A DNA stretch of 38,357 bases from Candidatus Peregrinibacteria bacterium (lineage in GTDB: Bacteria; Patescibacteriota; Gracilibacteria; Peribacterales; Peribacteraceae): positions 1-38,357 of the forward strand of contig JACPMB010000032.1 in the NCBI GenBank assembly GCA_016186175.1. Direction: 5' to 3'. Numbering within the stretch: the first letter of the stretch is position 1; the number at the start of each line of letters is the position of its first letter. The position numbers and the translations under genes were made by a program. Below the pieces are notes generated by a model, which did not search any database, had not been told where the DNA came from, and saw nothing but the letters and a program-made list of their open reading frames with translations. Positions 1 to 38,357 of the stretch are shown here, piece after piece.

Positions 1-1502
1 AGTTCGACTGGTGCTGCGTACAGGCTGCGCACGAACTGCAGAAACACGGGTACGACGTAATCACCGTCAACAGCAATCCCGAAACGGTTAGCACCGATTA
101 CGACGAAAGCGACGCCCTATTCTTCGAGCAGCTGACCGAGGAACGCGTTCGCGACATCGCCGACATTGTCCGGCCAGATGGCATCGTGGTCTCGATGGGA
201 GGCCAGATACCAAACTCATTGGCGCCCAAGCTCGCCAGCGCGGGACTTCATATTCTTGGAACTGATTCCGCTGACATTGACCGGTCGGAAGATCGTCATA
301 AATTCAGCAGCCTCCTTGACACCCTCGGAATAGACCAGCCGTCATGGAAAGAATTCGCCGACATGACGTCGGCTCGCGCGTTTGCTGAGAGCGTCGGGTA
401 TCCGGTCATAGTGCGGCCAAGTTACGTCCTCTCCGGTGCGGCGATGGCGGTGGTGCACAGCAACGACGACCTGGAAGCCTATATCGAGCAGGCCGCCCTT
501 GTATCCAGAGATGCTCCGGTTGTAATATCTAAATTTGAGCAGGGAGCGAAGGAAATCGAATTTGACGGAGTAGCGCAGGCCGGCAAGGTGCTCCTGTACG
601 CCATTTCGGAGCACATAGAGAACGCCGGCGTGCATTCCGGGGACGCCACCATCGTTCTGCCTCCGCAAAGAGTGAACGTGGCGACTCTCCGGCAGATGAA
701 GGTCATAGCCAAGCAGATAGCCTCTGGCCTGAGGATCAGCGGGCCGTTCAACATCCAGGTACTGGCTGCGCACAATCACCTGAAAGTCATCGAGTGCAAT
801 TTGCGCGCAAGCCGCAGCTTTCCTTTTGCAAGCAAGGTCACAGGCGAGAACTTTGCGGCGCTCGCGACACAAGCGTTGCTAGGAGTCGCCTCGTCGGACA
901 GGCGATACCAGACGATTGACCTGGATCACGTGGCGGTAAAAGCGGCTCAGTTCAGCTTTAGCCGTCTGAAAGGAGCCGATCCGCGCCTGGGCGTGGAAAT
1001 GGCAAGCACAGGCGAGGTCGCTTGTTTCGGATGGAACGCCGAGCAGGCGCTTCTGCTGGCACTGATCGCCGTCGGGTTCAAGACGCCGAAAAAGAACATT
1101 TTGATCACCGTCGGTCGCCTGGAGGACAAGATTGAACTGCTGCATTCCATACAACAGCTGCATCGCAAGGGCTTCTCGTTCTTCGCGACGGAACGCACTC
1201 ACGCATTCCTTACGTCGCGCGACCTGCCGTCGGGACTGCTGCACAAGGTTTCCGAGCCCAGAAGCCCTAATATACGCGAGTACATTGAGCAGCGTCGCGT
1301 AGACCTGGTAATCAACATCCCAAAAAGCAGCGGAGCAGTGGAGCAGACGGACGGCTACTTTATTCGGCGTCTCGCCACCGATCATGGCATACCGCTGATC
1401 ACAAACGTGCAACTCGCCAAGCGCCTGGTGGAGGCGATGATGGCGGAAGAAGTGGCTTCGCTGCCAATTCTAAGCTGGCCGGGAGTGCTGGGAATGCGAT
1501 GA
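1..1502 (+). CDS. carB: carbamoyl-phosphate synthase large subunit, C-terminal half (5' truncated by window)
   Basis: Carbamoyl-phosphate synthase large chain makes carbamoyl phosphate from bicarbonate, ATP and glutamine-derived ammonia for pyrimidine and arginine synthesis. The frame is open from base 3 and lacks its N-terminal half, which lies outside the window. The visible part opens with FDWCCVQAAHEL and NPETVSTDYD, the hallmark at the start of the second (carbamate-phosphorylating) half of CarB. The second ATP-grasp domain follows (VIVRPSYVLSG, VIECNLRASRSFPF), then a C-terminal MGS-like allosteric domain ending in LITNVQLAKRLVEAMM. About 499 codons are visible, close to the roughly 510 residues from this point in E. 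coli CarB, so the C-terminus is complete. It stops with TGA, evidence that UGA is a stop codon here. greA follows 64 bases later with its own promoter. Confidence 0.96.
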   Translation, partial: FDWCCVQAAHELQKHGYDVITVNSNPETVSTDYDESDALFFEQLTEERVRDIADIVRPDGIVVSMGGQIPNSLAPKLASAGLHILGTDSADIDRSEDRHKFSSLLDTLGIDQPSWKEFADMTSARAFAESVGYPVIVRPSYVLSGAAMAVVHSNDDLEAYIEQAALVSRDAPVVISKFEQGAKEIEFDGVAQAGKVLLYAISEHIENAGVHSGDATIVLPPQRVNVATLRQMKVIAKQIASGLRISGPFNIQVLAAHNHLKVIECNLRASRSFPFASKVTGENFAALATQALLGVASSDRRYQTIDLDHVAVKAAQFSFSRLKGADPRLGVEMASTGEVACFGWNAEQALLLALIAVGFKTPKKNILITVGRLEDKIELLHSIQQLHRKGFSFFATERTHAFLTSRDLPSGLLHKVSEPRSPNIREYIEQRRVDLVINIPKSSGAVEQTDGYFIRRLATDHGIPLITNVQLAKRLVEAMMAEEVASLPILSWPGVLGMR

Positions 1503-1519
1503 AAAGCATGCACGTGGCA

Positions 1520-1547
1520 TTGCATACACTTGAAAAATGCGTACACT
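1520..1547 (+). promoter_or_regulatory. greA promoter
   Basis: A -35-like TTGCAT (1520-1525), a 16-base spacer and a -10 TACACT (1542-1547) precede the greA start at 1567 by 19 bases. This is one of the few genes here that may have a short leader (about 12 bases). Confidence 0.5.
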
Positions 1548-1566
1548 GAGCCGGTTCTCCAATGTT

Positions 1567-2115
1567 ATGGCTGATGATGACACGATCCTCAACGACGATG
1601 CCGATCTCGGCGATAACGGCTCGGGCCAGCCATCTGGCGACGATGACCAGACTCTCGTGACCAAGGAAGGCTTAAAGAAGCTCAAGGATGAACTTGAATA
1701 TCTCAAGACTGTGCGCAGGTCCGAGGTCGCCCAGCGCCTGCGCGAAGCGATTTCGTATGGAGATCTTTCCGAGAACTCCGAGTATGAAGAAGCAAAAAAC
1801 GAGCAAGCTTTCGTTGAGGGGCGCGTAATTGAGCTGGAACTGAAAATAAAGAACGCGAAGATCATCGCCGACAAAAAAGAATCCAGGCACAAGGAGGTCG
1901 AGATCGGCTGCACGGTGATGCTCAAAAACGTCACGGACGGAGACGAACCGGAGCGATACACCATCGTCGGTTCGACCGAAGCCGATCCGCTGGATCACAA
2001 AATCAGCAACGAATCTCCAATCGGAAAAGCCGTCCTCGGCAAACTTAAAGGCGACCGTGTTGAAATCCGCTCGCCATCCGGCGCCATAGAGTACGAGGTG
2101 GTATCGGTGGCGTGA
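1567..2115 (+). CDS. greA: transcription elongation factor GreA
   Basis: GreA enters the RNA polymerase secondary channel and stimulates cleavage of backtracked transcripts. The 182-residue protein has a roughly 30-residue acidic tail (DDDTILNDDADLGD) before the usual start of the family. The N-terminal coiled coil follows (TKEGLKKLKDELEYL), with GDLSENSEYEEAKNEQ carrying the conserved acidic tip. The C-terminal FKBP-like domain contains GSTEADP, SNESPIGKA and the ending GAIEYEVVSV. A longer frame starts at ATG 1537, but that codon lies upstream of the -10 box at 1542-1547, so I chose ATG 1567. The acidic N-terminal extension is unusual for GreA; I cannot tell whether it has a role. Confidence 0.93.
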   Translation: MADDDTILNDDADLGDNGSGQPSGDDDQTLVTKEGLKKLKDELEYLKTVRRSEVAQRLREAISYGDLSENSEYEEAKNEQAFVEGRVIELELKIKNAKIIADKKESRHKEVEIGCTVMLKNVTDGDEPERYTIVGSTEADPLDHKISNESPIGKAVLGKLKGDRVEIRSPSGAIEYEVVSVA

Positions 2116-2120
2116 GCGTG

Positions 2121-2126
2121 TATTAT
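2121..2126 (+). promoter_or_regulatory. -10 box, leaderless promoter
   Basis: TATTAT ends 6 bases before ATG 2133, putting the predicted transcription start on the start codon. It lies just after the greA stop. Confidence 0.6.
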
Positions 2127-2132
2127 TCCAGC

Positions 2133-2543
2133 ATGGCCGATCCCACGCCTTCTCCGCCGACTGGACAACAGGCGCAGAGCGGATTGCAAATTCCTGAAGA
2201 TCTATTAAAAAAACATCCCGATCTAATCGCGCTGATCAAGGGCAGCGAGAGCATGAACGACGAAGAGCGGCAGTACTGGATCAACATCCTGCCGATAATG
2301 ACTCCGGAACAGATACAGAATCTCCGCGATATTCTGGAAAACGAGCGAAAGCAGCTGGCCGCGATTGACGCGAAATACCAGACTGAAATCGAAAAGCTTG
2401 GCCAGGCTGAAGTCGTGCGACAGACTGAGGAAGAACGCACCAGGCGCAGACGCGAACGATCTGACAAAGAAGCCACGCATAAGAAGAATGAAGACAGGAC
2501 GGCTGATGACATTCTCAAGCAAATTGAGAAGGGTGGGCAGTAG
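2133..2543 (+). CDS. hypothetical charged coiled-coil protein
   Basis: A 136-residue protein I do not recognise. It has a short proline-rich N-terminus (MADPTPSPPTGQQAQ), a helical middle containing MNDEERQYWINILPIMTPEQ, and a long highly charged coiled-coil tail rich in E, R and K (EEERTRRRRERSDKEA) ending in DDILKQIEKGGQ. No signal peptide or membrane segment is visible. ATG 2133 is preferred over an in-frame upstream start at 2112, because the -10 TATTAT sits at 2121-2126. It follows greA by 17 bases and converges with holA. Similar small proteins built around an IL-P-MT-EQ-L motif occur in Patescibacteria as conserved hypotheticals (recollection, not checked). Function unknown. Confidence 0.75.
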   Translation: MADPTPSPPTGQQAQSGLQIPEDLLKKHPDLIALIKGSESMNDEERQYWINILPIMTPEQIQNLRDILENERKQLAAIDAKYQTEIEKLGQAEVVRQTEEERTRRRRERSDKEATHKKNEDRTADDILKQIEKGGQ

Positions 2544-2604
2544 ATCAGAGCGAAGTGCGAGAAGCGTTGGCACTAACCACAAGGCTGATTGTCGCAGCAA
2601 GCGA

Positions 2605-3585
2605 TCATTTCACCGCGCTCTGGGCATGGACAGCGCAGCATCGCATAATGAGCTCGTCCACAAGCGCCAGCAATTCCTGCGACGACTCCGCAGTCGCGCG
2701 AATGTCTCCGGTTTTCATTTCACAATCCGCAATCACCGCCCAATCTACAAGACCCTTTAATGCCAAAGTGGAAATTTTCTGCGCGAGAGGCAGAAGAGTT
2801 TTTACTGTCGAAACATTGACGTCGGCCGACAAGGCGATCTTTGCCGGATTCCGCTCGCCTTCGGATAAACATAACGAAACGCCGACAAGGCACCGAACCA
2901 TCCAGAGCAGAATTTTCCACAGAGAATATGGGTCCTCCCCGGAACGCAAAAGAATGTTCGCATAATTAAGCGACGACTGCAGATCGCCATGCGAGAGGAG
3001 CGTCATAAGCTGCCAAATTTCCTGGTCTCCGGATGGCACAGCAAGAAGTTCTACGTGCTCCGCTGTAATTGCTCGCCCAGCCCCAAGCGCAAGTTTGCGA
3101 AGTTCCTGCGACAGCATGTCCTGTTCCGGCCCGACTATCAGAAGCAGGCGCTTTATGGCCGGCATATCAATGCAAGATCCGCACTCGCGCGCGAAAGAAG
3201 ACACCCATTCCCGCAATTGCCTTTCGGTGAGCGGCGAAAACTGCTTTACAGTCGCAATTGCGAGCAGTTCTTTCAGTCCGCCGAGCCGTTTATCCGGTGC
3301 AGGATCGGCGAAGAGCAGCACGCATGCCGGATGAACGGCTTCGAGCACGCGGCGCATGTCTTCCTTCGCTAATTTAGGTACACCGACGATCACAATAAGC
3401 CGATTCGATGCAATGAATGGAGCTGCGCTCACCCCATCAAGCATGGTTTGCAGCGAAACATCAGATCCGTCAAGAGACAGAAGATTCTCCTGCCCGTGCT
3501 TGATGGCAAATTCTTGTATCCATCGCAGTTTTTCGCGGCGCAGTGCGAATTGATTGAGACCGGTGAACAGGAAGATATTATGCAT
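2605..3585 (-). CDS. holA: DNA polymerase III delta subunit (clamp loader)
   Basis: HolA is the clamp-loader subunit that opens the beta sliding clamp. The 326-residue protein has the family layout: an N-terminal AAA+-like domain without a real P-loop (MHNIFLFTGLNQFALRREK, where active ATPases have GxxGxGK), then SNRLIVIVGVP and ACVLLFADPAPDKR. The helical domains follow, with QFSPLTERQLREWV, LSQELRKLAL and the C-terminal collar region with DPYSLWKILLWMVR. The longer frame from 3615 is rejected: MHNIFLF is the natural HolA start and the -10 box lies at 3604-3612. It converges on the coiled-coil gene with about 60 bases between them and no obvious terminator. Confidence 0.9.
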   Translation of the reverse strand: MHNIFLFTGLNQFALRREKLRWIQEFAIKHGQENLLSLDGSDVSLQTMLDGVSAAPFIASNRLIVIVGVPKLAKEDMRRVLEAVHPACVLLFADPAPDKRLGGLKELLAIATVKQFSPLTERQLREWVSSFARECGSCIDMPAIKRLLLIVGPEQDMLSQELRKLALGAGRAITAEHVELLAVPSGDQEIWQLMTLLSHGDLQSSLNYANILLRSGEDPYSLWKILLWMVRCLVGVSLCLSEGERNPAKIALSADVNVSTVKTLLPLAQKISTLALKGLVDWAVIADCEMKTGDIRATAESSQELLALVDELIMRCCAVHAQSAVK

Positions 3586-3603
3586 TGATAGCGCAAATCC
3601 GGC

Positions 3604-3612
3604 AGTATAATA
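3604..3612 (-). promoter_or_regulatory. holA -10 region
   Basis: On the minus strand TATTATACT offers overlapping -10 hexamers (TATTAT, TATACT). The second ends 18 bases before the ATG at 3585, implying a leader of about 11 bases. Confidence 0.45.
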
Positions 3613-3681
3613 CATGCATATACAACAATATCTCTAAATGCAGTCAAATCCGCGTTAATTGAAAGATAAAGCCAATCAAGC

Positions 3682-3687
3682 TATAAT
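3682..3687 (+). promoter_or_regulatory. -10 box of the exported-protein cassette
   Basis: A consensus TATAAT ends 10 bases before ATG 3698, giving a leader of at most about 4 bases. It probably drives the dockerin gene and the genes packed behind it. Confidence 0.65.
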
Positions 3688-3697
3688 GAACGGATTT

Positions 3698-4048
3698 ATG
3701 AAATCATTACGCACATTCTTTACAAGACACACATTGCGCACATTGGCGCTCGGTGTGTTCTGCGCTGCCGGCGCCTTTGCCGTCGGCATCGAAACTGCCG
3801 GAGATGTGCATCCGTTCGCAAAGAGCGAAGCTGCTATCCAGGAAGTCGTGAGCGGATTCGGCCACGTGCAAGGCGATGTCGATGGCAACGGCGCGCTGGA
3901 TGCCGCCGACGCATACATCGTCTTCCGGGCAATAGAGGCACTAAACACGCCGTCGGAGGTTGAAATTCTTCGCGGAGACATGGATGACGACGGACGGCTG
4001 ACCAGTGACGATCTAAACAGCATTCTAAGGCTTCTATCACTTCAATAA
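3698..4048 (+). CDS. exported minimal dockerin-like protein
   Basis: A 116-residue protein made of a signal peptide (MKSLRTFFTRHTLRTLALGV, hydrophobic to about residue 30), a short spacer and one dockerin type I-like module. The module has two Ca-binding F-hand loops: DVDGNGALDAAD and DMDDDGRLTSDD, each with acidic or Asn residues at positions 1, 3, 5 and 12, each followed by a hydrophobic helix (AYIVFRAIEAL, LNSILRLLSL). Dockerins bind cohesins in cellulosomes and other extracellular assemblies. Here the module is not attached to any enzyme. The next gene, 7 bases downstream, encodes a cohesin-like protein, so the two may be partners (inference). ATG 3698 is chosen because TATAAT lies just upstream; an in-frame extension to 3659 would span the promoter. 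Confidence 0.8.
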   Translation: MKSLRTFFTRHTLRTLALGVFCAAGAFAVGIETAGDVHPFAKSEAAIQEVVSGFGHVQGDVDGNGALDAADAYIVFRAIEALNTPSEVEILRGDMDDDGRLTSDDLNSILRLLSLQ

Positions 4049-4055
4049 AGCGACC

Positions 4056-5324
4056 ATGCGCACCCGTGCCCAGAGACGGCATCTCTCCGCCCTGGCGATT
4101 ATTTTCATGCTTTCGTTTGTCTGGCCCATCCAGATTTACGCGCAATCCGATGTGCCAGCGCTCGTCTTCAGGCCGCATTGCGAGAAAACAGATCAGACTT
4201 TATGTTCTTCGTTTGACGTCGAAGATCCATCAACGCTGCGGACTGCGCCGCTTGCACCAGGAGATTCGCTTGATCTCGATATAGCGCTGGTTAACCCAAC
4301 GCGGGAGAAAATCGGAAAACTACGAATATGGATATCGTACGATTCCGAACTGCTTGAAGGAACAGTGCTGTCAATTTCCAATGCCTTCCCCGCCGTCGTG
4401 CCGGGGCAGTCGGATTTTTCTCCGCTCTCCGGATACGCGAAGATCGCCGCCAGCGCAAACGCCGGAAACGAACCGTCGGACGCCATCGTGCCGGTGGCGC
4501 GCGTGGTGTTCATCGTGAAAAACGGATCGAACGCATCGTCCACGCCGCTCAGCTTTTATGACCAGCGCGCCGGCACTGAGGGCCACACTTTCGTCACCAC
4601 GGCGATTGCCGCAGAACAGAACCTCCTTTCTACGCCGCTCGGAACTCTCATGGTGCAATTTGCGTCGTCATTTGAGACTAAGAGCGCATCCTCCGCTTAC
4701 GACAGCTCAACAATCTCTTCTTCCAATGCATCATCGGCTCATTCTTCGTCTAAATCCTCAGCAATGCCTCCAGCCGACTCCGCCGCAGATTCGACGACGT
4801 TCGGAATCGTCCAAATGCAGAACATCCGCGTCAGCACCAAAGACGACATTCTTTACGTAACATGGGACGCGCTCAGTCACCCGAAATTACAAGGCTACAA
4901 CGTTTACTATGGGACGCTGCGCGGCCGGTATTTGAATCGCCGCGGCGTTTCCGTCGCCTCGCGCGGCGCCGTAATCAGGGACCTTCCTAAGGACAAGACT
5001 TATTATGTGGCGGTGCGCGGAGTAAGTGACGAGAATCAGGAGACTGCCTTCAGCCCCGAGGAATCTGTTGAAATCGGCAATCCGCAAACTTCGTCTGCGC
5101 CTATAACGGGCTCGCTCGATTTGATCGCAGAAGTCTCGCCGGGAGCAAGCGCTCCGCAAAATCCAGTCGGCCGTATGCAAGAGAATCCCGAAAAAACACC
5201 GGAGGTGCCGGGTAAGTCCGGCGCGCCGTCCGGTTTGACTCTTCTGCTTTTGGGTTCCGCGGCAATCGGCGCGCTTTTCGCATGCAGGCGCCAGGTGACC
5301 GCCGCCAGAAAACTTCAAACATGA
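4056..5324 (+). CDS. membrane-anchored cohesin-like / fibronectin type III protein
   Basis: A 422-residue surface protein. It begins with a signal peptide (about residues 1-30, ending near IYAQSDVP). Residues about 36-200 look like a cohesin beta-sandwich: LAPGDSLDLDIALVNPTREKIGKLRIWISYDSELLE, then a closing strand after FIVKN. A Ser-rich linker follows (about 210-245), then a fibronectin type III domain (about 250-340) with LYVTWDALSHPKLQGYNVYYG and YYVAVRGVSDENQE. A C-terminal membrane helix (GLTLLLLGSAAIGALFACRR) with a basic tail anchors it. The start is 7 bases after the dockerin stop, and the stop overlaps the next start as ATGA, so this is one operon. The cohesin call rests on fold-level motifs; another CBM-like sandwich is possible. 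Confidence 0.72.
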   Translation: MRTRAQRRHLSALAIIFMLSFVWPIQIYAQSDVPALVFRPHCEKTDQTLCSSFDVEDPSTLRTAPLAPGDSLDLDIALVNPTREKIGKLRIWISYDSELLEGTVLSISNAFPAVVPGQSDFSPLSGYAKIAASANAGNEPSDAIVPVARVVFIVKNGSNASSTPLSFYDQRAGTEGHTFVTTAIAAEQNLLSTPLGTLMVQFASSFETKSASSAYDSSTISSSNASSAHSSSKSSAMPPADSAADSTTFGIVQMQNIRVSTKDDILYVTWDALSHPKLQGYNVYYGTLRGRYLNRRGVSVASRGAVIRDLPKDKTYYVAVRGVSDENQETAFSPEESVEIGNPQTSSAPITGSLDLIAEVSPGASAPQNPVGRMQENPEKTPEVPGKSGAPSGLTLLLLGSAAIGALFACRRQVTAARKLQT

Positions 5325-6304
5325 CCGACATGCATCCTCACTGGCAATCCACAAGCGACGACGATCAATCGCCGCAATTTGCCTCCGGCGGGCGCTTGAA
5401 GGCAGAAACATGCCCTGCTTCGCAGGAGCGCAGAGGGTCCCGCATCTCCATTAAACCGGCGTCTCGGCTTCCGGCAGCCATCGTGGGAATATCTATATTC
5501 ACAGTCGTCAGCATAACCGTCGCCGGCGGATGGCAGGCGCTAACCGCGCAAATAGGAAACCAGGGCGGCGGCGCGTCTTCGTCTTCCGAGTCCGTCCAAG
5601 ACCTTCATCCAATCGAGATTCACATCGGCTCAGCCGGCTTTCAGCCGACGATCGTAACGGTCAAGCCAGGACAGCAGATTATATGGATCAACGATCAATT
5701 CATCCCTCACATCATAACGTCGCAGACTCTGCGGGACGGCAGCGGAGCCTATTTGAACACTCCTGCCATCTTCCCGGGGGACACGGCAACGTTCACGGTC
5801 GGATCGCGCGAACCTGACCGCCAGCACGACATTGCTTCTACAACCGATCAGACGCTTCTAGGCGCTGTAATAGTAAAAGCTTCCGGAGCTGTTAATTCGT
5901 CGTCATCGTCGTCGCGATCGCGCAGAGCGCCTTTTGGCAACACAGACGGCGTCAATCTTCCGTCGGGAGAAGGGCGCGCCGGAAAAAAGACGTCTGCGGC
6001 TTCCAAGCCGTCCAGACTCTCCAAAATCTCGTCGTCCGCGGCCCAGTCCGCAATTTTTCAGGAACATCCGGTGGCGCCGATGGATGACGATTCCGAAAAA
6101 AAAGACGGCTCGCCGGCTACTCTGGACGTATTCGCGCCGCATGACGCGCCATACTCGAACATTGTGTCACAAGACGTTAGTGCGCCGGAAACTCCGGCGA
6201 CCATGGAACAGCCCAATACCGGCCCCGGACTCTGGGCAGTGTGCTTTATGAGCATCGCAGTGATGTGGGGAGCAACCCGCAAATATTTTCGGCAGACGTC
6301 GTGA
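5321..6304 (+). CDS. membrane-anchored cupredoxin-like protein with NTGPG C-terminal tail
   Basis: A 327-residue protein. A cytoplasmic N-terminal stretch of about 45 residues precedes a membrane helix (AAIVGISIFTVVSITVAGG). Residues about 95-190 form a plastocyanin-like cupredoxin domain: GFQPTIVTVKPGQQIIWIND, then FIPHIIT with the first copper-ligand His. The usual Cys and Met ligands are not evident near REPDRQHDIAS...LLGAVIV, so the copper site is probably degenerate. A long Ser/Arg/Pro-rich stalk follows, then QPNTGPGLW, a hydrophobic helix and a KYFRQTS tail. That arrangement resembles a sortase-type sorting signal, although the motif is not LPXTG. The start ATG 5321 overlaps the previous stop (ATGA), indicating translational coupling; the in-frame ATG at 5282 would overlap the upstream gene by 43 bases. 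Confidence 0.68.
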   Translation: MTDMHPHWQSTSDDDQSPQFASGGRLKAETCPASQERRGSRISIKPASRLPAAIVGISIFTVVSITVAGGWQALTAQIGNQGGGASSSSESVQDLHPIEIHIGSAGFQPTIVTVKPGQQIIWINDQFIPHIITSQTLRDGSGAYLNTPAIFPGDTATFTVGSREPDRQHDIASTTDQTLLGAVIVKASGAVNSSSSSSRSRRAPFGNTDGVNLPSGEGRAGKKTSAASKPSRLSKISSSAAQSAIFQEHPVAPMDDDSEKKDGSPATLDVFAPHDAPYSNIVSQDVSAPETPATMEQPNTGPGLWAVCFMSIAVMWGATRKYFRQTS

Positions 6305-6357
6305 TGAGCAACAAATGTCGCTGACCGTCCATCATTGACCATCCGCACACAGCGCAG

Positions 6358-6363
6358 TAGAGT
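6358..6363 (+). promoter_or_regulatory. -10-like box before the Hcp-family gene
   Basis: TAGAGT ends 7 bases before GTG 6371, matching the spacing seen throughout the window. It supports GTG 6371 over TTG 6335. Confidence 0.4.
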
Positions 6364-6370
6364 CCACTAT

Positions 6371-6940
6371 GTGCCGCGTATCCGCAGTTTGATGTCCGCC
6401 GCGATCCTGCTATCCATGCTGATGGTAGTTTTTCTGGCGTCTGTCGCGGGAGAGCATTCTTGGACCCCGGCTTCCGCGCAGACTGCTCCAAAAACCGCGC
6501 CGGGAGACCATTTTTTTCTCAGCGTGGACGGCGTCGCGGGAGAGGCAACGGAAACAGGCCACTCGGGCGATCTGGCGGTGCGCTCGTTCGCGTGGGGCGA
6601 GTCCAGGACGACGGATAGTTCCTCCAGAGTGCAAACCAGGGATTTCCAGATAACGATGGCGCTCGACAAGTCCTCTCCTCTCCTCATGCGCAAGGCCGCC
6701 GTGAGGGAAAGAATCGCTAAAGCGACGCTCGTGGCCCGCAATCCGCTCAGACAGGATTACCTCAGGTGGACGCTGACCGACGTAATACTCACGTCCTTTC
6801 AGGTGGACGGCACGGCCGGGCAGGGCAAGCCGGTCGTCACCTTCGCTATGAACATCGGCAAAATGGACGTCGAGTACCGGCCGCAACTATACAACGGCGG
6901 ACTCGGGCCGGCGGTTAAAGCAGGATGGGAGGCAAGGTGA
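6371..6940 (+). CDS. exported Hcp1-family (T6SS tube-like) protein
   Basis: About 189 residues from GTG 6371 (ATG 6392 and TTG 6335 are alternatives). A signal peptide or membrane anchor (SLMSAAILLSMLMVVFLASV, ending near ASAQTAP) precedes one Hcp domain: FFLSVDGVAGEATETGHSGD, VRSFAWGES, TRDFQITMALDKSSPLLM, then LRWTLTDVILTSFQ and a final strand MDVEYRP. This matches the Hcp1/PF05638 pattern (F-L-x-I-D-G-I-x-G-E-S, DkxSP-L). Classical Hcp is a leaderless cytoplasmic protein that forms the type VI secretion tube; a Sec-type signal is atypical, and no other T6SS gene is in view. It closes the exported cassette behind the cohesin-like and cupredoxin-like genes. A structural or adhesive surface role is inference. 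Confidence 0.75.
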   Translation: MPRIRSLMSAAILLSMLMVVFLASVAGEHSWTPASAQTAPKTAPGDHFFLSVDGVAGEATETGHSGDLAVRSFAWGESRTTDSSSRVQTRDFQITMALDKSSPLLMRKAAVRERIAKATLVARNPLRQDYLRWTLTDVILTSFQVDGTAGQGKPVVTFAMNIGKMDVEYRPQLYNGGLGPAVKAGWEAR

Positions 6941-7041
6941 TCTTCTGCTGATTTAACCAAGATACTTACATTCCACTCCAGAATTGCAATAGAAGGTAAT
7001 ACCGCTAAAATCTCTTACTACTTCACATTCCCACCTGACAG

Positions 7042-7878
7042 ATGAATAAAGGTATTCCCGAAGCAGACAGCAAGCTATTGGAAGAAAAATATTCACAGAG
7101 TCCCGCGAAAATTGCGGACATGGACCCTCGCAAGTTTGTGGACAACATTGCATGGCGGCTCTACACCGAATGGTGCTGTGACCCCGCGAATGCTGCGGAG
7201 TCATACCGGAGTTATGACGGACAAGCCTATCGCCAATGGGTTGAACAGGAAACACACTATGCCATGCAAAGGAGAAGGAATGAACATCCTCAGGGAGGCG
7301 ACGTGCATCAGCAGGTACGAACGAAAATCGTGGAAGCTGTCGTTAGCAGAGCGATTGAATTGTTCAGCGATTGGGAAGGTCATACATATCCCAAGAACAA
7401 AGAAGACAAGCGAAACCTCAGGGCATCGCTACAGCCGTATATAGACCAACGCCACGAAGTGACTCAAAAACCCGATGGCGAAATGGAGGTCGTGTTTTCA
7501 GATTCAGAAACCGTTATGGTTGCGCGTGGAACAACTGACAGGCCACTGCCAGAGTTGGTAGTCAAAAATCCTCGCAGAGCGGCAGAGTTGGTATTTGCTT
7601 CATTCGAACGGGCGGCAGATTTTCAACGGCAGCTAGCAACATCCGTGGAGGCGGTCCCGATGCCAGACATGCCAGAAAACTCACGAAGCGTCACAGTGAA
7701 CGTACCCGAGAACATGGATGCCCGAGCAATCATGGCTCATATAATGATGACGGCTGGTTGCATCGTCACTCGTTCAGGAAATCAAGTGTCCGCCGCCGTC
7801 GATAAGAACTCGTTCCCTATGTTTTGGAAGGCACTCACGCAAGTAGGTCTGTCAAAGGAACACATTTGCTTCAACTGA
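7042..7878 (+). CDS. hypothetical protein, unrecognised
   Basis: A 278-residue soluble protein without a signal peptide or membrane segment. I recognise no family. The N-terminal half is helical and charged (KFVDNIAWRLYTEWCC, QVRTKIVEAVVSRAIELF, KRNLRASLQPYIDQR). The C-terminal part has a possible small alpha/beta domain (RSVTVNVPENMDARAIMAHIMMTAG, CIVTRSGNQVSAAVD). Its DNA is visibly more AT-rich and less biased toward GC-ending codons than the neighbouring cassette, which could mean acquisition by transfer or a fast-evolving accessory gene. A TAAAAT lies about 32 bases upstream of the ATG, too far for the leaderless pattern. It is followed by a gene-poor stretch and tRNA-Tyr, a common neighbourhood for acquired DNA. 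Confidence 0.7.
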   Translation: MNKGIPEADSKLLEEKYSQSPAKIADMDPRKFVDNIAWRLYTEWCCDPANAAESYRSYDGQAYRQWVEQETHYAMQRRRNEHPQGGDVHQQVRTKIVEAVVSRAIELFSDWEGHTYPKNKEDKRNLRASLQPYIDQRHEVTQKPDGEMEVVFSDSETVMVARGTTDRPLPELVVKNPRRAAELVFASFERAADFQRQLATSVEAVPMPDMPENSRSVTVNVPENMDARAIMAHIMMTAGCIVTRSGNQVSAAVDKNSFPMFWKALTQVGLSKEHICFN

Positions 7879-8155
7879 CCTTATTGTGGCTGACGTTTCC
7901 AAGCAGCCAGAGGCGTGTGGTCCCGATGAGGTATTTGATAAGCTCTACTTGGATATTTTCGACGAGAATGATGCCGGACGACTCCTCGTGAAATGACACC
8001 ATACTGCACGACAAAGTTTGAAGAAATGCCGTTATGGTCGAGGTAGAAAGGCACGAGACGAATCCATCCTATTATCAACGCATTGAATAATATAGGAATT
8101 TCACATAATATCAGTCAGCCGTGCAATGCTCTTTCAGAAGCCAGCTTTATAACGT
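7879..8155. other. gene-poor interval between unknown gene and tRNA-Tyr
   Basis: About 277 bases. The only coding-like segment is a short plus-strand ORF, GTG 7886 to TGA 7996 (36 codons, acidic, reading VADVSKQPEACGPDEVFDK and so on) with no -10 box at the usual distance; it may be a gene remnant. The last 90 bases before the tRNA are AT-rich with several TATA-like words (TAATAT, CATAAT, TTATAA) that could hold the tRNA promoter. No repeat or terminator was recognised. Confidence 0.4.
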
Positions 8156-8241
8156 GGGTCGGTACCGAAGCGGTCAAACGGGCCTGACTGTAAATCAGGT
8201 GGCTTACGCCTTCGCTGGTTCGAGTCCAGCCCGGCCCACCA
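8156..8241 (+). tRNA. tRNA-Tyr (anticodon GUA)
   Basis: An 86-base class II tRNA with a long variable arm. The acceptor stem pairs GGGTCGG (8156-8162) with CCGGCCC (8231-8237) through one G-U pair. The anticodon arm is CCTGA-CTGTAAA-TCAGG with anticodon GTA, and the T arm is GCTGG-TTCGAGT-CCAGC. The discriminator base is A and the 3' CCA is encoded. GTA in a class II bacterial tRNA identifies tyrosine. Confidence 0.96.
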
Positions 8242-8272
8242 TAAACTATGAATAGAAACCAGGCGCCGCAAT

Positions 8273-9487
8273 TTATTCGTACCGAAGAGCTTCCATGGGG
8301 CTCAGCTCGGAGGCCTTTTTGGCGGGATACAGACCGAACAGAAGACCGACGCCGACCGCGACGGCAAGAGCAAGCAGGATCGCGGGGACGGAAAATGCGA
8401 ACTGGTACGCCGCAAGAAACCGCGATGCGATCACCGCGCCGATTGCGGCAGTCAGCAGCCCCCCAACTACGCCGATTACGCCGCCGGCCGTGGTCAGCAG
8501 CACCGCTTCGATCAGGAATTGCAGCAATATATCACGCTTGCGGGCCCCGACGGCTTTACGGAGGCCTATCTCGCGTGTGCGCTCCGTAACCGCGACAAGC
8601 ATGATATTCATGATCCCGACTCCCCCGACCACCAGCGAAATTGCGGCGATGGCGGTCAGGAGCGCGGTCAGAGCGAGAGACACTGTACCCAGAATGTCTG
8701 TGGCCTGCTGCGCTGAACGTACTACGAAATCGTCGTTCTTGTCGGGCTCGTCGCCGGGATTGTCAATCCGGTGACGCTGGCGGAGAAGAGTTTCGATGTC
8801 CAGCTTGGCGAGATCCGTGTTCTCCGTCGCCTGCAGCGTGACGAAATTTGCGTGCCGTCGTCCCGTCAGGATCTCCGCGACCGCGAGCGGAATGTAAACC
8901 CGATCGTCTATGGACTGGAAAAATTGAGTTCCAACCGGCTCCAGCACTCCTACAACCGTGAAGCTGTGATCAAGTACCTGGATTCGTCTGCCCAGCGGAT
9001 CCTCGTTGCCGAAAAGATCCTCTGCGGTATCCGGGCCGATTACCGCGACGAAACGCGCTCCGTTCTCATCGAGACGGTCAAGCAGTCGTCCATGCGCTGC
9101 GGAAATGCTCTGGTTTTGGAAAAAATCCGCAGTGATACCGAGCGTTTCTGGAGACCGCTCCTCTCTGCCATACCGCACGGTCCCCGTAAGCATGATAACC
9201 GGCGCAACGGTTTCGACTGTGCTCAGGCGCTTCAGTTCCTCCGCATCATTAAGAGTGAGACTGTCGGATACCGGCGGGCCGTGCTCGCGCCCAGGAATCA
9301 CGATCATGCTGCGCGCGCCGAGAGTGGATACCTGGCTCAAAATCAGCTGTTCGACGCTTGCCCCGATTGAAGTCATCAGCACGACCGAGCCGACGCCGAT
9401 TATGATCCCAAGCATAGTGAGCAGCGATCGCAGGAAGTTTGCGCCGATGCCGCGCCGGGCGATGGATAACGTATCGGAGAAGAGCAC
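8273..9487 (-). CDS. MacB-type ABC transporter permease
   Basis: A 404-residue FtsX/MacB-fold permease. It has an N-terminal membrane helix (ANFLRSLLTMLGIIIGVGSVVLM), a large extracytoplasmic MacB core domain (about residues 45-265), then three C-terminal helices: LTALLTAIAAISLVVGGVGIMNIML, VLLTTAGGVIGVVGGLL and ILLALAVAVGVGLLFGLYPA. It ends with the signature YPAKKASELSPMEALRYE. The start is a GTG at 9487. It lies 24 bases downstream of the ATPase gene and behind the adaptor gene: together these form a MacA-MacB exporter with MacB split into ATPase and permease. Such systems move peptides, lipoproteins or small molecules by mechanotransmission. In an organism without an outer membrane the substrate would simply be released outside (inference). 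Confidence 0.92.
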   Translation of the reverse strand: MLFSDTLSIARRGIGANFLRSLLTMLGIIIGVGSVVLMTSIGASVEQLILSQVSTLGARSMIVIPGREHGPPVSDSLTLNDAEELKRLSTVETVAPVIMLTGTVRYGREERSPETLGITADFFQNQSISAAHGRLLDRLDENGARFVAVIGPDTAEDLFGNEDPLGRRIQVLDHSFTVVGVLEPVGTQFFQSIDDRVYIPLAVAEILTGRRHANFVTLQATENTDLAKLDIETLLRQRHRIDNPGDEPDKNDDFVVRSAQQATDILGTVSLALTALLTAIAAISLVVGGVGIMNIMLVAVTERTREIGLRKAVGARKRDILLQFLIEAVLLTTAGGVIGVVGGLLTAAIGAVIASRFLAAYQFAFSVPAILLALAVAVGVGLLFGLYPAKKASELSPMEALRYE

Positions 9488-9492
9488 GAATG

Positions 9493-9512
9493 GTGAATTA
9501 AGAATTAAGCAT
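9493..9512. repeat. heptamer repeat between ATPase and permease
   Basis: GAATTAA occurs twice in tandem within the 24-base gap between the two transporter genes. The period is 7, as at the other heptamer arrays in this window. It occupies the place where a ribosome-binding site for the GTG start would be expected; none is visible. Confidence 0.5.
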
Positions 9513-10216
9513 TACGGACGACGCTGAACGTCGGATGCGATGCGCCCGTCTTTGATATGTATAATCCTCTGCGCAAACTGTGCGATGTCGTGCTCGTGAG
9601 TGACCAGGATGATCGTGCGCCCCGCGGAGTGGAGATTCCTGAGCGTTTCCATGACCACGGCGCCGGATGCGGAATCCAGATTGCCGGTTGGTTCGTCGGC
9701 GAATACCACGTCTGGATTCGTCACAAGAGCGCGCGCGATCGCTACACGCTGCTTCTGCCCACCGGAGAGCTGGCTGCCGTAATAGTCTTTCCGATCGGTC
9801 AGACCCACGACATGAATTGCCGCAAGAGCCAGCGGCTCGCGTTCGCTTACTTTTATGAGCGGATGATACAGGAGCGGAAGCAGCACATTGTCCAAAACCG
9901 TCGTGCGCGGTAGTAGATTGAACGCCTGGAAGACGAAACTGACACGCGTGACGCGGATGCGCGCAAGGGCGTCGTCGCGAAGTCCGCCGGTTTCCTTTCC
10001 CCTGAACAGATACGCACCGGACGTCTGGGTGTCGAGGAAGCCCAGGATGTGCATCAGAGTGGATTTGCCGGATCCTGATGGACCCATGATCGCGACAAAT
10101 TCTCCGGCATTGATCTGCATGTTTATATCGTGCAACACAGAAGTTTCGACGCCGTCGTTGAAATACGACTTGCAGAGACCCTTTGTTGCAATCAGCGGCT
10201 GTTTCCTGGAATCCAT
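9512..10216 (-). CDS. MacB-type ABC transporter ATP-binding protein
   Basis: A 234-residue ABC ATPase with every catalytic motif: Walker [11 protein letters not shown]-loop in [15 protein letters not shown], signature [15 protein letters not shown], Walker [13 protein letters not shown], and H-loop ILVTHEHD. The [16 protein letters not shown] and DEPTGNLDS wording is typical of the MacB/LolD branch. It supplies ATP hydrolysis to the adjacent permease. It is the middle gene of the adaptor-ATPase-permease operon, with its own -10 box at 10228-10233. Confidence 0.94.
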
Positions 10217-10227
10217 AAAGTTGGCGA

Positions 10228-10233
10228 AATATA
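10228..10233 (-). promoter_or_regulatory. -10 box before the ABC ATPase gene
   Basis: TATATT on the minus strand ends 11 bases before the ATG at 10216, so a leader of only about 5 bases is expected. It may allow the ATPase and permease to be transcribed separately from the adaptor. Confidence 0.45.
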
Positions 10234-10260
10234 GTTAATCACGACTGTCACAAACTGGAA

Positions 10261-12021
10261 TTATTGCTTGATCAAAACAATGACTGTCTCCCCTTGTCGC
10301 ACTCCAGACACGATTTCAATTTCCCCGCCCTCCCCCTCCATGCCGGTAATGACGGCACGATCCTCAACCTCGCCATCATCCGTGAGAATGCGGACGATCC
10401 TGCCGCCTGATCCGGACGCAGGTTCCAGGACGGCCCGCGAAGGAATCGAAATCACATCCGCCCGCGTGCCTGTGATTATTTCCGCGTCCCCCGTCATTCC
10501 GATTTTTACATCTCCGGCGGGATGCACAAAGTCCAGGCGAACGCGATACTTGGAAACTCCCTCCTTATCCGTCGCAGCTGAGGCGATGTCTCCGGCGCGC
10601 AGTTGGAAGACTGCATCGCGGAACGCATCGAGTTCGATGCTGCCGGACTGGGCAAGTTGGACTTTCGGTATATCTATTTCCGAAACGAACATTTCCACGC
10701 GATACGGCGATTCTCCAAGCAGCGTGATTGCCGCGCCGGAGGGAGTGGATTCGCCGATGCGGACATTAACGTGCGTGATCGCCCCGCTGACAGGCGCAGT
10801 AAGGATCGTGTCGGCGTAATCCGCCCTGGACCGCGCAAGATTGGCGGAAGACTGGCGTACCCTTGCGCGGGCTGCGTCAATGTCTGTCTGGCGCGCGCCA
10901 GCTTTTTTGAGCCGCAATTGCGCGTCTCCTGAGCGGACTGCGGCTTCGTAAGTCATAATATCGGTCTCAGCCTTGTCTCGAACGCCCTGCTGCGAAATGA
11001 CAGCGGTGCTCTGAGCGGAAATCTTGCTTTCAAATCCGGCGAAGGCGTTCTGCAATGACGCCAGCTCCGAGGAAAGCGCTGCAGCGGCATCCTGAATCTT
11101 GCTGCGATTGGACGCGATTGACGTCTTTATGCCCTCCCGCACCGTGGAATCAATGTATTGAGTTTCATGCAGCGACGAGATCAGCGCGAACAGCGAATCA
11201 ATGACTGCCCCTGCGGATTCCGCGGCGGTTCCGGCCGAAATGAGAGCTCCGGCTGTATCCTGATAATCCCCCGCTGCTGCCGCGGCCCGGCGCGCGGAGG
11301 CAATCGCATCGGAAGCGTACTGTCTGCGAATGTCAATCATTCTCAAAATATCAGGATCGTTTCTGGCGAACGCGTCGCCTACGTCCGTCCGGCTTATAAC
11401 GTCAGATACGGTGGCAAGCGCATTTTCCGCTGAAGTGAGCTGCTCGTTGATTGCGCTGACTGACGTCGCGACATGCCCCGAGAGCACCACACCGGCTTCC
11501 TGACGCAGAACCTCCAATTGAGTTTCTGATTGCCGGATATTCTCCTCGGCCGACAAAAGCGCCTGCCGCGCCGACAGCAGAGCGGCGCGCTTGTTCTGCA
11601 AGTCCGCTTCCGCAATGGCAATGTCCTCCGGCCGTGTCCCTTCCTCCAACGCGCGAAGCTCCGCCTGCGCCGATTGCAAAGCGGCCGATTGTGATGCAAT
11701 ACCGGCTTCCAGACCCTGCGCCTTAAGTTGCGCGAGCCGCTGGCCAGCGGACACGCGGTCGCCCTCGCGGACAAAGACCTGCCGGATAATGCCGGATACG
11801 GCGAAACGCAATTCCAGATCGCGTTCCGAAATCACAGTCCCAACAGCCTCTACGGTCTGCCTCAGATCGCCGCGCTTTGCTTGCGCCGTGACATATTCGG
11901 GTTGCTCCGGCCGCATTGCGCGGGCAAAGCCAAATCCGGCAAGGACTAATAGAACGACTCCGGCGGTCGCTTTCTTCTTGTGCCGTTTGCACCGGGCCAG
12001 GATCGTAGAGAATAGAAGCAT
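10261..12021 (-). CDS. MacA/HlyD-family membrane-fusion (adaptor) protein
   Basis: A 586-residue efflux adaptor that links the ABC exporter to the outside. It has an N-terminal membrane helix (ATAGVVLLVLAGFGFARAM), a split biotinyl-lipoyl domain (VEAVGTVISERDLELRFAVSG / DTILTAPVSGAITHVNVRIG), and a very long alpha-helical hairpin between the halves (about residues 90-370, Ala/Gln/Glu-rich). A beta-barrel and membrane-proximal domain end with SGVRQGETVIVLIKQ. The hairpin is considerably longer than in E. coli MacA (371 residues in total). ATG 12021 is chosen because MLLFSTILARCKRHKKK gives a sensible basic anchor and a -10 box lies just upstream; an in-frame extension to 12288 would overlap the neighbouring reductase gene. 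In a monoderm cell the hairpin may contact the cell wall or an extracellular partner (inference). Confidence 0.9.
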   Translation of the reverse strand: MLLFSTILARCKRHKKKATAGVVLLVLAGFGFARAMRPEQPEYVTAQAKRGDLRQTVEAVGTVISERDLELRFAVSGIIRQVFVREGDRVSAGQRLAQLKAQGLEAGIASQSAALQSAQAELRALEEGTRPEDIAIAEADLQNKRAALLSARQALLSAEENIRQSETQLEVLRQEAGVVLSGHVATSVSAINEQLTSAENALATVSDVISRTDVGDAFARNDPDILRMIDIRRQYASDAIASARRAAAAAGDYQDTAGALISAGTAAESAGAVIDSLFALISSLHETQYIDSTVREGIKTSIASNRSKIQDAAAALSSELASLQNAFAGFESKISAQSTAVISQQGVRDKAETDIMTYEAAVRSGDAQLRLKKAGARQTDIDAARARVRQSSANLARSRADYADTILTAPVSGAITHVNVRIGESTPSGAAITLLGESPYRVEMFVSEIDIPKVQLAQSGSIELDAFRDAVFQLRAGDIASAATDKEGVSKYRVRLDFVHPAGDVKIGMTGDAEIITGTRADVISIPSRAVLEPASGSGGRIVRILTDDGEVEDRAVITGMEGEGGEIEIVSGVRQGETVIVLIKQ

Positions 12022-12033
12022 GATAAGTTCTGG

Positions 12034-12039
12034 AGAGTA
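12034..12039 (-). promoter_or_regulatory. -10-like box of the exporter operon
   Basis: TACTCT on the minus strand ends 12 bases before the adaptor ATG at 12021. Weak match, but consistent with the short leaders seen elsewhere. Confidence 0.35.
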
Positions 12040-12103
12040 CGCTTCTGCAAGCCGAAAAACAAGGGAGCTAACGAGCGTGCAAGCACTTATGAATAATAAA
12101 TCA

Positions 12104-12925
12104 TCAGCTGTTTCGCAGCGCGTTAAGCGCCTCGCGCACCGCCTCTTCCACTGGACGCAGCGCCACCCCCTCCCCAATAAGCTTCGCGGTGGAGAGGACG
12201 CAATTGCTCCTGCCCGCCCGCACGACCGTGGGGAGCGAATCGAGCGTGAGACGCTCGCAGTGGTGCGCCTGATCCACGATTTCCGCATACAGCCGCATGA
12301 TCCGGTACGGCGAGATTACGCCGGGGTTCACTACGTTGTAGGTGCCGGTTTTCCTCTTATGGATGAGCTGCGCTGCGACTGCGAAGAAATCCGGCAGGTA
12401 CGTGATGGAATTTTCGGCGTCCAGAACTTTTGGGTACTTCACGAGCTTCATAATCAGATTTCTCTCCGACCGCGACCGGTCGAACGGCATGCGGATTCTC
12501 AAATTCAAAACCGGAAAATCCCTCATCGCCTGGTCGCTCCAAATTTTTGTCCGCGCATAGAAACTTCCGAAAAAGTTTGGCGGATCATCTTCCGTAGATC
12601 CTATGCCTCCTTTGCCTCCTTCGTAAATACACCCCGAACTCATGTGCACGAGATAAATATTCCGCACAAGGCACTCTTCAAGGAGAATAAGCGGCCCCGT
12701 GACGTTGGCGCGAAGCGTCTCCATCTTGTGCGTCTCGCACCAGTCAACATTTGGCCGGCCGGTTTTCCCGGCGCAGTTAATGACAACATCCGGCTTGTCA
12801 GAATCCAAAAATCCGATGACAGCGCGGCGGTCCGCGATGTCAATTTTCGGCTTGATGGAGCCAGGATATAGATGGGAAAATTGTGCTCCGATGTAGCCCG
12901 TTGAGCCGAGAATGGCCGCCTTCAT
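12104..12925 (-). CDS. RmlD-like NAD(P)-dependent sugar-nucleotide reductase
   Basis: A 273-residue short-chain (extended SDR) enzyme. The N-terminal Rossmann motif is ILGSTGYIG, followed by PDVVINCAGKTGRPNVDWCE, HMSSGCIYEG and the catalytic YxxxK as YARTK. This resembles RmlD (dTDP-4-dehydrorhamnose reductase) and the related epimerase/reductases, which finish deoxysugar nucleotides for cell-surface glycans. The substrate cannot be told from sequence, and no other rhamnose gene is in view. The ATG at 12925 (MKAAILGSTGY) starts exactly at the Rossmann strand and has a -10 box 6 bases upstream, so the 28-residue in-frame extension is rejected. It is transcribed divergently from ftsK. Confidence 0.82.
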   Translation of the reverse strand: MKAAILGSTGYIGAQFSHLYPGSIKPKIDIADRRAVIGFLDSDKPDVVINCAGKTGRPNVDWCETHKMETLRANVTGPLILLEECLVRNIYLVHMSSGCIYEGGKGGIGSTEDDPPNFFGSFYARTKIWSDQAMRDFPVLNLRIRMPFDRSRSERNLIMKLVKYPKVLDAENSITYLPDFFAVAAQLIHKRKTGTYNVVNPGVISPYRIMRLYAEIVDQAHHCERLTLDSLPTVVRAGRSNCVLSTAKLIGEGVALRPVEEAVREALNALRNS

Positions 12926-12931
12926 ATTGAC

Positions 12932-12937
12932 AGGATA
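12932..12937 (-). promoter_or_regulatory. -10 box, leaderless promoter of the reductase gene
   Basis: TATCCT on the minus strand ends 6 bases before the ATG at 12925. It lies back to back with the ftsK promoter. Confidence 0.5.
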
Positions 12938-12988
12938 CCGGAAGCATGCGGGCAAAATTAAGCCATTACGGAAACACTCACATTGGGC

Positions 12989-12994
12989 TACAAT
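12989..12994 (+). promoter_or_regulatory. ftsK -10 box, leaderless promoter
   Basis: TACAAT ends 8 bases before ATG 13003. A weak -35-like TTACGG lies 17 bases further upstream. Confidence 0.6.
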
Positions 12995-13002
12995 GGCATT
13001 CG

Positions 13003-15252
13003 ATGCCAAAAGCCCGCCGCAAAGCCAGGCGCAAAGTTAAAAAAGACAATCGTCTCTCGCTGAAGCCAGGAACACGCAGCGCCATCAGCGGCATCATTCA
13101 GATAGGCGCAGGCGTGCTTCTGATTCTCGTTCTGCAGCAGAAGGCCGGGCTGGCCGGAGACGCCCTTCGCGCGTTCCTGACTTTCTTTTTCGGCGGCTAC
13201 GGCCTCATTTTCCCGGCGTTCCTGATACTTTCAGGCGCGTTTCACGCCGTATTTTCGAGCGGCAGGATGGAAACCAAACGCTCGCTGGGGCTCGTGCTTT
13301 GCGCGCTGGCATTTCTTGGTCTGATGCACATCCGCGCCCCTCTCGAAGAAATCGGCCCTTTGAGAGAAGAGCTCGCCGGAGCAATCGGATTTATGATGAG
13401 CCTGCCGTTCCTGCTTTTCTTCAGCCGCGCGGTGGGGTACGTAGTACTCGGAAGTGTGTTCCTGATCGGATTGCTTATAAGTTTCGAGCCGATTGTCCAT
13501 GCGGCGGCGGCGAGACTGCGTGGTGGCATAGCGATGAAAGAAAAGAAGCGCCAGCATACGGTTTCCGTCAAAGAGGAAGTCGAGGACAAGGACGATGATG
13601 AAGACGCTGATAATGAAGAAAATACGGATGAAACGGAGGACCTGGTGGAGCGCGACGAAGACGCGCCGGAACTCAACATCGTCCGGCCCGTGTTCGCCCA
13701 GAACCTGGTTAAAGACGTCGCGCAGGAAACAATCAAAAGAGCATCGAAGGCAAAAAAAATGGATGACGTCCTCGAAATGAAGGACACCCGGTACGAAGAG
13801 TGGACTTTCCCGTCGTACGATCTGCTGGATAAGGGACACAGCCAGCTGCTTGTGGATGACGAGGAACTCAAACGGCAAGCCAGACTGATAGAGGAAAAGC
13901 TGCTGGAATTTGAAATAGAAGTGACAATCAAAGACGCCCGTCCGGGACCGACTGTGACGCAGTTCACATTACAACCGTCGGAGGGCGTGAAACTCAGTAA
14001 AATCGGCGCGCTGAAAGACGATCTGGCGCTCGCGCTAGCCGCCCCGAGCCTGCGCATCGAAGCGCCGATACCCGGCAAGTCACTGGTGGGAATTGAGATG
14101 CCGAATACGAGGCGCACAATAGTACATCAACGGGAGATTCTCGAAAGTCCGCAATTCGTCCAAAGCGAATCCTCGCTGACGCTTCCTCTCGGACGCGACG
14201 TGTCGGGAGACGCGGTAGTCGCCGAACTGGACAGCATGCCGCACCTTCTTCTTGCCGGAGCGACCGGATCCGGCAAATCGGTCTGCATGAACACATTCCT
14301 GACCTCCCTTCTGTTCCAGAATGCGCCGCACGAGCTCAAATTGATTCTGATTGACCCAAAACGCGTCGAGCTTATGCCGTATGACGGCATCCCGCATTTG
14401 CTTACCCCCGTGATTACCGAAGCGGAGAAGGCGCTACAGGCGCTGAGATGGGCGGTCGCAGAAATGGGCCGCCGGCTCCATCGCTTTTCGGAGAACGGCG
14501 TGCGCAATTTGAACGAGTACAACGAAAAACAATCGGATGAGCAGACGAAGCTGCCTCGGATCGTAGTCGTCGTTGACGAACTCGCGGACCTGATGATGCG
14601 GCAATATCGCAAAGACACCGAAATGATGATCGCGCGCATAGCGCAGATGGCAAGAGCTGTTGGCATGCATTTGATAATCGCGACGCAGAGGCCGTCGGTG
14701 GACGTCATAACCGGGCTAATCAAGGCAAACATCCCGACACGCATAGCTTTCCGAGTCGTCTCCGCGGTTGATTCGAGAACAATCATAGACGGAATAGGCG
14801 CCGAAGATCTGCTCGGAATGGGCGACATGCTTTACATGACCGCCACCACGCCGAAGCCGTTGCGCATTCAGGGCATCTTCACCTCCACGCAGGAAGTCAG
14901 TCGGGTTATAAACGCCGTGAAGATCGCCGGCGGCGGCAAACTAACGGAGCAGATAGGATTGAGCGATGACACGGAAAGCGAGGACGCCAGGGATAGCGAC
15001 AACAGCGCGACTGCCGTCATAGGCCATATTGATCTGGAAGCCGACGACAACGGCGGAGACGACCTGTTTTTCGAGGCCGTGCGAGTTGTGCAGGAATATG
15101 GCAAGGCTTCCGCCTCGCTCCTTCAACGGCAACTGAAGGTGGGTTACGCGAGGGCCGCCCGCCTTCTTGATATTATGGAAGAGAAAGGATTGATCGGCCC
15201 GGTGGACGGAGCCAAACCGCGCAAGGTATATACGGAGAGGATAGCCGCATGA
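13003..15252 (+). CDS. ftsK: DNA translocase FtsK/SpoIIIE
   Basis: A 749-residue septal DNA pump that moves chromosome ends out of the closing septum. A very basic N-terminus (MPKARRKARRKVKK) precedes four membrane helices up to about residue 170. An acidic linker follows (DDDEDADNEENTDETED). The alpha domain contains DARPGPTVTQFTLQPSEGVKLSKI. The RecA-like motor has Walker A AGATGSGKS (about residue 418) and Walker B VVVVDELADLMM (about 525), then IATQRPSVDVITGLIKANIPTRIAF. The C-terminal gamma winged helix (about 690-745, SASLLQRQLKVGYARAARL) reads KOPS-like sites. The ATG at 13003 is preferred over 12946 because of the -10 box between them and the basic start. rdgB begins 25 bases after the stop. 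Confidence 0.96.
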   Translation: MPKARRKARRKVKKDNRLSLKPGTRSAISGIIQIGAGVLLILVLQQKAGLAGDALRAFLTFFFGGYGLIFPAFLILSGAFHAVFSSGRMETKRSLGLVLCALAFLGLMHIRAPLEEIGPLREELAGAIGFMMSLPFLLFFSRAVGYVVLGSVFLIGLLISFEPIVHAAAARLRGGIAMKEKKRQHTVSVKEEVEDKDDDEDADNEENTDETEDLVERDEDAPELNIVRPVFAQNLVKDVAQETIKRASKAKKMDDVLEMKDTRYEEWTFPSYDLLDKGHSQLLVDDEELKRQARLIEEKLLEFEIEVTIKDARPGPTVTQFTLQPSEGVKLSKIGALKDDLALALAAPSLRIEAPIPGKSLVGIEMPNTRRTIVHQREILESPQFVQSESSLTLPLGRDVSGDAVVAELDSMPHLLLAGATGSGKSVCMNTFLTSLLFQNAPHELKLILIDPKRVELMPYDGIPHLLTPVITEAEKALQALRWAVAEMGRRLHRFSENGVRNLNEYNEKQSDEQTKLPRIVVVVDELADLMMRQYRKDTEMMIARIAQMARAVGMHLIIATQRPSVDVITGLIKANIPTRIAFRVVSAVDSRTIIDGIGAEDLLGMGDMLYMTATTPKPLRIQGIFTSTQEVSRVINAVKIAGGGKLTEQIGLSDDTESEDARDSDNSATAVIGHIDLEADDNGGDDLFFEAVRVVQEYGKASASLLQRQLKVGYARAARLLDIMEEKGLIGPVDGAKPRKVYTERIAA

Positions 15253-15265
15253 CCGCACGCGCAGT

Positions 15266-15271
15266 TAATAT
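15266..15271 (+). promoter_or_regulatory. rdgB -10 box, leaderless promoter
   Basis: TAATAT ends 6 bases before the ATT at 15278, the position where other genes in this window have ATG. It helps decide the unusual start codon. Confidence 0.5.
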
Positions 15272-15277
15272 GATGTC

Positions 15278-15874
15278 ATTCAACTTCTGCTTGCCACCAC
15301 CAACACAGGCAAACTTGCCGAAATGCGCGAGTCGCTTGACGGCCTCGGATTCGAGCTGCTTAGCGTCGCCGACATCAAGGCGGCAGAATCGCCGCCGGAA
15401 ACCCGGGATACTTTCGCCGGGAACGCCGCGCAGAAAGCACATCATTACTTCTCTGAGACCGGGCTGCCGACTGTCGCAGATGACTCGGGAATCATTGTGG
15501 AAGCGCTGGCAGGAGAATTGGGGGTCCGCACGCGCCGATGGGGCGCCGGGCCCCTTGCAAACGACGAGGAATGGATTGAGTATTTCCTAAAACGCATGAG
15601 TAACGCGGGAAACAGGCGCGCTCGTTTTGTGTGCTCAATCGCACATATTGACCGCGCATCGCGTCTGCACCTGTTTAAAGGAATATGCGAAGGAACTATC
15701 ACCGAAAAACTCGAATCAGATTATTTGCCAGGTCTGCCCATATCCGCATGCTTTCGCCCGGATGGGGGAAAATGCGTATTTTCAGCCCTTTCTCCTGAAC
15801 AAAAGAATAGATCAAGCCATCGCGGAAAAGCACTCGGGCTTCTGCGGGAATTTTTGCAGAAACGGCCTCTATGA
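15278..15874 (+). CDS. rdgB: XTP/dITP diphosphatase (RdgB/HAM1), predicted ATT start
   Basis: A 198-residue house-cleaning enzyme that hydrolyses XTP, dITP and ITP to monophosphates so that deaminated purines stay out of DNA. The N-terminus reads QLLLATTNTGKLAEM, the canonical substrate-binding TxNxGK. FAGNAAQKAHHY and the catalytic VADDSGIIVEAL follow, and the C-terminal part has SHRGKAL. The frame has an in-frame TAA just upstream, and no ATG, GTG or TTG exists before the conserved strand. The first ATG (15323) would delete TTNTGK. ATT at 15278 is the codon that gives the full family N-terminus, and a -10 TAATAT ends 6 bases before it. ATT starts are rare (E. coli infC is the known case). 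CTG codons at 15287-15293 are less likely alternatives. Confidence 0.82.
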   Translation: MQLLLATTNTGKLAEMRESLDGLGFELLSVADIKAAESPPETRDTFAGNAAQKAHHYFSETGLPTVADDSGIIVEALAGELGVRTRRWGAGPLANDEEWIEYFLKRMSNAGNRRARFVCSIAHIDRASRLHLFKGICEGTITEKLESDYLPGLPISACFRPDGGKCVFSALSPEQKNRSSHRGKALGLLREFLQKRPL

Positions 15875-15893
15875 CTCATGATGCCGCAAGGAC

Positions 15894-15986
15894 ATGCACA
15901 GATTGGCCTTGTCTGCGGCTCTGGCAATTGTATTTGCAACGACAGCGCGAGCCGAACGTGGCGACGCCGGCAGGACTTTTGAATAA
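15894..15986 (+). CDS. possible 30-residue secreted peptide or gene remnant
   Basis: A short frame lying between rdgB and the helicase gene. MHRLALSAALAIVFATTARA looks like a complete signal peptide with an Ala-Arg-Ala cleavage site, followed by only about ten residues (ERGDAGRTFE). It may be a tiny secreted peptide or the stump of a lost exported protein. No convincing -10 box is at the usual spacing. Low confidence. Confidence 0.25.
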   Translation: MHRLALSAALAIVFATTARAERGDAGRTFE

Positions 15987-15998
15987 TGTTTGTGATCG

Positions 15999-16026
15999 TG
16001 TTTTTTCCTTTATAAAGGAGAAAAAT
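15999..16026. repeat. AT-rich palindrome at the helicase stop codon
   Basis: CCTTTATAAAGG (16007-16018) is a perfect 12-base palindrome flanked by T-run and A-run arms. The TAA stop of the helicase gene lies inside it. It could act as a weak bidirectional terminator for rdgB and the helicase gene, but no T-run sits in the proper downstream position on either strand. Confidence 0.3.
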
Positions 16027-19000
16027 CGAATTCTCTGATCTTTTTCCAGACATCTACGATCAGACGGCGCAGCTCTAGTTTTTCCGCATCCGTGACAACG
16101 AATGAGCGCGACTGTGGATCCTCGTCCCGCTCGCCGACGAATTCAAGCACGAACGCCTCCGGCTTCAGCAGCGGATCGGCGTGCTCGAGGAGCAGCGCGT
16201 AGAACGCCAGCTGCCGGAAGTATTCCCCCTCGGACGTTCGGGAGACAGCCCCCGCTTCCAGTTCGCCGCGAATGTCCAGCGCCGATTTCGTCTTCCCTGT
16301 TTTGTAATCAATCACGGTCGCACGCGCAGATGACGCAGACGCCAGATCAATGCGATCAATTTTCCCTTTGATGGGAATATCCTTAAGATGCGCTCTGTAT
16401 TCCCGCTCCACGGCGTGAAACACCGGCGATGAGCCCGCCAGGCGACGCGCGAAGTACCGCAGCAATGCGCCGGAGCCGAGCGCCAGGAGATCCTCGCGCT
16501 GCTTCCCGGTCAAGATCGTCCGCTCATACAAGTACCAGCGGAACGACTCGATTATTCCGAGCTCATCCAACGGCTTCCCTTCTTTCCAAGCCACCGCCCA
16601 GGAGCGCAACGCCCAGTGCACCGCACTGCCGTACCCCAGCCCTCGAACGGCGGACTCATCGAAGTGCTCTGGCTGGTTGAGGAGATCCACAAGCATGAAT
16701 TCCTGGGGATCACGGAGGAACCGGTTGAGAGACGTCGGCGATAGCGCGAACGTCTTGAGCCGCTCTTCCAGGTAGCCTCTCAATGCGCCATCCATCGGGC
16801 CGGCCCTCGGGCGCAGGAGGAGCGAAGAGCACGCCGGATCCTTGAGGACGCCGTTTTCTTCCGGAAGGCTGCCCATGTCGGCGAAGAAGCCTGATGGCGC
16901 GACCGTGCGGATTTTTTCTCCGACGGAGCGCTCGCGTGGGCACGTCATGATCAGTTCCTCCTTCGCGCGAGTCATTGCGACGAAGCAGACGCGCCGCTCG
17001 TCCTGGCACTGCTCAAAAGTCTTTTGCTCTTTTTCCCATCCGAAGAGGAGATCCTCGGGAATCGCGACGCCGGCAGGGCGTCTGCGCTTATCCCAGTGTC
17101 CGTCGCGGAAGTTGCTGAGTATGACTGTCCGGAATTCCAGTCCCTTGCTCTGGTGAGCCGTCATCAACCGGACGCCGGAAACGGAGAGATGCGGAAGCTC
17201 ATAGGTAAGCCGAACGGAGGAGTACGCCGGATCGTCATAGACGCCGAGATCGGCGAGGAGATCACGGAGCGTCCAGCAGCGCAGCTCCAAAGAACGACTG
17301 CGGACGTATGAGAAGAATGCATCAAGAGCGGCGGCATCCCGGGGATCCATAGCTGAATCGGTGACGGAGGACATCGTATGCACCAGCCTGCAACCTCGCA
17401 GCGCGTGCTCGACTGTCTCAAGAACCGTCCGCGAAGCGAGTTTCTGATGGAGGCCGAGCAAGAGATCGGACGCACGCATAATGGCATCACGATTGCAGAA
17501 CGGCTCGTCCGGAAGAGCCAGCAGGACATTGACCAGACATTCATCCTGCGCCCGCGCAATCGCGTGCACTCTGCCAAGATCCGCTGGATGGACGCCGAAA
17601 CAGTCGCACGCGATCGCCGCAGAAAATAAGGAGTCCGTCATGGGATGCTCGATGCCGCGCAAAATTGCGACTGCCTGCATTACGAGTGGGTGAGACAAGA
17701 GATCGTCTTTTCCGCGCATCAGTACTGGAATCCCGCGCGAACGAATCACTTCGTAGAGACCGAAAAGCTCGTTGTTCGTCTGCGTGATTACGGCGATGTC
17801 TTCTGGGGCGCTCCCCTCCCCTATGCGCTTCTCGACCAGATCGGCTATCAGCCACGGCTCCGCCACGTCGCTGGCAGCCAGCAGCAGACGCGGCTGTGCG
17901 CCGCGGCGATCGGATGCCGCCGTGAGAAATTTCTGCAATCCCGTGATACTGCCCACCAGCCTCTCCTCGTTCTTCTCGATGAGAGATCGGGCGGCATCAA
18001 GGATTTGCTGAGTCGAACGGTAGCTCACTGTGAGTGGGATCACGGGAGCATCGGGGAATCTCCGGTGAAACGACAGCATGTTCTGGAGATTGGCCCCCTG
18101 GAAACGATAGATCGCCTGATCGTCATCGCCAACGACGAAAATATTCGGCTCGTTGGGGAGGCCTTCATGCGTCGTCAGGAGTTCGATGAGCCGGTACTGC
18201 GATCCGTTGGTGTCCTGAAACTCGTCGGCGAGCATGTACTGGAACCGTTCTTGCAGACTCTGGAGAAGCCACTGTTCTTCCTCAAGCGCCCGAATGACAT
18301 GGATGATGGAGTCATCGTAATCGTAGCGCCTGGTCCGCTCCATCATCGCCTGATACTCTCCGAAAAGCGTGACGAAGTCGCGGAACCTGGCTGCGGAGAG
18401 AAGATTCTTCTCGTGTATTCCGGTACCCGTCTTGCTCTTTTTCTGCATCTTCGCTTCGTACTTGTCAGCGGCGCTCTGAAGATCACGGAGGGACTTACCT
18501 TCCCGCTTTACCTGGCTGATCCTGCCTAGAATCTCGACAGTTCTATAATATGGATTTTTCGGATTTAGAAGTTTCATCTGCGAAGAAAAACGATCAATAA
18601 TTGTGTTCATTTCACGGATTTTCTCGATGTCGGATATTTGCTCACTCGCAGACCATTCGTCGAAAATGATCGCGTTCTCCTCGATGACAGCCTGTGCGAA
18701 GGCGTGAATCGTCGAGACGCGGACCCCGTACGCGTCGGAGCCGATGAGAAGTCTAAGACGCTCGCGCATCGCCGTCGCGCCGCTAACCGAAAAGGTCAGG
18801 CATAAGATGTTGCCGGGACGCATATGCGTCTTACACAGAATGTTGGCCACCCGCAAAGAGAGCACCTGCGTCTTCCCGGTTCCAGGCCCGGCGACGACCA
18901 TCACGGGGCCTTCGATCGTGTCCACCGCTTGCTTCTGCATTTGATCAAGCTTGGCGTATTCGCTGTCAAAAACAGTGGTTTTGCCTCTTACGCGCGGTTT

Positions 19001-19036
19001 CGAATTCATTACTGCCGTCAAATCGGATTTAATCAT
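16010..19036 (-). CDS. UvrD/Rep-family DNA helicase fused to a PD-(D/E)XK nuclease
   Basis: A 1008-residue SF1A helicase with an added nuclease, like single-chain AddA/RecB-type repair enzymes. The helicase motifs are Walker A AGPGTGKT (residues 49-56), Walker B LADEFQDTNGSQYR, motif III VGDDDQAIYRFQGA, motif V MTAHQSKGLEFRTVIL and motif VI VAMTRAKEEL. After residue about 780 comes a RecB-like nuclease domain: GKIDRIDL, then VIDYKTGKTK, the Asp...Asp-x-Lys catalytic pattern. It probably processes double-strand breaks or acts as a PcrA/UvrD-like repair motor; no AddB or RecC partner is in view. Start MIKSDLT at 19036 has the -10 TACGAT 6 bases upstream. Confidence 0.92.
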   Translation of the reverse strand: MIKSDLTAVMNSKPRVRGKTTVFDSEYAKLDQMQKQAVDTIEGPVMVVAGPGTGKTQVLSLRVANILCKTHMRPGNILCLTFSVSGATAMRERLRLLIGSDAYGVRVSTIHAFAQAVIEENAIIFDEWSASEQISDIEKIREMNTIIDRFSSQMKLLNPKNPYYRTVEILGRISQVKREGKSLRDLQSAADKYEAKMQKKSKTGTGIHEKNLLSAARFRDFVTLFGEYQAMMERTRRYDYDDSIIHVIRALEEEQWLLQSLQERFQYMLADEFQDTNGSQYRLIELLTTHEGLPNEPNIFVVGDDDQAIYRFQGANLQNMLSFHRRFPDAPVIPLTVSYRSTQQILDAARSLIEKNEERLVGSITGLQKFLTAASDRRGAQPRLLLAASDVAEPWLIADLVEKRIGEGSAPEDIAVITQTNNELFGLYEVIRSRGIPVLMRGKDDLLSHPLVMQAVAILRGIEHPMTDSLFSAAIACDCFGVHPADLGRVHAIARAQDECLVNVLLALPDEPFCNRDAIMRASDLLLGLHQKLASRTVLETVEHALRGCRLVHTMSSVTDSAMDPRDAAALDAFFSYVRSRSLELRCWTLRDLLADLGVYDDPAYSSVRLTYELPHLSVSGVRLMTAHQSKGLEFRTVILSNFRDGHWDKRRRPAGVAIPEDLLFGWEKEQKTFEQCQDERRVCFVAMTRAKEELIMTCPRERSVGEKIRTVAPSGFFADMGSLPEENGVLKDPACSSLLLRPRAGPMDGALRGYLEERLKTFALSPTSLNRFLRDPQEFMLVDLLNQPEHFDESAVRGLGYGSAVHWALRSWAVAWKEGKPLDELGIIESFRWYLYERTILTGKQREDLLALGSGALLRYFARRLAGSSPVFHAVEREYRAHLKDIPIKGKIDRIDLASASSARATVIDYKTGKTKSALDIRGELEAGAVSRTSEGEYFRQLAFYALLLEHADPLLKPEAFVLEFVGERDEDPQSRSFVVTDAEKLELRRLIVDVWKKIREFDFSPL

Positions 19037-19042
19037 GCACTG

Positions 19043-19048
19043 ATCGTA
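19043..19048 (-). promoter_or_regulatory. -10 box, leaderless promoter of the helicase gene
   Basis: TACGAT on the minus strand ends 6 bases before the ATG at 19036. It lies in the 35-base gap after rpoD. Confidence 0.55.
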
Positions 19049-19071
19049 TCATGTTGGATATATCTGGCATG

Positions 19072-20550
19072 CTAATGGAATTCTTTGGCGCAGTGATCGC
19101 ACTTTTCCACAGCTTCGCCCGCGATTGTAAGTTCCACCAGTTGTCCTATGCCGCATTGCGGGCATGGCTTTCCATGCAGCGCAGTGACGAGAGAAAACCC
19201 GACGCGCTTGGGCGAGCCTCCGTGCTCGCGAATGGTCAGCGAACGCGGATGATCGCGCATTTTTTGAAGGACTTTGGCTTCAATCTGGCGTATGCGCTCA
19301 CGCGTGACACCGAACTCTTTGCCAACCTCTTCCAGCGTGTGCCCTATGCCGTCCTTCAGTCCGAAGCGCATCTCGATGATCTTTCGTTCGCGCGGCGTAA
19401 GGAAATCAAGCATCGCATGAACGTTTTCCTTGCGAAGCTGACGGTTGGTGGCCTCGAAAGGATTGATCGCCTCTTCGTCCTCGATGAAGTCGCCGAGTTT
19501 GCTGTCTTCTTCGGACCCGACCGGAGATTCCAACGAGATGATGTCCTGACTGATTTTCTGGATGTGCGCCACTTTTTTGATGTCCATTTCCATCTCGACC
19601 GCCAGCTCTTCCAGCGTGGGCTCGCGCCCTAGTTCCTGGACAAGCCTGCGCTGAGTGTGCGTGAGTTTGTTGATCGTCTCCACCATGTGCACCGGAATGC
19701 GTATCGTCCTGGCCTGGTCAGCGATGGCGCGCGTGATCGCCTGGCGTATCCACCATGTCGCATACGTGCTGAACTTAAAACCTCTCTCCGGATCGAATTT
19801 CTCGACAGCCCGAAATAGTCCTATGTTTCCCTCCTGGATAAGGTCAAGGAATGACAGGCCGCGACCTATGTATTTTTTCGCTATGCTGACAACAAGCCGC
19901 AGATTGGCTTCGGCCAGCTGTTGCTTGGCGCCAGCATCCCCCTTGAGTATCCGGCGCGCCAATTCAACTTCCTTGCGACCGTCAATGAGCGGGACACGGC
20001 CTATTTCGGAAAGATACATGCGGACCGAATCGTTGCTTATTTCGAGCAAGTCTATCTCGCGCTCCTTGCGCTTCTTTTTGCGCTCTTCCTCGCTCAAATC
20101 CTTGTCACTGTCCACTGCGATGCCAGCTGTTGCGATCATTCGTACCGCTGCATCATCCACGTCCTCGCCGACCACCTCCACTTTCTCGTCGCCATCTGCT
20201 TCCTCTTTTTCATCGTCGTCTTCTTTGTCATCCTCTGCGCTGGCTGTCACGACCTCGGTCAGATCCTCTATGGGCTCGGGGATTTCCAGACTCGAGGCGC
20301 GGCCCTTCTTGTCCCAAATCAGCGAGTCTTTCACGTCAATCACCTGGATTCCCAAGTCAACAAACAGAGTGTATATCTCGTCCAGCATATCTACGTTTTC
20401 TTCGGCATTCGGAACCGCAGATATGATCTCCTGATGCGTGACGTAACGCTGTTCCCTGCCCTTTTTTATCAGGTGCTTCACCTGCTCGGGAAATTTTTTC
20501 AGGTCGTCGTCGGTGGGCTGGACGATGAATTTACGGGGGTGCGAGGCCAT
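19072..20550 (-). CDS. rpoD: primary sigma factor RpoD with C-terminal zinc ribbon
   Basis: The 492-residue housekeeping sigma-70. It has region 1.1-like sequence ([24 protein letters not shown]), a long acidic insert (about residues 95-150), then region 1.2 ([15 protein letters not shown]). Region 2 carries the -10-binding motif ([35 protein letters not shown]). Region 3 and region 4 follow, with [11 protein letters not shown] and the helix-turn-helix [20 protein letters not shown]. Unlike ordinary RpoD, which ends shortly after region 4.2, this protein continues about 50 residues into CPQC-x17-CDHC (Cys463, 466, 484, 487), a zinc-ribbon pattern. It sits after dnaG on the same strand, the classic dnaG-rpoD neighbourhood. 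Confidence 0.95.
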
Positions 20551-20563
20551 ATCAGTAGGCGGA

Positions 20564-20569
20564 ACAGTA
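20564..20569 (-). promoter_or_regulatory. rpoD -10-like box
   Basis: TACTGT on the minus strand ends 13 bases before the ATG at 20550, giving a leader of about 7 bases. Located in the 53-base dnaG-rpoD gap. Confidence 0.35.
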
Positions 20570-20603
20570 AATCAGGTTTTGGCTACAAAGAGCAAGTTGG
20601 ATA

Positions 20604-22352
20604 TCAGTTGGCCATCTTCATCAGCTTGAGTACTTGCTGATACTGATTTTGAAGCTGCACTTCTTCGGACACTTTCCCGTCGCGCCGCGCCACAACCAGC
20701 CGGAGTGTGATTTCCTCTTGCTTCGCGCGGAGACTTTCGCGGTTGGCACGGCGGCAATGCTTGCGTATCTCGCGCGCGGCGAGTGTTTCTGACCAGTCGT
20801 TGAACTGGTGCTGCTCGCAGTAAAGAGACAGGACCGCGACGCGCTCTCTGTGTTCGGGCGGCAGAGGCAGATTCTCCGGTTTTGACTCACTTTGCAGAGA
20901 CATTGCGCGGAGCGCCGAAAAAAGAGCGGCAGCCATACCCTCTTCCGGAGGAATGAGTTCCGGCAGAATATGCAGCAGCGAAGGATAACACAAAAACAAG
21001 CCGAGGGTTATCTCCAGCGTCGTGAAAAGATCGCGGGAATCGGTTACAGGGGGAACGTCGGCCGCGCGAAGCAAGTGTGGTTCTTGCGCGGCGCGCTTGA
21101 AATCCGCTTCCAGCGCAGTTTCGGTCGTGCCAAACACGCCGGCGGCCTTCGACAGATAGTCCTTTCGTTCCACTGACGATGAAAGTGCTCCGAATAGAAC
21201 GAGCAAACGTCGCAGCGCCGTTTTTCGCGGCAACGCCGAGGCGAGATCCTGGCCTCGCAAATGCGCCAGGACGGCGTCCAGATATGGAATCGCGGATGTT
21301 GAGAGCAAATGGCCAAGCAGGGCGGGATCGGCAGCGAGCGTTTCGGATGGATCTTTTTCTGGCAGCACGACAGTCTCGACGTGTATTCCCTCCTTACTGA
21401 GCAACAGAAAAGCCCGCTCCGTCGCATCTTGCCCGGCCCTGTCGCTATCCAGGCACAGGGTTACGCTGCCGGCATACCGCCTGAGAAGCTTTACGTGATC
21501 GGCGGTGAGGGCCGTGCCGCATGTGGCGACGGCATTGGAGGCTCCGATGCGGTGACACGCCAAAACATCGAAATACCCTTCGACTAAAAGAGCTTTGCCG
21601 CTTTCTCGTATGGCGTCCTTCGCGTGATGCATGCCGTAGAGAATGCCGCTCTTGTGGAACAGAATGCCGTCACTTGAGTTGATATACTTGGCATCATCGT
21701 CCGCCAGAGTACGCCCGCCGAATCCTACAAGACCGCCCTGCGCATCGTGAATCGGAAACATCAGGCGGTTCCGAAACCTGTCGTATATCTTTTCCTCCCT
21801 GATCTCTTTTTGAATCCCGAGCCCCGCCGCCATTATCTCTTTGCGGCTGAAATCCTGCCTGAGCAGGCTTTCGTATGTCGCGGAAAATGAATCAGGCGCG
21901 ACGCCTATCTCAAACTGTCCGACTTGTTCCTCCGTCACTCCTCGTTTGCGCAAATACTCAAGCGCATTTGGGGAATTCTGCAAATGTTCGCGATATAGAC
22001 TGAGTGCCGCGCGTGCACATTCCCTCGCACGATCCTTTTCGCTTTTTTTTGGAGCCTGCGGCGAGCCATAGCGCTCTTCAAGTTTGACTCCGGCCTTTTC
22101 CGCGAGCTCACGGAGTGCCTGCGGAAAGTCGCAACCCTCGATCTTCTGGTAGAAGCTGAAGATATCTCCGCCCGATCGGCACGCGAAGCAGTACGCGATG
22201 CCTTTGTCCGGTGAAACCAGCATGCTTGGGTGGCTGTCGTTATGAAACGGGCACAGACACGCGAAATTCCTACCTTTTTTAATCAATTGGCAGTACTGGG
22301 CGACCAGTTGCTCGATCGGAAGCCGCATCTTGATTTCTGCCACTGCATCCAT
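20604..22352 (-). CDS. dnaG: DNA primase DnaG
   Basis: A 582-residue primase that lays RNA primers for replication. The N-terminal zinc domain has the CHC2 ligands Cys34, His37, Cys55 and Cys58 (CLCPFHND, YCFACRSGGD). The catalytic core contains EERYGSPQ, IYDRFRNRLMFPIHDAQG and GFGGRTLADDDAKYINSSD. The TOPRIM motifs are LLVEGYFDVLACH and LCLDSDRAGQDA. The C-terminal third (about 385-582) is the divergent helicase-binding domain. The ATG at 22352 lies 9 bases after a consensus TATAAT. It is followed by rpoD, the conserved macromolecular-synthesis pairing. Confidence 0.96.
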   Translation of the reverse strand: MDAVAEIKMRLPIEQLVAQYCQLIKKGRNFACLCPFHNDSHPSMLVSPDKGIAYCFACRSGGDIFSFYQKIEGCDFPQALRELAEKAGVKLEERYGSPQAPKKSEKDRARECARAALSLYREHLQNSPNALEYLRKRGVTEEQVGQFEIGVAPDSFSATYESLLRQDFSRKEIMAAGLGIQKEIREEKIYDRFRNRLMFPIHDAQGGLVGFGGRTLADDDAKYINSSDGILFHKSGILYGMHHAKDAIRESGKALLVEGYFDVLACHRIGASNAVATCGTALTADHVKLLRRYAGSVTLCLDSDRAGQDATERAFLLLSKEGIHVETVVLPEKDPSETLAADPALLGHLLSTSAIPYLDAVLAHLRGQDLASALPRKTALRRLLVLFGALSSSVERKDYLSKAAGVFGTTETALEADFKRAAQEPHLLRAADVPPVTDSRDLFTTLEITLGLFLCYPSLLHILPELIPPEEGMAAALFSALRAMSLQSESKPENLPLPPEHRERVAVLSLYCEQHQFNDWSETLAAREIRKHCRRANRESLRAKQEEITLRLVVARRDGKVSEEVQLQNQYQQVLKLMKMAN

Positions 22353-22361
22353 TGGAACGAG

Positions 22362-22367
22362 ATTATA
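22362..22367 (-). promoter_or_regulatory. dnaG -10 box
   Basis: Consensus TATAAT on the minus strand ends 9 bases before the ATG at 22352, so the leader is at most about 3 bases. Confidence 0.6.
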
Positions 22368-22436
22368 GGCGACAAAGAAGGCAAAGAGTATAAAGATGAA
22401 ACCACCTCATTTGTCGCTTCTGCCCTTTTTGCCCAA

Positions 22437-23999
22437 TTACGATTTCGCCACGAGCCACCGCGGCAGCCGATTCCTCAGCATGCCGTCTTTGGCCAGGCTG
22501 CTGCCGGCTGGCATGCCCCGGAAGAGGAGGATGGGATCGCCGCGCAAATCAGCCAGGCACGGAATGTCTTTTCCATCGAGCAGCGCGTTCAATTCGGACT
22601 CGGAAATTTCGAGGATATTCCTGGATGCCTCATGTCCGCGCAGCGTGATGAGTTCCTGACTGAGGCGAATCCGGCCAGGATCGAGCCTGCGCGCGAACGG
22701 GAGGCCGAGCGAGTAATCCTGAACGGGAAGACGGAACTCCGCGACGTCCTGCGTCGAAAGCAAAACTTGATCGCTCCGCAGTAAGAGCCGATCACCTTCA
22801 TGGAGAAAACTGGCGCCATACATCTCCTCGCAGATTTTCCCGATGTCTTTTTGCCGCGCTGGAGGGAGCAGCTCTTCTTGGAAACGGACTGGAAGAAGTT
22901 TTTCCGGATGTTTGGTTGGCGCGACTTTCTTCAAAACGGCGCAGAAGAAGCCTTCGGTGTCGTAGATTTGCGGCCAGAGACGGAGGAACGGAAAGTGGAA
23001 AGTGGAAAGTGGAAAGTGCTTTTTTTGGACCAACAGAGAATCTGCGACCGCATGTTCAAGAGCTTCGCTTTCCGTTTTCCACTTTCCCTGCCCAGTCCTG
23101 CCTTGTCGGCAGACAGGCGGCAGGCGGGCACTTTCCACTCGTCCATCGACCACTTCCACCTGTCCCGCAAACTTCTTCAGAACAGAAATCACCACATCTT
23201 CATTCTCTTCAGGAGTAAGCGTGCATGTGGAGTACACGATCCTTCCGCCTACCTTGCAGGCATGCACGGCGGCTGCCAAAAGCTCCCGTTGGAGCCGGGC
23301 CATCTTCCCGATGTTCTCCTGGCCGCAGTACAGGAGGGCGTCGGAGTCCTTGCGCGAGGTCCCCTGCGCTGTGCACGGCGCGTCACACAGCACCCGGTCG
23401 AAGCGCTCGGTCATGTGTTTGGCGAACCACTGCCCGACCTTTTTCGTAACAATGTAATTGGTGACTCCGCATCTATGGAGGGAGCTCTTGAGCGTCCAGA
23501 GGCGTTTTTCTTGAACGTCATTGCCTACGATGACGCCCTTGCCTTTCATGGCCGCCGCGATCTGAGTCGTCTTGCTCCCCGGCGCCGCGCTCATGTCCAG
23601 GATAGTTTCTCCTGGCTGCGGATCGAGCAACGCCGCCGGCAGCATGCTCGCCGCCTCCTGCATGTAGGTGTGGCCGAGAAGGTGGAGGAGATCCTTACCC
23701 AGAGCGACGGAGTGATCCTCTCTTTCGATGAAGAAACCCTCGGGACACCACGGAACCGGACGCAGCTGCCACCCCCTCTCCTGCGCCCACGCTGTGAAGC
23801 GATACGTCGAACTCTTGAGCGTATTCACGCGAAGCGATTTGCGCAGCGGCCTGGTGCTTGCAGCCTTGAGTGCGGCAAGGTCGGTGAAAGCGCCATAGCG
23901 ATCGAGAGCGCCTAGCGACGGTCCGGAGAGTCCGGTCGGACTGGAAGCCGAAAGGCTGAGAGTTCTGAGTTGCGCCGGATGATCGTAGGGATTGAGCAT
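22437..23999 (-). CDS. RsmB/RsmF-type rRNA (cytosine-C5) methyltransferase with repeat-derived insert
   Basis: A 520-residue NOL1/NOP2/Sun-family enzyme that methylates cytosine C5 in ribosomal RNA using SAM. The SAM-binding motif is LDMSAAPGSKTTQIA. The catalytic cysteines are in DAPCTAQGTSRKDSD and YSTCTLTPEENED. RLWPQIYDTEGFFCAVLKK closes the fold. The C-terminus (about 380-520) is a PUA-like RNA-binding region as in RsmF, with LRGDPILLFRGMPAGSS. Between the TCTL motif and RLWP lies an odd stretch of about 50 residues containing HFPLSTFHFPF and ARLPPVCRQGRTGQGK. It is translated from heptamer repeats and a GC-rich palindromic repeat (22990-23138), all in frame. Relatives have a short variable loop here. 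The exact rRNA target cannot be assigned. Confidence 0.9.
   Translation of the reverse strand: MLNPYDHPAQLRTLSLSASSPTGLSGPSLGALDRYGAFTDLAALKAASTRPLRKSLRVNTLKSSTYRFTAWAQERGWQLRPVPWCPEGFFIEREDHSVALGKDLLHLLGHTYMQEAASMLPAALLDPQPGETILDMSAAPGSKTTQIAAAMKGKGVIVGNDVQEKRLWTLKSSLHRCGVTNYIVTKKVGQWFAKHMTERFDRVLCDAPCTAQGTSRKDSDALLYCGQENIGKMARLQRELLAAAVHACKVGGRIVYSTCTLTPEENEDVVISVLKKFAGQVEVVDGRVESARLPPVCRQGRTGQGKWKTESEALEHAVADSLLVQKKHFPLSTFHFPFLRLWPQIYDTEGFFCAVLKKVAPTKHPEKLLPVRFQEELLPPARQKDIGKICEEMYGASFLHEGDRLLLRSDQVLLSTQDVAEFRLPVQDYSLGLPFARRLDPGRIRLSQELITLRGHEASRNILEISESELNALLDGKDIPCLADLRGDPILLFRGMPAGSSLAKDGMLRNRLPRWLVAKS
22990..23138. repeat. heptamer foldback element inside the rRNA methyltransferase gene
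   Basis: GGAAAGT is repeated four times in tandem (22990-23017). About 50 bases on come degenerate complementary heptamers CTTTCCG, TTTTCCA, CTTTCCC (23068-23088), and a last copy CACTTTCCAC at 23129-23138. Left and right arrays can pair as a long hairpin. A GC-rich repeat sits between the last two arrays. Confidence 0.75.
23097..23129. repeat. GC-rich palindromic dispersed repeat (CTGCC...GGCAG type)
   Basis: CCTGCCTTGTCGGCAGACAG followed by two GGCAGGCGG-like words contains overlapping inverted CTGCC/GGCAG units. It looks like a REP-type dispersed repeat and is read through in frame by the methyltransferase gene. Confidence 0.45.
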
Positions 24000-24058
24000 C
24001 GGTGGTACATCAACTGATTGACAAACAGCCGCTTCCGGGTTAGGCTCACTATGCCCAT

Positions 24059-24064
24059 CATAAT
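24059..24064 (+). promoter_or_regulatory. -10 box, leaderless promoter of a small frameshifted gene
   Basis: CATAAT ends 6 bases before ATG 24071, which supports the reality of this small reading frame. Confidence 0.45.
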
Positions 24065-24070
24065 CGCCTC

Positions 24071-24281
24071 ATGACTTTCACGCATTCAGAGCACAACGAC
24101 AAAACTACCATTGAGGAAATGCTCGATGTGTTGGAAATCCGTATGCAACAGTTAGCAGCCGCAACGCAAACCATGCCTCCCCGGGACTGTGGCGTACGCG
24201 TTAAGCTCCTATAAGGCCATCCTAGATACACTTCTTGGACAAATAAAAGCATTATGCGAAGCAAATACTGAAACAAAATAA
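24071..24281 (+). pseudogene. small helical protein gene with a 1-base frameshift in a C run
   Basis: ATG 24071 opens a frame reading MTFTHSEHNDKTTIEEMLDV and continuing through QQLAAATQTMPPRDCG to an early TAA. If one C is removed from the CCCC run at about 24180, the frame becomes ...MPPGTVAYALSSYKAILDTLLGQIKALCEAN and ends at TAA 24281, a coherent helical protein of about 69 residues. The gene has a -10 box at the standard spacing and is followed directly by the next promoter. The frameshift may be a real mutation, a phase-variable C run or a sequencing error. I do not recognise the family. Confidence 0.5.
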
Positions 24282-24298
24282 TTGACATATATTGTCAA
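24282..24298 (+). promoter_or_regulatory. operator-like inverted repeat over a leaderless promoter
   Basis: TTGACA (24282-24287) and TGTCAA (24293-24298) form an inverted repeat with a 5-base TATAT centre. The -10 TATATT (24288-24293) lies within it and ends 7 bases before ATG 24301. A dimeric repressor bound here would cover the polymerase site. Note that TTGACA here is too close to the -10 to act as a normal -35. Confidence 0.5.
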
Positions 24299-24300
24299 AT

Positions 24301-24960
24301 ATGTACACTGCCGAGGTTATGGTCCGCGCACATGCCACGCCCGACGATGTGAAGGCGTTCCAAATAGAGCAGCAGAAAGAAATCCGTGCGCATTGGTTGT
24401 ACTGCGACAATAGCCAACTTGGAAAAGCATTGCGAGGGGAATACCTGTCTCTCCGGGCGCACAGGAAAGAAGTCGTAGGATTCGCGGCGCAGGAAATTGG
24501 CGCATTGGAAGATGTCGTCCGTCTCGAAACCGACATCTCGATCAGGAAGAATGCACTGGCGGAATCCGGCGTAGATCCGCGCGACGACAGGTTGCTACAG
24601 GAGCTCATGGCGAGATTGAAAGTGGCAGGCAGAGCATGTGCGCTTAAAGCCCTCGATCACCCGACCGTTCAACGGGTGATGGAGTACACACATATCCGAA
24701 TGCAGGAAATAAGATCACTGTTCGTGCAGAAGCAAAACAAATGTCAAGAGATCCAGGCTGACAGTCAAGAAATTGCCGGGGAGAGAGCTTCGACGCGGTC
24801 ATTGCTGCATCTGTACGATCACATCAGAACGAGCGTGAACGCTGGTGCCAAGTACGTCCGCGAAGAACGATCGTCCGTTCCGCGAAATCATGACCATCTC
24901 TACTCATCCGTCTCGCCCACAATCAAGCCTTCTATCGGCGGGGCACCCGAGCCGCTTTGA
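24301..24960 (+). CDS. hypothetical helical protein
   Basis: A 219-residue soluble protein I do not recognise. It is almost entirely helical and charged, with possible coiled-coil segments (DDVKAFQIEQQKEIRAHW, LEDVVRLETDISIRKNA, VQKQNKCQEIQADSQEIAGE) and a polar, disordered-looking C-terminus (SSVSPTIKPSIGGAPEPL). No signal peptide or membrane helix is seen. The start at 24301 is favoured by the -10 TATATT; a TTG at 24292 would lie within the promoter. It sits behind an operator-like inverted repeat and beside a small frameshifted gene, so it may belong to an accessory or regulatory module. It converges with leuS with a 30-base gap. Confidence 0.7.
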   Translation: MYTAEVMVRAHATPDDVKAFQIEQQKEIRAHWLYCDNSQLGKALRGEYLSLRAHRKEVVGFAAQEIGALEDVVRLETDISIRKNALAESGVDPRDDRLLQELMARLKVAGRACALKALDHPTVQRVMEYTHIRMQEIRSLFVQKQNKCQEIQADSQEIAGERASTRSLLHLYDHIRTSVNAGAKYVREERSSVPRNHDHLYSSVSPTIKPSIGGAPEPL

Positions 24961-24990
24961 GAACAGCAGATATGCGGCTTTCCTGAGAGT

Positions 24991-27222
24991 TCACACGACG
25001 ATGCTCACGAGTTTTCCTTTGACGTAGAGTTCTTTTTTGACTGATTTCTTCGCCAGAAATTTCTGCACATTCAGATCCTTCTTCGCCATGGCAAGAATGT
25101 CCTTTTCCGAGGCATCCGCGGCCACATCGATCTGCCCCCGAACCTTCCCGTTCACCTGCACGACGATCGTCATTGTGGCGGTGACGAGGAGTCGCGGATC
25201 GAATTCGGGCCACCGCTGGTCAATTACGAACCCCGCTGAGCCAAACACCTTCGAAGATGCAGGGCTTTGCGGGACAAGTTCTTTTCTGTCATTCAATGTT
25301 TCCCACAGTTCTTCCGCAAGATGCGGCGCCAGCGGCGCAAGCAGGCGCGTGAATGTCTTTGCCGTTTCGTTCGAGAATGATTCCCCTTCGACGGCATTCA
25401 TGAACTCCATCAGTGCGCTGATTGCCGTATTGAAGTGCATCTTCTCCAGACTTTCCGTGACTTTTTTGATTGCCTGATTAAGCGCAACGATCACCTCCTT
25501 GGCATCCCCGGCTTCTTCGACTTCCTTGGCTTCTTCTCCAAATGTCCTCCATACCCTCTGCACGAATCTATCAATGCCTTTGATGCCAGAGTCGCTCCAA
25601 TCCCCTCCATTCGTGAACGGCCCCATGAACATCAGGTACATCCGGAACACGTCGCTGCCGTGACGATCGACGAAGCTATCCGGGCTCACGACATTGCCCT
25701 TCGACTTGCTCATCTTTGCCCCTTTGTTGGTTATAAGCCCCTGATGAACCAATTTTTTGAACGGCTCTTCGTGTGCAACGAAGCCGAAATCCTTCAGCGC
25801 CATCATGACGAAACGCGCATAGATCAAATGCATGCACGCGTGCTCCGGGCCGCCGATATACATGCTCACGGGCATCCACTTCTTCTCGATGAAGGGATCT
25901 ACCAATACCCCCTCTCCCTGGCCCCTCCAACCGCGCCTCCCTCCGATCCCTTCGACAACGCTCAGGGCAGGCGGCGACGAAGAGACGGAAGCTGCCAGAT
26001 AACGCAAATAATAGAAACTCGAACAGACGAACGTGTCCATCGTATCGAACTCCGGCCTCCACCCCTTCCCGAAGATCTTCTCCGTCCTCTCGATGAACTC
26101 CCTGGAGTGCCTCAGCGGCGATTCCCCCGTCGGCTTGAATTCCACATCCGTCGGGAGCAACCACGGCAGATGCTCATCAGGGATCGGATGGGGATTGCCC
26201 TGCGGATCGTAGACGATGGGGATCGGCGCACCCCAGTAGCGCTGACGTGAGACGAGCCAGTCGCGGAGGCGGTAGGTGGTGACACGTTTGCCCCATCCTT
26301 CCTTCTCCAGATGATCCATGATCTTCTCCTTGGCCTCCATGATCGGAAAGCCGTCGAGGAAACCAGAATGCACCATGGCGCCTTCTTCCTCTTGGACCTG
26401 CTCGATCCTCGTAACGGGTGATGTATCGCCGTCTGATCCCACGACCACCCGGACGATAGGGATACCGAATTGACGGGCGAACTCGAAGTCCCGCCTGTCG
26501 TGACCCGGGACCCCTACCACGGCGCCCGTGCCGAATCCGGCAAGAACGAAATCCGAAATCCAAATGGGAATCCTTGCACCGTTTAAATTATTCATTGCAT
26601 AAAAACCGGTGAACGCCCCTGTCTTCTTTCTTCCCTCTTCTTGGCGCTGGAGCTCAGTCTTGGCCAGAGCAAACGCATGGTAATCCCTCACCTGTTTGGC
26701 AGAAGACTTATCTTTCGGAATAAGCCCTCCGCTCATCACTTTCTGGACAAATGGATGCTCAGGCGCAAGAACGATGAAAGTGGCACCGAAGTTGGTATCC
26801 GGACGGGTCGTGAAGCACGTAATCGTCAGGGGAAGGCTGGAGAGAACCCGCCCATCAACAGGGATTGAATCTTTCGGTGGATTATTCCGAATGTAATGAA
26901 TTACCGCATCAAAATTTTGCTGTGTGTCGACATTCTCATGATGTACTCCCTCGCCCCACAGAGAACCTCCACCTGTGTTTTTGAGAAATTCTCTCGCGCT
27001 TGCTCCTTTCAATTTTTTTACAATATCCTGATTCAAATCACGATCACGATGAAAACTGACAAGAAGATGCACGTGATCGGGCATAGCCGCAGCTTCATGA
27101 ATGACAATGTCATGACGAGAGGCCACGACATCCAGGATACGCAAAATAGACATTGCATCTTTTGATGAATCAAACGCCGCCTCGCGATTGTGCGGCGTGA
27201 ACACCAAATGCACGATCCGCAC
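24991..27222 (-). CDS. leuS: IS200-like (RAYT) transposase domain fused to C-terminal part of leucyl-tRNA synthetase
   Basis: A single 743-codon frame with two unrelated parts. Residues 1 to about 117 are a Y1/HUH transposase of the REP-associated type: RIVHLVFTPHNRE, the HUH motif MPDHVHLLV (His50, His52) and the catalytic Tyr110 in HYIRNNP. From about residue 133 the protein is LeuRS: ITCFTTRPDTNFG (threonine-rich editing motif), LAPEHP, the synthetic-site KMSKSKGN, the anticodon-binding helices and a C-terminal KVRGQIDVAAD...LYVKGKLVSIVV. The N-terminal LeuRS half is upstream in another frame. The two LeuRS parts total about 850 residues, a normal bacterial length. A second in-frame insert (LAAS followed by about 30 extra residues before DPFIEKKWMP) comes from a dispersed repeat at 25948-25972. 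GTG 27222 is the first possible start after the hairpin, but no -10 box is near it. Confidence 0.85.
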   Translation of the reverse strand: MRIVHLVFTPHNREAAFDSSKDAMSILRILDVVASRHDIVIHEAAAMPDHVHLLVSFHRDRDLNQDIVKKLKGASAREFLKNTGGGSLWGEGVHHENVDTQQNFDAVIHYIRNNPPKDSIPVDGRVLSSLPLTITCFTTRPDTNFGATFIVLAPEHPFVQKVMSGGLIPKDKSSAKQVRDYHAFALAKTELQRQEEGRKKTGAFTGFYAMNNLNGARIPIWISDFVLAGFGTGAVVGVPGHDRRDFEFARQFGIPIVRVVVGSDGDTSPVTRIEQVQEEEGAMVHSGFLDGFPIMEAKEKIMDHLEKEGWGKRVTTYRLRDWLVSRQRYWGAPIPIVYDPQGNPHPIPDEHLPWLLPTDVEFKPTGESPLRHSREFIERTEKIFGKGWRPEFDTMDTFVCSSFYYLRYLAASVSSSPPALSVVEGIGGRRGWRGQGEGVLVDPFIEKKWMPVSMYIGGPEHACMHLIYARFVMMALKDFGFVAHEEPFKKLVHQGLITNKGAKMSKSKGNVVSPDSFVDRHGSDVFRMYLMFMGPFTNGGDWSDSGIKGIDRFVQRVWRTFGEEAKEVEEAGDAKEVIVALNQAIKKVTESLEKMHFNTAISALMEFMNAVEGESFSNETAKTFTRLLAPLAPHLAEELWETLNDRKELVPQSPASSKVFGSAGFVIDQRWPEFDPRLLVTATMTIVVQVNGKVRGQIDVAADASEKDILAMAKKDLNVQKFLAKKSVKKELYVKGKLVSIVV
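25948..25972. repeat. dispersed CTTCG...TCAGGGCAGGC repeat inside leuS
   Basis: CCCTTCGACAACGCTCAGGG followed by CAGGC. The same unit, inverted, occurs in the RlpA-like gene at 36386-36410, sharing CTTCG and an identical 11-base TCAGGGCAGGC end. It is translated in frame as PALSVVEG. Confidence 0.65.
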
Positions 27223-27345
27223 GGGCGAATGAATTCGCCCGTCGTTTTTTCCGCGGATACCTGATGTATATTTTCGGTCAGGGTAGCCGGCGGTTTAAAC
27301 CGCCGGCTACCCTCGATGGCCTGGCCGAATTCATTCGGCGGGCCG
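26830..27345 (-). mobile_element. RAYT / IS200-like element with REP-like hairpins inserted in leuS
   Basis: The element consists of the transposase-coding segment (about 26871-27222) and three hairpins upstream of it. Hairpin 1: ACGGGCGAAT (27221-27230) pairs with ATTCGCCCGT (27233-27242). Hairpin 2: a perfect 32-base palindrome (27281-27312) with arms GGGTAGCCGGCGGTTT and AAACCGCCGGCTACCC; its base carries the GTAG tetranucleotide typical of REP sequences. Hairpin 3: GCCGAAT (27324-27330) pairs with ATTCGGC (27333-27339). The boundaries are approximate, inferred from where LeuRS homology stops (about 27360) and resumes (about 26826). HUH transposases of this kind move single-stranded DNA and recognise such hairpins. 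Confidence 0.82.
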
Positions 27346-28076
27346 ATCAATCCGCGAGTCGTTCCCTCAATCTCATAGGTGATATTGATACCGAATTTTC
27401 GACCGATCCAATTCTCCTGCATAATTTTAGTCTTCCGTGGCCAATCCAAGTCTTTGAGATTGTCCAAGAGCTTGTCGGAATATTTTGTGATATTCCAGTA
27501 CCACTGTTCCAGTGGTTTTTGGATTACAGGCGTTTCACATCGCTCGCACTTGCCATCCCACACTTGTTCATTTGCGAGGACCGTCTGGCAGCTCGGACAG
27601 AAGTTGACGCTGCCGAGCTTCTTGTACGCGAGCTTGTTCCTGAACATCTGGAGAAAGAGCCACTGCGTCCATCGGTAATACGCAGGGTCGGACGTGTTCA
27701 CCGTCTTCTCCCAGTCGTACATGCAGCCGATCCGCTTAAGCTGCGCGATCATCGTCTGCACATTGGCTGCGGTGGATTTTGCTGGATGGACTCCTGTCTT
27801 TACCGCGTGATTCTCGGCGGGAAGCCCAAATGCATCGAATCCCATAGGAGCAAACACGTCATACCCTTTCATGCGCATATACCTAGACCAGCTATCCGCC
27901 GGCGCAAAGTTGTACCAATGCCCCACGTGCAGCTTGTCGCCGCTCGGGTACGGGAACATCACGAGCGCGTAGTATGGTTTCTTCGCTTTACGCAAATCTG
28001 TCCTGTACACGCCAGCGTCCTCCCAGCGCTTCTGCCACTTGGGTTCGATGACAGACTGATCGTAATCGCAAGGCAT
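27033..28076 (-). CDS. leuS: leucyl-tRNA synthetase, N-terminal fragment (interrupted gene)
   Basis: The N-terminal part of LeuRS, the class I synthetase that charges tRNA-Leu. Residues 1-239 are normal: MPCDYDQSVIEPKWQKRW, MFPYPSGDKLHVGHW (HIGH motif as HVGH, residues 50-53), FGLPAENHAV, and a zinc pair CPSC (160-163) and CERC (177-180). ENWIGRKFGINITYEIEGT leads into the CP1 editing domain. Homology then ends where the transposon element begins; the frame runs on through it for about 108 unrelated codons to a stop at 27033. The start at 28076 has TACACT 8 bases upstream; the in-frame extension to 28163 would cross the divergent promoter. The fragment ends before the editing active site and lacks KMSKS, which is in the downstream frame. 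Confidence 0.85.
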   Translation of the reverse strand: MPCDYDQSVIEPKWQKRWEDAGVYRTDLRKAKKPYYALVMFPYPSGDKLHVGHWYNFAPADSWSRYMRMKGYDVFAPMGFDAFGLPAENHAVKTGVHPAKSTAANVQTMIAQLKRIGCMYDWEKTVNTSDPAYYRWTQWLFLQMFRNKLAYKKLGSVNFCPSCQTVLANEQVWDGKCERCETPVIQKPLEQWYWNITKYSDKLLDNLKDLDWPRKTKIMQENWIGRKFGINITYEIEGTTRGLIGPPNEFGQAIEGSRRFKPPATLTENIHQVSAEKTTGEFIRPCGSCIWCSRRTIARRRLIHQKMQCLFCVSWMSWPLVMTLSFMKLRLCPITCIFLSVFIVIVI

Positions 28077-28084
28077 CGCGGAAA

Positions 28085-28090
28085 AGTGTA
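28085..28090 (-). promoter_or_regulatory. leuS -10 box, leaderless promoter
   Basis: TACACT on the minus strand ends 8 bases before the ATG at 28076. It is back to back with the acetyltransferase promoter in a 41-base divergent gap. Confidence 0.55.
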
Positions 28091-28103
28091 GCATGTGCGG
28101 CAA

Positions 28104-28109
28104 TATTCC
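28104..28109 (+). promoter_or_regulatory. -10-like box of the acetyltransferase gene
   Basis: TATTCC ends 8 bases before ATG 28118 (AATATT two bases upstream is an alternative). Confidence 0.4.
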
Positions 28110-28117
28110 TTCCTGGT

Positions 28118-29017
28118 ATGCAGTCTCTACAGGAATCTCCGCTGCCGGAGAACGAGCAGCCATGGCGCGCAGGTGACTATTACGTGACCAATATCACGAT
28201 TTCCGAAATTAGAGCGTCGCTCGCGGCTCTCTCTTCCGATAAGAATCAACTGAGTGCGTTTGCCGCTTCCAAAGTTCTCCGGAGCCAGGTGCAGGATCTC
28301 CACAGCTACATTGTCCGCTACGGTAGCAAACGGGCGGCGATCACCAAGCTGATTCGTGAGTTAGTGACGACGAAACAATATGACCAACTGCAACCGGCGC
28401 TGGTGCATTTGGAACAAACCATACCTCAGTACGTTCGCGAGCCCGCACTTCATCCATCCCATACGACGAAATTATCCAGAAGCCCAGAGGGAAAAATCCG
28501 CTACCACATACGCTGGATGATCCGCCACGACTTGCCGTACGTCTTGCATATCAGCGGGCGAAGCTTCGACTGGGATTGGAGTGAAAATGATTTTCTTCAG
28601 TGTCTCCGGCAACGCGACTGCATCGGGATGGTCGCAGAGCACGGATGCAGCAACATCGTCGGCTACATGATTTATCAACTGAAGAAAGCCAAGTTCCACA
28701 TTCTCAATTTCGCCGTCCATCCTGCTTGGCGGCGGATGAATGTCGGCGGAGCGATGGTGGAAAAATTGGTTGCGATGCTGGATAACCGGCGACGAACACG
28801 TCTGACGATGGAGATTCGCGAAAGCAACCTGCCTGGGCAATCGTTCTTCCGGAAAAAAGAATTCGCAGCGACAGGCGTCACCAGGAATTTTTACGATGAT
28901 ACCGGCGAGGACGCATACAGGATGCAATACAGGGCATATCCCCCGAATGAACTGGAACTTCAGGAAGAACAGGAAGGAAACCAGTACGTCAATGATGAGA
29001 ATGGGGATCGGAGCTGA
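28118..29017 (+). CDS. GNAT-family N-acetyltransferase (RimI-like) with N-terminal helical domain
   Basis: A 299-residue protein. Residues about 130-280 form a GNAT domain resembling RimI, which acetylates protein N-termini using acetyl-CoA: RWMIRHDLPYVLHI, FLQCLRQRDCIGMVAE, VGYMIYQLKKAKFHILNFAV, then the acetyl-CoA loop HPAWRRMNVGGAMVEKL. EIRESNLPGQSFFRKKEF and a DAYRMQYRA strand complete the fold. The first 125 residues (SEIRASLAALSSDKNQLSAF and so on) form an uncharacterised helical domain not found in ordinary RimI. The pyrophosphate-binding loop reads RRMNVG rather than the common RxxGxG/A, still plausible. It is divergent from leuS and 18 bases upstream of der, so it may be co-transcribed with der, although der has its own -10. 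Confidence 0.85.
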   Translation: MQSLQESPLPENEQPWRAGDYYVTNITISEIRASLAALSSDKNQLSAFAASKVLRSQVQDLHSYIVRYGSKRAAITKLIRELVTTKQYDQLQPALVHLEQTIPQYVREPALHPSHTTKLSRSPEGKIRYHIRWMIRHDLPYVLHISGRSFDWDWSENDFLQCLRQRDCIGMVAEHGCSNIVGYMIYQLKKAKFHILNFAVHPAWRRMNVGGAMVEKLVAMLDNRRRTRLTMEIRESNLPGQSFFRKKEFAATGVTRNFYDDTGEDAYRMQYRAYPPNELELQEEQEGNQYVNDENGDRS

Positions 29018-29023
29018 TCCCTT

Positions 29024-29029
29024 TACTAT
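29024..29029 (+). promoter_or_regulatory. der -10 box, leaderless promoter
   Basis: TACTAT ends 6 bases before ATG 29036. Confidence 0.55.
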
Positions 29030-29035
29030 GAGTCC

Positions 29036-29593
29036 ATGCCGAGGCTCCCTCTCGTCGCCATTATCGGAAGGCCCAACACGGGCAAATCCACGCTCTTCAA
29101 CCGTCTCGTGGGGCGGCGCATCGCAATCGAGAGCCCGGTCCCCGGCACGACGCGCGACCACATCGCGCGGAAGGTCAAAACCGACGACGTTGATTGCCTG
29201 CTGATTGACACCGGCGGTATGGGAGGAGGTACCGACGACAAGAATTTTGAAAAAGACGTCCACGGACAATCCGCGCTCGCGCTCGCGGCGGCCGACATCA
29301 TTCTCTTTACGGTGGACGGTCGGTCGGAGCTCACGGGCAGCGATCACCAGATCGTCCGGATGCTGCGCAGGAAGCGGAAGCGCCACGTGCCGGTGGTTCT
29401 CGTCGTCACTAAATGCGATACGGAAAAAATGAAGGAAGAGGCCGAGCACGCGTTCCATGATCTTGGAATAGCAGAAGAGATCATCACGACAAGCGCGGCG
29501 CACGGCGCGGGAGTCGCAGAGCTGCAAGGAATCATCGCCAAGCACCTCAAGAAATTGCACTTTGGGAAAAAAGAAGTGGAAAGTGGAAAGTGA
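29036..29593 (+). CDS. der: GTPase Der (EngA), first G domain; gene split by a 7-bp repeat unit
   Basis: Der is the essential double-GTPase that matures the 50S ribosomal subunit and is normally one protein of about 440-490 residues. This 185-residue frame holds only the first G domain: G1 GRPNTGKST, G2 PGTTRD, G3 DTGGMG, G4 TKCD (usually NKxD) and G5-like TSAAHG. It ends in a tandem GTGGAAA repeat, where the frame runs into TGA at 29593. The second G domain follows in the +1 frame. Removing one 7-base repeat unit joins the two frames into one continuous Der (...FGKKEVESEEVDENDEKL...), so the split looks like the result of a single unit duplication. Confidence 0.9.
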   Translation: MPRLPLVAIIGRPNTGKSTLFNRLVGRRIAIESPVPGTTRDHIARKVKTDDVDCLLIDTGGMGGGTDDKNFEKDVHGQSALALAAADIILFTVDGRSELTGSDHQIVRMLRRKRKRHVPVVLVVTKCDTEKMKEEAEHAFHDLGIAEEIITTSAAHGAGVAELQGIIAKHLKKLHFGKKEVESGK

Positions 29594-30437
29594 AGAAGTG
29601 GATGAAAATGACGAAAAACTTTCGACTTACAATTTACAACTTTCCACCCCGCGAATAGCGATCATCGGCCGCCCGAATGTGGGGAAGAGCTCCATGATCA
29701 ACGCTTTGATGAGCGATCCGCAACGGCAAACGTCTCCCAAGCTCGTCTCCGACATCCCGGGGACGACGCGTGACGCAACGGACGCGAGAATCCGGCACGC
29801 AGATCAGGAGTTTGTTTTCGTGGATACCGCCGGACTTCGCAGGAAAGCCCGCATAGAAAAAGATTTAGAGGGGCTGTCGGCATTAAGGGCCCTGCAGGCA
29901 ATAGAGGATGCCGACGTGTGCGTCCTGCTCGTGAACGCGGATGAAGCCGTCAGCAATCAGGATAAGAAGATCGCCGGCGCGGTGATCGAGCGAGGCAAGG
30001 GCTTGATTATTCTCATAAATAAAATCGATCTTCTGAAGGGCGAGGAACGCGCGGAGAAGATGATCGAAGCTCGGAGAGCATTCCACTTCTGCCGCTACGC
30101 GCCGATGCTTCCCGTGTCGGCCAAGACGCGGGAAAATCTGCCGAAGCTCTTCCCGCTCGCGACGATGGTGCGCAGGAACATGGCATTACGCATTTCGCCG
30201 CGAGAGTTTGGCGCCTTCCTGAAGGACGTGATTCACGGACATCCGATGAGTTCGCTCAAGAGCTGCAAACACATTGCGCAGGCAGGAGATACGTCGCCGA
30301 TGTTCATAATGTTCGTCCGCAATCCAAAAAACGTGCGGGTGAGCCAGTTGCGATACATAGAAAACAGACTGCGAGAACGGTTCGGGCTGGAAGGAGTGCC
30401 GATTCGGTTGGTGACAAAGGGCCCACGCGACAGATGA
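29562..30437 (+). CDS. der: GTPase Der (EngA), second G domain and KH-like domain
   Basis: The second half of Der, 291 codons from the TTG at 29562 (GTG 29583 is an alternative, inside the repeat). G1 GRPNVGKSS, G2 PGTTRDATD, G3 DTAGL, G4 NKID and G5 SAK are all intact. The C-terminal KH-like domain is present (LRISPREFGAFLKDVIHGHP, VRNPKNVRVSQLRYIENRLRERFG). It overlaps the first half by 32 bases in a different frame. No -10 box or ribosome-binding site for independent translation is visible, so it would need reinitiation, frameshifting or repeat contraction to be made. Confidence 0.9.
   Translation: MGKKKWKVESEEVDENDEKLSTYNLQLSTPRIAIIGRPNVGKSSMINALMSDPQRQTSPKLVSDIPGTTRDATDARIRHADQEFVFVDTAGLRRKARIEKDLEGLSALRALQAIEDADVCVLLVNADEAVSNQDKKIAGAVIERGKGLIILINKIDLLKGEERAEKMIEARRAFHFCRYAPMLPVSAKTRENLPKLFPLATMVRRNMALRISPREFGAFLKDVIHGHPMSSLKSCKHIAQAGDTSPMFIMFVRNPKNVRVSQLRYIENRLRERFGLEGVPIRLVTKGPRDR
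29575..29646. repeat. heptamer foldback element in the Der interdomain linker
   Basis: Left side: GTGGAAA in tandem (29576-29589, then GTG). Right side: period-7 words AACTTTC, GACTTAC, AATTTAC, AACTTTC ending in CACC (about 29618-29648). GTGGAAAGT on the left is complementary to ACTTTCCAC on the right, giving a potential hairpin. The whole element is read as the Der interdomain linker. Confidence 0.75.
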
Positions 30438-30440
30438 AAT

Positions 30441-30457
30441 CTTTTTGCGCGAAAAAG
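30441..30457. terminator. possible weak bidirectional terminator
   Basis: CTTTTT and AAAAAG arms around a GCGCG loop form a small hairpin in the 31-base gap between the convergent der and SLOG genes. It is AT-rich and weak, so this is tentative. Confidence 0.3.
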
Positions 30458-30468
30458 GAAATTGAAAA

Positions 30469-31077
30469 TCACCCTCGTCCCTGCCTCACATCCTTCACCC
30501 TCCCGTCTTCCTTGATCGGCAGCGGGAAGGCCTTTATCACGACTTCGAGTTTGTCCAGCAGTGCCGCCGGATCGTCATCCATCACCAGATTCGCAGGCAT
30601 CGTGCGCTTGCACAGCTCAACGACCACGTGTTTGATGGAATTGCTGATGCCGCCCGTGTTTGTGAGAATGCCGATCGGGCGGCCCTCGTCGTAGGCGATA
30701 GTGAACTCGTTTAGCGACCCGATCCCGCCGCCGACGATTACGACGGCGTCCGCGCTGCGGATGTTGATGATGTCGCGTTCCATGAATCCCATGCCGGTGT
30801 AAATGATCATGTCGTGCCCGTGCGGAGACAGGTACTCGTTGATGTGCTCGTACTCCGAAAACGCGGGCGATATTCCCAGAGTGAAGGCGTGCGTTTCTTT
30901 GGCTCCCAGCAGCGCGTCATTTGGGAGGCCCGGGCATGCGCCGTTGATGAAAATGTGGCCGCGCTTCCCGATCTCGCGCCCGAGCTCACGCGCCTTCTTG
31001 CGCGCGTGCGCGTCCTCGGTCTGCTGACCTGATGCGGAACCCATGACGCCGATTTTTAGTTTGTGGTTGTGGGCCAT
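30469..31077 (-). CDS. SLOG/LOG-family nucleotide-binding protein
   Basis: A 202-residue Rossmann-like protein of the LOG superfamily (TIGR00725/TIGR00730 type, formerly annotated lysine decarboxylase). Visible motifs: KIGVMGSASG, GHIFINGACPGLPNDA, and the phosphate-binding GGGIGSLNEFTIAYDEGRPIG. Characterised LOG proteins release cytokinin-type bases from nucleotides via PGGxGTxxE. Here that motif reads GGGIGSLNE, so the Glu is kept but the substrate may differ; it might instead bind a nucleotide ligand, as other SLOG domains do. It converges with der and is divergent from a small gene at 31222. Specific function unknown. Confidence 0.82.
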   Translation of the reverse strand: MAHNHKLKIGVMGSASGQQTEDAHARKKARELGREIGKRGHIFINGACPGLPNDALLGAKETHAFTLGISPAFSEYEHINEYLSPHGHDMIIYTGMGFMERDIINIRSADAVVIVGGGIGSLNEFTIAYDEGRPIGILTNTGGISNSIKHVVVELCKRTMPANLVMDDDPAALLDKLEVVIKAFPLPIKEDGRVKDVRQGRG

Positions 31078-31089
31078 GATGCGCGGGAG

Positions 31090-31095
31090 ATTCTA
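31090..31095 (-). promoter_or_regulatory. -10 box of the SLOG gene
   Basis: TAGAAT on the minus strand ends 12 bases before the ATG at 31077. Confidence 0.45.
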
Positions 31096-31209
31096 GCGGA
31101 ACAGGGAGGAATTTTGATTCGACGGTACCGTGCCATTATAGCATATTCCGCTTCCCAGAGCCATTCCCTAAAGAATCCAGAAACCACTTTCAAAAAAAGT
31201 ACAGTATGT

Positions 31210-31215
31210 CACACT
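31210..31215 (+). promoter_or_regulatory. -10 box, leaderless promoter of a small gene
   Basis: CACACT ends exactly 6 bases before ATG 31222, supporting the small reading frame. Confidence 0.4.
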
Positions 31216-31221
31216 GGCATC

Positions 31222-31398
31222 ATGCCAGCGACCATGCCAACCATAGAACGACAGGAATCGCCTGCTTTGAAGAGATCATCGGAACGAGAACCGGGATGGA
31301 AACGGCGTGTCGCCGAAGGCGCAGCTGTGGGAATCGGCTCCGCGTCGGCATACGAAGCTATCAAAGCGTTGCTGGCAGGAACGCTGATCTCATTGTAA
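31222..31398 (+). CDS. small basic protein with hydrophobic C-terminus
   Basis: A 58-residue frame reading MPATMPTIERQESPALKRSS at the start: polar and basic at first, then a weakly hydrophobic helix (AAVGIGSASAYEAIKALLAGTLISL). It has a -10 box at the standard leaderless spacing. Its stop overlaps the end of mltG on the other strand by 9 bases. It could be a small membrane-associated protein; I recognise no family. A frame open further upstream to 31063 overlaps the SLOG gene and is not favoured. Confidence 0.5.
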   Translation: MPATMPTIERQESPALKRSSEREPGWKRRVAEGAAVGIGSASAYEAIKALLAGTLISL

Positions 31399-32394
31399 GT
31401 ACAGCGCCTTATTCCTGTTGTGTCCCTCGTTCGTCTCCGCATACCTGATCACGCCGTCCTTGCCATGCAAGTAATACCAATACTTCGAGTCTTCCGGATG
31501 CAGCGCGGCTTTTATGCTTGCGAGTCCGGGATTGGCGATGGGCCCGGGAGGAAGACCCCTGAACTTTCGGAGATTATATGGTGAATCTGCATCCAGATCT
31601 TTCACCGTGATTTCGGCTGTTGGTTTTTCCAGGGCGTAGCGGATCGCGGCGTCCGCGCCCAGCCCCTGACCAGCATCGAAACGTTTCCATAAAATGCCTG
31701 AAACAATCGGCCGTTCCGCGCCGGTCCTGGTTTCTTCTTCGATCAAAGAAGCCATCGTGACGATCTCGTGCAGGGTTCTCCCGGCTTGCTCGAGTTCCGG
31801 GCCCAGCCCGACAATCACGCGTTCGCGGAAAGTCGTGAGCAGGCGCTCGATAAAGTTCTTTGCGGTGAATTCTTCGGCGACCACAAAGTACGTATCAGGG
31901 AACAGATACCCCTCGACCAGACCTCCTTTGAAGGCGCCCACTTTCTCTCCCGACAGAAATTCATATGCGCTAAAATCGCAGGCGGCGGCGCAACGGAGAA
32001 AATCGCCTGCTTTGATCAGCTCTTTCTTTGACAGCAATTGGTCAATGTCCTTGACTGTGAATCCTTCGGGAATCGTGATCGCCGATTCTTCCGACAACCC
32101 CCTCTTAAGCGACAGCACGATTTCGGCGACATTCATTCCGGGATTCAGCAGGAAATCGCCTGCCTGAAGCGACGCCTCGGCTCCGTGCCAACGGGCGTAC
32201 AGCGAGAATGCGGGGGCGGAGCGGATGATTCCCTTGTTTTTGAGCAGCCAGCCGATATCGCTCACGGAGAGACCGGAGAGAATAGTGACCGAGCGGAGCA
32301 TTTTGTCGTCGGCATCAACAGGGCGGATGGAATACTGATACCACGAGATGACGCTAATGCCTGCAATCGCCAGAACGGCCAGAAGTTTTTTCAC
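31390..32394 (-). CDS. mltG: endolytic murein transglycosylase MltG (YceG)
   Basis: A 334-residue membrane-anchored enzyme that cuts nascent peptidoglycan strands and helps terminate glycan elongation. A short N-terminal membrane helix (KKLLAVLAIAGISVISWYQY) precedes a LysM-like domain (SVTILSGLSVSDIGWLLKNKGI, IPEGFTVKDIDQLLSKK). The YceG catalytic domain has the active-site Glu in ASLIEEETRT and the family motifs GADAAIRYAL, SPYNLRKFRGLPPGPIANPG and NEGHNRNKALYL. The start is GTG 32394, decided by a -10 TATCAT that ends 7 bases before it. Immediately upstream lies a heptamer repeat array. Confidence 0.94.
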   Translation of the reverse strand: MKKLLAVLAIAGISVISWYQYSIRPVDADDKMLRSVTILSGLSVSDIGWLLKNKGIIRSAPAFSLYARWHGAEASLQAGDFLLNPGMNVAEIVLSLKRGLSEESAITIPEGFTVKDIDQLLSKKELIKAGDFLRCAAACDFSAYEFLSGEKVGAFKGGLVEGYLFPDTYFVVAEEFTAKNFIERLLTTFRERVIVGLGPELEQAGRTLHEIVTMASLIEEETRTGAERPIVSGILWKRFDAGQGLGADAAIRYALEKPTAEITVKDLDADSPYNLRKFRGLPPGPIANPGLASIKAALHPEDSKYWYYLHGKDGVIRYAETNEGHNRNKALYLQ

Positions 32395-32401
32395 GAGAAC
32401 G

Positions 32402-32407
32402 ATGATA
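32402..32407 (-). promoter_or_regulatory. mltG -10 box, leaderless promoter
   Basis: TATCAT on the minus strand ends 7 bases before the GTG at 32394 and merges into the heptamer array upstream. Confidence 0.5.
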
Positions 32408-32432
32408 AATGAAAAGTGAAAATTGAAAAATG
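32403..32432. repeat. heptamer array in the mltG promoter
   Basis: On the minus strand four period-7 words CATTTTT, CAATTTT, CACTTTT, CATTTAT run directly into the mltG -10 region, so unit gain or loss would change promoter spacing. Confidence 0.6.
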
Positions 32433-32487
32433 CGCCCTTGCAAAATGATACGCATCACCAAAACATCACGATGGGAAGGAACCTTCA

Positions 32488-32775
32488 TTATTGTGTTCCC
32501 AATCCCATATCTCCCATCAGCGGCTGCATTTTCTCGGCGCTAATCACCTGCACTTTCTTCATCGCACGATTGAGCGCGTCTTTCAGCAAGGACCCGATCT
32601 GGCCGTGCGGGACTCCTGGCGCTATCTCGACGGAAATGATTTCCTGGTCGGCCGCGACCACAACTTTTACCCCCTGCGCCTCGGCTTCGACATGAATGTT
32701 TCTTAGCTCTTTTTTCACGCGCTTCGCCTCGCGTTGCATCTTGAACATATCCCGCGCCTGTTTGAAAGAAATCAT
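32488..32775 (-). CDS. YbaB/EbfC-family nucleoid-associated protein
   Basis: A 95-residue protein matching YbaB/EbfC, small dimeric DNA-binding proteins often encoded beside dnaX and recR. The N-terminal helix FKQARDMFKMQREAKRVKKEL leads into a beta-sheet with EAQGVKVVVAADQEIISVEI and a C-terminal helix LLKDALNRAMKKVQVISAEKMQPL. The ATG at 32775 has TAACAT 6 bases upstream. It follows the TraD/VirB4-like ATPase gene by 54 bases; neither dnaX nor recR is in view. Confidence 0.88.
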   Translation of the reverse strand: MISFKQARDMFKMQREAKRVKKELRNIHVEAEAQGVKVVVAADQEIISVEIAPGVPHGQIGSLLKDALNRAMKKVQVISAEKMQPLMGDMGLGTQ

Positions 32776-32781
32776 GAAACA

Positions 32782-32787
32782 ATGTTA
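32782..32787 (-). promoter_or_regulatory. ybaB-like gene -10 box, leaderless promoter
   Basis: TAACAT on the minus strand ends 6 bases before the ATG at 32775. Confidence 0.5.
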
Positions 32788-32829
32788 GCAGATGCGCAGT
32801 CGCGTTCGCGAGCTCTCCGTTATGCCGCA

Positions 32830-35544
32830 TCACGCCGCGCCGCCGGCCATGGACAACCCTGAATCAATCGGAGGCGGGGCTCCAGTCGCGGCGGCCGCCG
32901 GATTGCGTATGATGCCTATGCGATCCTCTATCTCCTGATCCACGAACACGCGCTTGCGACCGAACTTCATCCGGCTGTATTCCTTTACAAGCGCCGCAAG
33001 CTTGTCGTTTCTGTTCGATTCGTCGTAAATGGTCGCGATGCTGAACGGGCGGCTTGTCGTGTTGTTAATATTTAGCTTGCAGTAGCAATGGAAGTTGGGG
33101 ATGCCGATTACATCCTGTTCCGAAAGAACCGGGGCCATTTCCTTTGCCATGTACTCGGCGTCCTCCGCTCCGATTTTGAAGCTCATGATGGTGCCCACGT
33201 TGCCGAATACGGCGTCGCGCATCTTGGTGCTCGCCTGCTCGTATTCGGCCGTCTTGCCGACGAGCTGACCGATGTACTGATGAGCCATAATCAAGGCCAG
33301 CTCGTATTTGCGGGCCTCCGAGAGAATCGTTGCGAACGCGTCGGTGATGAAGTTCTGGAACTCGTCCACATACAGATAGAAGCGCTTTCGGTCCTTTTGC
33401 GGCGTGTCGGCCCTGGAAAGCGCCGCCATGTTCACCTTGTTTACGAAAATGAGCCCCAGCAGCTGCGCGTTCACGTCGCCTATTTTTCCCTTGCTTAGAT
33501 TCACGAGAAGCACCTTGCCGTCGTCCATAATTTTTCGGATGCTGAACGCGCTTTTTGGCTGCCCGATGATATTGCGCATGGTCGAGTTTGTGACGAACGG
33601 CCCGAATTTCGCCGAAAAGTACGGTATCATCTCTTCTTTCTCGCGCGCGCCTGTCTTGGCGATTTCATGCTCCCAGAAGCTGCGCACGACTACATTCTTG
33701 CACTTGCTGACTTTGTATCGTTGGAATTCGTCGTCAACGTACAGTCGCGGCACGTCTATCAGAGTCGCGCCCTCTTCCTCGTCGTCCATGAGCGTGAGGC
33801 AGCCGTTGCGGAAGTAATGCTGGATGCGCGGACCGAATATCTCGTTGCCGAACAGTTTGATGAATATCTCCATAGCGTCGAGCGAAGCGCGGTCCTTTTC
33901 TTCCGGAGTTTTCGCTTCGAGCAGATTAAGGCCCATCGGGCGCTCGATGTCGGAAGGATCGAAGACGACGACATCCTTCGCGCGCTCTTTCGGGACATGC
34001 GCAAGGCAGTCTTCTATCAGATCGCCGTGCGGGTCCACGACGCAAAGCCCCTCGTTGGCGGAAATATCCTGCCGCGACTGCCAGCTTAAGAGCGCCGATT
34101 TGCCGCAGCCGGATTTTCCTATGATGTATTGGTGGCGCGTACGATCAGTGCGCAGGAAACGTATTGGAGTTTCGACCGCGCGGTGCCGGTTGATGCCTAT
34201 TAGAATACCCTCTTTCGGCGCGTTCGGCGGCGGCGGAAGGACTTTGTAACTGATCCACTGGATGATCGGTATTTTGTTGTATCGGCTGTCCGGGAAGTGA
34301 TAGAGCCCCGCAAGTTCCTTTTCGACCATTAGATTGCGGCGGTGTATGAAGCCGTTGATGCGGTTCTTCCAAAGCCAGTGCATGATAGGCGCGTTTATCA
34401 CATGCGGAAGAAAATCAACGAACATTCTGTGATTGCTGAACCAGTTGCCGTAGACATCTTTGAAGACGTTGAATGCGACCTGCGTGTTGCTGGCGATGTC
34501 GTCGGCGCGTTTCCACGTTTTCGCGGACACCAGAATGCGGACGGAAGCGTGGAATCCGCTCATGCCGGCCTTCTGCCCCATCCGTTTGTATAGTTCTTCC
34601 TCGGGCTGGATCATGCGGATAAAGCTGTCGCCATGTGTCGCGCCGGGGGCGAAAGTCGTGCCGTCCGTTCCAGTGGCGACTCCGCTAATGACATGGATCA
34701 GCGTCGAGAGGATTGGAATTTTCCCGGTCCAGTGATCGCTTTTCCCCTTGAATTTGAGACTCGCGAAACGCTTGACTTTCACGCTCCATGTTTCGGTGAA
34801 CACTGGTGTTATTATCAACTGGATGCACGCTTCCTCATCCGGATCCAGCTTGCTCAGGACGTTGGCGACGTCGTTGAGCGGATCGTCCTGCATTTCTTCG
34901 TAGAAGCGGATCGGGAAGAAAAAGCGCTTTTTCATGCGCATGTTGTACGCGATGAGCTTGCTGCCTTTGGGCCAGATATCCGGAGTCTTCTGCAGTGACA
35001 CTTCGGCGTCTGGATAGAATGCCGTAATCTGCTTTTCGACGATCGAAACGAGGCTTGGTTGCGTGATCACATAGAAGATCAGCTCGCCTTTTTCGACGTA
35101 CATCTCGAAACTGATCGTGGCGAATCGGAATATCCAGAAGTGCACGAATTGCCAGAAGCTGAGGCTTTTTACCTCCCATAGCGCGCGGTAAAGCTGTTCC
35201 ATCACGGCGACCTTTTCCTTGAAATCCTTCTCCGTGCGACGCTCCTGATCAATTTTGCTGTCGCTGCGCGGCAGCATCACCTTCATCGTCACGAGCGATT
35301 TCGCCTTCCACCAGGCGTAATAGAACCGCAGATCGTAAATTATCAGCTTGTATATCTCCCAATAGAGCCATACAAGCAGCAGATTCCAAAACGGGTGCTG
35401 TATGTACCAGTGCCACACCCATGCCAGAAAATCCGAGCCCAGGAACCGGCTCACGAGCTCCACGATCAGGAGCAGAATCGGCACGATCAGGAGGCGGGCG
35501 ATTGCGACCAAGGTCGGAAAGGATATTACAGCGAAATCTGCCAA
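32830..35544 (-). CDS. TraD/VirB4-like membrane ATPase (DUF87/TraM-recognition family)
   Basis: An up to 904-residue protein with two N-terminal membrane helices (IARLLIVPILLLIVELVSRF, PFWNLLLVWLYWEIYKLII) and a long soluble domain, then a P-loop DNA-pump-like ATPase. Walker A is IIGKSGCGKSALL (about residue 478) and Walker B YLYVDEFQNFI (about 721). VVDPHGDLIEDCL, MRNIIGQPKSAF, LVNLSKGKIG and IMAHQYIGQL are typical of type IV secretion coupling and conjugation ATPases. Family members pump DNA or protein through a membrane pore or power surface machines; no other secretion gene is adjacent. The TTG at 35544 overlaps the last base of a consensus TATAAT, so translation may instead begin at the TTG at 35511. 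Confidence 0.85.
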   Translation of the reverse strand: MADFAVISFPTLVAIARLLIVPILLLIVELVSRFLGSDFLAWVWHWYIQHPFWNLLLVWLYWEIYKLIIYDLRFYYAWWKAKSLVTMKVMLPRSDSKIDQERRTEKDFKEKVAVMEQLYRALWEVKSLSFWQFVHFWIFRFATISFEMYVEKGELIFYVITQPSLVSIVEKQITAFYPDAEVSLQKTPDIWPKGSKLIAYNMRMKKRFFFPIRFYEEMQDDPLNDVANVLSKLDPDEEACIQLIITPVFTETWSVKVKRFASLKFKGKSDHWTGKIPILSTLIHVISGVATGTDGTTFAPGATHGDSFIRMIQPEEELYKRMGQKAGMSGFHASVRILVSAKTWKRADDIASNTQVAFNVFKDVYGNWFSNHRMFVDFLPHVINAPIMHWLWKNRINGFIHRRNLMVEKELAGLYHFPDSRYNKIPIIQWISYKVLPPPPNAPKEGILIGINRHRAVETPIRFLRTDRTRHQYIIGKSGCGKSALLSWQSRQDISANEGLCVVDPHGDLIEDCLAHVPKERAKDVVVFDPSDIERPMGLNLLEAKTPEEKDRASLDAMEIFIKLFGNEIFGPRIQHYFRNGCLTLMDDEEEGATLIDVPRLYVDDEFQRYKVSKCKNVVVRSFWEHEIAKTGAREKEEMIPYFSAKFGPFVTNSTMRNIIGQPKSAFSIRKIMDDGKVLLVNLSKGKIGDVNAQLLGLIFVNKVNMAALSRADTPQKDRKRFYLYVDEFQNFITDAFATILSEARKYELALIMAHQYIGQLVGKTAEYEQASTKMRDAVFGNVGTIMSFKIGAEDAEYMAKEMAPVLSEQDVIGIPNFHCYCKLNINNTTSRPFSIATIYDESNRNDKLAALVKEYSRMKFGRKRVFVDQEIEDRIGIIRNPAAAATGAPPPIDSGLSMAGGAA

Positions 35545-35549
35545 TTATA
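35544..35549 (-). promoter_or_regulatory. -10 box of the ATPase gene
   Basis: Consensus TATAAT on the minus strand whose last T is the first base of the annotated TTG start. It implies the true start is downstream; a second TAATAT ends 11 bases before TTG 35511. Confidence 0.5.
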
Positions 35550-35562
35550 GCAGAAAAAGCCT

Positions 35563-36633
35563 TTATTCGGAACACTCAATCGCCCGCATTTTCAATTCCC
35601 TTGCGCGGCCGCCCGCCGATCCCAGAGCGAAAGTATATTCTCCTGCCACACCCGGCATGAACGGATGCGATTCGCCGGGCAGTATCCAGTCTTCCAGAAA
35701 GGTCACGGCGCCGTCCGGATACCGGACATAACGCAGCACAAACGGGCGCGTGGACCGGAAGGTCAGATCTTTCCCCAGCGGCAGCGTCGCCGGAACGCCT
35801 CCTATCAGATGCACGCCCTTTGTGATTCGGACGGCTCTCCTCGGATCCTTGTCGCCGCACATATCCACCAAAGCGGCGTCGCCGAGACGCTGGAACGTGG
35901 CGCGCAAAATTCCTTTCGACCTGTCTTCGATTGCTATGAACGCAGCAATGCTTAAATCCATATCCCGTCCCTCGACATACGGCCCGCGGTCGTTGATTCT
36001 GACAATGACGGATTTGCCGTTCCTGATGTTGGTGACTTTCACCAGAGTATTGTGCGGCAACGTCCTGTGCGCTGCGGTTAGGGCATTCATATCGAACCTT
36101 TCTCCGAACGCCGTGCCCCTGCCGTGAAATTTCTCTCCGTACATGCTGACTTCGTGAGCTTCCTTTGCGAGCACTTCGTCGAGGGATCGCACAAGAATCT
36201 CCAACTCTCCTTCGGTGACGGTTTGCGCAGCGTTGTCCGGCGCCAGGAAGGCAACGGGGTAGCGCTTGAGCATGGCCGGAAGGTTTTCTTTCGTGAGAGA
36301 CGGAAGCTCATCCACGCTGCGCGTCCGGAAGAGCCACAAAAGCGCGTCGTCCAGAGCAAGGCTGTCGTCCGGATGGAACTCAGGAGCCTGCCCTGAACGG
36401 GGCGAAGCGCCATTCACTATTCCGCGATATTTCGCATACGTAATTTCGGAAAATCCGCGCGCGCCCTCCGGGACGTCTGCGAACGGCTGTTCGCCATTTT
36501 CCTGAGTCGCCCGCCGGATGCCCTGCCAAAGCATAAGGAATCCGTCGCGGCGCGAGACGGCAGCGGATTGCGCCGTCGCGAAAGCGGGCAGAACGAGCGA
36601 CGCCAAAAACAGACCGACGATCAAGCGGCGCAT
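35563..36633 (-). CDS. exported RlpA-like (double-psi beta-barrel) protein with SLH-like N-terminus
   Basis: A 356-residue exported cell-wall protein. The signal peptide is MRRLIVGLFLASLVLPAFATAQ. Residues about 25-110 resemble a degenerate S-layer-homology module (PFADVPEGARGFSEITYAKYRGIVNG, then FHPDDSLALDDALLWLFR). A RlpA-like double-psi barrel follows (about 165-255): SMYGEKFHGRGTAFGERFD, ALTAAHRTLPHNTLVKVTN and VRINDRGPYVEGRDMDLS, with the family's catalytic Asp in NDRGP. The C-terminal domain (VHLIGGVPATLPLG...) is unassigned. RlpA proteins cleave or bind peptidoglycan. A dispersed repeat (36386-36410) is read through in frame as GASPRSGQAPE within the SLH-like part. The ATG at 36633 is chosen over 36642 because that codon overlaps the -10 TAGAAT. 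Confidence 0.85.
   Translation of the reverse strand: MRRLIVGLFLASLVLPAFATAQSAAVSRRDGFLMLWQGIRRATQENGEQPFADVPEGARGFSEITYAKYRGIVNGASPRSGQAPEFHPDDSLALDDALLWLFRTRSVDELPSLTKENLPAMLKRYPVAFLAPDNAAQTVTEGELEILVRSLDEVLAKEAHEVSMYGEKFHGRGTAFGERFDMNALTAAHRTLPHNTLVKVTNIRNGKSVIVRINDRGPYVEGRDMDLSIAAFIAIEDRSKGILRATFQRLGDAALVDMCGDKDPRRAVRITKGVHLIGGVPATLPLGKDLTFRSTRPFVLRYVRYPDGAVTFLEDWILPGESHPFMPGVAGEYTFALGSAGGRARELKMRAIECSE
36386..36410. repeat. dispersed TCAGGGCAGGC...CTTCG repeat inside the RlpA-like gene
   Basis: GCCTGCCCTGAACGGGGCGA followed by AGCGC; its reverse complement shares CTTCG and an identical TCAGGGCAGGC with the leuS repeat at 25948-25972. Confidence 0.6.
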
Positions 36634-36640
36634 GGACTGC

Positions 36641-36646
36641 ATTCTA
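36641..36646 (-). promoter_or_regulatory. -10 box, leaderless promoter of the RlpA-like gene
   Basis: TAGAAT on the minus strand ends 7 bases before the ATG at 36633. Confidence 0.5.
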
Positions 36647-36714
36647 GCACGGGAGCATGCGCCTTCTATAAGATCATTTGGGAACCGCTGAAACCCTCGA
36701 TTGCACTGTACGTT

Positions 36715-36829
36715 GGCGAATTGGTTCGACAGAGCTCACCACAGGTAATTCGCCGTGTTTTCCCAACCGTTAACCGCCGATTTAAATCGGCGGTTAACGG
36801 CTGCATTGAATGCGGAATTTATTCCGCAT
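36715..36829. mobile_element. triple-hairpin REP/MITE-like element (non-autonomous RAYT relative)
   Basis: Three inverted repeats in a row in the 240-base gene-free stretch between the RlpA-like and 3D genes. GGCGAATT (36715-36722) pairs with AATTCGCC (36747-36754). A perfect 34-base palindrome (36767-36800) has arms CCGTTAACCGCCGATTT and AAATCGGCGGTTAACGG. ATGCGGAAT (36810-36818) pairs with ATTCCGCAT (36821-36829). The layout and words (GAAT/ATTC outer stems, TTTAAA centre) match the hairpins of the transposase-bearing element in leuS. The loop of the first hairpin, GGTTCGACAGAGCTCACCAC, looks like a variant of the CTTCGACA...GCTC dispersed repeat. No transposase gene is present. Confidence 0.7.
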
Positions 36830-36889
36830 GGCATGTTTGCATGATTTTTTAGAGGTTCCTTTGGCATTTTTAAAACGCGATGCCGGCGA

Positions 36890-38287
36890 TCAAATCGCCT
36901 GCCACCCTTTTGATCGAACAGTCTGGAGGAGCTGGCGCCTCAAGTCCCTCCTGTAGCGCGCGAGAGTGGCTGGTCCGGCATAACCGGCTCCGGAATCGCT
37001 CCCGCCGGCGATTATCCCCGCATCCTGTTGGTACGCGATAAGCGCAAGTTCTGTTTTGGCTCCGAATTTTCCCGTCGCAACATCATTCAGATAGCCTTTG
37101 CCTATGAGAAATTTCTGCAGTGCGCGCACGGACGGCCCGCTGTCGCCCTTGCCGATGAATTGCCGCAGATCGTCGCCGCGCTTCACTATCAATTGATCTA
37201 TTTTGCGCAGTTCGAGAAGGCGATGCGCGACTCTTTCCGCGTGCTTACGGCGCCAGAGGCGTACAATTCGGTCTTTCGTCCTTGGACCGATTTGTCCGGC
37301 TCCGGGCGTCTCGCCGGACGGCACTATCCCCTGCTTCTTTTGGAACGCCAGCACGGCATTCTGGAAAACCCGGTCGTATTGTCCGTTCGTCCGGCCCCTG
37401 TAGAAGCCAAGGAACCGCAGCGTCCTCTGAGCCTCGGCGATGCGCGCGGCTGAGCTTTCCGCGCTTATCGTCATGGTGATTGGATCGCGCGCGTCGGCGC
37501 GGAGATATGCGGCTTCGATCAGCGCTGCGCCTCGTTCTGTCAGTGAGTCGTCGGATTCCCGGACCGCCATGTCGTCGTAGAATTTTCGCAAACCTGCCCG
37601 AGTCGCCGGCCCGAACGATCCGTTCGGTTGCGCATCAAAATAATCGAGCGCGAGAAGGCGCTCTTGCAAGAATTGCACCGACGCCGACCGGTCGCCTGCT
37701 TTGGCGTGAATATCGAGGAGAGTCGTGGAGTCAGCCAGATAAGGACGGAGTTTGTCCGGAGTGGCGTCCAGTCCGGCCAGATCAAAGAATGCTTCCGGTT
37801 GCTGAGAGCCGTGAGGATAAATGACCGCGCGGACGCGCCTGACGCCAAACGCGAGCGCGCGCGCGAGGCCTTCCTCTCCGCGTCCGGCCCAGAGATCCAG
37901 CCGGTGGGCGTCCTGCAATTCACGGATTGCGCCTCCGCGATCATGTACGGTAACCGTGCCGATGCCGGGGAGCACGATTCGCGTGCCGAACGGATACGAA
38001 GGCGGGGCGGCGACCATGCCCGCATAGACTTCCGTCCCGTCGGCGCCGTGGTGGCCTTCTCCGTTAAGTTCGATGTCTGCGAAAAAATTCCCCCTCACAT
38101 AGCAGCACTGATCCGGAAGCGGCGAATAGTAGGCGGTGATGACGAGATCCTGTTCAAACGGCTTGCCACGCGAGAACATGGCGTCAGTCGCTCCGGCAAC
38201 CGGCGCATATCCCCTGCTCTGCGCTGCAGATGGAAACAGCAAATTTAAGATCGCGGCCGCCGCCAGCAGATTTGTTCTTGTGTGCAT
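36890..38287 (-). CDS. exported 3D-domain protein with three peptidoglycan-binding modules
   Basis: A 465-residue exported wall protein. A signal peptide (NLLAAAAILNLLFPSAAQS) precedes a 3D/double-psi-barrel domain at about residues 45-165: DLVITAYYSPLPDQ, YPFGTRIVLPGIGTVTVHDRGG and HRLDLWAGRGEEGLARALAFG. The three conserved Asp residues that name the 3D family appear in HDRGG and RLDLW. Three PG_binding_1-like modules follow: VQFLQERLLALDYFDAQPNG, AQRTLRFLGFYRGRTNGQYD and VRALQKFLIGKGYLNDVATG. It probably acts as a lytic or remodelling enzyme held on peptidoglycan. It has its own -10 box. In Patescibacteria such enzymes may be used on the self wall or on a host wall (inference). Confidence 0.9.
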   Translation of the reverse strand: MHTRTNLLAAAAILNLLFPSAAQSRGYAPVAGATDAMFSRGKPFEQDLVITAYYSPLPDQCCYVRGNFFADIELNGEGHHGADGTEVYAGMVAAPPSYPFGTRIVLPGIGTVTVHDRGGAIRELQDAHRLDLWAGRGEEGLARALAFGVRRVRAVIYPHGSQQPEAFFDLAGLDATPDKLRPYLADSTTLLDIHAKAGDRSASVQFLQERLLALDYFDAQPNGSFGPATRAGLRKFYDDMAVRESDDSLTERGAALIEAAYLRADARDPITMTISAESSAARIAEAQRTLRFLGFYRGRTNGQYDRVFQNAVLAFQKKQGIVPSGETPGAGQIGPRTKDRIVRLWRRKHAERVAHRLLELRKIDQLIVKRGDDLRQFIGKGDSGPSVRALQKFLIGKGYLNDVATGKFGAKTELALIAYQQDAGIIAGGSDSGAGYAGPATLARYRRDLRRQLLQTVRSKGWQAI

Positions 38288-38298
38288 TGTTTCCGTTC

Positions 38299-38304
38299 AT
38301 TCTA
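38299..38304 (-). promoter_or_regulatory. -10 box of the 3D-domain gene
   Basis: TAGAAT on the minus strand ends 11 bases before the ATG at 38287. The rest of the window (38305-38357) shows no further feature. Confidence 0.45.
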
Positions 38305-38357
38305 GCAAAATTTCTTCCGTAGCGCCTGTACTCGGACGGGACAACATCCACGCATGG

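Follow-up and report, generated by a model that had tools for sequence, protein, structure and literature searches.

Cohesin and dockerin are the joining modules of the cellulosome, and non-cellulosomal cohesin and dockerin modules were reportedly described by Peer et al. in 2009. The latter systems share with the present locus the placement of both modules on surface proteins, in a genome without a cellulosome. They differ from it in that here the modules belong to a fixed three-gene cassette, kept across an order, which encodes a bare dockerin (doc), an anchored cohesin-fibronectin type III (FnIII) protein (coh) and a third membrane protein (cup). We regard the cassette as a variant of non-cellulosomal cohesin-dockerin systems that is itself new; no description of it was found in open-licence papers on cohesins or dockerins of Peribacteria, Peregrinibacteria or Patescibacteria. 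The domain order of coh is matched by the double module of Clostridium perfringens GH84C (2w1n), where a cohesin is also followed by FnIII, but that module is part of a glycoside hydrolase, whereas coh is devoid of enzyme domains and has a membrane anchor at its end. A parallel within Patescibacteria is SEML1_0315 of Southlakia epibionticum (Saccharibacteria), a dockerin-domain envelope protein reported to be essential (PMC10633639). It resembles doc by domain and by the envelope location predicted for doc, homology aside, and it belongs to another class than the host of doc. Our preferred reading, which we judge reasonably probable, is that the cassette encodes a reduced, non-cellulosomal cohesin-dockerin surface assembly, core to Candidatus Peribacterales, that displays or caps a docking site.

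The cassette was found in a window of 38,357 nucleotides (the whole stretch of DNA analysed) from a Candidatus Peregrinibacteria genome of 0.9 Mb, in 48 contigs and with a completeness of 82%. According to the ORF listing of the window, four plus-strand ORFs lie at 3698-6940, namely doc, coh, cup and an Hcp-like gene (Table 1), and greA lies farther upstream than the divergent holA. The gap between doc and coh is 7 bases (4048/4056) and coh overlaps cup by ATGA at 5321-5324, which suggests that doc, coh and cup form one transcript. A hydrophobic segment is present at the N-terminus of all four products, and also at the C-terminus of the coh and cup proteins. The original prediction, made from the DNA alone, had described three tightly packed genes, export or membrane signals on all four products and a lone dockerin beside a membrane-held cohesin, and these statements were borne out by the sequence, the Dockerin_1 match of doc, and the cohesin fold and C-terminal anchor of coh. 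Elsewhere in the window, leuS (24991-28163, minus strand) is interrupted, with its N-terminal half and its editing/C-terminal half in different frames. The halves are about 0.5 kb apart, and the interruption brings with it an IS200-like Y1 transposase domain (PF01797, E 5e-16) that shares the frame of the second half, and a perfect palindrome of 28 bases (27283-27310); a search for Rfam introns found none.

Table 1. Positions of the cassette features and the flanking genes in the window.
Feature	Position	Strand	Basis or remark
holA (DNA polymerase III delta)	2605..3615	-	divergent neighbour marking the conserved site, 59/60 loci
doc, exported minimal dockerin protein, 116 aa from ATG 3698	3698..4048	+	Dockerin_1; homologue in 57/60 loci
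doc hydrophobic segment, signal peptide or N-terminal anchor	3734..3787	+	sequence and family alignment
dockerin calcium loop 1, DVDGNGALDAAD	3875..3910	+	EF-hand-like loop
dockerin calcium loop 2, DMDDDGRLTSDD	3977..4012	+	EF-hand-like loop
coh, secreted cohesin, Ser linker, FnIII and C-terminal anchor, 422 aa	4056..5324	+	
coh cohesin module, residues 32-205	4149..4670	+	Z 14.7 to 4uyp_A
coh fibronectin type III module, residues 247-342	4794..5081	+	Pfam scans of relatives, AF2 model
coh C-terminal tail VPGKSG, hydrophobic helix and RR, sorting-signal-like	5205..5324	+	
cup, membrane protein with copper-less cupredoxin domain, 327 aa	5321..6304	+	ATGA overlap with coh
cup conserved N-terminal tail (LHPHW--TDD) and first TM (residues 50-74)	5321..5542	+	
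cup cupredoxin-fold domain	5612..5875	+	structural match, ligand alignment
cup C-terminal tail QPNTGP, TM and RK (consensus QP-TGP), sorting-signal-like	6206..6304	+	
Hcp-family protein with export signal, genus-level neighbour	6335..6940	+	PF05638, E 5e-20, over the Pfam cut-off

The identity of coh was established by structure and by its relatives. When scanned alone, the coh protein of the window fell below Pfam detection for cohesin (PF00963), but 28 of 33 relatives matched this family at E<=0.1 (best E 8e-10), and 29 of the 33 matched FnIII. Structure prediction, which had been proposed as a check of the suspected cohesin, was run with AF2 on 33 sequences and gave a mean pLDDT of 79.6, with residues 32-205 mostly above 90. 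This model agreed with the scaffoldin cohesin 4uyp_A over 138 residues with an rmsd of 2.4 (Z score in Table 1), and its best Foldseek match was the cohesin-FnIII double module 2w1n, so that the cohesin fold is upheld. The module has a conserved PHC...C, with C42 and C50 invariant. Many coh relatives (A3 members) have a Cys-rich insert with EB and DUF4215-type matches between cohesin and FnIII. Matches to coh in viral contigs were confined to the FnIII region and were discarded as relatives.

The doc protein, which has a second in-frame ATG at 3686, matched the type I dockerin family Dockerin_1 (PF00404) over the Pfam cut-off with an E-value of 6e-7, and 25 of 29 doc family members matched it as well. 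Of 59 members, 50 have both calcium loops complete, each loop with its four ligand positions occupied. With two calcium-loop repeats and the Pfam match, doc has the features of a type I dockerin, and judging from its ligand residues it would bind calcium. In about a third of the high-quality genomes of the order no Pfam dockerin was found at E 0.001, because doc is divergent there.

The order was sampled by 74 genomes, 57 of them of high quality, and 60 cassette loci were fetched. It is in all likelihood Candidatus Peribacterales, because the 35 named loci encoding the coh family come from Candidatus Peribacteria/Peregrinibacteria MAGs. A coh gene match was obtained in 73/74 genomes, including all 57 of high quality (G044, which is outside the high-quality set, gave only weak, FnIII-like matches), whereas the coh profile search reached 72/74 and cohesin PF00963 passed its cut-off in 43/74. 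The order of genes in relatives, on which the original prediction had been made to depend, proved to be conserved: doc, coh and cup follow each other beside divergent holA in 57/60 loci, with doc upstream of coh on the same strand in 57/60 and cup downstream of coh in 59/60. All three genes are under purifying selection, and nine pairs of relatives gave a dN/dS of 0.08-0.31 for doc. Because the order is kept in 57/60 loci and doc evolves under such constraint, the cassette is beyond chance.

Docking of doc onto coh through a calcium-dependent contact is predicted from these sequences, and the main alternative is that the two proteins are both at the surface with no mutual binding, coh taking dockerins from elsewhere and doc being a separate calcium-binding envelope protein. 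Such an arrangement would agree with the further dockerin proteins encoded at other loci in some Peribacterales (G016, G017, G034 and G044), and with genus g20, in which coh and cup are kept and doc is lost (L050, L052); in the holA-coh interval there, no reading frame showed a dockerin. Against it, no Pfam dockerin besides doc was found in most genomes of the order, the source genome included, doc and coh are adjacent order-wide, and the distances of doc correlate with those of coh (r 0.71) more than with those of the neighbour holA (r 0.47). We thus consider separate roles for doc and coh rather unlikely.

It is also conceivable, but unlikely in our estimation, that doc is not a permanent part of the assembly and serves as a soluble plug or chaperone, blocking or stabilising the cohesin until another surface partner comes. 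The size of doc would suit this role, as the protein has no cargo domain and would be about one dockerin long (about 75-80 residues) if the hydrophobic segment were cleaved. However, the motif F--GI-TAG-V-P is strongly conserved, its GI-TAG-V-P part directly following the hydrophobic segment, which fits an anchor or contact over a discarded signal.

An enzyme-docking, cellulosome-like system is suggested by the joining modules themselves and by the scaffoldins that are the top structural matches of the coh cohesin. A cellulosome would consist of a scaffoldin with several cohesins and of dockerin-bearing enzymes, but each coh protein has one cohesin, and the cassette proteins gave no match to enzyme domains or carbohydrate-binding modules, which makes this explanation highly improbable. 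The earlier view of an enzyme-free docking pair, in a lineage not known to us for cellulosomes, is supported by these results.

The third protein, cup, is composed of a cytoplasmic-looking tail, a TM at residues 50-74, a cupredoxin domain at residues 98-185, a long linker and a second TM at residues 302-326. The model had a pLDDT of mostly 97-98 over residues 98-185, amicyanin and plastocyanin were the best Foldseek matches of the domain, and Cupredoxin_1 was found in 20 of 29 relatives. The domain thus has a fold in common with plastocyanin and amicyanin but has lost the copper site of these proteins. The ligand set His-Cys-His(-Met) is not present: aligned to plastocyanin, cup has other residues in place of the Cys, second His and Met of the YYCAPH...M loop, and the position of Cys84 is Ser in 50 and Cys in 0 of the 54 rows with a residue there. 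The first His is retained in 31/59 rows, and a few genomes (L064, L067, L070, L073, L081) have no cupredoxin domain in cup. The original description of cup as a cupredoxin-like anchor therefore stands for the fold and not for the copper site, and cup is rejected as a copper protein. An electron-transfer or copper-handling surface system based on cup, which the plastocyanin/amicyanin fold might bring to mind, is very hard to reconcile with replaced ligands, a first His kept in only part of the family and a domain that some genomes have lost.

The Hcp-like gene had been counted as the fourth member of the cassette, which its distribution contradicts. Hcp was detected in 17/74 genomes of the order, mostly elsewhere than at the cassette, and within the fetched stretch in 3/60 loci, one of these on the opposite strand and 3.4 kb away. 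By this distribution Hcp is a local neighbour, and neither a place in the conserved cassette nor a link to Type VI secretion was retained. The ORF after Hcp (7042-7878, plus strand, 278 aa) has no Pfam match and no homologue in the 60 fetched loci.

The tails of coh and cup may be sortase signals. The family consensus is VPGETG-TM-RRQ for coh (VPGKSG in the window) and QP-TGP-TM-RR for cup in relatives, and both tails retain the G motif, TM and basic end. A scan of the collected ORFs for such tails returned mostly coh, cup and their sister-locus counterparts; the NCBIfam anchor models gave no match for the coh and cup tails. Sortase genes are present in 73/74 genomes of the order, and in many genomes a same-strand sortase lies upstream of the cassette at a distance of about 10-18 kb. 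At the start of the window (1-1502) is the remainder of a carB-like ORF, and contig G000:C22 (L163) breaks off within such an ORF. The two contigs are therefore probably neighbours, in which case the cassette would have a sortase about 10 kb upstream. The second sortase of this genome (L164:4384-5670, minus strand) has an N-terminal part that, read from sequence, seems SLH-like. The window also encodes an RlpA-type DPBB protein (35563-36642, minus strand) and, at 36890-38287 on the minus strand, one with three peptidoglycan-binding domains.

When the coh profile was run against the whole class, related cohesin-FnIII proteins came up in other families. Their loci (L143-L162) encode, in order, a C-terminal-dockerin protein where the stretch reaches, a giant Ig-type protein, a lipoprotein cohesin and a cohesin-FnIII-TM protein, and several end with a TGP-tailed TM protein, a linker anchor with no cupredoxin. 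The last two proteins have counterparts in the cassette, and the lipoprotein, which has a single cohesin and a lipobox in 15 loci, is homologous to the coh cohesin (hhalign E 2e-27). The differences are the giant protein of 1,300-1,800 residues, with the dockerin-like repeat ADLNGDG-VDF-DF near its end, and the second, lipid-anchored cohesin, both of which the cassette does not have; minimal doc, cupredoxin and the holA neighbour were in turn not found in the sister-family loci. A cohesin at the N-terminus of the giant protein, which would make head-to-tail chains, was set aside as a weak hint (E 0.14 to scaffoldin cohesins, hhalign probability 0.5%). Strong matches to the giant family come from families f7-f10, f12 and f34, and the giant protein occurs in one of the 74 Peribacterales genomes (G028) and is absent from the other 73. 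Since G028 has a giant-type locus and no minimal doc, giant protein and minimal doc occur together in no genome seen. Most simply, Peribacterales would have cut the dockerin partner down to a bare module, while cup would have acquired its cupredoxin.

In a phylum sample of 380 genomes (E<=1e-5, one shared genome set assumed), cohesin was present in 90, dockerin in 99 and both in 39 (Fisher p 3e-5, ignoring kinship). The co-occurrence held outside the order with an odds ratio of 3.6 (p 2e-6, ignoring kinship), and cohesin and dockerin lie within 10 kb of each other in at least 20 genomes among the matches listed.

Considering these results, we propose the following model for the reduced surface assembly. 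The doc protein would be exported by its N-terminal hydrophobic segment, its dockerin would fold on binding two calcium ions, and it would then dock onto the cohesin module of coh. This module would stand outside the membrane on the Ser-rich linker and FnIII, held by the C-terminal TM tail, possibly a sortase signal. The cup protein would be made together with coh, as the ATGA overlap suggests, and would sit next to it. Its conserved tail would lie in the cytoplasm, followed by a TM, by the copper-less cupredoxin, which would serve for structure or binding, and by another sorting-like tail. The three proteins together would display or cap a docking site at the cell surface. The cassette would be a reduced form of the sister-lineage locus, in which the giant Ig-type protein takes the place of the bare dockerin. 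Points against this model are the genus that dispensed with doc, the high-quality genomes without a Pfam dockerin and the few genomes whose cup has no cupredoxin domain. From this we infer a role in surface attachment or display; the pilus-like assembly that had also been suggested is unsupported, as no pilin feature was seen. More tentatively, and as a possibility that we do not favour strongly, an old Patescibacteria surface system, with giant Ig-type dockerin proteins on paired anchored cohesins, may have been reduced in Peribacterales to a plug and socket with a copper-less cupredoxin, as a core part of the envelope and perhaps essential for host-cell attachment.

A fixed core cassette of this kind throughout an order of small-genome bacteria is surprising. 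The surface machinery of uncultivated Patescibacteria is mostly obscure, and a few genes that are kept throughout an order and encode recognisable binding modules are a direct and testable handle on it: they offer three soluble domains and a single contact predicted to depend on calcium, and the larger sister-family locus can serve for comparison. The locus suggests that dockerin-cohesin docking can be a core, enzyme-free part of the cell envelope, far from cellulosomes.
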